Shown here: positions 1 to 64,000 of the stretch, in pieces | Numbering within the stretch: the first letter of the stretch is position 1 | Layout of the letters: each line of letters opens with the position of its first letter | Assembly (NCBI GenBank): GCA_016188575.1 | Contig: JACPHN010000068.1 | Coordinates: 62,001-126,000, forward strand | Direction of reading: 5' to 3' | Origin: Candidatus Schekmanbacteria bacterium | GTDB taxonomy: Bacteria; CSSED10-310; JACPHN01 | Length of the DNA: 64,000 nucleotides | Notes under the pieces: model-generated | What the model was told of the DNA's origin: nothing | Seen by the model: only the letters and a program-made list of their open reading frames with translations | The model's database searches: none | Program-made: the position numbers and the translations under genes

Positions 1-2
1 GA

Positions 3-2969
3 AAGATCGGCGACGCCTACGAGGTATACGTCAACGGTGCCCGCCTCGGCATCGCCGGGGCCTTTCCCCCGGCGCCGCGACAGGAATGGGACCGCCAGCG
101 GATTTTCCCGCTACCGGCGGCGCTGGTGGGCTCTGCACAGAGCGTCCTGGTCAGTCTCAGGGTCTGGAGCGAGCCGTGGCAACGGGCCAGCAAGGCAGGT
201 CCGTGGGGTGGCGTCTTCCTGCTCGGCCCCGCAGACCTGCTGCGCGAGCACCTCCTGCTCATGGAGCTCCCGGACCTCTTCCTGGCGACATTCTACATCC
301 TCGTGGGCGTCTACCACCTGCAGTTGTTTCGCCGCCGCCGAGAGCTGCGGGAATATCTGTGGTTTGCTCTCTTTGCCATGAATGTCGCGGCCTACGACTT
401 TTTGCAGACGCAGTGGCGGTTCCGCGTGACCGAAGACTTTGCGCTGCTGAAGGAAGCCGAGTTCGTGATCTGGTTCATCCTGCCGGCGACTGCCATCCAG
501 GGCATCTGGACGCTCATCGGGCGCCCCGCCGGCCGCCTGATGCGCGGCTATCAGGCCACGTTTGCGGTGCTGGCGATCCTGGGCGTGCTCATTCCGGGGC
601 TGGCGCTCAACGTGCGCCTGGTGAACGTGTGGGAAATCGTGGTGTTGCCCTGGCTGCTCTCGCTTCCCGTGATCGTCGGCGCTGCCGTGCTCCGGGGGAA
701 CCGCGAGGCCAGGACGATCGGCATCGGGCTGATGTTGCTGGTGCTGGCGGCGCTGAACGACCTGGCGCGCGATCAGGGGGTGGTCAACACGCCGCGGCTG
801 CTGCTTGCGGGTTTCGCGGCGCTCGTCTTCTCCATGGCCATCTCGCTCGCCAATCGCTTTGACCGGGTGCATGACGAGGCCAATGCCTTGCGCGCGGATC
901 TGGAGCTGCGGGTGGCGGCACGGACGCGGGATCTTGCGGAAGCGAATGAGCGGCTGCGCCAGCTCGATGAAGAGAAGAGCCGGTTCTTTGCCAACGTATC
1001 GCACGAGCTGCGCACGCCGCTGACGCTGCTGCTCGGCCCTCTCGGACAGGTCCTCGACGACGCGGCGCTGCCGGCGGCCTGCCAGCAGGCGCTGGAGATC
1101 GCGGCACGCAACGGCCGGCGACTGTTGCGGCAGGTGAACCTGCTGCTCGACTTCGCACGCCTCGAAGCAAGACGCGTGGAGCTGTCGCGAACGTGCCTGC
1201 GAGTCGCAGAGCTCGTGCGCGGCGTACTTCCTGAAGTAATCGCCGCAGCGAGCGCCAAGGGAGTCAGTCTGAGCGCCGAGGGCCTGGAAAGCGGCGACCC
1301 CGGCCACCTGTCGGTCGAAGTGGACGTCCCACGCATGGAGCAGGTGCTGCTCAATTTGCTCGGTAATGCGCTCAAGTTCACGCCGCGCGGCGGCGAGATC
1401 CGGGTCCGGCTGGAAAGCAGCGGCGGCGAGGTGCGGATTTGCGTCCGCGATACCGGCGTCGGCATTCCCGCCGAGGAGCTGCCACAGATCTTCTCGCCAT
1501 TTCGCCGGGCGCCGGCCGCAGGACGCAGCGAAGGCGCGGGTGTGCGGTATCGCCGGGAGCAACCGGGAACGGGCCTCGGGCTGGCGCTGGCGCGGGAAAT
1601 CGTGGCGCTGCACGGAGGTCGCATCGAGGTGGACAGCGTCCCGGGCAAGGGCTCGGAGTTCCGCGTCGTCTTGGCGGTGCGCGATGGCAGCCCCGGGACC
1701 AGCGGTGGGGCTTCCGAAGTCGCGATGGAGCGTGCGGCGAGGACGGAGCTCGCCGACGTGGAGCTCGCGTGCGAGACCGGTTGGTCACCGCCGGACCAGA
1801 CGGCGGCGGGTGCAGCCAGCTCCCGGGTGCTTATCGTTGAGGACAACGCCGACTTGCGCCGGTTCCTCGCGGACCTTCTCGGCGGCGCGTATCGCCTGTC
1901 GTTCGGGGCGGACGGCGAGGAAGGGGTCGCGCTCGCCCGCAGGGAGCGGCCCGACCTCATCGTGTCGGATGTCATGATGCCCAAGATGAGCGGCCTGGAG
2001 CTGGTGCACGCGCTCAAGACCGACGCGAGCATGCGGCACATTCCCATTCTGCTGCTGACGGCTCGCGCGGGCGCCAAGGGGGCGGCGCAGGCGCTGGAGC
2101 ACGGTGCGGATGACTATCTTGGCAAGCCGTTCGATGCCGACGAGCTGCGCGCGCGCGTCCGCGCCTTGCTGCGGATGACGGAGCTGGAGCGTGAGCTGGC
2201 GCAAGCCAAGGCTCACCTGGAGCAGAAATTTGACGAGAAAATGGCCGAGCTGATGCTGGCGGTCACGGTTCAGCAGGCCCTGCTGCCGCCGCAGCCGCCG
2301 GCCGTCCGGGGACTCGAGGTGGCGGGCCATTGCGTGATGGCTGGAGAGCTCGGAGGGGATTACTACGACTGGCTGACTGTGGAGCAAGGTGCTGCGCCCG
2401 CGCTTGCCTTCGCCATCGGCGACGCCACCGGCCACGGCGTCGGCGCCGCGCTGGTCATGGCCATGGCCAAGGCGGCGCTGCACGCCGAGCTCGAGCTGAC
2501 GATGGATCCCGCACAGGTGCTTGCCGCCGTGGGCCGTGTCCTGTTTGCGGCGTGCCGCGGAGAGCGCATGATGACCATGCTCTTTGGTGTCGTCAGCGGC
2601 GAATCGGGGGAGCTGTGCATCGCCAACGCCGGGCATCCGTTTGCCCTGTGCCGGTCCCAGGCGACGGGAGGCTCGACTTTCCTGCGCGCCGGCGGACCGC
2701 CGCTCGGCTTTGGCACGGGGTCGCGATACCAGGCCGTCAGCCACCGCTTGCAGGCGGGAGACTGCCTGGTTCTTTGTAGTGACGGCGTTCTCGAGGCACG
2801 CAGCGCCGGCGGCGAGGCGTACGGCAAGCGGCGGCTGAAAGCCCAGGTGAGCGCGCACGGAAGCCTGCCGCCCGCACAGCTCGTACACGCGCTCATCGAC
2901 GATGTGCAGCGATTTCGCGCGGCCCCTGAGGACGATCTCACCATCCTCGCGCTGCGCGCCAGCCCCTGA
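3..2969 (+). CDS. Hybrid sensor histidine kinase with C-terminal SpoIIE phosphatase (5' end outside window)
   Basis: The frame is open from base 3, so the gene begins upstream of the window. The first visible residues (DAYEVYVNGARLG) look like the edge of an extracellular beta-sandwich sensor. Seven or eight hydrophobic helices follow (about 255-860, 7TMR-DISM-like), then a coiled coil. HisKA has its phospho-acceptor His in NVSHELRTPL (codon at 1002). HATPase boxes are NLLGNALKFTPRGG, DTGVGIP and GTGLGLALA. The receiver domain has Asp in IVSDVMMP (codon at 1968) and Lys in GKPF. The C-terminal PP2C/SpoIIE domain carries GGDYYDW and GDATGHG, the metal-binding Asp motifs. Proteins of this type sense an external signal at the inner membrane and usually dephosphorylate an anti-anti-sigma factor. 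That output is inferred, because no STAS or anti-sigma partner is in the window. Confidence 0.93.
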   Translation, partial: KIGDAYEVYVNGARLGIAGAFPPAPRQEWDRQRIFPLPAALVGSAQSVLVSLRVWSEPWQRASKAGPWGGVFLLGPADLLREHLLLMELPDLFLATFYILVGVYHLQLFRRRRELREYLWFALFAMNVAAYDFLQTQWRFRVTEDFALLKEAEFVIWFILPATAIQGIWTLIGRPAGRLMRGYQATFAVLAILGVLIPGLALNVRLVNVWEIVVLPWLLSLPVIVGAAVLRGNREARTIGIGLMLLVLAALNDLARDQGVVNTPRLLLAGFAALVFSMAISLANRFDRVHDEANALRADLELRVAARTRDLAEANERLRQLDEEKSRFFANVSHELRTPLTLLLGPLGQVLDDAALPAACQQALEIAARNGRRLLRQVNLLLDFARLEARRVELSRTCLRVAELVRGVLPEVIAAASAKGVSLSAEGLESGDPGHLSVEVDVPRMEQVLLNLLGNALKFTPRGGEIRVRLESSGGEVRICVRDTGVGIPAEELPQIFSPFRRAPAAGRSEGAGVRYRREQPGTGLGLALAREIVALHGGRIEVDSVPGKGSEFRVVLAVRDGSPGTSGGASEVAMERAARTELADVELACETGWSPPDQTAAGAASSRVLIVEDNADLRRFLADLLGGAYRLSFGADGEEGVALARRERPDLIVSDVMMPKMSGLELVHALKTDASMRHIPILLLTARAGAKGAAQALEHGADDYLGKPFDADELRARVRALLRMTELERELAQAKAHLEQKFDEKMAELMLAVTVQQALLPPQPPAVRGLEVAGHCVMAGELGGDYYDWLTVEQGAAPALAFAIGDATGHGVGAALVMAMAKAALHAELELTMDPAQVLAAVGRVLFAACRGERMMTMLFGVVSGESGELCIANAGHPFALCRSQATGGSTFLRAGGPPLGFGTGSRYQAVSHRLQAGDCLVLCSDGVLEARSAGGEAYGKRRLKAQVSAHGSLPPAQLVHALIDDVQRFRAAPEDDLTILALRASP

Positions 2970-3277
2970 GCGGCGCGCCCGTTATCCACCGCCAGATTGG
3001 TCAAGGACGCGGTGCCCCCTGCGAAACCCCGGCGTTGCCGCCTGAAGGGATCCCGCCGGCATGGCGATAATGACGCCATGGCGCGCGACAATGTGCAGCG
3101 CGCGTCGACGCGAGGGCGGTAAATAGGGTAATCGCCGCGAGCCTGCCGGACTCGCCCGCGGTGCCGGGCAGTGCTATCATTCTTGGCGTGAGCTTCCTGT
3201 CGGCCGCCACGCGGGAATCGTCCGGCATCTACTCTGCGAGTCACGCCCGCAATCCGTTCGCTTCAAGAGGGAAGAGT
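2970..3277. other. Intergenic stretch, 308 bp
   Basis: No gene is supported here. It starts with ATCCACCGCC, which resembles the end of the dispersed repeat seen at 8357 and elsewhere, but no second end was found. The promoter of the following secreted-protein gene must lie here; I could not place it with confidence. Confidence 0.4.
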
Positions 3278-4684
3278 ATGGAGCACGCTTCATCCGCGCC
3301 ACGCGTCGCAACAGGGTTGATCGTCCTGGGGGTGCTCGCGGCCAGCCTTACCTCGTCCGCCCGCGCGGCGGAGAATCTGGTGTTCTGGGTCGACGGGCAG
3401 GCGCTGGAACAGGGAAACCATCAGTATGCGCCGGATGCGGACCTGGTCATTCATGTCAACCTGAGCGGCGGAAACGCGGTGGCCATGGCGACGATCGAGG
3501 TCTGGCTCGACCAGGACGGTGATTTCCAGCAAAGCGACGGTGACCTGCTGATCAAGCGGCGGTCGGTACCCGACGGGTCGCCGATGGTGGATACGGATGG
3601 CAGCCAGGATGGCCACATCGCCTTCGGCCATCTGCGCTGGGTGGGAGCCGCAGGCTCCACGCTCGTGGTGATCGCGAAGGATAGCGTCTCGGCGGTGAGC
3701 GGCTACCTGACTATCGCAGCACCCGCCCAGCCCATGGGCTTGTCGTTCTCCGGTGTGGCACGGTTTGGCGGCGCGGTTTCGGAAGACGCCGTCGTCCTTG
3801 CCCGACCCGGCCAGTCCGACCCTTCGGAGCGCTTCGCATCTCTGGCGCTGAGCGACGGAGCGGGAAATTACACGGCGGCCATCCCCGACCGGTTTCAGGG
3901 GATGCTATTTGAGGTCTGCGTCGACAGCGCCGCTGGGTTTCTGCGCACCTGTGCTTCGCTCAACGCCACGACCCAGCACACCGGCGTAGACCTCGACCTC
4001 GCCGCGGCGGTGGGCGAGGTCACGGGCGCGATTACCATGGAAGGCGGTGCCGCGGTTCCCGACGGCATCAAGCTTCAGGCGCATAACATCAGCGACTGGC
4101 AGCAGCTCGGCTGGGCGGAGACCGGCGCATACCGGATACAGACCGCGGTCGATACGTACACAGTGTCGGTCGAGCTGCTCTCGATCTTCCCCGTCCTTCT
4201 GACGCCGGCCGACAAGACCGTGGAGGTCGGGGGCGCCGGCCGCGCCACAGCGGATTTCACGCTCTACCCGGCCAACACGTACATTTCCGGGCAGGTGCTG
4301 ATCCGCGACTCCGAAAGCGCGCCCTATGGGGGCGCCGAGGGCATCCTGGTGCAGGTATCCAATTCGGTGGTGGGCTGGGGAATGGGGAGATCTTCCGCCG
4401 CGGGCGAGCCGGCCGGCTTCTTTGTCGCCCCGGCGAGCTCTTCACCCGCCATCGGCGTGGAGGGGTACCAGGCGACGGTGCTGGGAAGCAGCATTCCGTT
4501 CGGCTACGTGGTGGAGGAAGCTCCGTATCAGAACGTGCAACCGGGTGCTTCCGACGTCGTCTTTCATCTGACACCGGCGGCGGCGGTACCGGTGTTCGAC
4601 GGTAGCGCTGTCGCGCTGTTGCTCGGTGCCGTTCTGCTCGCGTGCGCCGCCGGCGCGGCGAAGGCGGCGCGAAGGCGATGGTGA
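3278..4684 (+). CDS. Secreted protein with C-terminal membrane anchor/sorting-type tail
   Basis: A 468-residue protein of unknown function. The start at 3278 is preferred to earlier in-frame ones because GAGGGAAGAGT precedes it and it gives a clean signal peptide (hydrophobic LIVLGVLAASL, then SARAAE). The body is beta-rich. Residues about 150-400 resemble repeated carboxypeptidase-regulatory-like or bacterial Ig-like modules (FSGVARFGGAV; GEVTGAITMEGG; YISGQVLIRDSE). The C-terminus is VPVFDG, a hydrophobic helix, then a basic tail RRRW, the layout of CTERM-type sorting signals. It stands alone on the plus strand. The location (exported, probably surface-held) is well supported. The role is unknown. 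Confidence 0.8.
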   Translation: MEHASSAPRVATGLIVLGVLAASLTSSARAAENLVFWVDGQALEQGNHQYAPDADLVIHVNLSGGNAVAMATIEVWLDQDGDFQQSDGDLLIKRRSVPDGSPMVDTDGSQDGHIAFGHLRWVGAAGSTLVVIAKDSVSAVSGYLTIAAPAQPMGLSFSGVARFGGAVSEDAVVLARPGQSDPSERFASLALSDGAGNYTAAIPDRFQGMLFEVCVDSAAGFLRTCASLNATTQHTGVDLDLAAAVGEVTGAITMEGGAAVPDGIKLQAHNISDWQQLGWAETGAYRIQTAVDTYTVSVELLSIFPVLLTPADKTVEVGGAGRATADFTLYPANTYISGQVLIRDSESAPYGGAEGILVQVSNSVVGWGMGRSSAAGEPAGFFVAPASSSPAIGVEGYQATVLGSSIPFGYVVEEAPYQNVQPGASDVVFHLTPAAAVPVFDGSAVALLLGAVLLACAAGAAKAARRRW

Positions 4685-4778
4685 GGGCGGCGGGTCGGGG
4701 CGCGTCTGGACTTGACCGGAAGTCCGTCGGGAGAATCGGCGCGTGCCTGGGTGAAAGCAGCATGGCGCGCGCAACATC

Positions 4779-5020
4779 TGCGCCGCCAACGAGTGAAAGC
4801 ACGGCGTGACGTTTCGCGAGGCGGCGACCACTTTGCGCGATCCGCTGTCGACCTCCTTCCGTCCCAGACCGAGATCATTCCCAGGACGGGCAACGATACC
4901 TTACGATCGGACGATCGGCAGACGGCCGGCTTCAGGTCGTCTCACACACTGAGAGCGACGAGGAGATTCTAGTCATCAGCGCACGTCGCGCAACGAAAGC
5001 GGAGCGCCGATCCTATGAAC
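4779..5020 (+). pseudogene. BrnT-like toxin relic
   Basis: Too broken for an intact ORF, but two adjacent frames together read as BrnT, the RNase-fold toxin of type II BrnT/BrnA systems. Frame A (from 4779) gives AANE-stop-KHGVTFREAATTLRDPL, with TGA at 4794 where the family usually has Arg. After a one-base shift near 4865, frame B gives DRDHSQDGQRYLTIG and then EEILVISARRATKAERRSYE, the diagnostic C-terminal motif. The N-terminal start is not recognisable and no BrnA antitoxin follows. The 209-bp inverted-repeat element at 5050 begins about 30 bp after the relic. The family match is from memory of BrnT sequences. Confidence 0.7.
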
Positions 5021-5049
5021 CGGATTCCGTACTCGCTTGGGCAATACTT

Positions 5050-5258
5050 GGCGTCGGCGGAATGTCCGGTTTCGTCCATTACACTTCTTCCCGTCGCAGG
5101 CTTCGGTGAGGAAGGGCGCGATTCATCGCGCCCCAATGCCGGGCCGGGGATCATCGGGCCGAGAATGACCCGCCCGAATTACCGGCCGCGACGACCGGGC
5201 GCCATGAATCGCGCCCCTGCGTGGCGGCCTCAGGTGTAAAGCACATTCGGCCGACGCC
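5050..5258. mobile_element. Inverted-repeat element A, copy 1 (MITE-like)
   Basis: A 209-bp element with terminal inverted repeats: the left end is GGCGTCGGCGGAATGTCC, and the right end reversed is GGCGTCGGCCGAATGTGC, each followed inward by TTACAC or TTTACAC. It is flanked by CAATACTT (5042-5049) and CAATATTT (5259-5266), an 8-bp target duplication with one mismatch. The interior is palindromic (the two halves contain ATTCATCGCGCCC and ATGAATCGCGCCC) and has no ORF. Copy 2 is at 31663-31812. Confidence 0.8.
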
Positions 5259-5270
5259 CAATATTTTACC

Positions 5271-5774
5271 ATGCGTGGCGCGGTGCACCGAGCGGGAACC
5301 GACTGGAGGGTTCCGGGGCCACCTGCGGCGATGTCGGGACCCGCCCGCGGCGACGCGTTCCATGCCGAGGCACGGCTGCGTCACTTCAGTCGGCGAACGG
5401 AGGCTTGCAATCGCGGTTGGGTGCGCCGCTTCCACGTGGCAAACTGCTGGCGACATCCGGCCGAACTGGGAGGCGCGGAGGCCGTCGAGTTTCGCTCCGA
5501 CCTCGCGACGCGGGGAGCGGTGAGCGCCTCAATGCAGAACCAAGCGCTGGCGGCGATCCTGTTCCTTTACCGCTCCTTGCTTGAGCACCACCTGCCCTGG
5601 CTCGACGAGATCGTTCGGGCGAAGCGCCCCCACTGTGTGCCGGAGGTGCTCACGCGGCGGGAGGTTCAGGAGCTGCTCGGCCACAAGGACGCATTCACCA
5701 CGATGATCTACAGATGTATGCTCAATCGGCGGCCGCTCGGGGTGCGGAGCCCGGTGGATCGGCTTCTCGGTTGA
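5271..5774 (+). pseudogene. Integron integrase (IntI) pseudogene, core deleted
   Basis: An uninterrupted 167-codon frame whose second half reads as an integron tyrosine recombinase. Residues about 46-125 match the N-terminal SAM-like domain (HFSRRTEACNRGWVRRF, RHPAELGG, VSASMQNQALAAILFLYR, LPWLDEIVRAKRP, VPEVLTRREVQ). The protein then jumps directly to the C-terminal ELLGHKDAFTTMIY and NRRPLGVRSPVDRLLG. About 130-150 residues that normally lie between are missing, including the first catalytic Arg and the HxLRH motif. Only the LGH histidine and the MIY tyrosine remain. The junction falls at a shared 'VQ', as expected of an in-frame deletion. The product cannot be catalytic. It points the same way as the cassettes that follow. 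Confidence 0.85.
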
Positions 5775-5992
5775 AGGGCGGCGGGATGGATTGCCGGCCG
5801 CTGGCCACCGCGCTATGCTGACCTGAGTATGATGGACAGGACAGCCGGCGCCAGGGGGCAGGAACCCCGCTGGAGTCCCCCATGGAAGTCCGCGCCCTCG
5901 GAAAAGCCTTGCTACGCTGACCCGTCGAACATACGGATTCCGCACAACGCAGGTCCGTCGAATTGGCGTTCTACGGATAGGGGTGGCTCAGC

Positions 5993-6973
5993 GTGACTAA
6001 ACGAATGCGGTCGATAGGATCGCTCCGGCGTGAGCTCGTCAAGAAGTCTCGAGAGGCTGCGCTGACTGCTATTCGCGTCTTCAACGATCCGCAGGTGTCG
6101 TTCAAGTCGGAAACCTTCATCGTCTTGATGATGATTGCATGGACCTATCTGCTTCACGCCTACTACAGGGCCAAGAAGGTCGAGTACCGGTACTTCAAGC
6201 AGGGGACCAAGCGTCGTACCTTCGAGCGGACGAAGCATGGCGCCTTCAAGTACTGGGAACTCGAGCACTGCCTGAATGAGCCTCGTTCACCGCTCGACCG
6301 AGACGCGACCAATAATCTGCGGTTCTTGATCGGCCTCCGACACGAGATCGAACATCAGATGACGCGCTCGCTTGATGCCTTTCTCAGCGGCAGGTACCAA
6401 GCGTGTGCACTGAACTATAACGAGTACCTGAAAAAGCTCTTCGGCAAGCGCCTTGGCATCGACCAGCAGCTTTCTTACTCAATACAGTTCATGGAACTGT
6501 CCGAAGAACAGGTGGCCGGCCCGAAGCCTGAGGCAAGTATCCCAGAACGGCTTCGCGCATTCGTCGCGGAGTTCGATGGAGCACTTACTCACGGCGAGTA
6601 CAACAGCCCGAAGTACTCCTTCCGCTTGATCTTCAAGCGAAAGCTCGTGAATCGCCCTGGCCAAGCCGATCGAGTTGTGGAGTTCATCGACCCCAACTCG
6701 GAGCTCGCGAAGGCCATCGACAAGGAATACTGGGTCAAGAAGGAGGTCGAACGGCCAAAGTTCCGCCCGACGGATGTGGTGAATGCGGTCAAAGCAGCGG
6801 GCTTTTCCAAGTTCCGAGTCACCCCCGAGCATTCCAGAATGTGGAATCAGAAAGATGCCAAGAGTCCCGGGAGGGGATATGGTGTCGAGGTACAGGGTGC
6901 GTGGTATTGGTACCAATCCTGGGTGGATCGGTGTATTGACCTTTGTGAGGTGGCAGGTGATCGGTATCGTTGA
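5993..6973 (+). CDS. DUF3644-family protein, integron cassette gene
   Basis: A 326-residue cytosolic protein beginning with GTG (5993) after AGGGGTGGCTCA; an ATG five codons in is an alternative start. The first 160 residues match the DUF3644 family as I remember it (SREAALTAIRVFNDP; FKSETFIVLMMIAWTYLLHA; LRHEIEHQM). RHEIEH (residues 116-121) is an R-x4-H motif like that of HEPN ribonucleases, so an RNA-targeting or defence role is possible but inferred. The gene lies directly upstream of an attC-like site and has lower G+C than its surroundings, as expected of a captured cassette. Function is not established. Confidence 0.75.
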   Translation: MTKRMRSIGSLRRELVKKSREAALTAIRVFNDPQVSFKSETFIVLMMIAWTYLLHAYYRAKKVEYRYFKQGTKRRTFERTKHGAFKYWELEHCLNEPRSPLDRDATNNLRFLIGLRHEIEHQMTRSLDAFLSGRYQACALNYNEYLKKLFGKRLGIDQQLSYSIQFMELSEEQVAGPKPEASIPERLRAFVAEFDGALTHGEYNSPKYSFRLIFKRKLVNRPGQADRVVEFIDPNSELAKAIDKEYWVKKEVERPKFRPTDVVNAVKAAGFSKFRVTPEHSRMWNQKDAKSPGRGYGVEVQGAWYWYQSWVDRCIDLCEVAGDRYR

Positions 6974-6978
6974 GGACC

Positions 6979-7038
6979 GCATAACAACAGCATGTAGCGG
7001 CCGGCGTTGCGCGCCGCCGCTGATGCTGAGCGTTGGGC
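6979..7038 (+). repeat. attC-like recombination site 1
   Basis: A 60-bp imperfect palindrome. It opens with GCATAAC (R''-like core), closes with GTTGGGC (R' core, matching GTTRRRY), and has L''/L' arms CAGCAT..AGCGG and CCGCTGATGCTG around GGCGTTGCGCGCCGCC. It starts 5 bp after the stop of the DUF3644 gene. The same layout and length recur at 7531-7590. Confidence 0.8.
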
Positions 7039-7171
7039 GGATAAAGGCAGCTCGGTGGCTTCTCTGATGCCGACCGACCTTCCGAGGCTTCGCGTCGGAA
7101 GATCGGTGAGCACGCGGATGGGTTGATGGCGGACCCCAAACCGGAGAGAATGTCCCCCAAAGGAGTTTCTG

Positions 7172-7549
7172 ATGAACTGGCGCGAGCACATCGCAGTGGA
7201 CCCGAGCGTCTGCCATGGAAAGCCGTGCGTGGCCGGAACACGGGTCATGGTGTCGGTGATCCTGGACAATCTCGGCGTCGGCCAGTCCGTCGATGACATC
7301 CTCGCAGCCTACCCGACGGTGACGGCTGAGGCCGTTCGGGCAACGTTGGCCTATGCGAAGGTCGACGAGCACCTACCCGTTCAATGCGTCGGCCAGCTCC
7401 GCGCGGCAGGCCATGACGCGCTGGCAGTGCAGGACCAGGGACTCACCGGTGCAGCAGATCCACGGATCGCCGAGGTCTGCGCGGCGGAGCGACGTGTGCT
7501 TTTCACACGATCCGTGAGTAGCGACGTGCTGGCGAACAACGGCATGTAG
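7172..7549 (+). CDS. DUF433-DUF5615 fusion, truncated (toxin-antitoxin derived cassette gene)
   Basis: A 125-residue protein; the start at 7172 follows AAAGGAGTTTCTG. Residues 1-62 are a DUF433 antitoxin-like domain (HIAVDPSVCHGKPCVAGTRV; SVDDILAAYPTVT). From residue 63 it continues as a DUF5615 PIN-like toxin (VDEHLPVQCVGQLRAAGHDA; GAADPRIAEVCAAERRVLFT). Normally these are two adjacent genes. Here the end of the antitoxin and the first few residues of the toxin are missing, which joins them in frame. The toxin stops after about 50 of roughly 110 residues, just before its usual acidic LDLDF segment, and the last residues (LANNGM) are encoded by the attC site. It is probably inactive as a nuclease. 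Family names are from memory. Confidence 0.75.
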   Translation: MNWREHIAVDPSVCHGKPCVAGTRVMVSVILDNLGVGQSVDDILAAYPTVTAEAVRATLAYAKVDEHLPVQCVGQLRAAGHDALAVQDQGLTGAADPRIAEVCAAERRVLFTRSVSSDVLANNGM

Positions 7550-7590
7550 CCGACGGCGCTGCGCTGCGCCGCTGATGCCGAGCGTCAGCC
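7531..7590 (+). repeat. attC-like recombination site 2
   Basis: Also exactly 60 bp, with the same arms as site 1 (GGCATGTAGCCG and GCCGCTGATGCC around GGCGCTGCGCTGCGCC). The left core is GGCGAAC and the right core is GTCAGCC, which departs from GTTRRRY and is probably a weak site. The upstream gene's TAG stop (7547-7549) lies inside it, as is common for integron cassettes. Confidence 0.75.
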
Positions 7591-7594
7591 TTGC

Positions 7595-7627
7595 TTGACA
7601 GTCGGCGCGCCCAGTGCTTACTGTCAA
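7595..7627 (+). promoter_or_regulatory. Candidate promoter with overlapping operator palindrome
   Basis: TTGACA (7595-7600) and TACTGT (7619-7624), 18 bp apart, fit a sigma70-type promoter for the peroxiredoxin gene. The perfect inverted repeat TTGACAGT...ACTGTCAA (arms 7595-7602 and 7620-7627) spans both boxes, so a repressor bound there would block transcription. A second perfect 9-bp repeat, ATCGCCAGC...GCTGGCGAT (7629-7659), follows in the leader. No regulator gene is adjacent. The assignment is inferred. Confidence 0.5.
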
Positions 7628-7696
7628 GATCGCCAGCCGCGATTCTCGCCGCTGGCGATGCTCTGAGGGAGCAGTCCCACTTATCGGAGAGCGATC

Positions 7697-8347
7697 ATGA
7701 CCGAAGCAATTGCTGGAGGAACGATCCCCCGAATCGGTGACAAGGCGCCGGACTTTACGGCCCAGACTACGCACGGTGAAATCACGTTTTCGAAGTGGCA
7801 GGGCGGGAATTGGGCGATCCTCTTCTCGCATCCCGCCGATTTTACGCCGGTATGCTCCACCGAGCTCGTGGAGCTCGGCCGCCGCAACCACGAATTCGAC
7901 AAGCGCGGCGTCCGCCTGATCGGCGTGTCTGTCGACAGTATCCATTCCCATCTGGCCTGGGTGCAGAATCTTCAGAAGATCACGGACGTGCGGCTTCCCT
8001 TTCCGCTCATCGCCGACTCCAATCGCGTGGTGAGCGAGCGGTACGGCATGCTGCATCCCGGTGAGAGCGCGACGGTAACAGTCCGAGCGCTGTTCTACAT
8101 CGATCCCGGGCGCACGGTCCGCGCGATCATCTATTATCCGCTCAACATCGGCCGCAACGTCGACGAGATCCTGCGGGTGGCCGATGCCCTGCAGACGGCC
8201 GACGGCAACGGCGTCGCCTGCCCCGTGAACTGGCGTCCCGGCGAGAAGGTGATCGTGCCGCCGCCAAAGACGGAGGCCGAGGTCGATCAACGGCTGGCCG
8301 CCAGCTACGAGCGACTCGACTTCTATCTCTGCAAGCGGGATCTCTAG
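7697..8347 (+). CDS. Peroxiredoxin, Prx6-type (AhpC/TSA family)
   Basis: A 216-residue cytosolic thiol peroxidase that reduces hydrogen peroxide and organic hydroperoxides. The catalytic site is PADFTPVCSTE (peroxidatic Cys53). The overall layout (IGDKAPDFTAQTTHGEI; SERYGMLHPGE; RALFYIDPGRTVRAIIYYP; NIGRNVDEILR) and the long C-terminal arm (CPVNWRPGEKVIVPPP) match the Prx6/1-Cys subfamily found in archaea and many bacteria. Cys175 and Cys212 may serve as resolving cysteines, as in archaeal members. The start follows TCGGAGAGCGATC. It lies just after attC site 2 but has no attC of its own, so it is more likely chromosomal than a cassette. Confidence 0.93.
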   Translation: MTEAIAGGTIPRIGDKAPDFTAQTTHGEITFSKWQGGNWAILFSHPADFTPVCSTELVELGRRNHEFDKRGVRLIGVSVDSIHSHLAWVQNLQKITDVRLPFPLIADSNRVVSERYGMLHPGESATVTVRALFYIDPGRTVRAIIYYPLNIGRNVDEILRVADALQTADGNGVACPVNWRPGEKVIVPPPKTEAEVDQRLAASYERLDFYLCKRDL

Positions 8348-8356
8348 CCACCTCCG

Positions 8357-8489
8357 CCTGAGTCCACCGCCTCTTCGATGTCGGCGTGACACAGCACCTC
8401 CGTCCCTCCCCCCGCTTGCGGGGGAGGTAGGGGGGTATTCGTGATGCGCTTTCGGCGCAGCTTGCAGATGAGGAGGCGGTGGAATCAGG
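8357..8489. repeat. Dispersed inverted-repeat element B, copy 1
   Basis: 133 bp bounded by CCTGAGTCCACCGCC and its inverse GGCGGTGGAATCAGG. The centre is a CCTCCCC/GGGGAGG hairpin followed by ATTCGTGATGCGCTTT. Other copies are at 27489-27626, 56516-56745, 62688-62825, and a worn one near 15760. No ORF and no clear target duplication. Confidence 0.7.
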
Positions 8490-9099
8490 ACCGCCCCGAC
8501 CCGTGCGGCCGACGCCCGGGCGGGGATGGCGACTTGGGCGTGCTCGCACGTTCATACTGGCCACACCCAGCGATCTGGCGTCGCCCCCGCGGCGAAAGGG
8601 CGGCGTGAGCCATTGACTCCGGTCGCGCCACGGTGGCACACGGAATGCAAAAGCGGCGCACTCGGGAGCCGCCGCCGAGACTCCGCCGGCTCCGCGCCCA
8701 CACGAGGAGGGTCACCGTGAGCAGTATCGATCGCGTCGGAAAGCACCAGCCACCAGCAAGTACGGGCACGCAGGAGTAGCCGCGCGCCGCGAAAACACCG
8801 CCCCCCACCGCCGTCTCGGGGCCGGCACTGTCGGCGCGCGAGCTGCTGCAGCCGGTTTCCCGGGCCGCGGCGCGGTCGATCCCGACCGCGGCTCCGGCGC
8901 GTGATCCCGAAGCTGCTCGGCTCGGAGGGATCTGCGCCGGAACGCGTCACGCCTCGCCAAGGACGACCCCGCCGCGTTCGACGCGCTGATGCGGCAGGCA
9001 TGCGGGGAAAAGCTCGGCGACTCGAAGCTCGCGGAGCCGAACCACGCTACTTCGATAGGCAGGGGGCGGGACGGATGTCATCCATTCGTCAGTCGGTCC

Positions 9100-9218
9100 G
9101 AAACCCCGCCCTTCAGGGCGGAATCGCTGCGGAACCCAGCGCAGCGAGGTCTTGGGCGGCGCCCGCCACCGCAGGCGGTGGGAGGGTTCCCGAATCCCGG
9201 CCTAAAGGCCGGGGTTTC
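9100..9218. repeat. Palindromic element with hairpin ends (IS200/IS605-like ends?)
   Basis: Within a gene-less stretch (8348-9506), this 119-bp segment runs from GAAACCCCGCCCTTCAGGGCGG to GAATCCCGGCCTAAAGG...GGGGTTTC, i.e. two hairpins in inverted orientation. Such TTCAGG/CTAAAGG hairpins resemble the subterminal hairpins of IS200/IS605-group elements, but no transposase is present. The rest of the stretch (8490-9099) shows no supportable gene. Confidence 0.5.
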
Positions 9219-9226
9219 AGCGGTGG

Positions 9227-9427
9227 TTTGGGCGGGGTCCAAACCCACGAGTTGCGCAACGAGCGGCAGATTCGCTTGGTGGAGCGACCTGAGGCCGTGG
9301 CGGAGGCGCGAAATCCTTGTCGAAAGGTGTCCCGAGCGGGCAACTCGCCGTGGGAAAACTGTAAGCTGTCGCCTTTGGCGGCGCGTGGCAGGCGTTGCGC
9401 AACCCGTGGGTCCAAACCCCGCCCAAA
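9227..9427. repeat. 201-bp dyad element
   Basis: The inverted arms are about 33 bp each. The left arm (9227-9260) begins TTTGGGCGGGGTCC and ends GTTGCGCAAC. The right arm (9394-9427) begins GTTGCGCAAC and ends CCCCGCCCAAA. The centre shows no ORF with recognisable product. It lies between two other hairpins and downstream of the minus-strand gene ending at 9507. Confidence 0.6.
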
Positions 9428-9433
9428 CATGTC

Positions 9434-9451
9434 GCCGGCCTAAGGGCCGGC
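9434..9451 (-). terminator. Terminator-like hairpin, repeat C copy 1
   Basis: A perfect GCCGGCCTAAGGGCCGGC-type stem-loop 55 nt past the stop of the gene at 9507-11810, without a T-run. The surrounding sequence (AACATGTCGCCGGCCT, then TATTGGTCG) recurs at 12151 and 14655, each time just 3' of a minus-strand gene. Confidence 0.45.
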
Positions 9452-9506
9452 ATCCTTATTGGTCGCGCCCCGATCGCCGACCCGCCGCCCGATCTCCCCC
9501 TGGAGG

Positions 9507-11810
9507 CTATTGCGACTCACCTTGGTGGGCGGCTTCCCACGCAATGACGCTGCTTCCCCAAGTCTCGAGGTAGGAATAGTCTCCGGGGCTTTTCCACGTA
9601 TGGTAGGCCGCGCCTACCAAGCCGCCGGCATTCTCGGCAACGTAATCCATCCAGTCGGTGATCGAATACTCGGGATGGTCGTAATAGCCTGCCAACAACT
9701 GCTTGTTTCCAAGGTTCGCGAAGTGCATCACACTGTCGCCTGCCTTCGAATTTGCGGCTGTCATCTGATGCCAGTTTACGATGACGATATCTTTATTCAA
9801 ACTATTCCAACTGTCTGCCATCCCACCGTAGGTTAGAGCATAGTTATCTATGGCATTCATGTATGGGTCGTACATGTCCCCATAGATCCAGACCGGCTTT
9901 CCAGGCGCCTGTCTCTGCAAGCTGTCCCACATGTCGGCGGTTCGTTCGGCCAGGAGCTCCCCGGCGCTCTTGCCAGTCTCGCGCGACTGCCGGCTCCACC
10001 CACCCGTGCGCACTTCGTTGACTTCCAGCATGTGCCCATCGGGTGCAAAGGTCGTTTCCAGATCCGCAATGTTCTTCTCAAAGATCTCGATGACACGTGG
10101 ATCTGAAAGGCTGCATCCAGACTGAGTGCGGTAGGCAAGTGCGGCGTGATACCAGCTCAGGCGCAGGGTTTGACCTGCCGTAATGGCGCCACCCGGAAGT
10201 ATCGCGACATTGGGCGTAGCATGATTCGTTCCATACGAACCCTTCCAGCTACAAGTTCCTTCCGCGCTGACGCTGCAGCCGAGCAATGGATCCTCGATGT
10301 ACTCATAGTCAACACCCTCAACATAGCGAATCGAGCCATCTTCGTTGGTAACGACAACGGGGGTGCCGTCCCGGCGCGTCACATTCAAGAGGCCTTCCTC
10401 GACGATCCTGAGGTCATCCCACCACAAGAAACCGGATTCCTGTGAGGTGCTCGACCAGATACCAAGCCAGAGGCTCACCTTGCTGTACTCGTGGCTATTG
10501 AAGTAGTAATCGTATTGCGTCCAGTCCTGGTTACTTGCCACCGATATTGGCTTTGGCAGAAGAAGATCCACCTTTGTGGTGTTATCGGCGGCAACGCCTT
10601 TCACAAGAATTTGAGCTCTGCCGGGATTTTCTTGCAGATCCTGGCTCTTTACCTTCACGCTGACGTGGTAGTGCCGATAAGGTGACACGGAAAGCCACTG
10701 ATTGACCCGGGCCATATTGTCGTTTTCCCCGGCCCTTTGTAGATCCATCTTCAGTGACACCGAGCCGTCTATTGACTGCTCGTAATCCGGAAGCGTCGTC
10801 GTCCCCGGCTCATCACTGTACGTCCAGCCCGAGAAGCAGCTCGCGCTGGTGCACGAGATGACGTCCTCGAAGCTGCCATTGCTCAGGCCGGCGGTCTCGC
10901 CGGACGAGCTCGCCTGCGTCCCCGAAGAGTCGACCACGAAACTGCTTCCTTCGACCGGCTCGACGGCGACAAGGTTCGTGTTCTCGCTCAGGATGGCGCC
11001 GCAGTACCCGAGATTGCCTGTCGATATGAGTACTTTTAGCCCGAGCTCCCTGGCCAGCTCGACAAGATACGAAGCTCGGTCAATCCAATAGCTATCCTGC
11101 TTGCCAATGTTCCCGAACTTGAAATCAGCAAACATTATAGTATCGTATCCAAAGTCATTCGCGTTCCTTATTTGCTGTTGAAGGCTGTTGTATATCGTGT
11201 TATCGTACAGATTCTCTGCCAAGCGCAGCACCTTGCTTAGATTACCAAGGTTGTCTACAACATCATCACAGTCATCGTCGACGCCATTCTCAAGCTCCCA
11301 GGCGCCAGGATGTACGTCCTGCGAGCTATCGTCGCAGTCGCCATTCTGCACCACATGGCCGGATGGCGCGCTACACGCATTCACAGTGCCATCGGCCCCG
11401 TACCCGTCGCCGTCAAGGTCGCTGTAGAACGTGCTCGTGACTCCCTCATCCACGCTTCCATCGCAGTCGTTGTCCACGGCATCGCACGTCTCGGTGGCCC
11501 CTGGGTGGGCGGCGGCGGCGGCGTCGTTGCAATCTGGGCCGGCCGTGGTGGAGACGGCATCCTCTGGCCAGCTCTCGACGCAGGCGCGGTATCTGCCCAC
11601 GGTGTAGGTATCGGCATCGCTGTCGATGAAGTAGACCTTGGGGAGACCGCCGTTCTGGCAACGACCCGCAGCCGCTGGCGCGGGCGCACCTGCGGCCACG
11701 GCGACAAGCATGAGCATCGGGAGCGCCGTGTTCCGGCGAAGAGCGCGCCAGATGAAACGCGAGGAAGGGATGCGAACCGGTGTTGTGCTCGTGGTCCGTG
11801 GCTGAAGCAT
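9507..11810 (-). CDS. Secreted protein with MopE-type metal-binding repeats and a TIM-barrel-like domain
   Basis: 767 residues. The start at 11810 is chosen over the longer frame because it follows CAAAAGGCCACGCC and gives a signal peptide (FIWRALRRNTALPMLMLVAVAAGAPAPAAAG). Two MopE-like Asp/Cys-rich repeats follow (DCNDAAAAAHPGATETCDAV-DNDCDG; DCDDSSQDVHPGAWELENGV-DDDCDD), as in deltaproteobacterial exported proteins. Residues about 230-330 and 590-767 look like a glycoside-hydrolase barrel (GLKVLISTGNLGYC; DIVIVNWHQM; GLVGAAYHTWK) interrupted by a carbohydrate-binding-like beta domain (NGSFEDV...FLWWDDLRIVEEG). The barrel resembles GH20 only loosely. The part below about 11290 is A+T-rich, while the MopE part is very G+C-rich. 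The substrate is unknown. Confidence 0.75.
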   Translation of the reverse strand: MLQPRTTSTTPVRIPSSRFIWRALRRNTALPMLMLVAVAAGAPAPAAAGRCQNGGLPKVYFIDSDADTYTVGRYRACVESWPEDAVSTTAGPDCNDAAAAAHPGATETCDAVDNDCDGSVDEGVTSTFYSDLDGDGYGADGTVNACSAPSGHVVQNGDCDDSSQDVHPGAWELENGVDDDCDDVVDNLGNLSKVLRLAENLYDNTIYNSLQQQIRNANDFGYDTIMFADFKFGNIGKQDSYWIDRASYLVELARELGLKVLISTGNLGYCGAILSENTNLVAVEPVEGSSFVVDSSGTQASSSGETAGLSNGSFEDVISCTSASCFSGWTYSDEPGTTTLPDYEQSIDGSVSLKMDLQRAGENDNMARVNQWLSVSPYRHYHVSVKVKSQDLQENPGRAQILVKGVAADNTTKVDLLLPKPISVASNQDWTQYDYYFNSHEYSKVSLWLGIWSSTSQESGFLWWDDLRIVEEGLLNVTRRDGTPVVVTNEDGSIRYVEGVDYEYIEDPLLGCSVSAEGTCSWKGSYGTNHATPNVAILPGGAITAGQTLRLSWYHAALAYRTQSGCSLSDPRVIEIFEKNIADLETTFAPDGHMLEVNEVRTGGWSRQSRETGKSAGELLAERTADMWDSLQRQAPGKPVWIYGDMYDPYMNAIDNYALTYGGMADSWNSLNKDIVIVNWHQMTAANSKAGDSVMHFANLGNKQLLAGYYDHPEYSITDWMDYVAENAGGLVGAAYHTWKSPGDYSYLETWGSSVIAWEAAHQGESQ

Positions 11811-12272
11811 GGCGTGGCCTTTTGAGTCGGGGTGGATCTGCTGGTGTTTGACCTGATCCAATGCATGCTTCCTGCCAACCCGTGCACCGGCGCGAAACTG
11901 TGTGCGGGGCGCTTTTTTCCGCGCGGGTAGCGGAGCGCGCGGGCGCCGGCTGTGATATTTTGACAAATAGTTGCAGATCCTGGCGCCGTTGGGTGGATCG
12001 GGCCGGCGCGCCGCGTCCGTCGATCTTTCGGCCGCGGGTCGGCACACTACCGGGGACGGTGGCCGCCGCACCGACGCCGAAGGCTCGTGCGGCGGGAGCT
12101 CAAGGGGGCCATTGATCCATTCGTCGGCCGGTCCGAAACCCTGCCCAAACATGTCGCCGGCCTGAAGGCCGTCATCGTTATTGGTCGTGCCGAAAGTGGG
12201 CCCCGTGTCCCGACTTCTCAGACTCGAGATCCCCTCAGGCCTGAAGGGCGAGGTTTGCGGCGCAAGATTCGA
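11811..12272. other. Intergenic stretch, 462 bp, with repeat C hairpin
   Basis: Holds the upstream region of the minus-strand gene starting at 11810 and, at 12158-12171, the hairpin CGGCCTGAAGGCCG within repeat C (CCCAAACATGTCGCCGG ... TATTGGTCG). The hairpin is 102 nt past the stop of the Uma2 gene at 12273. A tract with CATTCGTCGGCCGGTCCG just before it resembles 9079-9098. No gene is supported. Confidence 0.5.
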
Positions 12273-13031
12273 TCAATCGAGGTCGCCCCCCAGAGCGTGC
12301 AGACGCTCCGCCAAGTGCTCGGCCCGCGCCCGCTCCCGCTCCGCCCGCTCCCGCTCCGCCCGCTCCCGCTCGACCTCCGCCTGCTCCGCGCCGGTCAGGA
12401 TCAGTCGCCCCTCGTTGTCCTGCCACCGCAGCCATTCGCCCGTAAGCCCCTCGAACGTTCCACGCCAGACCGTCACGCCGAGCCCCACGACCGGCAGCAG
12501 CTCTGGCGCCACGGGCCGGTACGTTTCCGCGCCGCTGACTTCCATGCATTTCAGTGGCTCGCCTGAACGGTAGGCCTCGGGGTCAAAGATGAGGTAGTAG
12601 AGCACCCGCATGCGGCAATAGCGCCGTAACTTGACGTCAAGCTCCCCGCCCACGCGATTCGAGACGATTTCGATTTCCACGTCCGGCGGCTTCCCGGCCT
12701 CCCAAAGGAAGTAGCTGCGATACCGCTTCTCGTGAAGGTGCGGCGGGGGGTGGACGTCCAGGCTCAGCAAGACGTCTGGCACTACGGGCGGCTCGCGGAC
12801 CGAGGTGAAGACTCCGACATTGGCCGTGGCCTGAAACGTGCGGCCCGCACCTGGCCCCGGCCAGCTCGCATGCAGCGGTTCCGTGAGCAACCGCATCTGC
12901 TTCTCGGAAAAGATGTTGTCAACGGGTGCATCATCCTCGGTAACCAGACTGTCGATATCGGGCATATCCTCCGGTCGGAGCACCGGGGGCGCGGTGACGG
13001 CCGGCTCGGCCGCCAGGGCGACATCTGCCAC
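12273..13031 (-). CDS. Uma2-family (DUF820) putative nuclease with charged C-terminal repeat
   Basis: 252 residues. GTG at 13031 is preferred because AGGAGG lies 8 nt before it; an ATG 27 codons upstream has no ribosome site. The core follows the Uma2/DUF820 restriction-endonuclease-like pattern: VPDVLLSLDVHPPPH, a following WEAGKPPDVEIEIVSN with the Glu-rich catalytic strand, then VLYYLIFDPEAY. The C-terminus has three tandem AERER units (15-bp DNA repeats near 12310-12375) predicting a coiled coil. Many such genes occur in cyanobacteria and other bacteria with large accessory genomes, often as multicopy families. The cellular role is not established. A second member is at 58397-59215. Confidence 0.8.
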   Translation of the reverse strand: MADVALAAEPAVTAPPVLRPEDMPDIDSLVTEDDAPVDNIFSEKQMRLLTEPLHASWPGPGAGRTFQATANVGVFTSVREPPVVPDVLLSLDVHPPPHLHEKRYRSYFLWEAGKPPDVEIEIVSNRVGGELDVKLRRYCRMRVLYYLIFDPEAYRSGEPLKCMEVSGAETYRPVAPELLPVVGLGVTVWRGTFEGLTGEWLRWQDNEGRLILTGAEQAEVERERAERERAERERARAEHLAERLHALGGDLD

Positions 13032-13212
13032 AAGCTCCACCTCCTGTCGGGTGATGCGCGCTTCCGGCACCGCGATCCACGACCCGAAAACGCGCCGGCA
13101 CGGGCGGCCCAACCGGTACGGCCACGCCTTTCCCTTTCAGCCTACCGCACCCACGGCAGGCCGTCAACGCCATGCATTCTGGGCGTGGCGGCAAAATCGG
13201 CGTCGAGCGCAC

Positions 13213-14361
13213 CTAGAAACCGATTTCAATGGTCTCCTGGTCGCTCGTGTCGGTGTCGATGGAGCCGCTGACGGTATCCGTGACGATGGTCGCCTGCCGG
13301 AGCTGCAGCAAGGTCGTATAGAGCTCCATCGCCGTGGCGTCGCCGGCTTCTCCAAAGGCCCCGAGGTTGAAGCTCTTCATGTTCCTCGTCCAGTTCTTGA
13401 AGTAGACGTCCGCCGTGAAGAACGCGCTACCGTTTCCCGTGGCGTTATACGAGAGATTTCGGACGCGTGCGATCGTGGACAACATGTGATGCGCCGCATC
13501 CAGATTCATCTTGAAACCGCGCAGCCCCACGGTGCCGGCGGCGAAGCTCGGCACCGTGCTGGATTTGGTATCACCGGCGATCTTGGTGGCGATATCGTGA
13601 TCGCTATAGTAATCCTCGTCGAAGTTGTTCAGGTTCGCGAGGTATTTGGAAAGGAAGCTTCCGGTTGGGCCGTCCCAGGCATAGCTGTGCTGGGCGGTGG
13701 CGTTCTTGAAGCGCAGCTCGTTCTCGTCACCGGCGACCAGGAGGTAATAGACGCGCAGGTCGTAGTCGACGGCACTCGAACCCGAGCATTCGGGGGTATC
13801 GCAGTCGACCTTGAAGCCCCAATTTACGTCGAAGGTCAGGTAGCCCGCGGAATACGCGAGATTCGCCAGCTCGATGCGCAGATAGTCGAGCTGTTTGGCC
13901 TCTTTGACGGAGTCGAGATCGAAGCCGTTGAGCAGAGCCACGTAGCGGTCCCGGCCATCCATATCCGCCGCCGCGAGCACCGAAACGCGCGTCGTACCAG
14001 AGATGTAGCTTCCTTCGGTGGTGAGAAGATCAACCTTGCGGGAACCGGTCTGGAAGGCGGCATACTCGCTGGTGATGGCGGCGAAGTGCGAGTAGTACGT
14101 GCCGGTGTCGGCGCCGGTGCCGGTGTCGGCGGTGTGATTGACGAGACCGTCACAAGTCGAGGCCGCGCAGGTCATCGTCAGGTAGTCGCCGAGGCGATTG
14201 ATGCGGTGATTGTATTGCCAATCGTGCCGAAAGCCTTGCCAGAGCAGCGCCGAATCGACGCCGGCGGAGTTGGCGGCGAGGGCGGGGGTGGGAGCGGCGG
14301 CGGCGACGAGGGCTGCCGCGAGGGCCACGATGTGAAACCTGCAAGCGCTGCTGCTGGCCAT
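13213..14361 (-). CDS. Secreted protein of unknown function
   Basis: 382 residues. The start at 14361 follows AAGGAG with 9 nt spacing and opens a signal peptide (FHIVALAAALVAAAAPTPALAAN). The mature part has repeated aromatic and Asn/Asp-rich strands, two Cys pairs (MTCAASTCDG; VDCDTPECSG), and long amphipathic segments (VKEAKQLDYLRIELANLAYS; HHMLSTIARVRNLSYN). I do not recognise the family. It ends TSDQETIEIGF with no anchor, so it is likely periplasmic or released. It stands between the Uma2 gene and the DUF523 gene, all on the minus strand but with wide gaps, so co-transcription is not obvious. Confidence 0.75.
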   Translation of the reverse strand: MASSSACRFHIVALAAALVAAAAPTPALAANSAGVDSALLWQGFRHDWQYNHRINRLGDYLTMTCAASTCDGLVNHTADTGTGADTGTYYSHFAAITSEYAAFQTGSRKVDLLTTEGSYISGTTRVSVLAAADMDGRDRYVALLNGFDLDSVKEAKQLDYLRIELANLAYSAGYLTFDVNWGFKVDCDTPECSGSSAVDYDLRVYYLLVAGDENELRFKNATAQHSYAWDGPTGSFLSKYLANLNNFDEDYYSDHDIATKIAGDTKSSTVPSFAAGTVGLRGFKMNLDAAHHMLSTIARVRNLSYNATGNGSAFFTADVYFKNWTRNMKSFNLGAFGEAGDATAMELYTTLLQLRQATIVTDTVSGSIDTDTSDQETIEIGF

Positions 14362-14682
14362 GGAATGAAACTCCTTCGCGGGGGTCGTGGGCTTATGGGT
14401 TATGGCAGAGCAGGATTGCAGGGGCCGTGCCAGGGCGCGAACAGGGCCGTCCGGGCGCGCCGGATCCGCGCTGGCTTCACACCGGTGACGACGGGGCGCC
14501 GGGAAATGGAGCAAGCCAGACTCACAACCCAAGATGTCAGGATTGAAATCCAATTGCACAATTTCCCGATTGCGAGCATGATTGCGCGCAGCCGCAGCCC
14601 TCGTGTGAAGAATCGTTCATGCCTTCAGCAGCCAATCCGATCCCCCCGCTCAAGCATGTCGCCGGCCTGAAGGCCGGTAACC
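14362..14682 (-). terminator. Intergenic stretch with terminator-like hairpin (repeat C copy 3)
   Basis: CCGGCCTGAAGGCCGG at 14662-14677 lies 6 nt past the TAG stop of the DUF523-DUF1722 gene and should act as its 3' end. It sits in the third copy of repeat C (AGCATGTCGCCGGCCT...TATTGATCG). The rest is the upstream region of the secreted-protein gene starting at 14361; no gene seen. Confidence 0.5.
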
Positions 14683-15732
14683 CTATTGATCGCTGGCGGA
14701 GGGTCGGCGCGGGGAGAGCGCCTCTGGAAAGGGATGAAAATAGGCCTGCCCGGCAAGCCAGCGAGCGAGGCCGCGGCGCCGGAGCCGCTCGACCAGAAAG
14801 GAAAGCGGGACGGCGCGAGCGCGGGTGGCGGCGGCGTAGCCGTCGATGAGCGCGGCGAGCTCCTGGGCGGCGGCAGGCGAGAGCAGCGGCGCAAAGCGGG
14901 CAGCGACCTGGCGAAGCACCGCGGCATGTCGCGCACGACTCGCCGTCGCGGCCAGGACGGACATGGCACCAGCGCGATAGCGCTCGAGGGTATCGGGAGG
15001 CGGAGGATCGGCTGCCGCGGCGGCCAGTCGGGCGAGCTCACGCTCGCCGCGCGGATAGTGGGCGCGAAAGAGCAGCTCGTGGCTGGCGTGAAACGCGACC
15101 AGGGCGGCTCGTGAGGGCGCGAGGAGCACCGCCTTGCGGAGTCTGCAGTGGGTAAAGATGCGGCACAAGAAGGATTCCCGGAAGGGCAGACGGCGCAGGC
15201 GCGCCTCATCGCATAGGGGCAGCGCGGGGTGGGCACGAGCCAGGGCGGCCGCGAACAGGCCGGCGGCGGCGCGAAGCACCGGCGGGCCACCGCTTTCGGG
15301 GTAGATCGGGATGGGCGCGAGTCCGCAGCTCGGCGAGCGCTTCTTGAGCACGAAGCCGTCAAGCCGTAACGGTTCGAGGGTGGCGAGCCGCGCTGCGGCC
15401 CAGGCCTCCAGGAGCGCGGTATAATCGCGCTGCGAGTCGATGCCCACCAGGCGCGGGCCGCCGCCGGGCGCCGTTTCCACGAGCCGCATGGGCTCACGCG
15501 GCACCCCGAGCCCGGCCTCGGCCTCGGGGCACACCGCGACCCACTCGACGTAGGGCGCCAGGTGCTCGCAAAGAAAGGCGTCGCGCTTGTGAGCGCCGTC
15601 ATATCGCACCGCCTGGCCAAGCAGGCAGGCGCTGACGCCGACTCGGGGGTGCGCCGCTCCCGCCTGCCGCAGCCGCGACGGCGCGCTCCTGGTGTCGTCG
15701 GTGGAGCTATGGGTTTGATTTTTGCCGTCCAC
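14683..15732 (-). CDS. DUF523 (TudS-like) - DUF1722 protein, YbgA-type
   Basis: 349 residues starting at GTG (15732) after CTGGAGCTC. Residues 30-170 are DUF523: VGVSACLLGQAVRYDG, the following DAFLCEHLAPYVEWVAVCPE and VPREPMRLV, with the conserved cysteines. Related stand-alone DUF523 proteins include the Fe-S thiouracil desulfurase TudS. Residues 190-330 are DUF1722 (CRIFTHCRLRKAVLLAPSRA; FHASHELLFRAHYP; ALIDGYAAA), a helical domain fused to DUF523 in E. coli YbgA. YbgA-like proteins are often beside photolyases; none is visible here. Cytosolic; the reaction is not proven for the fused form. Confidence 0.85.
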   Translation of the reverse strand: MDGKNQTHSSTDDTRSAPSRLRQAGAAHPRVGVSACLLGQAVRYDGAHKRDAFLCEHLAPYVEWVAVCPEAEAGLGVPREPMRLVETAPGGGPRLVGIDSQRDYTALLEAWAAARLATLEPLRLDGFVLKKRSPSCGLAPIPIYPESGGPPVLRAAAGLFAAALARAHPALPLCDEARLRRLPFRESFLCRIFTHCRLRKAVLLAPSRAALVAFHASHELLFRAHYPRGERELARLAAAAADPPPPDTLERYRAGAMSVLAATASRARHAAVLRQVAARFAPLLSPAAAQELAALIDGYAAATRARAVPLSFLVERLRRRGLARWLAGQAYFHPFPEALSPRRPSASDQ

Positions 15733-15754
15733 GAGCTCCAGATTAGCCCCGGCG

Positions 15755-15840
15755 ACGCGCGCCGGGAAGCGGCAAGCGCATCACGAAGTCCCCCACCGCA
15801 GCGCCCCCCGCGAGCGGGGGATGGACTGAGGGTGCAACCA
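15755..15840. repeat. Worn partial copy of element B
   Basis: GGCAAGCGCATCACGAAGTC followed by CCCCACCGC and a CCCCCCGCGAGCGGGGG hairpin match the conserved middle of element B in the orientation of the 27489 copy. The terminal repeats are not recognisable. It lies between two divergent genes (15732 minus; 15945 plus). Confidence 0.5.
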
Positions 15841-15944
15841 GGTCCCCCGCGGGGCCTGGTTGACAGCGTGTCGCGGCGTCCTTAGGATGGCACGAGTCCG
15901 CACGGGCGTGAGCGGGCGCGGTAGCGGGACAGTGGAGACGAAAG

Positions 15945-18458
15945 ATGGAGATGGTGGACAGTCGCATCGCGGTGCCAGGTAGGATTGAGGTAGTGGCGTG
16001 CATCGTTGCCCTGGTCGCCGCCATGGGTCTGGCGTGGCGCTGGGGACCGGAGCGGCTCGGCCTCGCGGAAATCGGCCTGCGCGTCACCCGAGCCGCCGCC
16101 ATGGCCGCCGCCACGGAGGCCGCGCGCACCGCCACCGGCGACCCCTCCACGAGCTGCACCATGGCCGCCGCCGGCCTCAAGCTCTTCGACTCCGAGCTGC
16201 TCACCCGCCACGCCCGGCGCGCGCCGCTCCCGCCGGCGCTAAAGCCATTCGCGGCCACCTGGGAGATCACTTGCATGCGGCTCGGGACCCACTACGACGC
16301 AGTAACCGTGCATCTGAGCGCCATTGACGGCAGCCTGGTGGGCCTGGTGCGTGAAAGAGAAGACGACGCCGGCGAAGAGGTTCCCGAGGCGACACGCGAG
16401 CAGGTGCACGAGGCGGCCGTGGCGAATTTGACGAAACTCGGCGTCGAGCTCGGCCCCTTCCTGAGCTCTGACCCCGAAGACGTGGTCGCCAGCGGCGGCG
16501 CCCGCACCAGCCCCAAGCTCTCGGTCCACCTGGCCGACGGGGCACCGACGCCCACACCCACCGGCGAGCGCAGCGTTACCACCGGCATCCGGCTGTCACG
16601 CGAGCTTCCGGGAGTTTCCGAGATGCGCCTCGTCCTGGAAACAAACCAGCGCGGTGAGCAGTTCCGGGGCTTCACCCTGACGCCGCGCCAGGCCACCGCG
16701 AGCGGAGCGCTGCCGCAAGCGGCGGAAGAGGAGGATTCCTCCGACGGCCAAAGCACCCTCCTTGGCTTGCTCGGGGTTGTCATTGCGCTGACCTACGCCA
16801 CGGCGCTCGTCGTGTCGTGGCGTATGCTGCGACGCGACGAGCTGTCGCTGCGGTCCTGGTTCATCCCGGCCGCCCTGTTCCCGACCTACGTCGCGATCCG
16901 CGCCGCCGTGGAGCTGCTCACCGGCAGTGGCCTGCTGGCAGCGGGTATCGTCTGTATTTTCCTCATTCTGGGCATGGTCATCTTCTGGTGGATAAACGTC
17001 CTCACGTTCGCCTCCGGCGAGGCGCTGTGGCACGAGGTATTTTCCGGGAGGTTCGCGGACTGGACGGCTCTGCTCCGGCGCCGGTTCGGCTCGCGGCGGC
17101 TGGCGCTGCCGCTCGTCCGGGGCGTGGGCCTCGGCGCCGTCCTCGGCGCGTACAGTCTGCTGTGCGCCGGCCTGTCGGCGTACGGTGCGGACGCGCTACC
17201 CACGCCGCCCAAGAGCGTGCGCGAGGCGCTTACCTTTCCGCTGCCGATCGTGGAGAGCGTCATGGAGCCCATCTTCAGGGTGGCGATCTTCTCGGGCGTG
17301 CTGAGATTGTTTCTGCAGCCGCTGCTGGCGCGTTGGCTCCGGCCCTTGCCGGCGCTCGCCGCAGTCGCGGTGCTCACCGCGCCGGCGGCCCTACCTGCTG
17401 CAAGCGGCCCGGCATGGCAAGTCATGGCGCTCGGGTTTCCGGTCGCGCTGCTGCTCGGTTGGCTGATTCACGCGCACGGCTTTCTCCTGCTCGCGGTCGT
17501 GGAAGTTACCTCACGAGCAATTGCCGTGTGTGCTCCCCTGCAAGCGTGGCTTGGCGGCATCGGGTGGGGCAACCGGTGGATCTGGCCCGCGCTGCTGCCC
17601 GCGTTGCTCCTCTGGGGCTTGCGATGCCGCTCCGCACCCGAGGCGCAGGAGGACCTGGAGGATCTCCTGAGCCGCCGGGCCAGGACCGAAAAGGAAGTCG
17701 AGCTACTCCGTCATGAGCTGCGGATGGCGGCTCAGGTCCAGCTTTCGCTGCTGCCGGTGAAGCTGCCGACCCTCCCGAGCATCGAGGTCCGGGCGACGTG
17801 CCTGCCGGCACGCGAGGTCGGCGGGGATTTCTATGACGTGATGGGCCTTTCCGGTGGCCGCCTGGCGGTGGTCATCGGTGATGTCTCCGGGAAGGGGCTG
17901 CACGCCGCTCTTTACATGGCCCAGGCGATCGGCACCATTCGCGCTCTGGCGCGACACTGCGACGCGCCGATCGAGGTGATGTCCGTCGCCAACGATGTGC
18001 TCAAGGAGCGACTCGGGCGCGGGATCTTCATTACCGCGCTGTACTGCGCGCTCGATCCGGCCACAGGGCGGGTCCGGTACGTGCGCGCGGGCCACCTCCC
18101 ACCGCTGTGGCTCCATCGCGGTCAGACGGAAACGGAAGTTCCGGCGGTCGCGGGTCTCGGGCTGGGCGTCGCTCCCTCGACGGTGTTTCGCGACGTGGTG
18201 ACCGAGGCCGAGATCCAGCTCGCGCCCGGAGACACGCTTGTCCTGTTCACAGACGGCCTGACCGAGAACTTCGATGCCGGCGGCGAAGAATACGGGCTAC
18301 AGCGCTTTCGCGACGCGTGCCGCGCGGCCAGCGAACGGCCGCTCGCCGAGCTCGAAGGGATGATCTTTATGGAGCTTGAGCGCTTTCGCGGCGGCCGCAT
18401 GCAGCACGACGACGCGACGATGCTGCTGATTCGCTATCACGGGACCGGCGAGACCTGA
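15945..18458 (+). CDS. Integral membrane SpoIIE/PP2C-type serine phosphatase
   Basis: 837 residues; start preceded by GGAGACGAAAG. An N-terminal transmembrane helix (VVACIVALVAAMGLAW) is followed by an extracytoplasmic region of about 230 residues. Six to eight helices follow (about 265-570, e.g. LLGLLGVVIALTYATALVVS), then a coiled coil (EKEVELLRHELRMAAQVQLSLLP) and the phosphatase domain with EVGGDFYDV (Asp pair near residue 627), GDVSGKGLHAALYMAQ and the closing MQHDDATMLLIRY. The metal ligands are intact. RsbU-like proteins act on STAS anti-anti-sigma factors; here the extracytoplasmic region presumably senses the signal. The region between helices is not recognised. Plus-strand neighbour asnS starts 147 bp later and is probably separate. 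Confidence 0.9.
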   Translation: MEMVDSRIAVPGRIEVVACIVALVAAMGLAWRWGPERLGLAEIGLRVTRAAAMAAATEAARTATGDPSTSCTMAAAGLKLFDSELLTRHARRAPLPPALKPFAATWEITCMRLGTHYDAVTVHLSAIDGSLVGLVREREDDAGEEVPEATREQVHEAAVANLTKLGVELGPFLSSDPEDVVASGGARTSPKLSVHLADGAPTPTPTGERSVTTGIRLSRELPGVSEMRLVLETNQRGEQFRGFTLTPRQATASGALPQAAEEEDSSDGQSTLLGLLGVVIALTYATALVVSWRMLRRDELSLRSWFIPAALFPTYVAIRAAVELLTGSGLLAAGIVCIFLILGMVIFWWINVLTFASGEALWHEVFSGRFADWTALLRRRFGSRRLALPLVRGVGLGAVLGAYSLLCAGLSAYGADALPTPPKSVREALTFPLPIVESVMEPIFRVAIFSGVLRLFLQPLLARWLRPLPALAAVAVLTAPAALPAASGPAWQVMALGFPVALLLGWLIHAHGFLLLAVVEVTSRAIAVCAPLQAWLGGIGWGNRWIWPALLPALLLWGLRCRSAPEAQEDLEDLLSRRARTEKEVELLRHELRMAAQVQLSLLPVKLPTLPSIEVRATCLPAREVGGDFYDVMGLSGGRLAVVIGDVSGKGLHAALYMAQAIGTIRALARHCDAPIEVMSVANDVLKERLGRGIFITALYCALDPATGRVRYVRAGHLPPLWLHRGQTETEVPAVAGLGLGVAPSTVFRDVVTEAEIQLAPGDTLVLFTDGLTENFDAGGEEYGLQRFRDACRAASERPLAELEGMIFMELERFRGGRMQHDDATMLLIRYHGTGET

Positions 18459-18605
18459 ACCCCCACCCCACCCTCGGGAAGACGGGCCGCGGGCGGCGCG
18501 CCGGATTCAGGCCCCCTTCTTGCCTTCCCTGACGAATCGTGGCAGATTGACTTCGTGCCGCCGGCGCGCCGGCTGCCGACCGTAACAGGAGCGTTCGAGA
18601 AGATC

Positions 18606-19982
<1,377 letters not shown>

Positions 19983-20028
19983 GGGCGCGGGCCGCGAGCC
20001 GCGGCGAATGGCAATGGAGGTGAGATCG

Positions 20029-23000
20029 ATGCGATGTGGTTCCACGTGGAGCGTGCTCCCGCCGGCACTGTGCCTGGTTGTCGCCGCGGGAGTCGCAGGG
20101 AGTCCCGCGCCACGGGCTGCGGCCAGCGTCATCGGGCGCGTCAGCGTGAGCTCGGACGGCACCGAGGCCAATGGCGCAAGCTACCCGGTGTGCCTTGACC
20201 GCGAGGGGCGGCGGGCCATGTTTCGCTCGAGCGCGACCAACCTCGACCCGGCGGCGGGAACGGGGACCTCGGACCTGTTCGTGCGGGACCGCGCCACCGG
20301 CGAAACCCGGCGGGTGGTCATCCGCGGCTTCGACGGCGCCGAGCCCGATAACAGCATTCTCTCCGTCGCGTGCAGCGCGGACCTCGACTGGATCGCCTTC
20401 GCGACCGGCGCCACGAATCTCGACGCGTCAGATACCAACGGGAAGGTCGACGTGTTTCGCTACCAGCGCTCCACGAGCATCCTGACCCGGCTGAGCGTGC
20501 CGGTAACCCGCACCATCTACCCGGAGGCCGACGCGGACAGCGGTCAGGCCCTGGCCATCAGCGGCGACGGCCAGGTGGTCGCCTTCACATCGCTCGCCGG
20601 GCAGCTCACCTGGGAAGACACGGATGGCAACGGCATGGGGGACACCGGGGTCGATGGCAACGGCGATTGGGACGTGTTCGTCTACGACGCCGCCCGCGGC
20701 CGCCTCTTTCTGGCAAGCCCGCGCCTCAGTGATGGCTTCGCGGCGGGGTATTCCCACGCTTCCAGCATCAGCAGCGACGGGCGTTTCGTGTCATTCAAGT
20801 CATGGTCCCCGCGGCTCGTCGCCGACGACACCAACGAAGGCCCCGATATCTTCGTCCTGGATCGGTCGAGCGGGACCATCACCCGCGACAACTTGGCGGC
20901 GGACGGCAGCGAAAGCGCGTACGGCGCCTCGGGAGGCCAGCTCGACGGCGGCTCGCTCAGCGTCGACGGCCGCTACCTCGCCTTCGCTTCCGATGCTCTC
21001 AATCTCGTGGACGGGGACACCAACGCCGCTACCGACGTCTTCGTGCGGGACCGGGAAAAGGGCACCACCGAGCGCATCAGCGTGGCGTCCGACGGCACCG
21101 AGGCGAGCGAATCCAGCACCGCGCCGACCATCAGTGCCGACGGTCGGTTCGTCGTGTTCGTGTCGAGGGCCCGGGAGCTCGCCCCCACCGACACGTATGG
21201 CGGCTACAACACCTTTGTCCGGGACCTGGAACGCGGTTGGACCTGGCGTGCCAGCCGGAACGCCACGGGCAGCAACGTGTGGGGCGATACGGGCGGCTAC
21301 GACATCGCTGCCGACGGCTCGGTGGCACTCGTCCGCTCGACCGCTCCCGACCTGGTGGCCAATGACAACAACGGCGTGGAAGACGTGTTCGTCACGGGCC
21401 TGCCGGTCGCGGTCACGGCGATCCAGTCCGTGCGGAATCGCTACCCGGCTGCGACCGCGGGCGCGGCGTTTTCGCTGGTTGCCGAGAAGGACCTGGTGGT
21501 GCGAGCTTTTGTCCGTACGCCCGCCGACGGCGCGCTGGTGGCAGCGGAGGGTTCCCTGTGCGTGGACGACCCGGTCGCAACTTGCCCCGCGGACCGGCTG
21601 TTTCGGAGTGACGGCATCGCCTACCCACTGGGGACGATTTTTTCGGAGCAGCAGCGGCGCAGCGCCGACGACAGCCTGAGCTTTTTCGTGCGCGGCGGGC
21701 GGGCGCGCGCGGCGCTCACCGCGGGAACGCACGCGTTCGAAGTTGTCGTCGCGCCGCTCGGCGGCGCCGGCTTCGAGCCGGTCACCGTGCAATTCACGGC
21801 GGAGTTTCGCGAGAGCAAGGAGATGGATATCCATGTCACGCCCTGCCGCATCCTGGACGGGGGGGGCCAGCGCCGTGGTCCGAATGCCGCGCTGCTGGGC
21901 GTTGCGACGCGGTTTCTGCGCGAGGTTTACCCGCTCGAGAGGAACCACGTGCAACAGCTCGCAGACGCGGGCCTGGACGTGGAGGGCATGCCAGCAGCGA
22001 GCGCCCAGGGGCGCGCGCAGGCCAACCTGGAGCTGGCACTGACGCTCTGGATGCCGCTTATGGCCTCGTTCCTTGTCAGCCCCGTCGGCGCCGAGTACAC
22101 GTTCGTGGCGGGCGTGGTACCCAATCTGGTCGACGGCGTGAATCCGATCGGTGCACCCGACCTGCCCGGTCTGCGCGGACTCACCTACCCCGCGCTGCGC
22201 GGCGTCGTCATCACGCTCGACAAGGACTCGGAGCCTGCCCCGGACGACTTGCCGGTGGTCACCAAGACGCTCGCCCACGAGATCGGCCACCAGCTCGGCA
22301 TGGGCGAGGAATACTGTTTCAGGGATCGAATTGGAGACCTGCTCGCTTTTCCCTGTCCTTCGACGAGCGCCGGCGACGCGACGCTCCCGTTTTTCTCGCC
22401 GACCAACTCGCCGCCGCAGTCGGCTGCAGAGGGGGACAGGAGCGGGAGCTACATTACGGAGGCGATGGGCGCGTTCGACGTCCTGCCACTGGTCCCCGGC
22501 AGGGCCGCCGTGTTTGGGCCGCCAGGAGACAACCGCTATGGCTACATGGGAAACGGGCTGGAAGTCGTGAGCTGGACGACGCAGCGGGAGTATGAGCATC
22601 TGTTCGGCGTGCTCACGGTGCCGCCGTCACGGGACGGACGCCGCGCGCGCGTGCCCGAGCGACCGGTAGTCGCGCTGAGCGGTCGCCTGGCGCAGGCCGG
22701 AACCGCCGAGCTGGAACCGCTCCTCGTGCTGAATAGTGAAGCGCCCGTCCCCGCGGTGAGCGGATCGGGGTATCGCGTGGACTTCATGTCCGCCGGCGGC
22801 AGGCGCCTGGCAAGCACGGGGTTCGACGTCGACTTCGCGGCGGAGCTCTTCCTCGCGGAGGCGGAGATGGTGGCGCTCGCGGAGGTTCCGTTCGGGCTGC
22901 TGCTGGAGCTGCCCGCGGGCACCGATTCGATCCGGCTGTCCGATGCGAGCCAACAGCTCGCGCAGGTCGATCGGACCGCGCACGCTCCCGGCGTAACCAT

Positions 23001-23367
23001 CGAGAACGTCGCGGTGGGCGCGTCGTCCGTGGACGTGAGCTGGACGGGAACCGACCTCGACGGCGACGTCTTGCGCTACACCGTGCTCTACACGCCGGAC
23101 GGCGGGGCGCTGCGCACCGTCGCCGCGGGGATCGAGGCGCAGGCGGTCGCGCTCGCGTTCACCGAAGTCGGGGTGCCGCGGGCGGGCGCCGAGGTCAGGG
23201 TGCTCGCCTCCGACGGCTTCGACACGACCGTGGCGGTGGCGCCGGTGGCCGCGGTTCCCGTGGGCCTCATGAGCGCGGCGGGACTCGCCGCGGTGATGGT
23301 TGCAATCACGGCTCTCGCCGCGGGCCTTCCCGCCCGCCTGCGGTGCAAGCTGCGGCGCACCTGCTAG
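20029..23367 (+). CDS. Secreted multidomain metallopeptidase-like protein with TolB/PD40-type propeller
   Basis: 1,112 residues. The ATG at 20029 follows GGAGGTGAG and opens a signal peptide (LPPALCLVVAAGVAGSPAPRAAA). Residues about 45-460 form a propeller of repeating units (SSDGRFVSFKS, SVDGRYLAFAS, SADGRFVVFVS, each followed by a VFVRDR or IFVLDR strand), as in PD40/TolB proteins. A zinc site HEIGHQLGMGEEY begins at residue 750 (HExxH with downstream acidic residues), and a Cys pair follows. A fibronectin-like domain (VSWTGTDLDGDVLRYTVLYT) precedes a C-terminal VAAVPVG, hydrophobic helix and basic tail, the CTERM-like layout. It is likely exported and surface-held. The peptidase family is not identified beyond the motif. 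Confidence 0.82.
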   Translation: MRCGSTWSVLPPALCLVVAAGVAGSPAPRAAASVIGRVSVSSDGTEANGASYPVCLDREGRRAMFRSSATNLDPAAGTGTSDLFVRDRATGETRRVVIRGFDGAEPDNSILSVACSADLDWIAFATGATNLDASDTNGKVDVFRYQRSTSILTRLSVPVTRTIYPEADADSGQALAISGDGQVVAFTSLAGQLTWEDTDGNGMGDTGVDGNGDWDVFVYDAARGRLFLASPRLSDGFAAGYSHASSISSDGRFVSFKSWSPRLVADDTNEGPDIFVLDRSSGTITRDNLAADGSESAYGASGGQLDGGSLSVDGRYLAFASDALNLVDGDTNAATDVFVRDREKGTTERISVASDGTEASESSTAPTISADGRFVVFVSRARELAPTDTYGGYNTFVRDLERGWTWRASRNATGSNVWGDTGGYDIAADGSVALVRSTAPDLVANDNNGVEDVFVTGLPVAVTAIQSVRNRYPAATAGAAFSLVAEKDLVVRAFVRTPADGALVAAEGSLCVDDPVATCPADRLFRSDGIAYPLGTIFSEQQRRSADDSLSFFVRGGRARAALTAGTHAFEVVVAPLGGAGFEPVTVQFTAEFRESKEMDIHVTPCRILDGGGQRRGPNAALLGVATRFLREVYPLERNHVQQLADAGLDVEGMPAASAQGRAQANLELALTLWMPLMASFLVSPVGAEYTFVAGVVPNLVDGVNPIGAPDLPGLRGLTYPALRGVVITLDKDSEPAPDDLPVVTKTLAHEIGHQLGMGEEYCFRDRIGDLLAFPCPSTSAGDATLPFFSPTNSPPQSAAEGDRSGSYITEAMGAFDVLPLVPGRAAVFGPPGDNRYGYMGNGLEVVSWTTQREYEHLFGVLTVPPSRDGRRARVPERPVVALSGRLAQAGTAELEPLLVLNSEAPVPAVSGSGYRVDFMSAGGRRLASTGFDVDFAAELFLAEAEMVALAEVPFGLLLELPAGTDSIRLSDASQQLAQVDRTAHAPGVTIENVAVGASSVDVSWTGTDLDGDVLRYTVLYTPDGGALRTVAAGIEAQAVALAFTEVGVPRAGAEVRVLASDGFDTTVAVAPVAAVPVGLMSAAGLAAVMVAITALAAGLPARLRCKLRRTC

Positions 23368-23762
23368 CAGCGCAGCAGCGGCTCATCGGCGGGTGCAGCG
23401 GCTGGAGGATCGGCGAGAAGGACGCCCATCCACAAAGCTTTGCGGGGCGCAAGAAAATAGGCGCCGGCAAGATGTCGGAAGGGGCTACTTTACAGGCTCG
23501 GCGTTCGGAGCTGCCTTGCCTGGGAAGACGCTTTCCGTGCTCAGCCGGGCCGGCCGAGCGGTTCTCGCCGATCGGGCTAGCGCTTTGCGACGTGATCTCG
23601 AACCAGCGCGGGACACGACCCTAATCACTCCCTCGCGAGGGTAGCAGGCTGGGGGGGGATGGCCACCAAAAGCTCCGCCGTGTCGGGACGATGCCCGCCG
23701 CGGCGACTGCCGGCCGGGCGGTCGCAGCAGACGCCGAGTCTCACCGCCCGAGACCGATGGGC
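23368..23762. other. Intergenic stretch, 395 bp
   Basis: No gene supported. It contains CCCTCGCGAGGG near 23630, a short hairpin that could terminate transcription from either side, and a G-run (GGGGGGGG near 23652). I see no promoter, RNA gene or repeat that matches elsewhere in the window. Confidence 0.4.
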
Positions 23763-24656
23763 TCAGCTTTCGGCGCCCCCCAGGGCTTCCTCGACCGATC
23801 CGGCGGAGATCGCGCGTCGATGCCAGCGATCGAGTCGGTCGGGATCGCGGCACGACAGGATCAGCTCGCGTTGCTCGTCCGTGACGGGCAGGCCGCGGAC
23901 CTCGAACACGGCGAGCACGGCCTCGGCCATGCCAGCCGCCTCTCCTTCTGCCTTGCCTTCTTCGAGCCAGCGGCGAATGTACTTGTGGTAGAGCTCACTC
24001 TGGGGTTGGTATTCTTTCAGGTCGAGCATGTTTTCGAGCACCTTCCTCGCGGCTTCTCCCAAGTGCTGCCAGATGAGATCAGTCTAAGCCAGGGCGCGAT
24101 CGGGCTCAAGCTCGGCGGCGGCCTGAAGCGCCGGCAGTGCCACCGCCAGGCCGTTGTCCTCGCTGCCATGGGCAATGGCCGAGATCAGGGCGAGCTCGGG
24201 GATGCGGCGGGCTTGCTCGGGGTCGACGAGCCGCGGAATTGCCGCGCGGGCGAGCACCATGGGGAGGAGGTCGAAGCCGGGGTGGCCGGTGCGAATCGGC
24301 CGGGCCGCCCAGCGGGCGACCGCGTCGTCGGGCGCGAGCACCATGAGCCAGACGTCGCAATCGTAACGGGCCGCCGCCGCGGTCACATAGTTGGGCCACG
24401 AGCGGCGCTTGTTGTCGTCTCTTGCAAGCTGGACCTCGAGGATTACGGCGAGCGTCGCCGCGCCTGCCTGCTCGAAGACGACGAGGAGGTCGGCGCGCCA
24501 GGGCACGGGGAGGATCGCGACGGCATCGGGATCGTCGGTGCGCGTGCGGTCGTGGGCGGGAACGGGTGCCTGGCGCCCGCCGGGCAGCAGCTCGAGCAGT
24601 AGCTCGGGGCGGCGGCGAAAGACATCGACGAGGACTTCGTGGAGCCCGGACAGCAT
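23763..24656 (-). pseudogene. Rpn/PD-(D/E)XK-like protein, nonsense-interrupted (paralogue 1)
   Basis: Reads MLSGLHEVLVDVFRRRPELL ... DRALA, then TAG (24084-24086), then continues in the same frame TDLIWQHLGEAARKVLENML ... SVEEALGGAES to 23763; about 297 codons in all. The paralogue at 44414 has TAC (Tyr) at the stop position, so this is a point nonsense mutation. AVILEVQLARDDNKRRSW contains the E-x-Q strand typical of PD-(D/E)XK nucleases of the Rpn/transposase-like group. The C-terminal half (ELYHKYIRRWLEEGKAEGEA) is the family's helical tail. The assignment to an Rpn-like group is inferred. Confidence 0.7.
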
Positions 24657-25037
24657 CGCGCGCTAACCTACCATCCCGGACCATGCGGTGCAATCGCCGA
24701 AGGTCGATAAGGCGGCGACGCAGTCACATTTGGTCACGGGCCGGAGAGCGCATGCCCGAGGAGGACTTCCACCCCTCCGACCACGTCCGCTCGCAGGCGC
24801 ACGATGCGCGGACCTGAGGTCCGCTCTTCCGAGGCGTCCGAAGAGTGCGGGCCGGCGGCCCGCGGTCCCACGTGTCGCACCGCCTTCAACTTCCGGCACG
24901 TGTAGACCGCATTCTGCCGGCGCCAGAAAATATCTGCGCTCCCGCCGGGTGTGTCGTCCCTGTTGGCGAAGAACGTGGTGCTCGGGCTGGCAAACGCGGC
25001 GCCCATGGGGTCTGTGTCCATTTCGCTCGTGGCGGGG
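24657..25037. other. Intergenic stretch, 381 bp
   Basis: No convincing gene. Hairpins are visible at about 24810-24850 (GGTCCGCTCTTCCGAGGCG...CGAAGAG) and a GGGCCGGCGGCCCGC palindrome at 24850-24865. A minus-strand ORF of 105 codons (24734-25051) has no family signature and overlaps the end of the M64 gene; I do not call it. Confidence 0.4.
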
Positions 25038-26888
25038 CTACTGCTTGCCAACTTCGCGCTGCCGCCGCGGCGCTGGCTGTGACCGCACCAGCGCTGCGGC
25101 GAGCAGCGCGAGCAGCCCCGCGCCGGCGGCCGGAAGCACGGGCACCGGGGTGCCGGCGGTGACGGTTAAAGTCCACGCGTGCGCGGATTCAAGCTCGGAG
25201 GCAAAAGAGGCCAGGACCAGCGGCGTCGGGTCGGCCACGCGCGCCTGCACCTGGATTGTGCCCGGCCCCGTCGTCTGGTACGCGAAGGTCGCCGACTGCT
25301 GGCCCACGACCTCCGCATCGTCGACATACCAGCGAATGGTCGGCGCGGGCCCGGCCGTGGGCTGCAGCACCGAAACGGAAAAGTCGATCATCGCCGGATG
25401 CGTCGCCTCCACGACCTCCTCTTCCGGGCTTGCCGAGCCCGGCTCGATGAGCTCGACGCCGGCAGCCGGAATCCCCCAACCGCCGCCGTAAAGACGCAGG
25501 ACGAACTCCTGAGCGCAGACCGCGCAGAAGGGCACGCCGTTGGCGCGCATCGCGCACCATTGCTTCGGCCGGTACTTTCCGGAGGAGACGTAACGGGCCC
25601 CTTCGAAAAGGCCGATGAGGTCCTCATATTGCGAGGTCTCCGGAGTGGGAAGCGGCGTGTCGGGGGAGATCCACCCGTTCCACTTGACGAGCTCGCGCGT
25701 CGTCTGATCCGTGACGTTTGGTTCGCACGCGGGTCCCGACACGTCGCTGCAGGCGGGAAAGCCCGGATAGGGAGACTCGTACTCGTCCGCGAGGCCCGTA
25801 AAACTGTGGCCGAATTCGTGCTGCATGATGGTTACTGCCGAGGGGTCGGTGGAGGTCACCGGAACTGTTCCTCCCGATCCGCCGTACGTGGCATCGTTGA
25901 CCACCAGCATGACCATGTCCCAGTCCGCCATCGCGGCCGCGGCTGCCAGGACCGCCGAAGTGTTGGCCGTCAACAGGCGGTGAATACCGTAGGTGCAAAA
26001 ACGTGCGGAGAAGAGGGAATTCACGTAGGTGCCCGCGAGAGGGTCACTCAAGGCGTCGGTATCGGCGCAACACCCGAGGTCAAGCTGCGAGCAGCCCGCC
26101 TGATACGGCGGATGGTCCGCGCCCGACTCCGGCGATGCGGTGAACAGTTGATAACTATTGACATAGCTTCGGTACTCGCCGTAGGGCGAGACCGAAAAGA
26201 AGTCGCTTTCGAGCGCACTGGCGTCTGCGGCGAACTTGGCCGCCTCTTCAGCGCGATAACCGTCGCCCATGTAGAGAATGTCCAGGCGGTTTGCGGGGGA
26301 GCCGGCGCGCCGCGCCGCCCGCACTCGCGAACCCGGAACGGAGCAGCGTGGCAACGGCGGGGAGCGCCGCTCGAGCTCGTGCAGCGCGACCTCGACGGGC
26401 TGCCCGCCGGCGGAAGAGCGGAGGCGGAGGACGCCGCCGGCTACTGGCGGAGTGCGGACTGCGAAACTGACACTCGCGAGCCGGAAGAAGCGTCCGGGGA
26501 GCAGGACGCCCGGCGTGCCGGCCGCCGCTGTCGCGGGAAGCTCGGCGCGGATGACTCCGCTTGCTGACAGCCGTTCTTCGTAACGGACACGGCCGTCGGG
26601 CGCCGCCACAGTGACGTCGAGAGTCGGAGTGTCAGCGAGCGCAAGGATACCCGGCGCGATCTCGGCGAGGCCTTCGACCACACCGGTGGGGCCGCGCGTC
26701 TCGGCCTGAACCCGCTCGTGGCAGGCGATCACCAGGCGCCCATCGTCGCTCTGACGCACGACGGCGTAGTGCATGTCGGCAGCGCGCGCAGGCGCGGCCA
26801 GGGCGCCGAGCCCGGCGAGCAACGCGGCAAGAAGGGCGGCGCGGTGCGGGAAAAACAGGGTGGTGAAAAACAGCCTCGCCTCTTTCAT
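25038..26888 (-). CDS. Secreted M64-family (IgA-peptidase-like) metallopeptidase with CTERM-like tail
   Basis: 616 residues from ATG 26888 (AAAGCAGG precedes it), opening with a signal peptide (FFTTLFFPHRAALLAALLAGLGALAAPARA). A beta N-terminal domain precedes the M64 core: NRLDILYMGDGYRAEE, DADAL-like insert, DMVMLVVNDATYGGSGG, and the zinc site MQHEFGHSFTGLADEY at residues 355-370 (His357, His361, acidic DEY). Downstream are Cys-containing WCAMRANGVPFCAVC and an Ig-like domain (PTIRWYVDDAEVVGQQ). The end, VPVLPAAGAGLLALLAAAL then basic residues, is CTERM-like. It probably acts on proteins outside the cell. A 119-codon upstream extension of the frame belongs to an IscB relic, not to this gene. 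Confidence 0.9.
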   Translation of the reverse strand: MKEARLFFTTLFFPHRAALLAALLAGLGALAAPARAADMHYAVVRQSDDGRLVIACHERVQAETRGPTGVVEGLAEIAPGILALADTPTLDVTVAAPDGRVRYEERLSASGVIRAELPATAAAGTPGVLLPGRFFRLASVSFAVRTPPVAGGVLRLRSSAGGQPVEVALHELERRSPPLPRCSVPGSRVRAARRAGSPANRLDILYMGDGYRAEEAAKFAADASALESDFFSVSPYGEYRSYVNSYQLFTASPESGADHPPYQAGCSQLDLGCCADTDALSDPLAGTYVNSLFSARFCTYGIHRLLTANTSAVLAAAAAMADWDMVMLVVNDATYGGSGGTVPVTSTDPSAVTIMQHEFGHSFTGLADEYESPYPGFPACSDVSGPACEPNVTDQTTRELVKWNGWISPDTPLPTPETSQYEDLIGLFEGARYVSSGKYRPKQWCAMRANGVPFCAVCAQEFVLRLYGGGWGIPAAGVELIEPGSASPEEEVVEATHPAMIDFSVSVLQPTAGPAPTIRWYVDDAEVVGQQSATFAYQTTGPGTIQVQARVADPTPLVLASFASELESAHAWTLTVTAGTPVPVLPAAGAGLLALLAAALVRSQPAPRRQREVGKQ

Positions 26889-26929
26889 CCTGCTTTCGGC
26901 GCGGAGACCCCTGCCTTCAGGCAGCGGAT

Positions 26930-27245
26930 GAGGCGCCGCCTCCGTGGTTGTAGGTGTCGCCATCCGCTCGCTGTAGCAAGCGGCAGTACTGGTGTGAAAT
27001 GCCCTGGACGGCGCCCGCGTGCGTCTGGATGCTGAAGCTGCTGGAGGCGCGCACCGCCACCCAACCGACATGAACGCCGGCTTCTTGCCGCTCGGCACCA
27101 CGGAGCGCACCAGATCACCGGTACCAAAACCGTACACGCGCCGCCGCCGCCGCCGCATCAGGTATCCGTGCAGGAACCCATGTCGGGTCAGAACAAGCAT
27201 CCCGGGGTCGGTCTTGTGCGCTCTGTTCAACGCCTCTGAATCCAC
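26930..27245 (-). pseudogene. IscB-like (OMEGA nuclease) relic, internally deleted and frameshifted
   Basis: The minus strand reads RHGFLHGYLMRRRRRRVYGF, then GTGDLVRSVVPSGKK. After loss of one base near 27080 it continues in the next frame as AGVHVGWVAVRASSSFSIQT, then AVQGISHQYCRLLQRADGDTY. This is the C-terminal part of IscB proteins as I know them. It is preceded directly by GTGGATTCAGAGGCG (VDSEALN), which resembles an IscB N-terminus (VLDSE.PLNP), suggesting the whole middle (bridge helix, RuvC, HNH) has been deleted. GGAGAAAA precedes that start. Upstream (27246-27340) a CCGCCTTCAGGCGG hairpin may be a remnant of the guide-RNA region. It is not functional. Confidence 0.65.
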
Positions 27246-27488
27246 GATCGCCTTTTCTCCTCAGTTTGGTCTGGTCAGCATGGTCGCTTGCTCCTGCAAG
27301 CTTCCGCCTTCAGGCGGGAGAAGCTGACGATCACCTCTGCGGTTACCGGAGCCATTGTAGGCCGGAGCCGGGAGGCGAGACTAGCCTGAGGCGCGCCGCG
27401 GCTCGATCAACGGCGGAGACTCCGAACGGCTCGCCAAATTGGCTTGAGGGCGGCACCATCGTCATGCCTGCGGAAGCCGGCATCCTCA
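27246..27488. other. Leader of the IscB relic and spacer
   Basis: Contains the hairpin CCGCCTTCAGGCGG (27304-27317) and TTGCTCCTGCAAG next to it, structured sequence upstream of the relic on the minus strand. The rest (27340-27488) shows no gene or repeat. Confidence 0.4.
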
Positions 27489-27626
27489 CCCGAATCCCTC
27501 GCCTGGGCGCCCGCAAGCTGAGCGGAAAGCGCACCACGAAGACCCCCCACCTCACTTCGCCCCGCATACGGGGTGAGGGACGGAGGGGCACTGTCCCGTC
27601 AACGTCAAACCGGCGGTGGGTTCAGG
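27489..27626. repeat. Dispersed inverted-repeat element B, copy 2 (inverted orientation)
   Basis: 138 bp from CCGAATCCCTCGCC to GGCGGTGGGTTCAGGG. The middle carries GCGGAAAGCGCACCACGAAG and ACCCCCCACCTCAC, then CGCATACGGGGTGAGGGACG. This is the reverse complement of the 62688-62825 copy along its length. It ends 90 bp before the EamA gene and may carry or disturb its promoter. Confidence 0.7.
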
Positions 27627-27715
27627 GACCCTGCGCCCATCGACACGGCCGCCGCCCGGCACTACGCTGCGCGGCCATTCTCTTCGCCAAGATCTTGCCA
27701 AGGACGTCAGGCATC

Positions 27716-28570
27716 GTGAGCATACTCGTGTTTCTCGCCGTGATTGGCTCCGCGGCGATCCAGGCGTCGTGGAACGTCGCGACAAAGCGCAGCCGCGCCA
27801 ACAAGGCGGCGTTGCTCGCGGTCGGCTGGACGGTGCTCGGCGCCGGCATCGGCGTGGCGGCGGCGGCCAGCGGCGACCTGCGGGCCGCCATCGATACCGG
27901 CGCCTGGAAGTTTGCGCTCGCTTCGGGTCTGATCCACGGAGCCTACATCCTGACGCTCTCCTGGGCCTACGCGGTCGGGGAGCTCTCCGTGGTGTTCCCG
28001 GTGGCACGCGGTGTCGGTATCGCCGGGACTGCGGTCGTCGCGCGGCTCGCTCTGGGGACGACGCTGAGCTGGGCGGGTTGGATGGGCGTCGGCGTCGTCG
28101 TCGCGGGAACGTCGCTGATTGGTCTGTGCGGGAGCACCCCCGGCAAACGGGCGCTGGATGTCCGCATCGCGGTCCTCGTTGGCGCCATCATTACGGCCTA
28201 CTCGTCGGTCGATAGCATGGGAGCGCGGCGACTGCCGATTCTCGTGCTCCTGGCCGCGATGAACCTGGTCGCCGGGTTGGTCGCCGCTCCCGTCCTGGCC
28301 TGGCGTCACCGCGAGGCCACCAAGGCGGTGCTCAAGGCCCACAAGCTGGAGAGCCTGGGCGTTGCCGTAGCGGGATCGGCCGCGTACGGTATCGTAATCT
28401 GGGCCTTCCGCCACACCGCAGCCGCCTACATCGTGGCGCTGCGCGAGGTGTCCATCGTCATCGCCGCCGGCCTGAGCGTCGGGCTGCTCGGCGAGGCGCT
28501 CAATCGCGGCAAGATTGCCGGAATCGGGCTGATTTTCGCGGGTGTGATCATCATCAAGCTGGGTGCGTGA
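27716..28570 (+). CDS. EamA/DMT-superfamily inner-membrane transporter
   Basis: 284 residues with ten hydrophobic helices in two EamA halves (SILVFLAVIGSAAIQASWNV; the second half from VRIAVLVGAIITAYSSVDSM), the drug/metabolite transporter fold. The start is taken as GTG 27716, which places the first helix at the N-terminus as in homologues, with AAGGA 10 nt upstream; the longer frame adds 150 residues of repeat-derived sequence. Conserved signs are AYAVGELSVVFPVARG and IVALREVSIVIAAG. The family exports amino acids, nucleotides or other small metabolites. The substrate cannot be told. It stands alone; the M32 peptidase follows 195 bp later. Confidence 0.88.
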   Translation: MSILVFLAVIGSAAIQASWNVATKRSRANKAALLAVGWTVLGAGIGVAAAASGDLRAAIDTGAWKFALASGLIHGAYILTLSWAYAVGELSVVFPVARGVGIAGTAVVARLALGTTLSWAGWMGVGVVVAGTSLIGLCGSTPGKRALDVRIAVLVGAIITAYSSVDSMGARRLPILVLLAAMNLVAGLVAAPVLAWRHREATKAVLKAHKLESLGVAVAGSAAYGIVIWAFRHTAAAYIVALREVSIVIAAGLSVGLLGEALNRGKIAGIGLIFAGVIIIKLGA

Positions 28571-28644
28571 GCGGCAGACGCGGCCAGGTGCTTGACAACC
28601 TGTGGACTCAACCGCTATTGCTGATGGCAGGTAGCCGTTCATCC

Positions 28645-28692
28645 CCTCCTCCCTTTGCGGGGGGAGGGTCAGGATGGAGGTGGTGAACAGGT
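28645..28692. repeat. Intergenic palindrome
   Basis: CCCCTCCTCCCTTTGCGGGG and GGGAGGGTC with flanking ATCC...GGAT symmetry, a G+C-rich hairpin like the centre of element B but without its ends. It lies between the EamA and M32 genes and may serve as a terminator. Confidence 0.45.
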
Positions 28693-28765
28693 ACGATAGT
28701 AGTTGTCTGCAGGGTACCGTTAATGGCGCGTCGCAGCGCGCCCGCGCAAATCAGGAGAAGGGGTC

Positions 28766-30277
28766 GTGGAGGCCAAGGTAGCAGAGCTCAGGACACGCCT
28801 ACAAGATATCAGCGACATCGGTGGCGCGATCTCCATCCTGCGGTGGGATCAGTACTCGTACATGCCGAAGGGCGGTGCGGCGTCGCGAGCTCGGCAGGTA
28901 GCCGCGCTGGCACGGATCGCACATGGCCTGCAGACCGCGCCGCGGCTCGGCGAGCTGCTGTCCGAGCTGGCGGCCGAGGTGGCGACGCGGCCCGCCGAGG
29001 ACGAGCTGCGCGGCATCGTCCTGGAAGCCAAGCGCGACTATGACCGCGGGGTGCGCGTGCCGGAACGCTTCGTAGTCGAACGCAGCGCCCACACTGCGGC
29101 CGCCTACGAGGCCTGGTGCGGCGCGCGCGAGGCCAACGATTACCGCGTCGCCGAGCCGTTTCTGCATCGCTCCGTGGAGCTCAGCCGCGAGTATTCTTCC
29201 TTTTTCCCCGAGTTCAAGCACCCCGCCGACATCCACATCGACGACTCCGAACCCGGGATGACGGCGGAGCTGCTCAGGACCTTGTTTGCCGAGCTGCGCG
29301 CGCAGCTCGTGCCGATCGTCGAAACCTTGTGCGCCTGCGCGCCGCCCGCGGACGACTTCCTATTTCGGCATTTTCCGAGCGCCGATCAGGTGGCGTTCGG
29401 TCTGGACGTGATCCGCCGATTCGGCTTCGACTTCGACCGCGGCCGCCAGGATTTCAGCCCGCACCCCTACTCGACCACCATCTCGCTCGGCGACGTGCGC
29501 ATCACGACCAACATTAACGAGCACGACCTCATGGACGGGCTGTCCAGCACCCTGCACGAATCCGGGCACGGCATGTACCAGCAAGGCATCCGCCCGGTGT
29601 TTGATGGGACACCGCTCAGCTATGGCGCCTCGACTGGAGTCCACGAGAGTCAGGCCCGGCTCTGGGAGAATCTCGTGGGCAGAAGCCGTGAGTTCTGGAC
29701 CTATTATTTCCCGAAGCTTGCGGACACCTTTCCAGGTCAGCTCGGCGGCGTTTCCCTCGAGCAGCTCGTGCGAGCGATCAACGTGGTGCGCCGGTCCAAG
29801 GTGCGCACGAACGCAGACGAAGTTACCTACAATCTGCACGTGGTGATTCGCTTCGATCTGGAGCTGGCGCTCATGACCGGCGAGCTCTCGACTGCGGATC
29901 TCGCCGAAGCCTGGCGAGAGCGGTATCGCGCCGACCTCGGGATCACCGACCTGACTGACAAGGAGGCCGTCCTCCAAGATGTACACTGGTACGATGGGCT
30001 GCTGGGTGGATCCTTTCACGGATATGCGATCGGCAACGTGCTCGCGGCGCAGTTTTTCGACGCGGCGCTGGCGGCCTGTCCGGACATTCCAGCGGAAATC
30101 GCCGCGGGGCGGTTCGCGGCGCTACACGGCTGGCTCCGCGACAACATCTACCAGCACGGCAAGATGTTTACTCCAGCGGAGCTGGCCATGCGCGCGACCG
30201 GTAAGCCCATGTCGGTGGAGCCGTTCATCCGCTACCTGCGCGCGAAGTACGGCCGCCTGTACGGAGTGGCGCTTTGA
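28766..30277 (+). CDS. Carboxypeptidase Taq-type metallopeptidase, M32 family
   Basis: 503 residues, the usual M32 length, starting at GTG after AGGAGAAGGGGTC. It removes C-terminal amino acids from peptides in the cytosol. The zinc site is LHESGHGMYQQGI (His264, Glu265, His268). The third ligand is Glu294 in GVHESQARLWEN, the M32-specific motif. Further family signatures are ISILRWDQYSYMPKGG near the N-terminus, HPYSTTISLGDVRITT and VEPFIRYLRAKYGRLYG at the end. No signal peptide. The next gene is convergent (minus strand), so it is transcribed alone or with an undetected upstream partner. Confidence 0.95.
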   Translation: MEAKVAELRTRLQDISDIGGAISILRWDQYSYMPKGGAASRARQVAALARIAHGLQTAPRLGELLSELAAEVATRPAEDELRGIVLEAKRDYDRGVRVPERFVVERSAHTAAAYEAWCGAREANDYRVAEPFLHRSVELSREYSSFFPEFKHPADIHIDDSEPGMTAELLRTLFAELRAQLVPIVETLCACAPPADDFLFRHFPSADQVAFGLDVIRRFGFDFDRGRQDFSPHPYSTTISLGDVRITTNINEHDLMDGLSSTLHESGHGMYQQGIRPVFDGTPLSYGASTGVHESQARLWENLVGRSREFWTYYFPKLADTFPGQLGGVSLEQLVRAINVVRRSKVRTNADEVTYNLHVVIRFDLELALMTGELSTADLAEAWRERYRADLGITDLTDKEAVLQDVHWYDGLLGGSFHGYAIGNVLAAQFFDAALAACPDIPAEIAAGRFAALHGWLRDNIYQHGKMFTPAELAMRATGKPMSVEPFIRYLRAKYGRLYGVAL

Positions 30278-30325
30278 GCGTTGGTGCCGAGCAAGTGCGC
30301 GGCCCGACCCCGTCCCGGCCCGCGG

Positions 30326-31429
30326 TCAGGCCATCCTGGCCGTCTCGGCGTGGGTGTCCTCGGCCAGCTCGACCACGGCAGTTGGCGCGCCCGCGGCCTC
30401 CTCGACCACCCGGCGTGTACCCGGCGCGGCGATGAAAATGAGGCCCATGCCCGCCTCGAGCTCCAGCGTCTCCGGTGGACTATAGACCCACGATCCGTCC
30501 GGCCTCCGGACGGCCATCAGCAATAGCCCCGTAATCGCCTGCCCGTGCAGTGCGGCGACGGTGGCTCCATCCAGATCGGAGCCCGCGCCGATCGTGACCT
30601 CTTCGACCCGCAGCCGCCGTTCGCGATCCCGGAGCATCTGATCGAGAAAGGTGACGACCGCCGGCCGCACCAGCTCGCTCACCAGGCGCAGGCCGCCGAT
30701 CCGGTTGGGGGAAACGACCGCATTCGCGCCGGCCTTCACGAGCTTGTGCTGCTCAGCATCGTTGACGCAGCGCGTGACAATGCGCATGCTGGGATTGAGC
30801 TGGCGAGCGGTAAACGTCACGACCAAGTTGTCCTTGTCACCGCTGATGCACGCGACCAGACCTGCCGCGCGCTCGACGCCCGCCCGATGCAGCACATCGT
30901 CAGACGTGGCGTCGCCGATGACGACCGCAAACTCGCGCCCGAGCATGTCGTACAGCGCCTGAGCACGCCCGGGATCCAGTTCTACCAGAACGAAAGGCCG
31001 CCCGGTCTGGTCGAGCTCGCGGACGACGTACTCACCGGTATTGCCGCCACCGCAGACGATGACGTGGTTGCTCATCTTGCCGATCTGGCGGGTCATGCGT
31101 CGCCTCCACATGATGCGGTCCAGGGTTCCTTCGACGGCAAATGCCGTAACTGCCGAGAAAAAATACACGAATGTTCCGACTCCTACCAGCAGGAGCAAGA
31201 CGGTGAACGCGCGGACCGCCGTTCCGGACAGGTCGACGACCGCGGTGTAGCCGACGGTAGTCAATGTGATCGTGGTCATGTACATGGCGTCGAGCCACGT
31301 TGTGGTCGGGCCGCCGAGGCCATAGTAGCCGATAGTGCCGGCGGCGAAAATGAGCAGGACGGCGCATGCGGATCGCACCAGTGCACGACTGCCGTGACCG
31401 TGACCGGGTGCTGTGCTGGGGTTTAACAT
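30326..31429 (-). CDS. TrkA-domain potassium channel (two-TM plus RCK)
   Basis: 367 residues. Helices at about 19-37 and 73-98 flank a pore loop with filter TTITLTTVGYTAV (residues 53-65). The canonical TVGYG is here TVGYT. A TrkA-N/RCK domain follows with the nucleotide-binding HVIVCGGGNTGEYVVREL (GxGxxG at 127-132), and acidic VELDPGR ends the second strand; a TrkA-C domain is at about 270-350 (EEVTIGAGSDLDG; LEAGMGLIFIAAPG). Such channels conduct K+ across the inner membrane under ligand (NAD(H), nucleotide or Ca2+) control. The changed filter residue leaves ion selectivity open. Monocistronic, convergent with the M32 gene. Confidence 0.9.
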   Translation of the reverse strand: MLNPSTAPGHGHGSRALVRSACAVLLIFAAGTIGYYGLGGPTTTWLDAMYMTTITLTTVGYTAVVDLSGTAVRAFTVLLLLVGVGTFVYFFSAVTAFAVEGTLDRIMWRRRMTRQIGKMSNHVIVCGGGNTGEYVVRELDQTGRPFVLVELDPGRAQALYDMLGREFAVVIGDATSDDVLHRAGVERAAGLVACISGDKDNLVVTFTARQLNPSMRIVTRCVNDAEQHKLVKAGANAVVSPNRIGGLRLVSELVRPAVVTFLDQMLRDRERRLRVEEVTIGAGSDLDGATVAALHGQAITGLLLMAVRRPDGSWVYSPPETLELEAGMGLIFIAAPGTRRVVEEAAGAPTAVVELAEDTHAETARMA

Positions 31430-31662
31430 GACGTGAAGGCCTCGCGATAGGGCGGCATATGCGCAGCCAGCCGCGATGCGGCGCGGCCGTGGCAGGCACT
31501 GTACGGTTCCGCGGGCGCGGTTGCAAGCGGGGGGGAGGGGCCGACGCCGTCCAGCCGGTGGATACAGGTCGAGGCGATCGCGCGCAGGCCTCAGGAATCA
31601 CTGCGACTTGGCGGATTATCGCCAATTATGTGCGCGAGCCTCGCCGCGTTCCGCAGTTTTCC

Positions 31663-31812
31663 GGCGTCGGCCGAATGTCGGGTGATGCTCTCTTACAACT
31701 GTCGCTGGCGCCCCCTCCCTGCCTCCCCCCGCAAGCGGGGGGAGGTGAGGTGGGGGGCAGCATGCCACGCGCTTTGCGCTCGCCAGGGTGTAAAGGACAT
31801 TCGGCCGACGCC
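31663..31812. mobile_element. Inverted-repeat element A, copy 2 (MITE-like)
   Basis: 150 bp, ends GGCGTCGGCCGAATGTC on both strands, each with TTACA/TTTACAC inside, flanked by perfect 8-bp direct repeats AGTTTTCC (31655-31662 and 31813-31820). The centre is a CCTCCCCCCGC/GCGGGGGGAGG hairpin. It sits between the divergently transcribed TrkA-channel and giant secreted-protein genes; the rest of this 518-bp gap shows no gene. Confidence 0.85.
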
Positions 31813-31947
31813 AGTTTTCCCATCCACCGCCACGCCGCCTCGCACGGAATGCTCCAGGGAGCCTGTCTCGCTCGTGGTCCAAGACTTGCATTGGTATTTT
31901 CGGACTGCCGAAATTCACCGTTCATCGTCAACCTGCGGAGTACACGC

Positions 31948-34900
31948 ATGAAGACCTCCCTGGACCGCCGGCAAGGTACCGGCCGTCTGACCTCCCTGCA
32001 CACCTTCTCCCTGCTCGCCCTCGCCGCTCTCTCCGGAACCGTGCTTCCCCTGCACCCCGCGCCACCCGCCGCCGCGGGCGCCGCGGATTTCGTGACGGTC
32101 ACCTACCAGAACGGCATGGCACCGGACGCCTCCTACGGCGGCGCTGCTGACACCTTCCTCACCACCTGGAACGGCAACACGTCAGCAAACCTCGGGGGCT
32201 CGGATCATCTTTGGTTGAGCCGGCAAGGCGGTGCAACGAGCTCACGCCCCGTCATCGGCTTCGCCCTGGACGCCGGGATTCCCGATGGTGCCCACGTCGA
32301 ATCCGCCTTCCTCGAGCTCTACGCGTACGATGGCGGCTACGATGGCGGCGCGCGGACGGCAACCGCGCATCTTTGCCTGCAGCCATGGATCGAGGGCACC
32401 GGTACGGACCTCTTTGCCACCGATCCAAACGGAGCAACCTGGATCGAGGCTCAGCCCGAGGTGCCCTGGGTAACCCCGGGGGGCACGTTCGACGTGGCCC
32501 CGCTGGACTCCGTCACCGTCGGCTCCGACCCGGACGGCTGGGTGCGACTCGACGTTACCGCCGCAGTTCGCGCCTGGCACACGGGCACGACGCCAAACTA
32601 CGGCATCGTCATTGACACTCCGGACGGCGACTGGCTCTACCATGAGCTCCGCTCGAGCGAATTCGCCGTGGCCGCGCAGCGCCCCCGACTCGTCGTCACC
32701 TACGACCCGGACGCCGAGCCCGTGCCGTTGCCGCCTATCGTCTCGCTCACCAGCCCCGTAAGCGGCATGGTTTACCAGGCGCCCGCTACCATCACCGTTG
32801 CGGCCGAGGCACGGGACGAGGACGGTACCGTGCAGTCGGTCTCCTTCGCATCCAGCGCCGGCGACCTCGGAGCTGTGTCCGTCCCGCCGTACACCGTCAA
32901 GTGGGCAGGCGTCGCCGCAGGAACCTACGACATCTGGGCCACCGCGACGGATGACGGCGGCCTGCTCGGCGTTTCCCAGACCGTGACCATTCGGGTCGTG
33001 GACAAGCTCGCCTTCGCGCTCAGCCTGGACCCGGCGGCAGTGACTCTCGCACCGAGCCAGGCCGCCACCGTGGACGTCACGATCACGCGCGACCCGGGAT
33101 TTGCGGAGCCGGTAACGATCAGCGTCGACAACGCCCCGGCAGGCGTGCAAGTAGACGTCGCCCCCGAGGTCGTTCCTCCCGATCGGAGCAACGCTGTGAT
33201 CTCGCTCGCAGCCGCCGGCAGCGCCGCTCCGGGCCAGTACACCCTGACCGTGAGTGCCCTGTCGGATACCGCCGCCCAGGCCGCGAGCCTCCTGCTTACG
33301 GTCTCCGACTCCCCTGAGCAACCTGGCTTCCAAACCCACCCCGCGGTCACGCACCGCGGCGGTCAATCCTTCGTCACGTGGACTGAAAACGCCGCCGAAC
33401 GCGGCGAGCACTATCGCGTCTATCGCCACTGGGAGCCGATCACGGCCCAAAACCTGACGGCCGCCCGGTTGTTGCGGGAAACGCCTGAGGGAACGAGCCG
33501 TTTCTACGCGGACTCCCGCGTGGACTACGCCAGCGCTACCGGCTGGGCGCCGAGATACCTCGAGCATTTCGTCATCGAGGACGGCGGCAGCGAGCTCGCG
33601 GACGGCGTCGGGCTGCTCGTGTGGACCGTGGATGAGCAGGACGTGCCGGCTGGCCAGTCCCGGACCGGCTACTACGCGGTGACCTACGTCAGCCCGCAGG
33701 GCATCGAAACGTTTGCGAACGGTGACGCCAGCGCCGCCATTTCTGGCGAGAGCGTCGCCGCGCCCGTACCCGTGCGCGTCGCGGAAAGCGCCGAGGGCGG
33801 CGTGCTCTTCCTGCAATACATGAACCTCGCCGCCTGGAACCCGACGTTCCACGCGCCGCACGAGGCCAACGGATATTACGGGTACGATCCCGCAGACCCG
33901 GCTGTCGCCGAGGCGATCCAGTACGCATACACCTACACGGTTGGGCGCCCGTCGGCTTCCCAATGCGGTGGTTCCGTGCCGGCATCGCTGCCGGTAGTCG
34001 TGCTCTTGCACGGTTGGGCGGGCGACACCTATGCGGCCGACTGGGCGGGGAGCCATTATTACTGCGCCCTCGAAATCCGGCCCATCGACGTCTCGGAGAC
34101 GTGGTTCTTCGGTTTCGCCCGCGAGACTGATTATCGCTCCTACGCAGCGCCGCAACCCGGCGATCAGATCGCCAATTTCACCGAGCAGCGCGTGCTGCGC
34201 ATGGTGTACGACCTGCTGCGCGACGGCGAGCTCGGTACCCAGGCGGATCCACGGCGCGTCTACGTGTACGGCGGATCGATGGGCGGCAGCGGCGCCCTGG
34301 CCTTTGCCCTGCGCTATCCGACCGTTTTCGCCGCGGCGTACGCCGCGCAGGGAATGACGAGCTACGCCACTTCGGGGGATGCCGGAGGCACCGACTGGCG
34401 GCTGGACGTCGCGCCGAAGTGGGGCGACCCGGCCGACGATTTGCCGGTCTCAATTAGTGCTCCGGCAGACTGGGCCACTTCGCTGGCGCGCTTCAACGGC
34501 ACCGGCGTGTGGAGCTGGCAGAATCATCAGCGCTGGATTGCCGCGCCACCAGCCGGCGACGTCGTGCCATTCGGCGTTACCCATGGGATGCAGGACAACG
34601 TCATCGAGTGGGAGACTCAGGGCCAACCGCTCTACGGCGTCGCGGACGGCGTCCCGTTGCCCTGGGGAGGAGCGGTGACCAACGACGGGCACACCTGGCC
34701 GGGGTTCATCGGTCTGCCCCCCACGCTTGCCGTCAATGGGGCGCTCACGCCGTTCCAGGGCATGACCGTCGTTGTCAACGAGACGGTGCCCGCGTTTTCG
34801 GGCGCGAGCGGCAATCTCGCGAGCCCACCGGCGCAACCCGGTAGCTACAATCACACCCTGGAGTGGTCGGCGAGCTGGCACCTCTGGGATCTGTCCCCGG

Positions 34901-37806
34901 TTGATGAGGATCTGCGCTGGGAAATGTCGATCCGCACGACGGACGGGTCGCGCCAGACCGTCGACGTGACGCCGCAGCGCACGTCGCGCTTCCAGCCCGC
35001 GCCGGAAACCGCCGTGAGCTGGACCGCGTACGCGATCGGCAGCGGCGAGGTGCTCGCGCAGGGAAGCGCGCTGGCCGGCGATGGCGGCCGGGTAACGGTG
35101 CCGGCGGTGCCGGTCGACGGGACGGGAACCCGCCTCGTGCTCGAAGTGGCGGCATGCACGGCCGCGGGAGCACCAGTGGCGGCGGTGGATGTGCGCGAGC
35201 CAGGTGGCGCCGACCGGGGACGGGAGCTCGTCAGGATTGGGGTGCCCCTGCCCTACGAGGCCGGTGCGACCGCACCTGCGGGTTGGGCGGTGATCGCACC
35301 GTCGGGCGCGGTCGTGCCGAGCCAATTCACGGTGCGCGCGACCTGGGGTCCGAGCACGGACGTCACGGCGCCGGCGCGCTGGGTCGACGGCGAATTCGTG
35401 GCGGAGCCAATGACGGCGTGGAGCGAGTCCAGGTACCAGATCGTTGCGCTGGCGAGCAACACGTGCGACGTCGCGCCGATCGACGTTCAAGAAGCGTCTG
35501 ATCGGATTGCGATCGATACCGGCGCCGCCCGCTTTGAAGTCTCCACGGCGCGCGCCACGGTGCTCGGCGAGATTCGCCTCGCGGGCACTGCCGGGGCCAT
35601 CGCCGGCGCGGGCGACAGCGGCGACGGCGGCATCGCCATCCGCACGGTCGGCGGTGAGACCCTGATCTCCAGCCGCGACGCCGAGCTGTTGTCCACCGAG
35701 GTCGTGCGCCGGGGCGCGGCCGCGGTCACGCTCCATCAGCGCCTCGCCTTTTCCGACCCCCGCCTCGTCGACGAGCGCCGTGGCACCGATCGCAGCGAAG
35801 TCTACACGAGCGGGGTTCCCTGGCTGTACGCGGAGTCCGAGGCCTACGGACAGCGGCTGTGGATCGACGTCTGGTCGACCTTTACGCGCGGCTCCGCGAC
35901 CGCTCACCTCCGTGTGTCCATTCGCAACCCCAACACCTGCCTGGTGAAAAAGTCGGGCAACATCGAGTGCGGCTCCGTGTCGTCGCTGAACTCGGTGTAC
36001 GTCGGCGATCTCGCCGTGCGCCTGCCGGTACGCCTTGCCGCGGACGGCAGTGGTGCTCTGAGCTACGCATCCGGCGAGGGAAGCGGGCAAGTCGCGGAGC
36101 GCGTGGTGCTGGCGCAGCACGGATCGGGACTCGACGGCTGGCAGTACTACGCGCAGCTCGCCGGAGAATGGGAGCGCAACGCGCGCCATCTGCAATACCG
36201 AGGCTACCGGCTTGATGACGACGGGGAGACGGTCGCCAGCGGCGATCAATCAGCGGGGTGGCTGGCCCTTGGCGACGCCGCCGCCACCGTGGGGCTGGGA
36301 GTCGCGGACGCCTGGAAGCGATTTCCGGTGGTGCTGCGCGGGGACGTCTCGGCGAGCGTCGTCGAAGCGGCGCTCCTGCCCCAGGACGACTGGTCCGAAC
36401 CGCACAGCCTGCGCGCCGGTGAAGCGCGCACCTACGACGTCATGATCAGCGTCGGCGGGGCCGAGGGCGCGATGCCCGCGCCCTCGGCGATGGCCACCGC
36501 CCAGACCGGGCTACAGTCTCCGTTGCGGTGGCATCTTGACGACTCGACCTGGATCGGCTCGGGCCTGGTCCCCGAGTTTGCTTCCTGGGGCGCCGACGAG
36601 GCGCACGACTTGTGGAACGAGGTATCTGTAAACGTCGAGCTCAGCCGGCGCAACGCGGCGGGAAGCGGCTATTCGCCCTCGAGCCTCGTCGAGTCGCGTG
36701 AGCGCTACCACCTCTGGGGTGCCGATGTGGCCGGCTATCTGATCAATGATAACGAGCAGAAGACGTCCACGGACCTGTCCAAGTACTCCCAGTACGCGGG
36801 ATTTCTCGTGCAGGCTCTGCGCTCCCCGTTCCGCGAGATCAACGCGGACCTCGGCGTGCCCCTGTCCGACGCCTGGTGGGAGCTCGCCGTGGACGCCGGG
36901 CGCGCCCAGGCCGACACGGGCTACCTGGTGCAACCGTTCATGGAAAGTGGGTCGTGGTACATTGGCGTAAACTTCGCTCATTGCTATCACGAGCAGAGCA
37001 TGGCGCTCGATTTCCCGCGTGGCAGCGGATTCGGTTGCGACTTCCAAGGGGACATCCGCGGGCTGGCGCTGCTCGGCTTCCTGACGGGCTACGAACCGGC
37101 GCTGGAGGCCTTAAAGGCGCATACGCGCTATGTGCTGAATCACGCCGGGGTGCCCGCGGGCGGCGTCGGCTGGAGCCGGGGCATGGCGACGCGTCTGGAC
37201 GCGCTGCTGGCCGCCTACCAGACCACGGGAGACGCCGCGGTCCTGGAGCAGTCGGTCGCCCTGTTGGCGGCGACCGGCACGGGGGACGCTTCGGGCTACC
37301 TGCAGTGCCCGTGCCCGGCCGCGTCTTCGGGTCAATACGTCGAGCTGCAGACCGGCGGACAGTTCTTGCTGGCGCTGGTGCGGTGGCAGCGAGAGCTCGC
37401 CGTGTTGGCGTCGCGCAACCTGGCGTACGCGAGCGTGCGGGATCACGTTGCGGCGCAAGTCGCCGCGCATGCCGAGTGGCTGGCTAGCCGGGTCTTGATT
37501 GCTGGCGACGCCGCCGACGAGGCGTTCGTGCCGTACTGGTGGTACTGGAACGACACCTCGGGGGCGAATGGCCAGGCGTCCTACTCGGCGTACTCGTTGA
37601 TGCTTGCGGACGGCCTGGCTGCCGCCGCGGGCGTCACGGGCAGCGCGGCTCACAGCGATGCGGCGGCGCGCCTGTACAACGGCGCGGTGCGGCATTCGTT
37701 CGGCTGGGGCTGGACCTACGGCGTCTACTCGACAATCAACGAGGCGGGCAAGTTCGCCACGTTTGGCGCGGAGGTCGTGCGGCTCGACAGCGCCGCTAGC
37801 CGCTAG
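31948..37806 (+). CDS. Giant secreted protein: DNRLRE, Ig-like and esterase-like domains with C-terminal helical region
   Basis: 1,952 residues. The ATG at 31948 follows GCGGAG with 8 nt spacing and opens a signal peptide (LHTFSLLALAALSGTVLPLH). Residues about 45-255 are a DNRLRE-type domain (HLWLSRQG, FLELYAYDGG, WVRLDVTAAVRAW). Two Ig-like domains follow (IVSLTSPVSGMVYQAPATIT; TLAPSQAATVDVTITRDPGF). An alpha/beta-hydrolase domain has VVVLLHGWAGDTY (about 685) and nucleophile elbow VYVYGGSMGGSGALA (Ser777). Beta domains lie between 990 and 1530; the C-terminal 420 residues look like an alpha/alpha-barrel (YLVQPFMESGSWYIGVNFAH; RGLALLGFLTGYEPALEALK). It likely acts on polysaccharide or its esters outside the cell; the substrate is unknown. 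No C-terminal anchor. Confidence 0.8.
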   Translation: MKTSLDRRQGTGRLTSLHTFSLLALAALSGTVLPLHPAPPAAAGAADFVTVTYQNGMAPDASYGGAADTFLTTWNGNTSANLGGSDHLWLSRQGGATSSRPVIGFALDAGIPDGAHVESAFLELYAYDGGYDGGARTATAHLCLQPWIEGTGTDLFATDPNGATWIEAQPEVPWVTPGGTFDVAPLDSVTVGSDPDGWVRLDVTAAVRAWHTGTTPNYGIVIDTPDGDWLYHELRSSEFAVAAQRPRLVVTYDPDAEPVPLPPIVSLTSPVSGMVYQAPATITVAAEARDEDGTVQSVSFASSAGDLGAVSVPPYTVKWAGVAAGTYDIWATATDDGGLLGVSQTVTIRVVDKLAFALSLDPAAVTLAPSQAATVDVTITRDPGFAEPVTISVDNAPAGVQVDVAPEVVPPDRSNAVISLAAAGSAAPGQYTLTVSALSDTAAQAASLLLTVSDSPEQPGFQTHPAVTHRGGQSFVTWTENAAERGEHYRVYRHWEPITAQNLTAARLLRETPEGTSRFYADSRVDYASATGWAPRYLEHFVIEDGGSELADGVGLLVWTVDEQDVPAGQSRTGYYAVTYVSPQGIETFANGDASAAISGESVAAPVPVRVAESAEGGVLFLQYMNLAAWNPTFHAPHEANGYYGYDPADPAVAEAIQYAYTYTVGRPSASQCGGSVPASLPVVVLLHGWAGDTYAADWAGSHYYCALEIRPIDVSETWFFGFARETDYRSYAAPQPGDQIANFTEQRVLRMVYDLLRDGELGTQADPRRVYVYGGSMGGSGALAFALRYPTVFAAAYAAQGMTSYATSGDAGGTDWRLDVAPKWGDPADDLPVSISAPADWATSLARFNGTGVWSWQNHQRWIAAPPAGDVVPFGVTHGMQDNVIEWETQGQPLYGVADGVPLPWGGAVTNDGHTWPGFIGLPPTLAVNGALTPFQGMTVVVNETVPAFSGASGNLASPPAQPGSYNHTLEWSASWHLWDLSPVDEDLRWEMSIRTTDGSRQTVDVTPQRTSRFQPAPETAVSWTAYAIGSGEVLAQGSALAGDGGRVTVPAVPVDGTGTRLVLEVAACTAAGAPVAAVDVREPGGADRGRELVRIGVPLPYEAGATAPAGWAVIAPSGAVVPSQFTVRATWGPSTDVTAPARWVDGEFVAEPMTAWSESRYQIVALASNTCDVAPIDVQEASDRIAIDTGAARFEVSTARATVLGEIRLAGTAGAIAGAGDSGDGGIAIRTVGGETLISSRDAELLSTEVVRRGAAAVTLHQRLAFSDPRLVDERRGTDRSEVYTSGVPWLYAESEAYGQRLWIDVWSTFTRGSATAHLRVSIRNPNTCLVKKSGNIECGSVSSLNSVYVGDLAVRLPVRLAADGSGALSYASGEGSGQVAERVVLAQHGSGLDGWQYYAQLAGEWERNARHLQYRGYRLDDDGETVASGDQSAGWLALGDAAATVGLGVADAWKRFPVVLRGDVSASVVEAALLPQDDWSEPHSLRAGEARTYDVMISVGGAEGAMPAPSAMATAQTGLQSPLRWHLDDSTWIGSGLVPEFASWGADEAHDLWNEVSVNVELSRRNAAGSGYSPSSLVESRERYHLWGADVAGYLINDNEQKTSTDLSKYSQYAGFLVQALRSPFREINADLGVPLSDAWWELAVDAGRAQADTGYLVQPFMESGSWYIGVNFAHCYHEQSMALDFPRGSGFGCDFQGDIRGLALLGFLTGYEPALEALKAHTRYVLNHAGVPAGGVGWSRGMATRLDALLAAYQTTGDAAVLEQSVALLAATGTGDASGYLQCPCPAASSGQYVELQTGGQFLLALVRWQRELAVLASRNLAYASVRDHVAAQVAAHAEWLASRVLIAGDAADEAFVPYWWYWNDTSGANGQASYSAYSLMLADGLAAAAGVTGSAAHSDAAARLYNGAVRHSFGWGWTYGVYSTINEAGKFATFGAEVVRLDSAASR

Positions 37807-38407
37807 CCCGGCGACGCGACTGCGCCCACTCCCTCCTCCCCGCTTGCGCGGGGAGGGCGGGGTGCTTTCAGCGGTAGGTATTTGAAAGGAAGCGCTCGGC
37901 CATCGCGTTGTCGTAGACCTTGCCCTGGTAGTAGCCTTCGCCCTCGGCGTAGGCGTGTGCGAGGACAATCCCGAGATCTCATGCAACGTGGTCCCGGAGC
38001 TCGTCCTCACGGGGATTCACCGCAGAGCGCGCAGGGGGCGCGGAGGAGCCCACTATTTCCTTCTCTGCGCTCTCCGCGGTGAATTTCCTGCCGACCCACT
38101 CCTACCAAACCTACAAGGTGAACCGTGAAACTCTCCACCACGCCGCCCAGAGCCGCCCATGAAAAAACCGAAGAGAGCCGCCGCTTGTAATACTTTCCCT
38201 TGACAGGGGTCGAGGGGGAGAAACGTGATTGCCAGGCGCATCGACGACGGTCAACAGCACTCCCTCGAGGCTGTCAAAAACAGGGTTGTTCCAGAATTCG
38301 TTCAGCGGCGATCATCTCGGTTCTCCGAGATCGGGCACGAGCGCGTTGTTGCACCATTCGTGATCTCCCCCCTCTCTATTCACCCGCAAGCGGGCGGAGG
38401 GGAAAAG
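37807..38407. other. Intergenic stretch, 600 bp: hairpins and possible transposase scrap
   Basis: A CCTCCCCGCTTGCGCGGGGAGG hairpin (37834-37855) follows the giant gene and can end its transcript. On the minus strand, 37970-37876 reads AHAYAEGEGYYQGKVYDNAM then AERFLSNTY-stop; YDNAMAERF resembles the last catalytic motif of IS3-type transposases but this is weak. A 70-bp palindrome is at 38015-38084. A CCCGCAAGCGGGCGG hairpin near 38380 precedes the FkbM gene's 3' end. Confidence 0.4.
38015..38084. repeat. Palindrome ATTCACCGC...GCGGTGAAT
   Basis: Left arm ATTCACCGCAGAGCGCGCAG, right arm CTGCGCTCTCCGCGGTGAAT, with a short loop. Palindromes of this sequence type (TTCACCGCAGAG...CTCTGCGGTGAA) are widespread between genes in many bacteria, from general knowledge. 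One copy in this window. Confidence 0.6.
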
Positions 38408-39139
38408 TTACTTATCCTTGAGAACAAAGATAACCTCTAGTTGTCGCAGTCTGCCGTCTGTCTTGAGGGAAATATTGTATATATTATGGACAATAAATCC
38501 ATGGCTGTAAAAATCTGCAAGCGATTCGTGGAATAGCAGCTGACCATTATATGTCGGCTGAGTAATTATCTCTGAATACACAAGTGTTACATTTGATCTG
38601 GAGAGAAAATCCCTTCCACCTCTGAGTACCATGTATTCTGCGCCTTGAACATCGAGCTTCAATATGTCTATACGCGGAATGCTCATCTCGCGAACGAAGG
38701 AATCAAGCGTCGTAAACTGCGCTATGATCTTTTCCTTCGTATTGAGCACTCCGTCTCCCCACGTCTCTTCTCCCCGTGTGTCGGTTTCGAGAAGAGAGTT
38801 TGTAACTGAGGCGACGTTTGAGTTGAAGGTGAGCTGTCCTGATGTGTCTGAAAGGCCGAAGTTGAATGTCTTGATCAGCGGATCAGTCGATGTATTCTCC
38901 TTGAGGCGTTCAAATGACTTCGGGAAAGGCTCAAACGCATATATCGTGGCCTTTGGAAACAAGCTTCTGAACGAGAGGCTTAAATGGCCATGGTGAGCGC
39001 CGACGTCGAAAATTATCGGGCGCTCGATGTCCCGGCAAAGCCTGTGAATTTCGGAGAGCGGCTCTTTCTCAGACAATGTCACTCTGGATATCCTATATCC
39101 GAGCTTGTTCGCTGTCTTCTGGATCAACTTTCTAATCAT
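38408..39139 (-). CDS. FkbM-family methyltransferase
   Basis: 243 residues from ATG 39139 (a 13-codon upstream start exists but homologues begin MIRK-like). It transfers a methyl group from S-adenosylmethionine, in glycan loci usually to a sugar hydroxyl. The SAM-binding motif is IIFDVGAHHGHLSLSF (about 42-57), with AFEPFPKSFERLKEN next, then SVTNSLLETD and the FkbM signature RIDILKLDVQGAEYMVLRGG. The gene is strongly A+T-rich (one 60-base line, 38461-38520, is 30% G+C) unlike the chromosome, so it was probably acquired recently. It is last in the minus-strand glycan locus, 159 bp after the flippase. Confidence 0.88.
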   Translation of the reverse strand: MIRKLIQKTANKLGYRISRVTLSEKEPLSEIHRLCRDIERPIIFDVGAHHGHLSLSFRSLFPKATIYAFEPFPKSFERLKENTSTDPLIKTFNFGLSDTSGQLTFNSNVASVTNSLLETDTRGEETWGDGVLNTKEKIIAQFTTLDSFVREMSIPRIDILKLDVQGAEYMVLRGGRDFLSRSNVTLVYSEIITQPTYNGQLLFHESLADFYSHGFIVHNIYNISLKTDGRLRQLEVIFVLKDK

Positions 39140-39298
39140 TGTCGCTATCCGATCATCCTGTAATGAGAAACAGTACATTCAGAGATTCTGAATCGAGCCT
39201 GGAATCGTACCACTGGATCTGACGGGTGTCAAGACGGCCGGCGTGCGGCCTTTCGGGTTGTCGCCGAGTGTGCGACAACCCGCCCTGTTGGCAGCATC

Positions 39299-40735
39299 TC
39301 AATCCATCCACATGAACCAACAGGAAGTAATCAATCCAATCACCAGACTTGGAATATATGTCCTGGTTGCGAATCTTATCTCTTTAAGATTGATGAGCCG
39401 CTCCGCAAGGAAAATCGTATATGGTGTGAAAAATACCATGTACGCTGCAAGCATTGCTCCTGGAAACGCCGCGATCCCCACGATCCCGTATGCGGAAACA
39501 GAAATCACTATTATTATCGCAGCATTTATTCCGGCTACCGTATGCCATACGATATGATTGCTCAGGGAATACAACTGTAGGTGCACTTCGCCTATCCGCT
39601 CCACCAAGAATGCCATGTTCGCAAGAGCCCATAGTAAGCCAGGTGCCGACTGAACGTTCTTTCCTATAGCCGGAAATACATAGCTCAGAAATACGTACCC
39701 AGCCAGGACGCCACCGTTGAACGCAAAAAAAGACCTCGCCGCGTACTTCACTGCAAGACCTCGCAGCTTCTCAACCTCTCCAGCGGCATACGTATAAGCT
39801 AGCTCCGGAATCTTTGAATAGAACGGAGGTTGCGAAAACGACGAAACCGCCCGCAATACCTGCAACAATACGAGATACGATGCCAGTTCTTCCGCACTGG
39901 CCATCCGGGCATAAACGACGCCGCTCCCGAGCACGACGCCCTGCGCGAATAGCAGCCCCAACCCGCTGCGCCACGCCGAGGCGATGGCTACCTGTCGCAG
40001 TTTCCTTCGCTGCGCCGCCGTCGCCTCCCCCGGCCCCTGCGAAACCGCTCCCGTCAGCTCTCGCGCCGCCTTGCGCGCCCACACCAGCGCCCCCGCGCTC
40101 GCCAGGCAAGGCATCGCCACAAACACTGCCAGACGGGGTGTTGCCAGCAGCGCGAAAGCGGACAGCGCGAGGCCAGCACAGTTGAACATCGCCTGGGTGC
40201 GGTGCCACCGTGCGACCTGCCCGAGCCCCTGAATGGCCGCCCCAAAGCCCATGATCGCAAGCTGCAGCAGTGTATTGGCGGCCACGACGCACCAGGCCAG
40301 GCCGGCATCGGTCGTGTCGGCGGTCTTGGCGACAAGACCGCTCACCGACCAGGTGCCGGCAGTCATGATGCCAATCGCCGCTATCGCCACGATGCCCCGA
40401 TAGATGCGCCGCGATTCGTGCATGACGACGGGAACGATACTTTCTCCCGGCGAGCACTTGTTCCCCTTGAGCTCCACGACGCCGACCCGCGCGATCGCAT
40501 CGATGTCAAGTCCCGCGTTCGCGTACGAAAACAGGCGCACGAACGTCGGCGAGAGCCCGAGGTCAAACAACACGAAGAGCGACCGGATCGTCGCAAACAG
40601 CAGCCAGAGAGAAAGCTCAGCAGTGCCCAGCCTGTGCGTCGCCAATGGCAGGAGAAGGAACAAGCTCGTCGACTGAACGAACATGTTCATCCAGGTCATC
40701 AGCGTCGACGACTGGAACAACCGGGAAAGAGACAT
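39299..40735 (-). CDS. Oligosaccharide flippase (Wzx/MATE-type polysaccharide exporter)
   Basis: 478 residues from ATG 40735 (GTG 40774 would add 13 residues; neither has a strong ribosome site). About twelve hydrophobic helices (MNMFVQSTSLFLLLPLATHR; LSLWLLFATIRSLFVLFDLG; IASAWRSGLGLLFAQGVVLG) match the polysaccharide-transporter branch that flips lipid-linked glycans across the inner membrane. Base composition changes inside the gene: the first half (40735 to about 39890) is very G+C-rich (line 40021 is 78%), the second half is near 45%. It belongs to the glycan operon begun at 44167. Confidence 0.85.
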   Translation of the reverse strand: MSLSRLFQSSTLMTWMNMFVQSTSLFLLLPLATHRLGTAELSLWLLFATIRSLFVLFDLGLSPTFVRLFSYANAGLDIDAIARVGVVELKGNKCSPGESIVPVVMHESRRIYRGIVAIAAIGIMTAGTWSVSGLVAKTADTTDAGLAWCVVAANTLLQLAIMGFGAAIQGLGQVARWHRTQAMFNCAGLALSAFALLATPRLAVFVAMPCLASAGALVWARKAARELTGAVSQGPGEATAAQRRKLRQVAIASAWRSGLGLLFAQGVVLGSGVVYARMASAEELASYLVLLQVLRAVSSFSQPPFYSKIPELAYTYAAGEVEKLRGLAVKYAARSFFAFNGGVLAGYVFLSYVFPAIGKNVQSAPGLLWALANMAFLVERIGEVHLQLYSLSNHIVWHTVAGINAAIIIVISVSAYGIVGIAAFPGAMLAAYMVFFTPYTIFLAERLINLKEIRFATRTYIPSLVIGLITSCWFMWMD

Positions 40736-40827
40736 TCGCCAGGATACCTCGTCGCCGCCAGCCCGAATCATCACGGCCTGCCGCCGCAGGGGCGCGGCGA
40801 CCGGCGGCAGTGGGTCGTGGCCATCGA

Positions 40828-41577
40828 CTACTCCGTGCTGAGCCGCGCAGTCGCGCCGCCGTCCACCACGATGGCCTGCCCCGTGAGAAAGGAAGAACGC
40901 TCGTTGTCGGCGAGAAACAGAATGGCCTCGCCGATCTCTTTGGGCTGCCCGACGCGGCCCAGGACGTGCTTGTGGCCGAGGCCGCGAACCAGCTCCTCGA
41001 TCGTCCGCCCGGCCACGTGCCCGCGCGCCAGGCCGGCGTGCAGCATGGGGGTGTCCACCGCGCCCGGCAGCACGGCGTTGACGCGAATGCCCGCAGCGCC
41101 GGCCTCCAGCGCCATGGCGCGCGTGAGCGCCAGCAGCGCGCCCTTGCTGGCCGCGTAGGCGCCGATTCCCGCCGAGGTGGCGATCGCATGCACCGAGCTG
41201 ACGTTGACGATCGCACCGCGGCGCACGGCCAGCAGCTCGTACGCTGCCTGATAAGCGAGAAAGACCGGGCGGACGTTGGACGTCATGACGCTGTCCCAGT
41301 CTTCGAGCGTCGTCTCCCGAAGCGGCTTGCAGATCTGCACCGCCGCGTTGTTGACCAGCGCATCGAGCGCCCCGTGGCGCGCTTCGACGCCGGCGAAGAG
41401 CGCTGCGATCTGCTCGGGATCCGCGACGTCACCGGCAACGAAATCCCCCACCGGATCGCGGTTTGCCGGCTGCCTTCTGTCAATGCCCACGACGTGCCAC
41501 CCGTGCTCGCGAAAAACCTCCGCCGTCGCGTACCCAATGCCTCCTGCGACTCCCGTAATCGCCACGACGCGCGTCAT
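40828..41577 (-). CDS. Short-chain dehydrogenase/reductase
   Basis: 249 residues; the start at 41577 overlaps the stop of the upstream gene by one base (TGATG), showing translational coupling. NAD(P)-binding AITGVAGGIGYATAEVF, NNAA motif in LVNNAAVQICKP, catalytic Ser in IVNVSSVHAI and Tyr-Lys in GAYAASKGALLAL, then RVNAVLPGAVDTPM and the C-terminal FLTGQAIVVDGG are all intact. A classical SDR oxidising or reducing a hydroxyl, most likely on a sugar or acid intermediate of the locus. Its coupling to the 2-hydroxyacid dehydrogenase and cytidylyltransferase suggests they modify one precursor together. Confidence 0.92.
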   Translation of the reverse strand: MTRVVAITGVAGGIGYATAEVFREHGWHVVGIDRRQPANRDPVGDFVAGDVADPEQIAALFAGVEARHGALDALVNNAAVQICKPLRETTLEDWDSVMTSNVRPVFLAYQAAYELLAVRRGAIVNVSSVHAIATSAGIGAYAASKGALLALTRAMALEAGAAGIRVNAVLPGAVDTPMLHAGLARGHVAGRTIEELVRGLGHKHVLGRVGQPKEIGEAILFLADNERSSFLTGQAIVVDGGATARLSTE

Positions 41578-42521
41578 CACCTGTCGAGCTCCTCGACGAG
41601 GTTGGCCAGCGTTCTGTCGTGGACGTGCTCCCACGCCCGCGGGCTCGCGTTTGAAGCGTGTGCCGCCAAGAGAACGTTCGGTAGCGACCGCAGCCGACTG
41701 TTCAGCGGCAGCGGCTCGATCTCGAACACGTCCAGCGCCGCGCCCGCGATCGTTCCCGCTTCCAGTGCTTCGACCAGCGCCACCTCGTCGACGATCGGTC
41801 CCCGCGCCGTATTGACGAGCACGGCCTGCGGGCGCATCAGCGCCAGCCGCGGGGCATTGATCAGATGGAAGCTCGTGGGATTCAAATCGCAATTAACACT
41901 CACGAAATCGCTCTCGCGCAACAGCGTCTCGAGGTCGACGGCGCGCATCCCCGTTCCCGCGAGGACCTCTTCCGGAATCGCGCGAATGTCGTTGCCGAGC
42001 AGCGTCATTCCAAACGCCGCCGCTCGCGACGCCACCGCGCGCCCGATATTCCCCACGCCGACGATACCGAGCGTGCACTCGCCGAGTGCTCTTCCGGCTA
42101 GCTTGCTCCACTCCGACGATGCAACGATGCGATGCAGCCACGGGATCTGCCGGGCGAAGCACAGGATGTAGCCGAGCACGGAATCGGCCACCGGCCTGGT
42201 AAACGCATTGGGGGTGTTGCGCACCGCGATTCCGAGCCGGGCGCAGCACGCCTGATCGATGGAGTCGATCCCGGTTCCCCATTTCGATATCACCTTGAGC
42301 CGTTTCGCCTTGTTCAGCACGCGCTCGGTAAAACGATCGTCGCCGCAAATCACGCCGTCGATGTCCTCGATCCAGGCCAGGAGCTCGTCCTCCTCCAGCC
42401 GCTCGCGCACCGGCGGCACGACGACTTCGATGTCATGGTCCGCGAAAAACTGCGTGAAACGGGAGAGCACGGGTTGCATATAGGGGGCGGAGACGAGCGC
42501 TCGCCTCTTCCTGTGGCTCAT
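41577..42521 (-). CDS. D-isomer-specific 2-hydroxyacid dehydrogenase (SerA-like)
   Basis: 314 residues. ATG 42521 overlaps the previous stop (ATGA) and follows AGGACCTGCCCG. It is an NAD-dependent oxidoreductase for D-2-hydroxy acids. Substrate domain signs are KVISKWGTGIDSID and TRPVADSVLGYILCF. The Rossmann motif is LGIVGVGNIGRAVASRA. Catalytic Arg is in VLVNTARGPIVDE, Glu in AALDVFEIEPLP, His in NVLLAAHASNASPRAWEH. It lacks the ACT domain of true phosphoglycerate dehydrogenase. Within a glycan operon it may oxidise a sugar-acid precursor rather than 3-phosphoglycerate (inference). Confidence 0.92.
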   Translation of the reverse strand: MSHRKRRALVSAPYMQPVLSRFTQFFADHDIEVVVPPVRERLEEDELLAWIEDIDGVICGDDRFTERVLNKAKRLKVISKWGTGIDSIDQACCARLGIAVRNTPNAFTRPVADSVLGYILCFARQIPWLHRIVASSEWSKLAGRALGECTLGIVGVGNIGRAVASRAAAFGMTLLGNDIRAIPEEVLAGTGMRAVDLETLLRESDFVSVNCDLNPTSFHLINAPRLALMRPQAVLVNTARGPIVDEVALVEALEAGTIAGAALDVFEIEPLPLNSRLRSLPNVLLAAHASNASPRAWEHVHDRTLANLVEELDR

Positions 42522-43201
42522 CGGGCAGGTCCTTTCAGCGTCGTGTAGAGATGCTCCGCGATGGAGAAATCGAGCTCCTCGTCGATGTCGACGGCTTCGA
42601 GCGGGCTCATCTCGAAAAACATGGGCGATTCGCCGATGCGATTGCGCGTGCGCAGGAACACCTCGCGCCTGAACATGTACAGGCACGAGTTTTCCAGATA
42701 GATCGGCGTCAGATCCTGAGTTCTGATCAGCACCGCGGGATCGTGGTTCACGGGCGAGCCGTCGGCAAACCACAAGCGGGTTCTGAGTGGCGTCACGGAG
42801 AACAGCGAGTCACACCCGCGCGTGTTGGTGCGAAAGGCCTCGATTGCCCGCCCGATCGTGTCGGCGCCGAGCAGTGGGTTGGTGGAATGCGTTTGCAGGT
42901 AGATCGGCGCGCTCGTCTGCATGACGTCGTAGCACAGGACGTCGTTCATCGGCACCATGCCGCCGCACAGCGACGGTGGCCGGTGCAGAACGCGTACGGT
43001 CGGGAAATGCTCGGCGAGCTGCGCGGCGATGATGGGGCTATCCGTATTGACCACCACGGAGCTGATTGCCGGGCACGAAAGAAGCTGGCTGACAATGTGG
43101 TGAAACAGCGGTTTCCCCGCAAAGGGGCGGTAGTTCTTCCCGGGAACCCGCTCGCTGGCATGCCGCATCGGCACCAGTGCCGTGATCTCGAATGGCTCCA
43201 T
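42518..43201 (-). CDS. Acylneuraminate cytidylyltransferase-family protein
   Basis: 227 residues. It uses CTP to activate a 2-keto or related acidic sugar as its CMP form. N-terminal ITALVPMRHASERVPGKNYR corresponds to the nucleotide-binding IPARGGSKRIPGKN motif, with substitutions. FAGKPLFHHIVSQLL and VVVNTDSPIIAAQLAEHFP follow, then YLQTHSTNPLLGADTIGRAI and the closing DIDEELDFSIAE (metal-binding Asp/Glu). Lies between the GT2 gene (9 bp gap) and the dehydrogenase (4-bp overlap). No sialic-acid synthase (NeuB) or epimerase is in the window, so the sugar is not identified. Confidence 0.88.
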   Translation of the reverse strand: MEPFEITALVPMRHASERVPGKNYRPFAGKPLFHHIVSQLLSCPAISSVVVNTDSPIIAAQLAEHFPTVRVLHRPPSLCGGMVPMNDVLCYDVMQTSAPIYLQTHSTNPLLGADTIGRAIEAFRTNTRGCDSLFSVTPLRTRLWFADGSPVNHDPAVLIRTQDLTPIYLENSCLYMFRREVFLRTRNRIGESPMFFEMSPLEAVDIDEELDFSIAEHLYTTLKGPAR

Positions 43202-43210
43202 CCTCGGTCC

Positions 43211-44167
43211 TCAGTCCTTTCCCATGATCCGCGCATAGTCGATGCGCGCGTCGGAGTGGCGCTCGTCATGGCCGTCCGCGGCGCTGTCGAGGCGATTCGG
43301 ATAATAGAGGGTCTCCTTCAGGTGCGCATTGGGCGCGCCCATCTGCGCAAAGCCGCTGGCCGTGCCGGTGAACTGCATGAAGCGGAACCTCACGATGTCG
43401 GACGCGGTGGCTAACAGCCTACCGCGCTGATAGGCGTGATACAGGTCGCTCGCCACGTTGCCCCCGAGAAGCTGCAAGAATTCCAGCGACGTCATGTGCT
43501 GCTCGGGAAAGATCCGCTTGAGCGCCATGGCTTCTCGGCGGTAGCGGTTATAGATCCGGCGCGCGGTCTCTTGGTGCACGTGCGCCACCACGGCCTCGGC
43601 GGAATAGGCGATCCGCCCGCCGTCGCGCAACACCCGGCACGCGAGCTCGATGTCCTCGAGGCCCGTCAGCGACTCGTCGTAGCGCAGGCGCCGCCAGGTA
43701 GCGCGGCGAACCGCGGCATTGGCGTTGTTGCAAAACGGTGTCGTCTGGTTGGCGAGCGAGCGCGCGGGAAACCACTTCCGGAAGATCTGCTCCTCGGAAA
43801 AACGCGTCCGCCAGTCGCCGCATTGCCGGCCATAGGCGACCTCGACGGCGGGGTCGGCGAACGGAGCGAGCAAGCTTTCGAGCCACGTGGTGTGGATCGG
43901 GTAGACGTGCGCGCTGGCGACGACGAGGAGCTCGTGGTGCGCCGCCTCGCAGCCGATATTGAGCGACCGCCCGAAGGAAAAATCCGCGGGCGCGATGTGA
44001 CAGACGGTTGCTGGAAAGCGCTCGACGATCGACAGCGTGGCGTCGGTTGAGCCCGAATCCACGACGATGATTTCCACGCCGGTAACCGTCTGCAGCATCA
44101 ACCCCGACAGGAGCCGGCCGATGTGCTCCTCCTCGTTAAAGCAGCGGATGATGACAGAACAGCTCAT
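43211..44167 (-). CDS. Family 2 glycosyltransferase
   Basis: 318 residues, first gene of the minus-strand glycan operon. GT-A fold: CSVIIRCFNEEEHIGRLL, VEIIVVDSGSTDATLSIVE, FSFGRSLNIGCEAAHHELLV, then NNANAAVRRATWRRLRYDES and LTGLEDIELACRVLRDGGRI, the ED acid motif of rhamnosyl- and related GT2 enzymes. The usual DxD after strand four appears as ASAH, so metal use is uncertain. It transfers a sugar from a nucleotide donor to a growing chain, on the cytoplasmic side. The promoter should lie in 44168-44413. Confidence 0.9.
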   Translation of the reverse strand: MSCSVIIRCFNEEEHIGRLLSGLMLQTVTGVEIIVVDSGSTDATLSIVERFPATVCHIAPADFSFGRSLNIGCEAAHHELLVVASAHVYPIHTTWLESLLAPFADPAVEVAYGRQCGDWRTRFSEEQIFRKWFPARSLANQTTPFCNNANAAVRRATWRRLRYDESLTGLEDIELACRVLRDGGRIAYSAEAVVAHVHQETARRIYNRYRREAMALKRIFPEQHMTSLEFLQLLGGNVASDLYHAYQRGRLLATASDIVRFRFMQFTGTASGFAQMGAPNAHLKETLYYPNRLDSAADGHDERHSDARIDYARIMGKD

Positions 44168-44413
44168 GATGGCCTCAGAAAAGACGGCGCCGCCGCACAG
44201 GCGCGCCGGCGATTTTTGCGGAGCCAGATTATATCCGCGGGGGGGCCATTCACCACTAGCAAACCCAGGCTGCTCGCGGCGAAGCCTTCCGCCATCCTCA
44301 TGCCGGCGAGATTCCAGTGCCGGCCCCAGTGAAAAGCCGAGGAGACCGAGATCCTCCTCGCTTCCGGGTCCGGCGATTGCCCGTCACGGTCCAGGATGGT
44401 AGGTTGTCCCGCC

Positions 44414-45260
44414 ATGCTCTCCGAGCTCCACGAAGTCCTCGTCGATGCCTTTCGCCGCCGCCCCGAGCTGCTGCTCGTGCTGTTGCCCGGCGTGCGCCAG
44501 GCACCGGTTCCCGCCCACGACCGCGCCCGCACCGACGATCCCGATGCCGTCGCGATCCTCCCCGTTCCCTGGCGCGCCGACCTCCTCGTCGTCTTCGAGC
44601 AGGCAGGCGCGGCGACGCTCGCCGTGATCCTCGAGGTCCAGCTCGCAAGAGACGACAACAAGCGCCGCTCCTGGCTCAACTACGTGACCGCGGCGGCGGC
44701 CCGTTACGATTGCGACGTCTGGCTCATGGTGCTCGCGCCCGACGACGCGGTCGCCCGCTGGGCGGCCCGGCCGATCCGCACCGGCCACCCCGGCGAGGAG
44801 GAAGTGCTGAGTGCTGAGTTGGGAGCGGGGAGCGGGCGTCTCAGCGGCCATTGTAGCTGTCCTTCTGGCTCTCGAGGGACGATCGAAGGCCACCGCCGAG
44901 CTTGAGCCCGATCGCGCCCTGGCCTACACCGATCTCATCTGGCAGCACTTGGGAGAAGCCGCGAGGAAAGTGCTCGAAAACATGCTCGACCTGAGGGAAT
45001 ACCAACCCAAGAGTGAGCTCTACCACAAATACATCCGCCGCTGGCTCGAAGAAGGCAGATCCGAGGGAATGGCGGAGGGCAAGGTCGAAGGCAAGGCCGA
45101 AGACGTGCTCGCCGTGTTCGAAGTCCGCGGCCTGTCCGTCACGGACCAGCAGCGCGAGTTGATCCTGTCGTGCCGCGATCCCGACCGACTCGACTGCTGG
45201 CATCGCCGGGCGATCTCGGCGCGGTCGGTCGAGGAGGCCCTGGAGGGCGCGGGAAGCTGA
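44414..45260 (+). pseudogene. Rpn/PD-(D/E)XK-like protein, disrupted by replacement (paralogue 2)
   Basis: The start MLSELHEVLVDAFRRRPELL (ATG 44414) follows paralogue 1 closely to RTGHPG (about 44790). There about 50 residues (FDLLPMVLARAAIPRLVDPE and following in paralogue 1) are replaced by about 100 bp of unrelated sequence (AAGTGCTGAGTGCTGAG...), which shifts the frame and ends the first part at 44905. The tail resumes in another frame at AELEPDRALAYTDLIWQHLG and runs intact to 45260. Both halves are otherwise well kept, so the break is recent. It retains the EVQ nuclease-like motif. Plus strand, between the glycan operon and the GT39 gene. Confidence 0.72.
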
Positions 45261-45363
45261 GCCCATCGGTCTCGAGCGGCGCGCCGGGGACCGTCCCGGA
45301 GCGCTCGTGCCGCCACCGCGGCCTGGCGTCCTCAGCGTCCCCTCCGGTGCCCAGGCAGGGCCG

Positions 45364-48297
45364 TCACCGTGCCGGCGCTTCGGTCCCGCCTCTCGTGGCG
45401 GCGATTTCCGCTCGCTTGCCGGCGGCGATAGGCCCGACGGGACGCAGCGCCGACGGCGGAATCGGCTCTCCATCGCCGCCACTGCCCGCCGCCACACCTC
45501 CGGGGGTCACCCAGTAGAGGTACACCTGGGAGTAATCGCGGACCGCCTCATAGGTAACCTGGATGTCGTGCGGTCCCGCGGTCAGCTCTACCGCCGGCCC
45601 ATAGATGAGCCCGCCGCCTCCCCCGTTCTGCGCCACCGGCGCGCCCTCCACGACGACCTCGCTGCCATCGATCGACTTGGTGCCGAACCGGTAGCGGCCC
45701 GCCGTCGGACAGAGCACGCTGCCGCTCCACTCGATGGTGAACGGGCGCGGGAGCGGCAGAAAGTGGAAGTAGAAGGCGATCTGCGGGTCGATCTGCATGT
45801 AGTCGAGCTGCAGCTCGGGGCGGCGACCCCGCGAGTATTTTCCGAGCAGCCCGCCCTCGAACAGCTTCGGCGAAAACATGCGGTCAGCGGGGATCGGCGC
45901 GAGCTGGGACAGTCCGGGGCCGCGCAGGCGCAGTCCCGTGCGGCCCGGACCCGTTGACGGCGTCGCCGCCTGCGGCGCGGCAAACGACACGGACACCGCT
46001 ACCAGGTGGTTGCCGCGCGCGAGGTGCAGCGCGGAAACCACGGCGCCGGGCTCATTCCCTCCGGCGCTGCTGATCCTTTCGCCGTCGATGGCGAGAGTCG
46101 CGGGGGGATCGCTGCCGAGCTCCACCTCGTATGCTCCATCCTGCGATATCCGGAGCGTTCCGGTGATCTCGCCCGCGACCACCGCCGCGCCGAGCCCGAC
46201 GGCGCGCCAATCCCACTCGCTGCCCTCCAGGCTCCGTTCGCCGGCCGTCTCGCCACCCGCCGCGGCGCCGCGCAGCTTCCAGCCCTTGACCGCCCCGATA
46301 TCGGCGGCGGGAATTCTCGCGATGCGCAGGATCGGGTGCTCCTGCCCCCCGCCCTGACGCGGCGCCCCAAAGCCTTCAAGCGTCGCGTTCGGGTAAAACT
46401 TGCCGATCAGCTCGGCAGTCGTGTCCTCGTTCCCTTCAAAGAAGACCAGCGCCGGCCGGCCGTGATCCGCAAGCGGCAAGTCACCGCCGCGGTTGAAGGG
46501 GACGCCGGAAAACGGCGCGCCGCGGACGAACGTGAACGTCGGCGTTCCGGAGAGGACCGGCACCACGTACACATCCGCCCCACCCCCTTCGTCGCGGACA
46601 ACCTCGGCAATCTTGGTCTGTGGTGTGGAATAGGACGCCCAGGCGGCGGGATCCCAGAGTTGCCGTTCGAAAAATACCGTCCAGTTTTCCAGAGCAGCCG
46701 CCGCGACCGCGAGCGCTGCTCCGGCAACTGCCACGCGGCCCAGCCGCGCCGACCGCGCCGCGAGAAACCCGCAGACGGCCGCGATGGGGAGCGAGGCGAG
46801 CACCGCGATGACCGCCGTCGACCCAAACGTGCGCGCGCCTTGCGGCGCCTCAAACGCGAGTGTGAGCACGCCGGAGGCCATCATCGCGCCGAACCACAAC
46901 AGCAGCAGCGAAAACCGCGGGTCAGTCACGAGCGCGACCGCCCACAACAGCCCGATCGCGAACAAGAGACCAGTTACGGGGTCGAGCATCGGATGGCCGG
47001 GAAGATTGTGTCGGCCGTTGTTGTCCCCGACCAGGTGAAACATCCGCGCATGGCGGTCCAGGGTGTGCTTCAGCTCGCCGACCACGCGGTCGCGCTCCGC
47101 CGACGGCCGGGCGAAGAGGTCGACCGCGGCGCGCAGCGACGGTGCCTTGATGATCGAGACCGTGTTCACCCTCTGGCTGAATTCGCGCGGATGCTCGGAC
47201 GCGTACAGCATGAGCGGTGCGTAGGCGAAGAGCGCCGCCGCCAGCGTCAATGCAATCAGGCCCAGGCGCGCGGCGCGGTTGTCCCACTCCACGAGCAGGC
47301 CGTGACCGCCGACCAACGCGACGATCAGCGGTAGCGTCAGCATCGAGTAGTAGAACTGCAGGCCGACACCGATGGTCAGCCCGGCTAGTAGCGCGAGCCG
47401 CGGGCTGAGTCGCCGTTGGCTGCGCTGGAACAGCAGGAGGGCGAGGGGGATGAAGACCGTCGTCACGATCATCGCCATCGCGAAGCGGCTGAAGGTGACG
47501 TGCCAGCGGCAAATCGCCAACAGCGCCGCCGCGGCGATCCCGGCGCGGGCGCCGAAGAGCTCGCGCGCCAGTAACCACACGAGCGCTACCGCGAGCAGGG
47601 CGAGCACGGTCGTCGCCAGGCGGATCGTGACAACGTCAGGGCCGAATGCCTGGATAAAGACCGCGTAATAGTAGAACAGCATGGCGGGCATTTGCGACAG
47701 GCCGGGGACAAAGACGGGCCGGTACTGCGGTTGTTCCAGGATTCGCATCGAGATCAGCGCGTTTTCGGCCTCGTCGAACCAGACGCCGTACGGGCGATCG
47801 CCGAGCTCGTGGCAGCGAAACGCCACGGCGATAGCGAGGACCAGCAGAATTGCGCCGAGCTCCCAGCGCGCCAGGCGCGCCGGCTCCGTGCGGCGCCCCG
47901 GCCCCCAGGCCGCGAACCCGCCGACGAGCGCCGCCAGCGCCCCAAGATACAGCGCCCACCCCGTCGGATGCCCCGTGTCGCTTCCCGAAAAATAGAACAG
48001 CGCCAGCGCCAGCAGACCGCTTCCGACCAGACTCCCGAGCACCGCGGCGGCGAGCACCCGCCGGCGCGAGCCTGCCACCCGCGGACCGACGGTCAGCGGG
48101 ACCGCGTCAAGCCCGGAGCGCCCTGTCGCGGCGAGCAGCAAGATCGCCGCGCCCGCGAAGCACAGGAGCAACCTCACGAGATCGTCGCCCGGCGCCGCCC
48201 CAACGAGCGGCCAGGCGCCGAGCGCCAGCGCGGGGAGGACGAGCACCGGCCGCAATCGGCCAGGCCAGGGAGAAATCCACTCGCGGACGGCCGCCAT
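45364..48297 (-). CDS. GT39-type membrane glycosyltransferase with C-terminal PA14 domain
   Basis: 977 residues. Residues 1-600 are a polytopic GT-C membrane protein with about 12 helices. The acidic loop motif is YGVWFDEAENALISMRIL (Asp-Glu near residue 176), typical of ArnT/PMT-like enzymes that use polyprenyl-phosphate sugars on the periplasmic side. Residues about 620-770 are soluble and beta-rich. Residues about 810-940 are PA14-like (FEGGLLGKYSRG; FTIEWSGSVLCPTAGRYRFG; DIQVTYEAVRDYSQVYLYW), a carbohydrate-binding module. It is the last gene of the operon from glmM, 29 bp after the small His-rich gene. The acceptor is unknown. Confidence 0.85.
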   Translation of the reverse strand: MAAVREWISPWPGRLRPVLVLPALALGAWPLVGAAPGDDLVRLLLCFAGAAILLLAATGRSGLDAVPLTVGPRVAGSRRRVLAAAVLGSLVGSGLLALALFYFSGSDTGHPTGWALYLGALAALVGGFAAWGPGRRTEPARLARWELGAILLVLAIAVAFRCHELGDRPYGVWFDEAENALISMRILEQPQYRPVFVPGLSQMPAMLFYYYAVFIQAFGPDVVTIRLATTVLALLAVALVWLLARELFGARAGIAAAALLAICRWHVTFSRFAMAMIVTTVFIPLALLLFQRSQRRLSPRLALLAGLTIGVGLQFYYSMLTLPLIVALVGGHGLLVEWDNRAARLGLIALTLAAALFAYAPLMLYASEHPREFSQRVNTVSIIKAPSLRAAVDLFARPSAERDRVVGELKHTLDRHARMFHLVGDNNGRHNLPGHPMLDPVTGLLFAIGLLWAVALVTDPRFSLLLLWFGAMMASGVLTLAFEAPQGARTFGSTAVIAVLASLPIAAVCGFLAARSARLGRVAVAGAALAVAAAALENWTVFFERQLWDPAAWASYSTPQTKIAEVVRDEGGGADVYVVPVLSGTPTFTFVRGAPFSGVPFNRGGDLPLADHGRPALVFFEGNEDTTAELIGKFYPNATLEGFGAPRQGGGQEHPILRIARIPAADIGAVKGWKLRGAAAGGETAGERSLEGSEWDWRAVGLGAAVVAGEITGTLRISQDGAYEVELGSDPPATLAIDGERISSAGGNEPGAVVSALHLARGNHLVAVSVSFAAPQAATPSTGPGRTGLRLRGPGLSQLAPIPADRMFSPKLFEGGLLGKYSRGRRPELQLDYMQIDPQIAFYFHFLPLPRPFTIEWSGSVLCPTAGRYRFGTKSIDGSEVVVEGAPVAQNGGGGGLIYGPAVELTAGPHDIQVTYEAVRDYSQVYLYWVTPGGVAAGSGGDGEPIPPSALRPVGPIAAGKRAEIAATRGGTEAPAR

Positions 48298-48326
48298 CTA
48301 TGTGCTCCTGCACCCTCTCCGCGGCG

Positions 48327-49052
48327 CTACCGGTCGACCTCGTCGCCGGCTCCGCCGGCGGCCTCATCGGGCTCCGATTCCGCCTCGTCGCCGCGACCTT
48401 CGGCCGATTCGTGAGCCCGCCCGGGTTTCCCAGCCGCGTCTGATTGCTCGTCTGCCGCCGCCGGTTCACACGCCGCCTCGTCCGTCATGTTGAGCTGCAG
48501 GGTCACCATCGTGCCATCCTTGAGCACAACTTCCTGCAGCCCGAGCAGCGCCGGCGAGGTATAGGCGACGCGGCAGTCGGGAAGCAGGATCGGAACGACG
48601 TGGCCTCCGCCTCCAGGTGCCGGACCGGAGCCGGCACCGCCACCGGTCGCCGCGGCGCGCGCCCGTTCGCGTTGTCGCCGCGCGGCCGCGAGCTCCGGGG
48701 CAGACTTCTCCACCTGCTCCTGGAGGGCAGCGCCGGTCTCGGGCGGCACCCCGCTGTTGTGATTGGCCTGGCATTGCACGGGCTGCACCACCGCCCCTTC
48801 CGCTGGCATTGCGTGGGCGTGCTGATACGTGTGCGGGGGCGTCCCGTGCGTGTGTTCCTCATCGCCGCCGACCTCAGGGTGCGCTCCCTGCGAAGCGTTG
48901 CAGTGGTACTCCCCCGTCTTCTTATCGAAGTGCCCGAAGTGCCCATCGATTCCGCCTCCGTGCCCCCACGCGAGCGCGGCGAGCAGCAGCGCGGATGCGC
49001 CACCGGCCCCACTCAGCGCCCGCACGAAGGTCCGGGTCCACTCGCTGACCAT
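48327..49052 (-). CDS. Secreted His-rich protein with YHC-type motif, unknown function
   Basis: 241 residues from ATG 49052, after GGAGGGTAGGAGC, 4 bp past the gatB stop. Hydrophobic leader (GGASALLLAALAWG). Then HGGGIDGHFGHFDKKTGEYH followed by CN, which resembles the short GGxDxxGCHxxxKTGEYHCH motif of small secreted proteins, though the first Cys is absent. A His-rich stretch (EEHTHGTPPHTYQHAHAM), a charged coiled-coil part, and a strand VPILLPDCRVAYTSPALLGL follow. The C-terminus is acidic and low-complexity. It may bind metal through the His clusters (inference). I do not recognise the full-length family. Confidence 0.7.
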   Translation of the reverse strand: MVSEWTRTFVRALSGAGGASALLLAALAWGHGGGIDGHFGHFDKKTGEYHCNASQGAHPEVGGDEEHTHGTPPHTYQHAHAMPAEGAVVQPVQCQANHNSGVPPETGAALQEQVEKSAPELAAARRQRERARAAATGGGAGSGPAPGGGGHVVPILLPDCRVAYTSPALLGLQEVVLKDGTMVTLQLNMTDEAACEPAAADEQSDAAGKPGRAHESAEGRGDEAESEPDEAAGGAGDEVDR

Positions 49053-49056
49053 GCTC

Positions 49057-50499
49057 CTACCCTCCCAGCGCGGAACGTAAGAGCTGCTGCGCGACCTTCG
49101 GGTCCGCCTGGCCCTTACTCCGCTGCATGACCTGCCCCATGAGGAATCCGAAGGCGCGCTCCTTGCCGGCCCGGAAGTCGGCCACCGGCCCCGGGTTAGC
49201 CGCGATGACGCCGGCGATCATACCTGCCAGCGTGGAGACATCGCCGATGCGCTCGATGCCGCGCGCGCGGATGACGGCGCCGGCGTCCTTGCCTTCCGCC
49301 CACATGGCTGCATAAACCTCGCGGCCCTGCGGTCCGGTAATGGCGCCGCTACTGATGCGCTGCAGCAGCTCCGCCGTCTGCGCCGCACGCACCGGCGCCT
49401 GGCCTGCCGTCAGGCCGCGGTTGTTGAGCTCTCGCAAGAGCTCGCTCTGCACCCAGTTGGCGGCCTGCTTGCCGTCGCCCGTAGCCCGGACGACCTCCTC
49501 GAAATAGTCGGCAAGCTCTCGCTGGCTCGTCAGGAGCTCGGCATCGGCCTCGCTCACCCCGAACGCCGCCACGAACCGCGCCCGGCGCGCCGCCGGGAGC
49601 TCGGTCAGCGCGCTCGCCACCCGCGCGACGAGCGCCGGCGGCACCAGCAGCGGACGCAGGTCCGGTTCGGGGAAATACCGGTAATCGTGCGCGTCCTCCT
49701 TGCTGCGCTGACTGTAGGTGACGCGCCGCTCCGCGTCATACCCGCGCGTTTCCTGAATGACCCGCTCGCCCCGGTCGAGAACGCCTCGCTGACGCTCGAT
49801 CTCGTATTCCAGCGCCTGCTCGAGAAAGCGAAACGAATTCAGATTCTTGATCTCGGTGCGCGTCCCGCAGAGGCGATCCCGCGGCGTCCCCAGCGAGACG
49901 TTGGCGTCGCAGCGCAAGCTGCCTTCCTCCATCACCCCGTCACACACCCCCACGTGCACGAGAATCTCGCGGAGACTCTGCAGGTAGGTTTTCGCCTCCT
50001 GCGGGCTGGACAGGTCCGGAGCGCTGACGATCTCGAGCAGTGGGGTGCCGCAGCGGTTGAGGTCGACCTGGCTGTATCGCCCGTCGCCCTCGGGGTGCAG
50101 GAGCTTGCCGGCGTCCTCTTCCATGTGCGCGCGGATGATGCCGATCTCCTTGTGCGTGCCGCCCGCCGCGCCGATGACCATCTTGCCGTTGACCGCAAGC
50201 GGGTACAGATATTGCGAAATCTGGTACCCCTTGGGCAAATCGGGATAGAAGTAGTTCTTGCGCTCAAATACGCTGCGCTCACGGATCTCGCACCCGAGCG
50301 CCAGACCGGCGAGAACCGCCAGGCGCACCGCCTCGCCGTTGAGCACCGGCAAGGCACCGGGGAGACCCAGGCAGACCGGGCAGGTATTGGCATTCGGCTC
50401 GTCGCCGAACCGTGTGGAGCACGAGCAAAACAGCTTGCTGCGGGTGCGAAGCTGCGCGTGACATTCCAGGCCGATGGCCACGACGTACTGAGCGCTCAT
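49057..50499 (-). CDS. gatB: Aspartyl/glutamyl-tRNA amidotransferase subunit B
   Basis: 480 residues. With GatA and GatC it converts Glu-tRNA(Gln) (or Asp-tRNA(Asn)) to the amide form. GatB binds the tRNA and holds the kinase site. The N-terminus VVAIGLECHAQLRTRSKLFC, zinc-type Cys (CSC; NTCPVCLGLPGALPVLN) and FERKNYFYPDLPKGYQISQY are diagnostic; the C-terminal YqeY/tail domain (RELNNRGLTAGQ; FLMGQVMQRSKGQADPKVA) is complete. It overlaps gatA by 4 bp (ATGA). With asnS present, the tRNA-Gln route is the likelier need. Confidence 0.97.
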   Translation of the reverse strand: MSAQYVVAIGLECHAQLRTRSKLFCSCSTRFGDEPNANTCPVCLGLPGALPVLNGEAVRLAVLAGLALGCEIRERSVFERKNYFYPDLPKGYQISQYLYPLAVNGKMVIGAAGGTHKEIGIIRAHMEEDAGKLLHPEGDGRYSQVDLNRCGTPLLEIVSAPDLSSPQEAKTYLQSLREILVHVGVCDGVMEEGSLRCDANVSLGTPRDRLCGTRTEIKNLNSFRFLEQALEYEIERQRGVLDRGERVIQETRGYDAERRVTYSQRSKEDAHDYRYFPEPDLRPLLVPPALVARVASALTELPAARRARFVAAFGVSEADAELLTSQRELADYFEEVVRATGDGKQAANWVQSELLRELNNRGLTAGQAPVRAAQTAELLQRISSGAITGPQGREVYAAMWAEGKDAGAVIRARGIERIGDVSTLAGMIAGVIAANPGPVADFRAGKERAFGFLMGQVMQRSKGQADPKVAQQLLRSALGG

Positions 50500-52022
50500 G
50501 CGACCACCTCGGCGCGAGGGAAAACAGGCGTCAGCGGCGGGTAGGCGTGCGCCTCCAGTGCGGCAGCGACGCGCAGTATTGTCGCCTCGTCGAAGTGCCT
50601 GCCCATGAGCTGCAGGCCGATCGGCAGACCGGCGCGGTCCGTACCGCCGGGGAGGCTCAGCGCGGGGATGCCGGCGAGGTTGGCGCCGGTGGTGTAGATG
50701 TCACCGAGGTACATGCTGAGCGGGTCGGCGGTTTTCTCGCCGATGCGAAAGGCGGTTGTCGGCATGGTTGGCCCGAGTACCAGGTCGACGGTCTGCAGCA
50801 CGGCTTCGAGCTCGGCGCGGATTTTGGCGCGCACGCGCTGCGCCTGGCCGTAGTAGGCGTCGTAGTAGCCGGCGGAGAGCACGAAGGTGCCGAGGATGAT
50901 GCGGCGTTTGACCTCGGGGCCAAAGCCCTCACCCCGGGAGCCGGCGAAGAGCTCGGCCAGCGAGCTGGGGGGGGCGCCAGTGGGCGCGGAGCCGGGAGGC
51001 CACGCCGCTGCCGCGCCCGCCGATCCGGCGCGGTGCCCGTAGCGGACGCCGTCGAAGCGCGCCAGGTTGCTCGAAGCCTCCGCCGTGGCGATGACGTAGT
51101 AGGCCGCCACGGCGTGCCGGGACATGGGGAGGCTGACCTCGCGGACCGTGGCGCCGAGCCGTTCCAGGTGCTGCGCGGCCTCGGTCACGCGGTCGCCCAC
51201 GGAGGCGTCGAGGCCGGCGCCGAAGTACTCGCGGGGGAGGCCGATGCGCACGCCGTCCAGCCGTTCGCGAACGCCGCGTGCGGCGGCCGCGGAGTAGTCG
51301 GCGAGCTCGACTCGCGCACTCGTGGCGTCACGGGGATCGTGCCCCGCGATCGCGCCGAACAACAGCGCCGCGTCGGCGACCGAGCGCGCCAGGGGGCCGA
51401 TCTGGTCGAGCGACGAGGCGAACGCCACGAGCCCATAGCGCGACACGCGACCATAAGTGGGCTTCAACCCCACGACGCCGCAGCAGGCGGCGGGCTGGCG
51501 GATCGATCCCCCGGTATCTGACCCGAGAGCAAGCTGCGCGCTTCCGGCGGCGACCGCGGAGGCGCTGCCTCCGGAGCTGCCGCCGGTGACGTGAGCAAGA
51601 CTGAATGGGTTTCGCGACGGCCCCCAGGCCGAGTTTTCCGTAGAGGAGCCCATGGCGAATTCGTCGAGGTTGGTCTTGCCGGTGATGACCGCACCGGCGG
51701 CCTTGACGCGGGAAACGACGGCAGCCTCGTAGGGGGAACGGTAGTTGGCGAGGATCTTGGATCCGCATGTCGTGGGGCCGTCGACATCGGCGATGTTGTC
51801 CTTGATCGCCAGGCACAAACCCGCGAGCGCACCCGCGCGGGGTCGCCCGGCAGCCGCCGCCGCGCGCTCGAAATCGACGCGGCGGTAGGCGCGGATGTGC
51901 GGCTCGACGAGGTCATGGCGGGCGCGGGCTCCAGCGAGCAGCTCGGCGGGCGCGAGCTCCGCGCGGGCGATCGCCGCCCTGGCCTCTACCGCGGTAAGCT
52001 CATGCAGCTCAGGCACGATCAC
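50496..52022 (-). CDS. gatA: Aspartyl/glutamyl-tRNA amidotransferase subunit A
   Basis: 508 residues. The glutaminase subunit that releases ammonia for the amidation. The amidase-signature triad is intact: Lys74 in GLCLAIKDNIADV, cis-Ser149 in GGSSGGSASAVAAG and Ser173 in GSDTGGSIRQPA; the spacings (75 and 24) equal those of S. aureus GatA (K79, S154, S178). The start is taken as GTG 52022 (or GTG 52016), inside the end of gatC, because the longer frame adds unrelated sequence. Slightly longer than usual owing to an Ala/Pro-rich insert near residue 335 (AAAWPPGSAPTGAPPSS). Confidence 0.96.
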   Translation of the reverse strand: MIVPELHELTAVEARAAIARAELAPAELLAGARARHDLVEPHIRAYRRVDFERAAAAAGRPRAGALAGLCLAIKDNIADVDGPTTCGSKILANYRSPYEAAVVSRVKAAGAVITGKTNLDEFAMGSSTENSAWGPSRNPFSLAHVTGGSSGGSASAVAAGSAQLALGSDTGGSIRQPAACCGVVGLKPTYGRVSRYGLVAFASSLDQIGPLARSVADAALLFGAIAGHDPRDATSARVELADYSAAAARGVRERLDGVRIGLPREYFGAGLDASVGDRVTEAAQHLERLGATVREVSLPMSRHAVAAYYVIATAEASSNLARFDGVRYGHRAGSAGAAAAWPPGSAPTGAPPSSLAELFAGSRGEGFGPEVKRRIILGTFVLSAGYYDAYYGQAQRVRAKIRAELEAVLQTVDLVLGPTMPTTAFRIGEKTADPLSMYLGDIYTTGANLAGIPALSLPGGTDRAGLPIGLQLMGRHFDEATILRVAAALEAHAYPPLTPVFPRAEVVA

Positions 52023-52317
52023 CGTCCCCCCGGCTCTCCGCAGCCCCAAAAACCGCCGGCACCAGGAAGAAGCGGCCATCCGTGTGCGGTGCGTGCTCCA
52101 GCAGGCGCGCCCCCTCGCTCTGGACTGCCTCGTCGGCCCGCCATTCCGGTTCGGGAGCGCCGCGAAGCGCCTCATCGAAACTGTTGGCGACATCGGCCTC
52201 GCGCAACTGCTGGACGTAAGCGACAATCCGCTCGAGCTGAGCGCTCATTTCCCGTTGCTCCGCGGGCGTCAGCGTCAGACACGCAAGCCGCGCCACCTGA
52301 TCCACCGAAAGCTCCAT
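52009..52317 (-). CDS. gatC: Aspartyl/glutamyl-tRNA amidotransferase subunit C
   Basis: 102 residues, the usual size. A small helical belt subunit that stabilises GatA-GatB. Motifs are VDQVARLACLTLTPAEQREM, LERIVAYVQQLREADV and the ending RFFLVPAVFGA. It starts 4 nt after the HAD gene's stop and overlaps the start of gatA by 14 nt (or 8 if GTG 52016 is used), so all three subunits are translationally linked in the order C-A-B. Confidence 0.95.
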   Translation of the reverse strand: MELSVDQVARLACLTLTPAEQREMSAQLERIVAYVQQLREADVANSFDEALRGAPEPEWRADEAVQSEGARLLEHAPHTDGRFFLVPAVFGAAESRGDGDRA

Positions 52318-52321
52318 TCTG

Positions 52322-53044
52322 CTACCCTATGATGATCTCGTAATCCCGGCGAAGAATATCGACCAACTCCCAGAAGTCGGCGATCGTGTGGTCCGGAATG
52401 GTTCTGCCGTGCGCGGCAAGCTCCTTGCCGCCGCGGCGCACAAGAACAGTAGTCATGCCTTCGTCTTTCGCCGGATCGATATCGTTGACCGGACTGTTGC
52501 CTACATACATGCACTCACCGCCCGCCAGGCCAAGCGCCGTGTGAACCTTGTGATAAAGTTTTGGGTTGGGCTTGCTGATTCCCATCTGGTCGGTGATGAA
52601 TATGGCTTCCGGATCAAAGTACGGCAGCACGTGAAGGCGCACGAGCTTTTCCGCCTGTTTGTGTTTCAACCCGGCGGTGATGATCCCGAGCCGCCTGCCG
52701 CTCGCGTGGAGCCGGGGAAGCACCTCGGCAACGTCCGGGAACGGGCGGAGCCTGCTCATTTTCGTGTCGTGATAGGCGGCCACGCCGGCGGCGACGACCA
52801 CGGCCTCGTTGCGGCCGGCGTACGCCTGGTGTCCGAGCCTGCGCAGCAGCATCTCAAAGTGGTGAGGATAATTCGAGCCGAACTCGGCGACAATCTCGCG
52901 CAGCTCGCGATAGCACTCCTCGCTACCGGCGCGCAGCCCAGCGCCGATCATGGCGGTGATGCTGGCGAGCCGGGCCTCGTGCGTGAGCTCGCTGGTCGAA
53001 AACAGGGTGTCGTCGATGTCGAAGAGAATCGCCCGCAACATCAT
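52322..53044 (-). CDS. HAD-superfamily hydrolase (phosphatase), subfamily IA
   Basis: 240 residues. Motif I is RAILFDIDDTLFS (nucleophile Asp9, Asp11). A helical cap domain follows. Motif II is RLGIITAGLKHKQAEKLV, motif III Lys in GISKPNPKLYHKVHTALG, and motif IV is YVGNSPVNDIDPAKDEGM. Such enzymes hydrolyse small phosphate esters. The substrate is not evident; its place right after glmM (ATGA overlap at 53041-53044) suggests sugar phosphate or phosphoglycolate-type work. Either of two adjacent ATGs (53044, 53041) may be used. Confidence 0.92.
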   Translation of the reverse strand: MMLRAILFDIDDTLFSTSELTHEARLASITAMIGAGLRAGSEECYRELREIVAEFGSNYPHHFEMLLRRLGHQAYAGRNEAVVVAAGVAAYHDTKMSRLRPFPDVAEVLPRLHASGRRLGIITAGLKHKQAEKLVRLHVLPYFDPEAIFITDQMGISKPNPKLYHKVHTALGLAGGECMYVGNSPVNDIDPAKDEGMTTVLVRRGGKELAAHGRTIPDHTIADFWELVDILRRDYEIIIG

Positions 53045-54459
53045 TCGCTCGCTCGCGTCTCCGCCGCCGTCGCGTCGCCTAGCGCTGCCTTGACCACTGC
53101 CGCGAGGTGATCGCCGATCTCGGCGACGAGGTCCGCGTCGGCGCCCTCGACCATGACCCGGGCCAGCGGCTGAGTGCCGGAAAAACGCACGACGACGCGG
53201 CCGATACCGGACAGCCGGCGCTCGGCGTCGGCAATTTCCGCGGCCACCTCCGGCAGCTCCGCGAGCGCGATCTTGCGGGCGACGGCCACGTTGCGGATCA
53301 CCTGCGGCACCTTTGGAACGTCCTGCACGAGCTCGCGCAGGGAGCGGCCTCCCGCGGCGCGCATGGCCGCGCACACCGCGAGCGTCGTGACAATGCCATC
53401 TCCGGCAATACTGAGCGCCGGGACGAGGATGTGGCCGGAGGGCTCGCCGCCGAGCCGCGCTCCGGTCTGGTCCATCAGCTCCTTGACGTAGCGGTCCCCG
53501 ACGTCCGCGCGCAGCAGGCGAATCCGCCGCTGCTTCAACGCGAGCTCGAGGCCGAAGTTCGACATGGTTGTCCCGACGACGATGGGCGGATCGAGCTCTC
53601 CTGCTGCCGCGAGTCGTCCCGCCAGCAGCGCAAGAACGTGGTCACCGTCCACGATTTCCCCATCGGCCGCGGCGAATATCGCGCGATCCGCGTCACCGTC
53701 AAACGCGACGCCGAGCGCCGCCCGCTCACGCACGACCGTAGCGGCCATCTGCTCCGGGTGGAGCGCGCCGCACGCAGCGTTGATGTTGGCGCCGTCGGGG
53801 GCGGCGTTGAGCACGATCGGCGTGGCGCCGAGGCGCGCAAACACCTCCGCCGCAACCTCGCTCGCCGCGCCGTTGGCACAATCCACGACGATGCGCAGGC
53901 CGTCGAGGCGGCCGTCACCCGCAACCACGGTCACGAGCTCAGCGACGTACTCGGCAGCATATTGGTCAGAACGGGCGATTCTTCCGGGCGCTGACCCGCC
54001 TTCCACGATGGTGGCGCCACCAGTCTGCGCCATCAGCTCTTCCACGCGCGCCTCGTCTTCGTCCGACAGCTTCGTGCCGCTGGCGCCAAAGACCTTGAGC
54101 CCGTTGTCGTCCGCGGGGTTGTGCGATGCGGACACGACGACGCCCATCGTCGCGCCGAACCGGCGAACGAGATACGCCACGGCCGGCGTCGGCAGCAGGC
54201 CCGCCAGCCCTACGTCGCCACCGCTGCTCGCGAAGCCCGCCGCCACCGCTGCTTCCAGCATGTCGCCCGAGGCGCGACCGTCCTTCGCGATGATGAGCAG
54301 TGGTGCCGCTTCGCCGGCCGCACCGTCGCCGCGCTCGCGCGCCAGACGCGCCAGTGCCCTTCCGAGCGCCAAGGCCGTGTCCGGGGTCATCGGCGGCACG
54401 TTTGCCTTGCCGCGGATGCCATCCGTTCCGAACAGCTTCCGTTCTCCGGCTACCACCAC
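53041..54459 (-). CDS. glmM: Phosphoglucosamine mutase
   Basis: 472 residues. It interconverts glucosamine-6-phosphate and glucosamine-1-phosphate for peptidoglycan and LPS precursors. KLFGTDGIRGKANVPPMTPD opens the protein; active Ser112 lies in VVVSASHNPADDNG, metal loop is VAFDGDADRAIF, sugar loop is GGEPSGHILV and the phosphate loop is RFSGTQPLARVMVEG. GTG 54459 is chosen because GGGAGG lies 8 nt upstream; the longer frame has an unrelated leader. It heads the operon glmM-HAD-gatC-gatA-gatB-small gene-GT39. Confidence 0.97.
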   Translation of the reverse strand: MVVAGERKLFGTDGIRGKANVPPMTPDTALALGRALARLARERGDGAAGEAAPLLIIAKDGRASGDMLEAAVAAGFASSGGDVGLAGLLPTPAVAYLVRRFGATMGVVVSASHNPADDNGLKVFGASGTKLSDEDEARVEELMAQTGGATIVEGGSAPGRIARSDQYAAEYVAELVTVVAGDGRLDGLRIVVDCANGAASEVAAEVFARLGATPIVLNAAPDGANINAACGALHPEQMAATVVRERAALGVAFDGDADRAIFAAADGEIVDGDHVLALLAGRLAAAGELDPPIVVGTTMSNFGLELALKQRRIRLLRADVGDRYVKELMDQTGARLGGEPSGHILVPALSIAGDGIVTTLAVCAAMRAAGGRSLRELVQDVPKVPQVIRNVAVARKIALAELPEVAAEIADAERRLSGIGRVVVRFSGTQPLARVMVEGADADLVAEIGDHLAAVVKAALGDATAAETRASE

Positions 54460-54579
54460 CGCAAGCACCTCCCGTCGATCCTGCGACCCTCTCGTCTCCG
54501 CCGCGGCCGTCACCCGCGGCGCGGAGAAACCTACCACCGCGCCGCGGGCGCCGCAATGGAGCCGACGCCATCCGGATCG

Positions 54580-56400
54580 CTAGCGGAACAGCACCTCGTC
54601 CAGACAGCTCGTGTCCCCGGACCGTATGGACTTGCCTGCCGCGACCGTGGCGGGCAGAACCTGAGCGCAGTAGAAGCGCACGTTGGCCACCTTCCCGCGA
54701 TAAAAGCCCAGATCATCGCCGGCCGCACCCGCGGCCATGGCTTCTTGCGCCACGACGGCCTGCCGCAGCGCCTGCATGCCCAGCTCGACACCACCGAACT
54801 GATTCAGAAACGGCGTGGCATGGACCATGGCCGCGGCAATTTCACCCTTCATCGCGAGCCCACCGAGGTGCATCGCCGACGCGCCCAGATTGTCCCTGGC
54901 CTTTTCGAGCTCGCTGACCTCGGTTTCCAGCCCCCCGAGCGCCCTGGCCTTGGAGAGCAGCTCGGTACAGCCCCCGAGCCATGCCCGCAGCAGAGCGCCG
55001 CCGCCCTGCTGCAGCTTGCGGCCGAGCAGATCCATGGCCTGAATGCCGTTGGTGCCTTCGTATATGGAAGCGATCTTGGCGTCGCGAACGTACTGCTCGA
55101 CGGGGAACTCCTGCATGTACCCATAGCCCCCGTAGGTCTGCAGCGCCAGCACCGTGCTCTCGAAGCCGCGGTCGGAGCAGTACGCCTTGCAAATCGGGGT
55201 CAGCAGCTCAGCGATTCCGAGCTGCTGCTCGGCGACTGCCTTGTCGGCTGCGCTCTCGGCGACGTCGAAGCGCAGGGCCGTGCTGTAGAGCAGCGAGCGC
55301 ATGGCCTCGACGTGCACCTTCTGCCACATCAGCATGCGGCGGACGTCCGGGTGGCGCACGATGGGCACACGTTCGGCGGTCGCGTCGCGCATTTTCTCGA
55401 CGGGAACGCCCTGGATGCGCTCCTTGGCATAGGCCACCGCGCTATTGTAGGCGGCCGCCGAGGCCGCGAGCCCCTGGATGCCGACCCCCAGCCGCGCTTC
55501 GTTCATCATCTGAAACATGATCCTCATCCCGTCGAATTCATTTCCGAGCAGGTAGCCGAGGCACCTCTTGCCGTCGCCGAGGACCAGCGTGCAGGTGGCG
55601 CTGCCGTGGATTCCCATCTTCTCTTCGACGCGCGTCACAAACGCGCCATTACGCTCGCCAAGCGCGCCCGAACCGTCGAAAAGGAACTTGGGCACCATGA
55701 AGATGGACAGTCCCTTGGTCCCGGGAGCGGCCGCGGGGGTGCGCGCGAGCACGAGGTGAATGATGTTCTCCGTCAGGTCGTGGTCGCCGGCGGTGATGAA
55801 GACCTTCTCGCCCTCCAGCTCGTAGACGCCGGCCGCGGCGGTGGGCAAGGCGCGCGCGCGGTTGTCGCCGACCGAGGATCCCGCGCCGGCTTCGGTCAAG
55901 CACATGGTACCGCCCCAGTCGCCGCCGTACAGCTTCTCCACCGCCGCCCGGCGCAGGTGCTCGGGCGCGAACTGAGCGAGAATATTCGCGGCGCCGCGCG
56001 CCAGCCCAACGTAGTTCTCGAACGCGACGCTGGCGCTGCTGAGCATTTCACCCACGGCCACGTTCAACGCGTACGGGAGCCCCATGCCGCCGAAATCCTC
56101 ATCTGCCGCGAGCCCGACCCAGCCCCCTTCGGCCAGAGTATCCCACGCCTTCTTGTAGCCGGGAGGAGTGGTGACGTTTCCGGCGCCGTCGAACCGGCAG
56201 CCGGCGCGGTCGCCAGGAGCATTGATGGGCGCGATCACTTCGCGCGCGATCTGCTCGGCTCCGGTCAGGATCGAGTCAACCGTCTCGGCGTCGAGGTGAG
56301 CGTGCCGTGGGTGCATCCGCAAAGTCTCCACGATGCGAAGTTGCTCGTTCAGCACGAACCGAATGTCTCTGAGGTCGACGGAATAGTCTGTGGCACTCAT
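54580..56400 (-). CDS. Acyl-CoA dehydrogenase, long form (DmdC/FadE5-like)
   Basis: 606 residues, the length of the 3-methylmercaptopropionyl-CoA dehydrogenase/FadE5-type branch with an extra C-terminal domain. FAD enzyme forming the alpha-beta double bond of an acyl-CoA. N-terminal helices, middle domain with GTMCLTEAGAGSSVGDNRAR and KVFITAGDHDL, C-terminal AVAYAKERIQGVP, QTYGGYGYMQEFPVEQYVRD and IASIYEGTNGIQAMDLLGRK (Glu region of the active site). ATG 56400 follows GCGGAG. It stands between glmM and ddl but 120 bp from glmM and is likely its own transcript. The chain-length preference cannot be read from sequence. Confidence 0.93.
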   Translation of the reverse strand: MSATDYSVDLRDIRFVLNEQLRIVETLRMHPRHAHLDAETVDSILTGAEQIAREVIAPINAPGDRAGCRFDGAGNVTTPPGYKKAWDTLAEGGWVGLAADEDFGGMGLPYALNVAVGEMLSSASVAFENYVGLARGAANILAQFAPEHLRRAAVEKLYGGDWGGTMCLTEAGAGSSVGDNRARALPTAAAGVYELEGEKVFITAGDHDLTENIIHLVLARTPAAAPGTKGLSIFMVPKFLFDGSGALGERNGAFVTRVEEKMGIHGSATCTLVLGDGKRCLGYLLGNEFDGMRIMFQMMNEARLGVGIQGLAASAAAYNSAVAYAKERIQGVPVEKMRDATAERVPIVRHPDVRRMLMWQKVHVEAMRSLLYSTALRFDVAESAADKAVAEQQLGIAELLTPICKAYCSDRGFESTVLALQTYGGYGYMQEFPVEQYVRDAKIASIYEGTNGIQAMDLLGRKLQQGGGALLRAWLGGCTELLSKARALGGLETEVSELEKARDNLGASAMHLGGLAMKGEIAAAMVHATPFLNQFGGVELGMQALRQAVVAQEAMAAGAAGDDLGFYRGKVANVRFYCAQVLPATVAAGKSIRSGDTSCLDEVLFR

Positions 56401-56515
56401 TAGCGATTCTCCGCTGTTGGACCTGCTAGGGAGGCGCAGCTTGCCCGGCGAGCGGTCCAGTTTCTCGCGAGGCTTGGGCCGTGAGAGGGTGCCGTGGTAC
56501 GCGCTGCCGCGAATA

Positions 56516-56745
56516 CCTGAATCCACCGCCGTAAGGACCCGCAACGAAATAACTGTTGCATTCGGCCGGCTGCGAAGGCCGCCGGCTTCGTCTCTCCTCC
56601 TCACCGTATCGCTCCATTGATACGCTTCGTCGTCGTTCCTCGCCAGCGGCCTTCTCGCTCGGTCTCGGTGCTTGACACAGTTAGTGGGAGGTCTTCGTGC
56701 TGCGCTTTCCGCGCAGCTTCTAGTCGAACCGGCGGTGGTTTCGGG
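56516..56745. repeat. Dispersed inverted-repeat element B, copy 3 (longer)
   Basis: Ends CCTGAATCCACCGCC and GGCGGTGGTTTCGGG with the conserved GTCTTCGTGCTGCGCTTTCC near the right end. At 230 bp it is longer than the others, and the left half differs. It lies between the ddl stop and the acyl-CoA dehydrogenase start; the remaining 115 bp (56401-56515) should hold the dehydrogenase promoter. Confidence 0.6.
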
Positions 56746-56785
56746 AATAGATTGCGGCCTTGGCATGAGCGCGCCATCCGTCATT

Positions 56786-57919
56786 CTAGGCTCGGAGCCG
56801 GCGTTTCCGCTCGTGTCGCTCGCACGCCAGATGCACCAGCCTGTCGATGAGCTCGGGATAGGGTAGCCCGGAGGCCGCCCACAGTTTCGGGTACATGCTG
56901 ATCGGCGTGAAGCCGGGGATCGTATTGATCTCATTGACGACGATCTCGCCGTCCTGGGGCGCGAGCAGGAAATCGACGCGCGCCATGCCCTCGCCGTCGA
57001 CCGCGCGGAATGCGGCGATGGCCAGACTGCGGCAGCGCTCGGCTTGCGCGGAGGAAAGCGGCGCCGGAATGAGCAGCCGGGCGGCTCCTCCCACGTACTT
57101 GTCCTCGTAGTCGTAGAACTCGTGCGAGGGCACGACCTCGCCCGGAACCGAGCTCTCGGGCGTGAGGTTTCCGAGCACCGCGCACTCGATTTCGCGCGCC
57201 CGCAGCACGGCTCGCTCCACGAGCACGAGCTCGTCGAAAGTGAGCGCGGCGACGACCTGGGCCGCCAGCTCGGCATCGCCCGTGGCCTTTCCGACCCCAA
57301 CGCTCGACCCGCAGCGCGCGGGCTTCACGAACACGGGGTAGGAAAAGCCGTTCTTCTTCATCCCCGCGAGCGCCGCGTCGGCGCCGCCCGCCGTCTCGAC
57401 GGCGAACCAATCGGCGACTGGAATGCCCTCCTGGCGCAGCACGAGCTTGGTCCGGTGCTTGTCCATGGCCAGCGAGGAGCCGAGCACGCCGGGGCCCACA
57501 TACGGGAGGCCCGCGAGCTCGAGCAGTCCCTGAATCGCCCCATCCTCCCCGAGCCGGCCGTGCATTACCGGAAAGACGACATCGATTCTGATCGGCAGCG
57601 CGGCGTCGCCGGGAAGCAGCACGCCGGCAGCGGCGTCGAAAGTCACGCGCACAGGCGGCGCGCCGGAAGGCTCCGGCAGCGCCAGTGACCGCGCCACAGC
57701 GCCTCGCGGCCCAGGCTGCTCGAGGGCACGCTGGCGCAGCTCCGCGAGCGCGCCGTCACCAGCCAGCCACTCGCCCGTCCGGGCGATGCCTACAGGCACC
57801 ACGGCGAGCTTTTCGCGGTCGATGGCCTGCAGAACCGAGGCCGCTGAAACCAAGGATACCTCGTGTTCGGGGGAATCTCCGCCGAACAGGACGGCGACGC
57901 GGACTTTTTGCTCGCTCAT
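56786..57919 (-). CDS. ddl: D-alanine--D-alanine ligase
   Basis: 377 residues. ATP-dependent joining of two D-alanines for peptidoglycan. ATP-grasp family: N-terminal VAVLFGGDSPEHEVSLVSA, FPVMHGRLGEDGAIQGLLEL, YVGPGVLGSSLAMDKHRTK, the ATP Lys in YPVFVKPARCGSSVGVGKA, and metal ligands in ARVDFLLAPQDGEIVVNEIN with TIPGFTPISMYPKLW. ATG 57919 follows GGAGCGCA and is preferred over the start four codons earlier. Monocistronic. Confidence 0.97.
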   Translation of the reverse strand: MSEQKVRVAVLFGGDSPEHEVSLVSAASVLQAIDREKLAVVPVGIARTGEWLAGDGALAELRQRALEQPGPRGAVARSLALPEPSGAPPVRVTFDAAAGVLLPGDAALPIRIDVVFPVMHGRLGEDGAIQGLLELAGLPYVGPGVLGSSLAMDKHRTKLVLRQEGIPVADWFAVETAGGADAALAGMKKNGFSYPVFVKPARCGSSVGVGKATGDAELAAQVVAALTFDELVLVERAVLRAREIECAVLGNLTPESSVPGEVVPSHEFYDYEDKYVGGAARLLIPAPLSSAQAERCRSLAIAAFRAVDGEGMARVDFLLAPQDGEIVVNEINTIPGFTPISMYPKLWAASGLPYPELIDRLVHLACERHERKRRLRA

Positions 57920-58069
57920 TGCGCTCCTCACTGGCAGCGCCGATGGGATGAATCCCGCTTCGTGCCTGCGCGCGGATCAGGCCGAGAGGGGCGCCATCCC
58001 CTCCGGCATCTCGATTTTCGTGGGTTGACTGCTCGATTTTCAGCCGCGGAGGCGCGGCGTGTCAAGTCC

Positions 58070-58225
58070 TCATCGATGCACAAGAGCCTGCCCCAGTAAG
58101 CCCGCCGACCGCCAGGTGATGATCGCCAGGGCTAGATGCAGTGGCGCTAAATAGTCACGCCGTTTCCTTGCCCAGCGCACCACGATTCCGCGAATCCGGT
58201 TGATCCAATGGAAGTGCTCGATGCA
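58070..58225 (-). pseudogene. IS5-type transposase C-terminal relic
   Basis: The minus strand reads IEHFHWINRIRGIVVRWARK, then RRDYLAPLHLALAIITWRS, ending at 58070. This resembles the C-terminal helix of IS5-group DDE transposases (pattern VER-F-W--R-R----RWER----Y-----LA--IICWR), including the final catalytic Glu in the IEH position. Everything upstream is lost or unreadable. Intergenic otherwise (57920-58396). No ends or duplications were recognised. Confidence 0.65.
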
Positions 58226-58396
58226 CGCCGAAGGCAAGACGATACTCCACAAGCTCGTTGCTGATGAAGATGAGCGCACCATGAGGTCCCGCCAACGGTC
58301 TGGCACACGGCCACGCCGAGGGCAAAGGCTACGGCTACGACGACGGGCAGGTCCGGGCGAGCGGGAAGAATGCACAACGCCTGCTGGGATAGGCGC

Positions 58397-59215
58397 TTAT
58401 TCTGCCTTGAGCCCGCGCAGTCGCTCGCGCATGCTCGCAAGCTCTGCCTCTGCCGCCTCGGCGCGCCGCCGTTCAGCATGGGCGCGCTCCCGTTCAGCGT
58501 CGGCGCGCTCCCGTTCAGCATCGGCGCGCTCCCGTTCAGCGTCGGCGCGCTCCCGTTCAGCGTCGGCGCGCCGCCGTTCCGCCTCTTCCGCAAGCGGCAC
58601 CAGCACCCCATCCGCCGAAAAGAATCGCAGCCACGTACGGTGCTCTCTATGGAAGGTCCCCTGCCATTCTCCCAGTCTGAGCTCCATTACCTGGCTGCTC
58701 AGGCGACCGGCGTGATCGGGCTCGAGCGGCCGGTAATTCCCGTACTGTAGGCGCCACCCGCGCAGCTCCGAGCGGTCCAAGTCGTAACAAAAATACTCTG
58801 TTGTGCGAAAGGTGCGCTCGTAGAGCGTCTTCTTCGCCCCGAGGTCCTCGTTCCTGGTGCTTTCGCTCAGCAGCTCGATGATGATGTCGGGATAGCGCCC
58901 CCCTTCTTCCCAGACTACCCACGCCTTCCGGCTGCGCGTGCCGTCGACACCGAGCACAGCAAAAAAATCGGGACCGCGATAATCGCGATTCCGCGCCTGC
59001 TCGACGCTGAAGTAGAGGAACATGTTGCCGCCCGTGTAGTAGTCGGTACGGCCGCGCCAGTGTTCATGCGTACTGTCGATGAGCATTTCCATCTGGGCGC
59101 GGTGCGCAGGGCTGTCCATCGGGATTCCGTCCTCGTAGATCAGATCGACCTGCGGCGCGAGGACAGTTTCGATCGACTGTTCGACCGTTGGCTCGGCGAT
59201 GGCTGCCTCTGTCAT
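58397..59215 (-). CDS. Uma2-family (DUF820) putative nuclease with heptad-repeat tail
   Basis: 272 residues from ATG 59215, preceded by GGAGGTCACACG. Uma2/DUF820 core: MDSPAHRAQMEMLIDSTHEH, GNMFLYFSVEQARNRDYRGP-DFFAVLGV (Asp strand), YPDIIIELLSESTRNEDLG-KK (E-x-L and the following Lys), and FCYDLDRSELRGWRL. The C-terminus holds four ADAERER heptads encoded by 21-bp tandem repeats (about 58480-58570), a predicted coiled coil that may mediate dimerisation. The product's substrate is unknown. It differs in sequence from the Uma2 protein at 12273 but has the same design. Confidence 0.85.
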   Translation of the reverse strand: MTEAAIAEPTVEQSIETVLAPQVDLIYEDGIPMDSPAHRAQMEMLIDSTHEHWRGRTDYYTGGNMFLYFSVEQARNRDYRGPDFFAVLGVDGTRSRKAWVVWEEGGRYPDIIIELLSESTRNEDLGAKKTLYERTFRTTEYFCYDLDRSELRGWRLQYGNYRPLEPDHAGRLSSQVMELRLGEWQGTFHREHRTWLRFFSADGVLVPLAEEAERRRADAERERADAERERADAERERADAERERAHAERRRAEAAEAELASMRERLRGLKAE

Positions 59216-59563
59216 CGTGTGACCTCCAGGTGGCAAGGGAACAAACGGCGACAGCTCTCATTGTAAAGTGTGCGGCGCCGGCATTCAACGGCGGTACCCG
59301 TGCGTTGACAGCACAAACGGTCTTACCGCATTCTCGGCTCGCGAATCCGGTAAGCCCGGGTTCGGCGGCCCCAGACAGGACTTGTTGGTCGCCTCGCTTG
59401 ACGGCGTGCTGGTGCCAGGGACGCCGAGGCCGACGAGGCCGGCGAAGAGCCGCCGTGGCGATGGACTTGGGTTGTGGCCGCGGCGTGACAAGTTTCCGCT
59501 GCCGTGCTACCATGGCCCGTACCGACTACAGTGAGGCCCGCTCGTCCAAGGAGAGTGTTAGGG
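59216..59563 (+). promoter_or_regulatory. Intergenic stretch with candidate sigma70 promoter
   Basis: 348 bp between two divergent genes. GTGACA (59485-59490) and TACCAT (59508-59513), 17 bp apart, are a fair -35/-10 pair for the small gene at 59564. No gene or repeat was found in the rest. Confidence 0.45.
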
Positions 59564-59770
59564 ATGTCCAAGGCTCTGGGTTCGTCTTTGACAGCCAATG
59601 AGGAAGAAGTTCTTGCCTACATCGAAGCGGAGACCGACGGTACGACGATTGAGCAGATCATTCGGGATCTTGAAATCGTCGGCAGACTTCTCCCGGACAT
59701 CATGCAATCCTTGCTTGAGAAAGGCCTCTTGCGCATGAGGGATAACCGCTACTTCGCCGCAAAGGGCTAA
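59564..59770 (+). CDS. Small winged-helix-like protein
   Basis: 68 residues from ATG 59564, preceded by AAGGAGAGTGTTAGGG. SSLTANEEEVLAYIEAETDG, TIEQIIRDLEIVGRLLPDIM, QSLLEKGLLRMRDNRYFAAK has the helix-helix-helix-beta-hairpin pattern of a winged helix (compare sequences in MarR- or RFX-like DNA-binding domains), here without a second domain. No family name can be given. It faces the 930-residue gene tail-to-tail with 18 bp between stops, so the two share a termination region but not a promoter. Confidence 0.65.
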   Translation: MSKALGSSLTANEEEVLAYIEAETDGTTIEQIIRDLEIVGRLLPDIMQSLLEKGLLRMRDNRYFAAKG

Positions 59771-59788
59771 TCGGCGCGACACACGCTT

Positions 59789-62581
59789 TCAGCGGATGCG
59801 AAGCTCGGAGAATTCCGCGCGGTACCGATAGTAGGCAAAGGCGCTGGTTTCGGCGCGATCCTCACCTCTACCGATAGCATCGAGCACCGCGGCACGCGCG
59901 CGGAGCCGCTCGGCCTCCTGAGATGACAGCTCGGCGGATTCAAAGAGCCGGGTGAACCATTCTCTCTCCTCTCCAGTCAGCGCCCGGCGTCGCGCATGCT
60001 CGAGCTCGGCTTCGAGATCGGCGGCCGTCTCGGCAGTGACCAGCCGAGCCCCGGCCGAAGCCGCGACCCCGGCATCCAACTCACGCAAGTCGGTCGCGGG
60101 CAGCATGTGATCGGCAAGCAGCACGAGGAAGACACCCGCTTGCCGCGCCGCCGCCAGCAGTCGCACCCACGCCACGGTTTCGCCTCCCGTGACGCTGGCG
60201 AAAAGCGCCTTCAGCATCCGCACCGAGTCCACCACGAGCACCACCGGCTGAGCCGACGCGGGTTCAGAGCTGCTCGGCACCTCCAGTTGCTCCGCCGCCG
60301 CGGCGCGCTCGGCGTGCATGGTGTCGATCAGCAGTTGCAGCGCGCCTTCACCGCCGGTGACGCCAGCCATGGGCAACACCTGGATGCGAGCCGAAAACGC
60401 CTTGTAGGTATCGAACGCCCGTTCCAGCTTCTGGCGGATCCGCTCGATATCCGGCACGGTCCCGCCTTGCGAGGAGAACCAGGCGCGGCTTTGCAAGGTG
60501 CGCCGGCTCCACGAGCACAGCCGGGCGACGCTCGCCATGCACAGCTCGCTGGTATCCATGACGAAGTTGGCAAAGACGCAGCGGGCCAGGTGGCGCGCTG
60601 CCCAGTGGTCGACGTGCTGAATCGCGAAGTCGAAGACGCCCGTGTCGCAGCGGCCGCGCAGGATAAAGGTGTCCCCCGGTCGAGCACCACCCATGAAGAT
60701 CTTGTTGAGCCCGTGGCTCAGGAACGTGAGTTGAGGCAGCGGTCGCAGCAACTCGGCCATGATCTCGTCCGAGGAAGAGTCCATACGCACCGGCACGACC
60801 GCACGCACCAACGGCGCCGCTTCCTTGAGAAGGTCGCGGAATAGCGAGGCCGCGCGGTCTTCGGGCGCCTCGGCCACCAGTTTGGCGTAGCGTCCCAGGA
60901 GCCCACCCAGCGCGCTTTCTCCGGCTGGCGCCACCGCCGCCGCCGCCAGCGGCCGCACGCGAATGAGGTGCGGGTGGTCGATGGTCGGGTGCGGGCTCGG
61001 TTTGTCCGGAACCTCCTTGACCACGATCTCGTCTTGCAACTGGCGAACCGCGTCGCGCAGGGTCGCATCCTCTTCGGCGCGCAAGCGGCGCATTTCACCG
61101 GGCGAGGGAGCAACCGCGGCTCGCAGCAGGCTCGGATCGCCGGCGCTGGCATCCCCCTGATGCGAGGACCGCATCACTTCAACCTCCGCCGCCTGAATAG
61201 AACGGGGAGGCGCTTCTCGCGCTTCGGCAAACGCGAGCGCTTCCGGGACCGGGGCCGGCTGCTCGGGCTCGGCGTGGTAGTGGTGCTGATCGGACACGAT
61301 GAGGTCGAGTGCGGGTTCGGCCGCGTAGCCGGCAAAGTCGTTCGCCTCCAGTCCACGGGCCTCGTGGCCCGGCGCGCCCGCCGACAGGCTTTCCTTTGGA
61401 TAAACCTCGTCAAGGCTGAGCAGCTTGCGTTCCTCGATCTGCCTGCCGTCGCGCACCATCAGTGCCGACCAGCGGAAAAAGGCCGCTGCCAGGGGTTGCG
61501 GGGTAACGACTTCGGGCCGGGTTATCGACGGCCGCACGTGCGTTCCGGCGCGCAAGAGCTGGATGGGTGGCTCCGAAAGCAGCTCTTCGATGTGCAGCGG
61601 CACCTTGTGCAACTGGGTCGAAGTGCTGCGCGAGCCCTCGGCTCGCCATTTCTGGCTGTTGCTGTAGCGATCGGCGAGGACTTGCTTGATCTTCTGGGTC
61701 ACTACCCCGCGACCCTCGCGCCGGTAGATGCCCGCGATGTAGTCGGTCATGCGTTCATAGATGCGGTGGAGGTCGCTGGCCGGCCGCACGCCAAAGACGC
61801 GGTAGTCGATCTGCAGATCGATTCCCGAACCGTTCATGTAGGGGTAGACGACGTTTCGGCTCAGGCCGAACTTCTTCCACAGCGTTTCCACGTAGGTGGC
61901 GGCGTCTCGCTGCGCGGCCTTCATTCCTTCGCCAAGCGCCGTCAGCGTGCGACTGGAGTCCCCACCTCGCTCCGGGTTCTCGAACACCGCGAAAAGATCT
62001 CCGAGCAGCATGGCGGACTGGTCGGCAAGCCCCCGCTGCAGGCGTTGCAGATCGCCATCGCGATAGCGAAAGACGCTGGTAAGCACGTCCGAGGCCTGCG
62101 CGGCGATTGCGGACATCGAGACTGAAGCCATGGGGGTAAGGACGGTCCGCGTCTGTCGCGTGCTCGGATCGGCGAACTCGAGCTGAATATAGGAAAACTC
62201 CTCGTCGGCCACCGCGGGCGGTTCGGGGACGGGAAGCGAAAGATCGATGCGCTTCTGAGGTGCCCAGGTTTCGACGACTTCCTCCAGGGAAAAGCCCGTC
62301 GACAGGCAGAAGATCTCGAGCAAGTTGACGGCGCCGACCTTGCGAAAGTAGATCTCGCAATCCGGCTCCTGGCAGTACCCGTAGTTGAACGTCGTATTGA
62401 TGGTGAGAGACTTGCCCGTTTCTCGGGTGTGAATCGGGCAGACCGCGGTAATCTCATCGCCGTTGATGTCGACGTCGTCCAGACAAAGCGAGCGAAAGAT
62501 CTCATCCGCCGTAACGGAGAGATTCAGGACGTCGATGCTGGCGTCCGGCCAGCGCGTGTTGAATCGCGAGTTGTCCTGCAT
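59789..62581 (-). CDS. DnaG-type zinc finger plus DnaB-like RecA-fold protein, unknown function
   Basis: 930 residues. The N-terminus has a primase-like zinc finger: Cys48-x2-His51-x18-Cys70-x4-Cys75 in AVCPIHTRETGKSL...YGYCQEPDCE, followed by AVNLLEIFCLSTGFSLEEVV as in DnaG finger proteins. Residues 180-530 are helical with no TOPRIM motif seen. The C-terminal third resembles the DnaB/KaiC RecA fold: FLSHGLNKIFMGGARPGDTF, then ILRGRCDTGVFDFAIQHVDH at the position of the P-loop (about 619-660), with no GK[ST], and Walker B-like VVLVVDSVRML near 780. It may therefore not hydrolyse ATP. Neighbours: a SpoIIE phosphatase starts 266 bp upstream. Both fold calls are pattern-based. Confidence 0.7.
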   Translation of the reverse strand: MQDNSRFNTRWPDASIDVLNLSVTADEIFRSLCLDDVDINGDEITAVCPIHTRETGKSLTINTTFNYGYCQEPDCEIYFRKVGAVNLLEIFCLSTGFSLEEVVETWAPQKRIDLSLPVPEPPAVADEEFSYIQLEFADPSTRQTRTVLTPMASVSMSAIAAQASDVLTSVFRYRDGDLQRLQRGLADQSAMLLGDLFAVFENPERGGDSSRTLTALGEGMKAAQRDAATYVETLWKKFGLSRNVVYPYMNGSGIDLQIDYRVFGVRPASDLHRIYERMTDYIAGIYRREGRGVVTQKIKQVLADRYSNSQKWRAEGSRSTSTQLHKVPLHIEELLSEPPIQLLRAGTHVRPSITRPEVVTPQPLAAAFFRWSALMVRDGRQIEERKLLSLDEVYPKESLSAGAPGHEARGLEANDFAGYAAEPALDLIVSDQHHYHAEPEQPAPVPEALAFAEAREAPPRSIQAAEVEVMRSSHQGDASAGDPSLLRAAVAPSPGEMRRLRAEEDATLRDAVRQLQDEIVVKEVPDKPSPHPTIDHPHLIRVRPLAAAAVAPAGESALGGLLGRYAKLVAEAPEDRAASLFRDLLKEAAPLVRAVVPVRMDSSSDEIMAELLRPLPQLTFLSHGLNKIFMGGARPGDTFILRGRCDTGVFDFAIQHVDHWAARHLARCVFANFVMDTSELCMASVARLCSWSRRTLQSRAWFSSQGGTVPDIERIRQKLERAFDTYKAFSARIQVLPMAGVTGGEGALQLLIDTMHAERAAAAEQLEVPSSSEPASAQPVVLVVDSVRMLKALFASVTGGETVAWVRLLAAARQAGVFLVLLADHMLPATDLRELDAGVAASAGARLVTAETAADLEAELEHARRRALTGEEREWFTRLFESAELSSQEAERLRARAAVLDAIGRGEDRAETSAFAYYRYRAEFSELRIR

Positions 62582-62687
62582 CGGTGGCGACTCTTCTGTT
62601 TGGCGAGGGAAAGCCTCAGGAGCACATGGGATGAGCGAAAAACTTTAGCATAACGCAGTGCAAACGATTATGCCAAAGGGCAACAAG

Positions 62688-62825
62688 TAGATCCACCGCC
62701 TGTTCTCCGCCGGCGTGACAGCGCCCCCGTCCGTCCCTCTTCCTGCAAGTGGGGGGAGGTGAGGTGGAGGGTCTTCGTGATGCGCTTTCCGCACAGCTCG
62801 CAGTCGCCCAAGCGGTGGATTCAGG
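62688..62825. repeat. Dispersed inverted-repeat element B, copy 4
   Basis: 138 bp, ends TAGATCCACCGCC and AGCGGTGGATTCAGG, middle CTTCGTGATGCGCTTTCCGC. It lies between the 930-residue gene and the phosphatase gene at 62848. No target duplication was found. Confidence 0.7.
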
Positions 62826-62847
62826 AACACCGGCGTCGGTTCCACGC

Positions 62848-64000
62848 TCATAAGGCCCGCAGCACGACGATGGTCTGATCGTCGTGCGGGGGAATGCCCG
62901 CGAGAAACGCCTCGACGTCGGCAATCAAGGCCGCGACGACTTCGTCCGCGGGCAGCCGCGCGCAGTTGCGGACCGTCTCCTGCAGGCGCTCGAGACCAAA
63001 CATCTCCCGCGTGCTGTTCATCGCCTCGACGAGACCGTCGGTCGTGAAGACCAACAGATCGTTCTTGTTCAAGGCGACGGATTGAACTCCGTACTGATAT
63101 CCGTTTTGCCGTAGATCCATAACCCCTAGAGGTAGCCCCTGGACATCGACGAAATCGCAATAGGAGCCGTCGCTCCGGCACAGAACCGGCTGCATCTGTC
63201 CTGCGTTTGCCAGCAGTACCTCATTGCTGTCGTCATTGACGCACGCATACCCCAGCGCCACGAACGAGCGATTGCCTTGCATCTTGTCATACAGGGCGAC
63301 GTTGGATTCGAGCAAGACCTGAGCGGGGTTGTTCTTGCCGATCGCGATCGAGGAGATGACACTCGAAGCGACCGCCATGAGCATCGCGCCGGGAACGCTC
63401 TTGCCGGACACGTCACCGATGGCGATGCCGAGATGACCGTTGTGGTCGGAAATGTACGAGTAGAAGTCACCGCCGACCTCGTGGGCCGGGCGGCAGAGAG
63501 CGCGGATCTCGAATCGCTCGAGATTCGGGTCCTGCCTGGGCAAGAGTGACATCTGGATCCGGCGTCCGATGCGCAGCTCCTCCTGGATGCGCGCCTGCTC
63601 GCGCAGTTGCTCCTGCGCGCGGCGCAGCTCCTTGAAGGCGCGGCGCAGCCGGCGGTTGCGTTCCTGAAGGTCGCGGATGAACCCGGCATCGGCCTCGCGA
63701 ATGCGGTTGGAGAGCGCCCGCAGCATGCCGAGGTTGATGTCGGGAAAGCGGACCAGCAGCTCCTTGAAGTTCACCCGGCTGAGCACCATCGTTTCAGTAT
63801 CTTCGAGCGCGATGACGTTCGCCGATCGGGGGCGGTCTTCAAGCAGGGCCATCTCGCCGTAAAACGTGCCCGGTTTGCCGACTGATGCGATCTGCTCGGT
63901 GCCGTCGACGGTGTTCTTTGACACCTTGACGCTGCCGCTTTTGACGACGAATAGCTCGTCACCCACCTGACCCTCGCGAATGATGAATTCGCCAGCGGCG
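62848..64000 (-). CDS. Cyclic-nucleotide-binding-domain SpoIIE phosphatase (5' end outside window)
   Basis: The frame is open to the window edge on the minus strand, so the N-terminus is missing. The visible part starts inside a cNMP-binding (Crp-type) domain (GEFIIREGQVGDELFVVKSG; PGTFYGEMALLEDRPRSANV), then a coiled coil (ERNRRLRRAFKELRRAQEQL), then a SpoIIE/PP2C phosphatase with EVGGDFYSYI, GDVSGKSVPGAMLMAV and the final HDDQTIVVLRAL. It probably dephosphorylates an anti-anti-sigma factor in response to a bound cyclic nucleotide (inference). Whether the cNMP site binds a ligand depends on residues mostly visible here: the phosphate-cassette FYGEMALLEDRPRSA has the Arg expected for ligand binding. 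Confidence 0.92.
   Translation of the reverse strand, partial: AAGEFIIREGQVGDELFVVKSGSVKVSKNTVDGTEQIASVGKPGTFYGEMALLEDRPRSANVIALEDTETMVLSRVNFKELLVRFPDINLGMLRALSNRIREADAGFIRDLQERNRRLRRAFKELRRAQEQLREQARIQEELRIGRRIQMSLLPRQDPNLERFEIRALCRPAHEVGGDFYSYISDHNGHLGIAIGDVSGKSVPGAMLMAVASSVISSIAIGKNNPAQVLLESNVALYDKMQGNRSFVALGYACVNDDSNEVLLANAGQMQPVLCRSDGSYCDFVDVQGLPLGVMDLRQNGYQYGVQSVALNKNDLLVFTTDGLVEAMNSTREMFGLERLQETVRNCARLPADEVVAALIADVEAFLAGIPPHDDQTIVVLRAL

Follow-up and report, generated by a model that had tools for sequence, protein, structure and literature searches.

Relation to described miniature elements

MITEs, as reviewed in PMC10969869, have conserved ends and occur in size variants; their target duplications become less distinct with age, and one small element may be nested in another. 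We analysed a 64,000-nt stretch of DNA (hereafter, the window) that holds two copies of a non-coding element, and compared this element with the bacterial MITEs described in that source (Chunjie, QMITE1/2, Correia and MITEAba12). All of them are shorter than 500 bp, have inverted ends, occur in many copies, are flanked by target duplications in only part of these copies, have stem-loop potential and come in size variants including partial copies. The element reported here differs from them, as far as they are described there, in its GC-rich ends, in the presence of two end types whose box spacing differs by about one helical turn, in its several unrelated interiors, in hairpin cassettes located at fixed sites and in that its parent was not found. 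Pneumococcal BOX, RUP and SPRITE clusters, as described in PMC10969869, likewise consist of small elements inserted into one another, whereas in the present element the inner cassettes recur at the same internal point and the filled form appears to have multiplied. Overall, we are highly confident that the element represents a high-copy MITE family, with members of about 43 to 212 bp that are non-coding, have asymmetric bipartite ends and would be moved by a transposase supplied in trans.

Group II introns that insert at hairpins provide a further parallel, in that RF00029 is present inside the hairpin cassettes of three copies; here, however, the intron is a guest and explains neither the 16-bp ends nor the 8-bp duplication. 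The cassettes also resemble REP/BIME-like palindromes, being GC-rich, often paired and found on their own both in the window and elsewhere in the genome, which, moreover, encodes eight Y1 transposase domains. REPs, however, are not known to have 8-bp duplications or long bipartite ends, both of which characterize the present element. The possibility that the whole element is a REP/BIME, spread by Y1/RAYT and thus devoid of a target duplication, was rejected because of the 8-bp duplications.

Two copies in the window

The two copies are located at 5050–5258 and 31663–31812, in equal orientation (minus strand, L to R), and are bounded by 16-bp inverted ends, GGCGTCGGC(C/G)GAATGT. Copy 1 (209 bp, type-2 interior), delineated from the sequence, exact end matches, folding and alignment, has its R end at 5050 and its L end at 5258. 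The respective 16-bp terminal inverted repeats, identified by exact pattern match at 5050–5065 (R-type, plus strand) and 5243–5258 (L-type, minus strand), read GGCGTCGGCGGAATGT and GGCGTCGGCCGAATGT on these strands. The inner box of the R-type end, ATTACAC, is found at element position 29 (5078–5084, plus strand) and that of the L-type end, TTTACAC, at element position 19 (5234–5240, minus strand), as assigned from the sequence and from box positions, which for the R-type box were taken over 99 ends. The interior includes the palindrome of hairpin cassette a (GGGCGCGATTCATCGCGCCC; 5114–5133, plus strand) and a second palindrome of the same cassette (5197–5216, plus strand), both recognized from sequence and alignment. 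On the outside, the left target-site duplication CAATACTT (5042–5049, plus strand) and the right one, CAATATTT (5259–5266, plus strand), are identical at 7/8 bases. The single-stranded DNA of copy 1 plus flanks has a folding energy of −66.9 kcal/mol, compared with a shuffled mean of −46.8 kcal/mol (z = −6.15).

Copy 2 (150 bp), defined by sequence and alignment, corresponds to an 88-bp type-1 form with an internal insert of ~62 bp. Both of its ends are perfect, and so is its 8-bp duplication, AGTTTTCC, present at 31655–31662 and 31813–31820 (plus strand, 8/8). Judged by alignment with type-1 copies, some of them empty and others filled, the insert extends over 31704–31765 (minus strand), these limits being approximate, and hairpin cassette b, CCTCCCCCCGC..GCGGGGGGAGG, lies within it at about 31722. 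A search of the window for ends with ≤3 mismatches returned seven matches, the four without mismatches being exactly the paired ends of copies 1 and 2; the other three have 3 mismatches each, and shuffled sequences gave a mean of 3.28 matches at this threshold. Both copies are flanked by long ORFs. Apart from the two copies, the window segment 38063–38206 is 79% similar (gapped alignment) to the joined flanks of an element elsewhere in the genome (L019), indicating that a related dispersed repeat is present in the window.

Copy number and bipartite ends

The host genome (9.2 Mb in a fragmented assembly of 275 contigs, 93.8% complete) contains 109 occurrences of the exact 16-mer end (59 + 50), and the reversed-pattern control gave none (0 + 0). 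Furthermore, the L-type pattern with one mismatch allowed has 58 matches in the genome and its control none. Clustering of the listed matches resolved at least 141 distinct places, comprising copies and fragments, on 99 contigs; this is a lower bound, as 100 of the 109 exact ends were entered, two DNA searches contributed their first 40 candidates each and, for the 208-bp search, only matches reaching a terminus were included. The elements range in size from 43 bp (L053) to 212 bp and contain no transposase gene. Contigs often end inside them, which is the usual behaviour of repeats when an assembly is fragmented, and the family accounts for part of this fragmentation.

Analysis of 99 distinct exact ends revealed a TTTACAC-like box whose best position is 19 in 42 ends and 29/30 in 44; it is found elsewhere in five and is missing in eight. 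In shuffled inner sequences, such a box occurred anywhere in 1003 of 4950 trials. Two end types can thus be defined by the position of TTTACAC, L with the box at 19 and R with the box at 29/30, that is, about one helical turn further in. All 68 typed pairs consist of one L and one R end; in the other 13 of the 81 pairs an end could not be typed. This arrangement suggests that the transposase may read the terminus and the box together, and with a difference of ten bases in spacing the box would face the same side of the helix in both end types.

Target duplication and unoccupied sites

The flanks of 94 paired elements were compared with shuffled controls. Identity at ≥7/8 positions was found in 37 elements (shuffled mean 0.78, maximum 6) and at ≥6/8 in 46 (shuffled mean 3.28). 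Perfect duplications of 8 bp flank 17 elements (shuffled 0.22), and not a single perfect one was detected at lengths 4–7 or 9–12. Similarly, 21 of 55 pairs picked by one exact end have flanks at ≥7/8 (shuffled mean 0.53, maximum 5), as do 7 of 20 loci picked by similarity to the 88-bp interior rather than by exact ends, a sample in which two mis-anchored loci (L141 and L142, with 9–10 end mismatches) are still counted. Flanks below 6/8 were observed in 48 of the 94 paired elements, some of which have perfect ends. Among the 57 pairs with the best-kept ends (≤2 mismatches in both ends together), 32 are at ≥6/8 and 25 below, implying that a missing duplication is not only a matter of age. We also considered that copies without a duplication might be recombinants of one another; this explanation was not supported, as flank exchange among sampled copies showed no excess over the control (7/8 identity in 5 of 930 comparisons and also in 5 for the control). 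Given that the 8-bp signal in the other copies greatly exceeds the shuffled control and is confined to length 8, the duplication-less copies do not refute transposition. The eight bases outside the 99 exact ends display a symmetric, AT-centred preference, SRAWWTYS. The element inserts into short AT-rich sites, copying 8 target bases.

The joined flanks of 81 elements were searched against 0.45 Mb of genome DNA (overlaps included), which uncovered three clear paralogous unoccupied sites in the same genome, each with one copy of the target. The flanks of L014 and the unoccupied site L091 are identical at 183 of 200 positions without gaps; the corresponding values are 159/198 for L108 and L114 and 118/129 for L080 and L130. 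This count disregards the matches of L048, L053/L119, L082 and L022/L004 to themselves, a match between elements (L076 with L033/L112) and those of L064, L019 and L128, which were weak or partial. In addition, L009 and L011 carry the same 127-bp element without any sequence difference, but with different perfect duplications and unrelated flanks. Together with the unoccupied paralogous sites, this pair directly shows insertion. The preliminary description, prepared from the window sequence, had reported two copies of a mobile non-coding element with differing 8-bp target duplications and a conserved TTACAC inside the ends. The two duplications are confirmed at 7/8 and 8/8, mobility is borne out by the duplications genome-wide and the paralogous unoccupied sites, and the inner motif proved to be real and fixed in position. 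Copies lacking flanking duplications, which the preliminary description had regarded as contrary evidence, do occur, namely the 48 below 6/8, beside the 37 elements at ≥7/8.

Proposed transposition mechanism and candidate parents

As no transposase with these ends was found, we infer the engine: a DDE-type enzyme probably acts in trans and would bind the boxes. Such a transposase most likely binds the 16-bp terminus together with the second box, TTTACAC, and would pair one L with one R end before cutting the element out or copying it. The element would then be joined to a symmetric, AT-centred target site whose strands are cut with an 8-bp stagger, and gap repair would give rise to the 8-bp duplication. 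The ends, the spacing rule, the target rule, the empty sites and the nested guests, all from a lineage of which few relatives are known, make up a clean data set of many copies that allows the footprint of the transposase to be predicted.

As for the source of the enzyme, we consider it rather likely that the parent element has been lost, or else sits on a plasmid or in repeat contigs that were left unbinned, and that it belongs to a family beyond those profiled (e.g. relatives of IS1, IS5 or IS66, or an undescribed DDE family). Contig ends often fall inside the elements and, since the assembly is interrupted at repeats, a parent present in several copies may have ended up among the unbinned contigs. 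Moreover, the profiled families are absent from the genome or not flanked by the ends. Profiles of ISL3 (DDE_Tnp_ISL3, PF01610) and IS6 (DDE_Tnp_IS240, PF13610) have no matches in the host genome and match 4 and 5 of 14 control genomes, respectively; the 10 genes with an IS4/IS5-type DDE_Tnp_1 domain (PF01609) have no paired ends within about 1.5 kb, and none of the three rve genes (PF00665) is bounded by paired ends. No autonomous element with the same ends was found in about 0.5 Mb of DNA from this fragmented assembly or at the tested transposases, and no parent was found among the frames listed for the ORFs within 3 kb inward of 15 ends. The sequences inward of 15 more L-type ends look like those of miniature or truncated elements. 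Nothing speaks directly against a lost or unbinned parent, for which the argument is one from absence.

Several longer arrangements came to light in these searches. Screening of 283 kb for long end-to-end pairs with duplications yielded one pair, spanning 4.6 kb (L118), which was dismissed as a parent and read as chance because of its 4 + 1 end mismatches and 6/8 flanks. A 743-bp pair (L156) has 1 + 5 end mismatches and 6/8 flanks. An IS5-like ORF inward of L058 may represent a nested insertion.

Elements of the IS256 (Mutator-like) group have a subterminal box and 8-bp AT-centred targets, features that the TTTACAC box and the target sites of the present element resemble. Nevertheless, a parent from this group appears unlikely: Transposase_mut (PF00872) is absent from the genome, though the same search matches 6 of 14 control genomes. 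An 8-bp duplication and GGC ends are in turn typical of IS1595, and on the strength of both features the preliminary description had proposed a parent from the IS1595 or a similar group. It is, however, very doubtful that the elements are degenerate IS1595-type elements moved by an IS1595 transposase, since PF12762 has no match in the genome (1 of 14 control genomes matches), none of the tested transposases is flanked by the ends, and the ends do not occur outside this genome in the collections searched, bar one apparent chance match. Of the checks put forward in the preliminary description, the search for end pairs in the genome yielded the 94 paired elements, and that for a transposase gene bounded by the same ends found none among the transposases tested. 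Finally, it is extremely improbable that the ends belong to a conserved palindrome, either regulatory, a possibility named in the preliminary description, or a terminator, that was multiplied through duplication of adjacent DNA rather than by transposition: the elements do fold strongly and each copy in the window has long ORFs on both sides, but this explanation is refuted by duplications of exactly 8 bp at independent sites, and the unoccupied paralogous sites with one target copy as well as the unrelated flanks of the otherwise identical L009 and L011 also argue against it.

Distribution outside the host genome

The exact end was found in none of 40 relatives, and a 209-base query matched none of seven other genomes of the phylum. 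A 20-base-specific end pattern was detected in no IMG/VR contig; in a scan of GTDB species it was found in one contig, from Planctomycetota. The latter match lies within a sulfatase-like reading frame, and we read it as chance. The 225-base sequence of the element with its flanks matched no plasmid and no phage record. The 16-mer end sequence was not found in the literature searched, and broader literature searches, judged by title, returned nothing resembling the element. Consistent with the earlier impression that the element is undescribed, the sequence of the family is new within the scope of these searches, MITEs as a kind being already known.

Interiors, hairpin cassettes and group II introns

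An alignment of 22 hand-picked elements distinguishes at least four interior types, all of which have the same pair of ends in common. The empty form of type 1 measures 88 bp, and an insert of ~62 bp is present at one common point in window copy 2, L012 and L157. Type-2 elements, among them window copy 1, are 113 to 212 bp long. The empty form of type 3 (L152 and L064) measures 116 bp, with one cassette in L155 and L158 and another in L072 at the same point, and type 4 is 127 bp long. The shortest element, L053, is a 43-bp remnant with flanks identical at 7/8 positions. Thus, extra hairpin cassettes occupy a fixed internal site in at least two interior types. A different insertion, beginning with CCCACGAGTTGCGCA, is found at the same position inside the type-2 elements L026, L051, L057 and L061, as if the filled element had then multiplied.

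Palindromes of the cassette kinds are also present elsewhere in the window, at 56227, 21766 and 24847, although for the kind at 24847 shuffled windows yield one match on average. At C29:11055–11330 (L166), three overlapping matches to the inner cassette of the 208-bp form stand in a row without element ends. The eight Y1 (IS200/RAYT-like) transposase domains of the genome were located at L171–L178, of which only L171 has one of five tested palindromes nearby.

A group II intron (RF00029) was detected inside the element in 3 of 10 loci searched; an Rfam search of the window gave no match at the gathering score. In L033, L077 and L079 (contigs C55, C194 and C207, respectively), RF00029 lies inside the hairpin cassette, and the contigs break there. 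Small hairpins and group II introns are thus seen hitch-hiking on a miniature transposon. Within the MITE family, the interiors are interchangeable, with hairpin cassettes at a fixed internal position in at least two of the four or more types; cassette-filled forms then very probably multiplied together with the element that carries them, and group II introns very probably entered some of the cassettes later. More tentatively, the family might represent an undescribed transposition system in which only the bipartite L and R ends, a helical turn apart in spacing, are recognized and the interior is free, so that the non-autonomous elements would serve as carriers, acquiring hairpin cassettes at a single internal site and distributing them, along with their group II introns, around the 9-Mb genome; we regard this broader proposal as improbable. 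At another locus, L069 (C164:41670–42670), an element end lies among fragmentary reading frames, which seem to represent a reverse transcriptase and the remnants of two transposases.

Follow-up and report, generated by a model that had tools for sequence, protein, structure and literature searches.

The zinc finger, primase and DnaB-type helicase of T7 gp4 and Twinkle follow one another in that order, the primase being of the TOPRIM type; metazoan Twinkle has lost the primase function and remains active as a helicase. The parts of P0001, a protein encoded within the 64,000-nucleotide stretch of a Candidatus Schekmanbacteria contig analysed here (the window), stand in the same order, but its primase part is assigned to the AEP superfamily rather than to TOPRIM and, in contrast to Twinkle, the residues of its motor have been lost as well. 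Closer counterparts are found in phages and plasmids. Genes for an AEP primase and a DnaB-C helicase are adjacent in Moorella phage MTATph1 and in Paenibacillus and Bacillus plasmids, a single Hymenobacter plasmid protein unites PriCT_1 and DnaB_C with the AEP motifs, and Thermus phage P23-45 has a primase related to that AEP group. The phage and plasmid pairs possess an AEP domain homologous to that of P0001 (99% by HHalign) and a DnaB-type motor in the same order, but they consist of two genes and possess the DxD and GxH motifs and a P-loop with lysine, whereas P0001 is a single chromosomal chain with a zinc ribbon in which these residues are lost. Such an adjacent gene pair is a plausible ancestral arrangement for P0001. 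Mobile-element AEP families, PrimQH for example, contain AEP fused with P-loop domains, among them RecA-type RepA and DnaB helicases, and are described as mobile-element replication proteins (PMC5862659); among the families described in the available part of that paper there is no catalytically dead chromosomal family like that of P0001. Narrow queries of open-access papers likewise found no such family.

The gene of P0001 occupies positions 59789..62581 of the window on the minus strand and reads from an ATG at 62581 to a stop ending at 59789, with no interruption over 930 codons. The GC contents of its three codon positions (0.69/0.47/0.79; GC3 0.79) resemble those of adjacent housekeeping genes, so that the 930-residue open reading frame of the original prediction is borne out as an intact, host-like gene. 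P0001 alone gives no matches in Pfam, NCBIfam or PADLOC, which agrees with the earlier suggestion of an undescribed family, and no meaningful match among PDB sequences; the novelty of the family is provisional. The identities of its domains were derived mainly through relatives and profiles, as searches with the single sequence were uninformative. Three domains can be recognised, a zinc ribbon, an AEP domain and a DnaB-type RecA domain, the last two with their catalytic residues missing. E-values quoted for HHalign are those of single comparisons, and the negative controls (reversed AEP, phage DnaB and DnaG TOPRIM) gave 0.1-0.4%; the similarities found for the three domains thus exceed what would arise by chance. 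A first AF2 model, of the relative L036 with 5 sequences, was poor, while that of P0001 with 23 sequences was usable; its overall pTM is 0.43, and the placement of the domains relative to one another is therefore not predicted. The AEP and RecA domains are separated by a linker, largely disordered but for a few helical stretches (aa 346-620, 60722..61546, minus strand), pLDDT being below 50 for most of residues 343-620. The "long helical region" first proposed for the middle of the protein is thus a misdescription: residues 125-345 form an AEP-like alpha/beta fold, and this linker comes after them.

The zinc ribbon module is of the DnaG/CHC2 type (aa 10-112, 62246..62554, minus strand), as indicated by Pfam matches of family members, HHalign and pLDDT. 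Its finger, CX2HX18CX4C, possesses all four ligands (C48, H51, C70 and C75) and is modelled with pLDDT mostly 79-94. The family finger aligns with 13 DnaG fingers at 98.1% (HHalign, E 1e-13), and 3 of 11 family members match Pfam Zn_ribbon_DnaG, the best at 1e-7; the primase-type finger noticed originally is thereby confirmed both in its residues and by profile-profile comparison. Two members, L045 and L049, are exceptions, one having no finger and the other lacking its ligands. The N-terminal zinc ribbon of bacterial DnaG is homologous to that of P0001 (HHalign 98%), but P0001 possesses no TOPRIM domain and a separate, normal DnaG is present in all 14 host genomes tested. A related zinc-ribbon module also heads TPR proteins and one GGDEF-like protein elsewhere in bacteria (L004, L057, L059-L063). 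Some of the TPR proteins have open frames of about 1800-2600 amino acids, and no description of this recurring architecture was found.

The middle domain (aa 125-345, 61547..62209, minus strand) is, on the evidence of profile and motif comparison, a degenerate AEP primase that has lost its catalytic residues. The middle domain of the family aligns with phage and plasmid AEP primases, a set made up of relatives of the intact AEP primase L064, at 99.0% (HHalign, E 3e-18) when P0001 is excluded and at 99.3% (E 1.9e-20) when it is included. The AEP segment of P0001 alone matches phrog_18685 at 7e-5; among 11 family segments, 10 match this PHROG and 7 match phrog_16345, annotated as "primase". L064 itself matches phrog_18685 at 7e-26 and phrog_16345 at about 1e-25, and has PriCT_1 together with a DNA_primase_S match below threshold. 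A profile of finger plus middle domain also matched DnaG fingers, L064 (E 5.5e-7), L066, and L068, a protein with a degenerate AEP plus RecA. In L066 an AEP-like primase domain shares one protein with a DNA polymerase of family B. The AEP assignment is based on HHalign and PHROGs together with a viral match of the AE_Prim_S_like type, the PDB Foldseek lists shown being filled by DnaB/RecA matches; pLDDT in the region is mostly 80-95. HHalign detected no similarity of the family middle domain to an AEP set dominated by LigD-type PrimPols, while it did for the phage and plasmid set, so the link is to the phage/plasmid AEP branch. When 386 genomes were scanned with the middle domain alone, just two AEP-type primases and two marginal matches were added to the known groups.

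In motif I, GDFYLDFD reads GDLFAVFE in P0001, the DxD being replaced by V199-F-E201 (61979..61987); in motif II the GxH position is G253-I-D255 (61817..61825), and in motif III the Asp position is L302 (61676..61678), all on the minus strand. The Arg of motif IV is kept as R313. DxD and GxH are missing in P0001 and in all members of a second phylum, represented by ten genomes, that is described below. TOPRIM was considered as an identity for the middle domain and is ruled out by the HHalign control against the DnaG TOPRIM region (0.1%); no TOPRIM domain was found in P0001, as the original prediction had also observed. A T7 gp4- or Twinkle-like ancestor with finger, TOPRIM and helicase, which that prediction had in view, is not supported, as AEP is unrelated to TOPRIM. 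TOPRIM is missing from P0001 because its primase part comes from this different superfamily.

The C-terminal domain (aa 621-930, 59792..60721, minus strand) is a DnaB-type RecA domain whose catalytic residues are lost, identified by Foldseek and HHalign. Foldseek comparison of the P0001 model with PDB retrieved the ATPase domains of DnaB and G40P (TM by target 0.62-0.67, for isolated domains), and much of the RecA core has pLDDT of 80-93; the fold is thus RecA/DnaB-like, where another fold would have spoken against the earlier proposal. RecA domains of the family align with phage and plasmid DnaB at 98.1% (HHalign, E 7e-14), above the 90% that had been looked for, and the C-terminal part of the relative L003 matches Pfam DnaB_C at 1.5e-15. 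At the P-loop position P0001 reads G643-RCDT-G648-V649-F650 (60632..60655), with Lys replaced by Val and Ser/Thr by Phe, which upholds the claim of a DnaB-like domain without P-loop lysine (GRCDTGVF). The position of the catalytic Glu (SLEM in DnaB) is V674 (60560..60562), while the Walker B Asp is kept as D785 (60227..60229), all on the minus strand. A DnaB N-terminal domain is absent from P0001, the single PF00772 match of the genome being located on contig C259 and P0001 on C177. The original view of a finger, a primase-like part and a DnaB-like helicase joined in one chain with lost active centres is therefore supported.

A search of 60 genomes yielded three remote relatives, each covering different parts: L003 of genome G023, L002 of G041 (Pfam DnaB_C 3.8e-7) and L004 of G045, which has a zinc finger and TPR repeats. 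The full-length relatives L007 and L008 were obtained with L003 as query, and a scan of genome contigs gave four loci, two of them in Planctomycetales bacterium MAGs. Relatives with the same domain order, about 750 amino acids long, occur in all ten genomes examined from the phylum of G023. Apparent second copies there are accounted for by a weak match to a DnaG region (G388) and by one gene in two frames (G389). In the phylum of the window itself the gene was found in the window's own genome only, and scans of viral contigs with the family and with L064 gave no relatives. In all ten members of the G023 phylum the Walker A Lys has given way to Thr or Val, and Gln takes the place of the catalytic Glu. 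Loss of the GK, whose conservation the original prediction had looked for, thus holds in the relatives of the same architecture, and since it is universal there, P0001 is not merely a mutated copy. Homologues with an intact P-loop had been named as evidence to the contrary; two other groups do retain the lysine, but no member of the same-architecture family does. P0001 shows the domain order, the loss of AEP and RecA residues and the chromosomal location by which this Zn-AEP-pseudoDnaB family is defined.

The first of these two groups, f39, is a stand-alone RecA/DnaB-like protein of 356-385 amino acids present in 4 of 4 genomes of its family (L167-L169, L173), with a near-canonical P-loop, GPPDGTKS, that keeps the lysine. 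The f39 gene is followed by one for a sugar-nucleotide epimerase, and a GAF-GGDEF gene is near in each of the three loci that extend far enough. The second, S68 (L089-L108), combines a dead AEP with RecA and has no zinc finger; its GK is intact, as is the Glu in many members. Of the 24 genomes of family f123, 21 carry it, one of them as a fragment. Frequent neighbours of the S68 gene are an acylphosphatase-like gene and a conserved one whose product looks secreted. P0001 groups first with f39 (98/96) in the RecA tree and next with the ten-genome family (95/83), apart from chromosomal and from phage and plasmid DnaBs; its branch is very long (2.72) and its exact place unsure. The RecA domains of the family group apart from the sampled phage and plasmid DnaBs, which are therefore putative representatives of the ancestral type. 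Within the ten-genome phylum the RecA tree agrees with family taxonomy and inheritance looks vertical. Two of three close pairs in this phylum have dN/dS of 0.04-0.12; in the third the finger gives 0.22 and the rest is saturated, with pN/pS of about 0.19-0.20. These ratios indicate that the gene is under purifying selection in that phylum.

Genomes that encode a P0001-type protein also possess the ordinary replication genes. Normal DnaG is present in all 14 host genomes tested, the window's own included, and DnaB was detected in 13 of them, so the P0001-type protein is best seen as accessory. The upstream neighbour of P0001 encodes a cNMP-binding SpoIIE phosphatase (62848..63999, minus strand; Pfam SpoIIE 2e-41, cNMP_binding 1.5e-23), and further upstream on the same strand of the contig lie RlmN-like, GAF-GGDEF and, further on, Ser/Thr kinase genes, the RlmN-like and kinase labels being putative and assigned from sequence. 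Past the end of the window, L174 (G000:C177:121000-140000) shows the same-strand GAF-GGDEF gene and the Ser/Thr-kinase-like ORF, which has an extra C-terminal region. A small convergent ORF (59564..59770, plus strand) possibly encodes a winged-helix protein, its Pfam HTH_27 match being weak and below the cut-off (E 0.065). The ORF at 58397-59236 appears Uma2-like by eye, and successive charged repeats of the ERADAERERADAE type make up its C-terminal part. No replication-gene neighbours are present in the window. Among relatives no replication gene recurs as a neighbour, and there is no conserved operon apart from ArgS, which adjoins in several members of the ten-genome phylum.

The reading we consider most likely, at about even odds, is that P0001 is a domesticated, non-catalytic primase-helicase with a predicted role as a nucleic-acid-binding scaffold or regulator. 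Both active sites are lost, yet every genome of the ten-genome phylum keeps the protein, which is why it is probably a scaffold or regulator and not an enzyme. It would have originated as a replication module of the mobile-element type: a zinc ribbon may have been fused with an AEP primase and a DnaB-type motor, both active sites lost, and the product retained as a chromosomal gene, the order of these steps being our inference. The zinc ribbon, together with the palm of the dead AEP domain, could have kept the ability to hold nucleic acid, either single-stranded or primer-template, and oligomerisation of the dead RecA domain, alone or with partners of the DnaB/RecA type, could likewise persist. 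P0001 would then work beside the ordinary DnaG and DnaB of the cell as a scaffold, sensor or regulator without catalytic activity, most plausibly in replication, restart or repair. Several findings count against this explanation: replication genes are missing from the neighbourhood in the window and do not recur beside the relatives; the upstream genes on the contig are largely signalling genes, which fit a role away from DNA equally well; the finger or its ligands are lost in two members; and the RecA domains of the family do not group with the sampled phage and plasmid DnaBs. The signalling genes speak for the second-ranked reading, a rather doubtful one, in which P0001, having given up its work on DNA, serves in the cytoplasm as a signalling or adaptor protein whose ribbon and dead folds are protein-protein surfaces for the neighbouring phosphatase, GGDEF protein and kinase. 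The proximity of the closest RecA relatives, f39, to a GAF-GGDEF gene and the zinc-ribbon-headed TPR and GGDEF-like proteins point the same way; however, a signalling neighbourhood is not a conserved feature in the ten-genome phylum, and all three domains derive from nucleic-acid enzymes.

Homology to the primase and helicase of AEP-DnaB phages and plasmids would also suit a host interference protein, a dominant-negative decoy poisoning the primosome of such elements. This is improbable, as the gene is present in all ten genomes without mobile context and is apparently vertical, unlike patchy defence genes, and P0001 has no significant match among the anti-phage defence families of PADLOC. Still less probable is an enzyme with an unconventional site, using nucleotides without the Walker A lysine or performing residual AEP nucleotidyl transfer. 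The retained Walker B Asp and R313, and the P-loop lysine and glutamate kept by S68 relatives, are set against the absence from P0001 of the residues of the AEP catalytic motifs, as well as of the Lys and the catalytic Glu, and against the loss of DxD, GxH, Lys and Glu in all same-architecture relatives. That P0001 is the decaying remnant of an integrated element is very unlikely: no other member was found in its phylum and it sits on a very long RecA branch, but the frame is intact with host-like codon-position GC, the neighbours are housekeeping genes, the domains are well modelled and the zinc ligands are intact.

Within the preferred reading of a domesticated scaffold or regulator, a more specific and more tentative proposal may be made, that of a "ghost primosome": an AEP primase-helicase of the phage/plasmid type may have become a structural or regulatory partner of the cell's own DnaG and DnaB, retained as lineage-core in every genome of one phylum or more, while the S68 lineage would have fixed a related protein of dead AEP and RecA. 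A fused primase-helicase without both activities, kept across a phylum, is undescribed in the family libraries and papers searched. The finding also corrects a natural misreading, as the missing TOPRIM reflects the AEP superfamily of the primase part. The family supplies testable proteins with which the function of a non-catalytic primase-helicase scaffold can be studied; should they bind DNA and associate with DnaB or DnaG, they would represent a new class of bacterial replication regulator of mobile-element origin.
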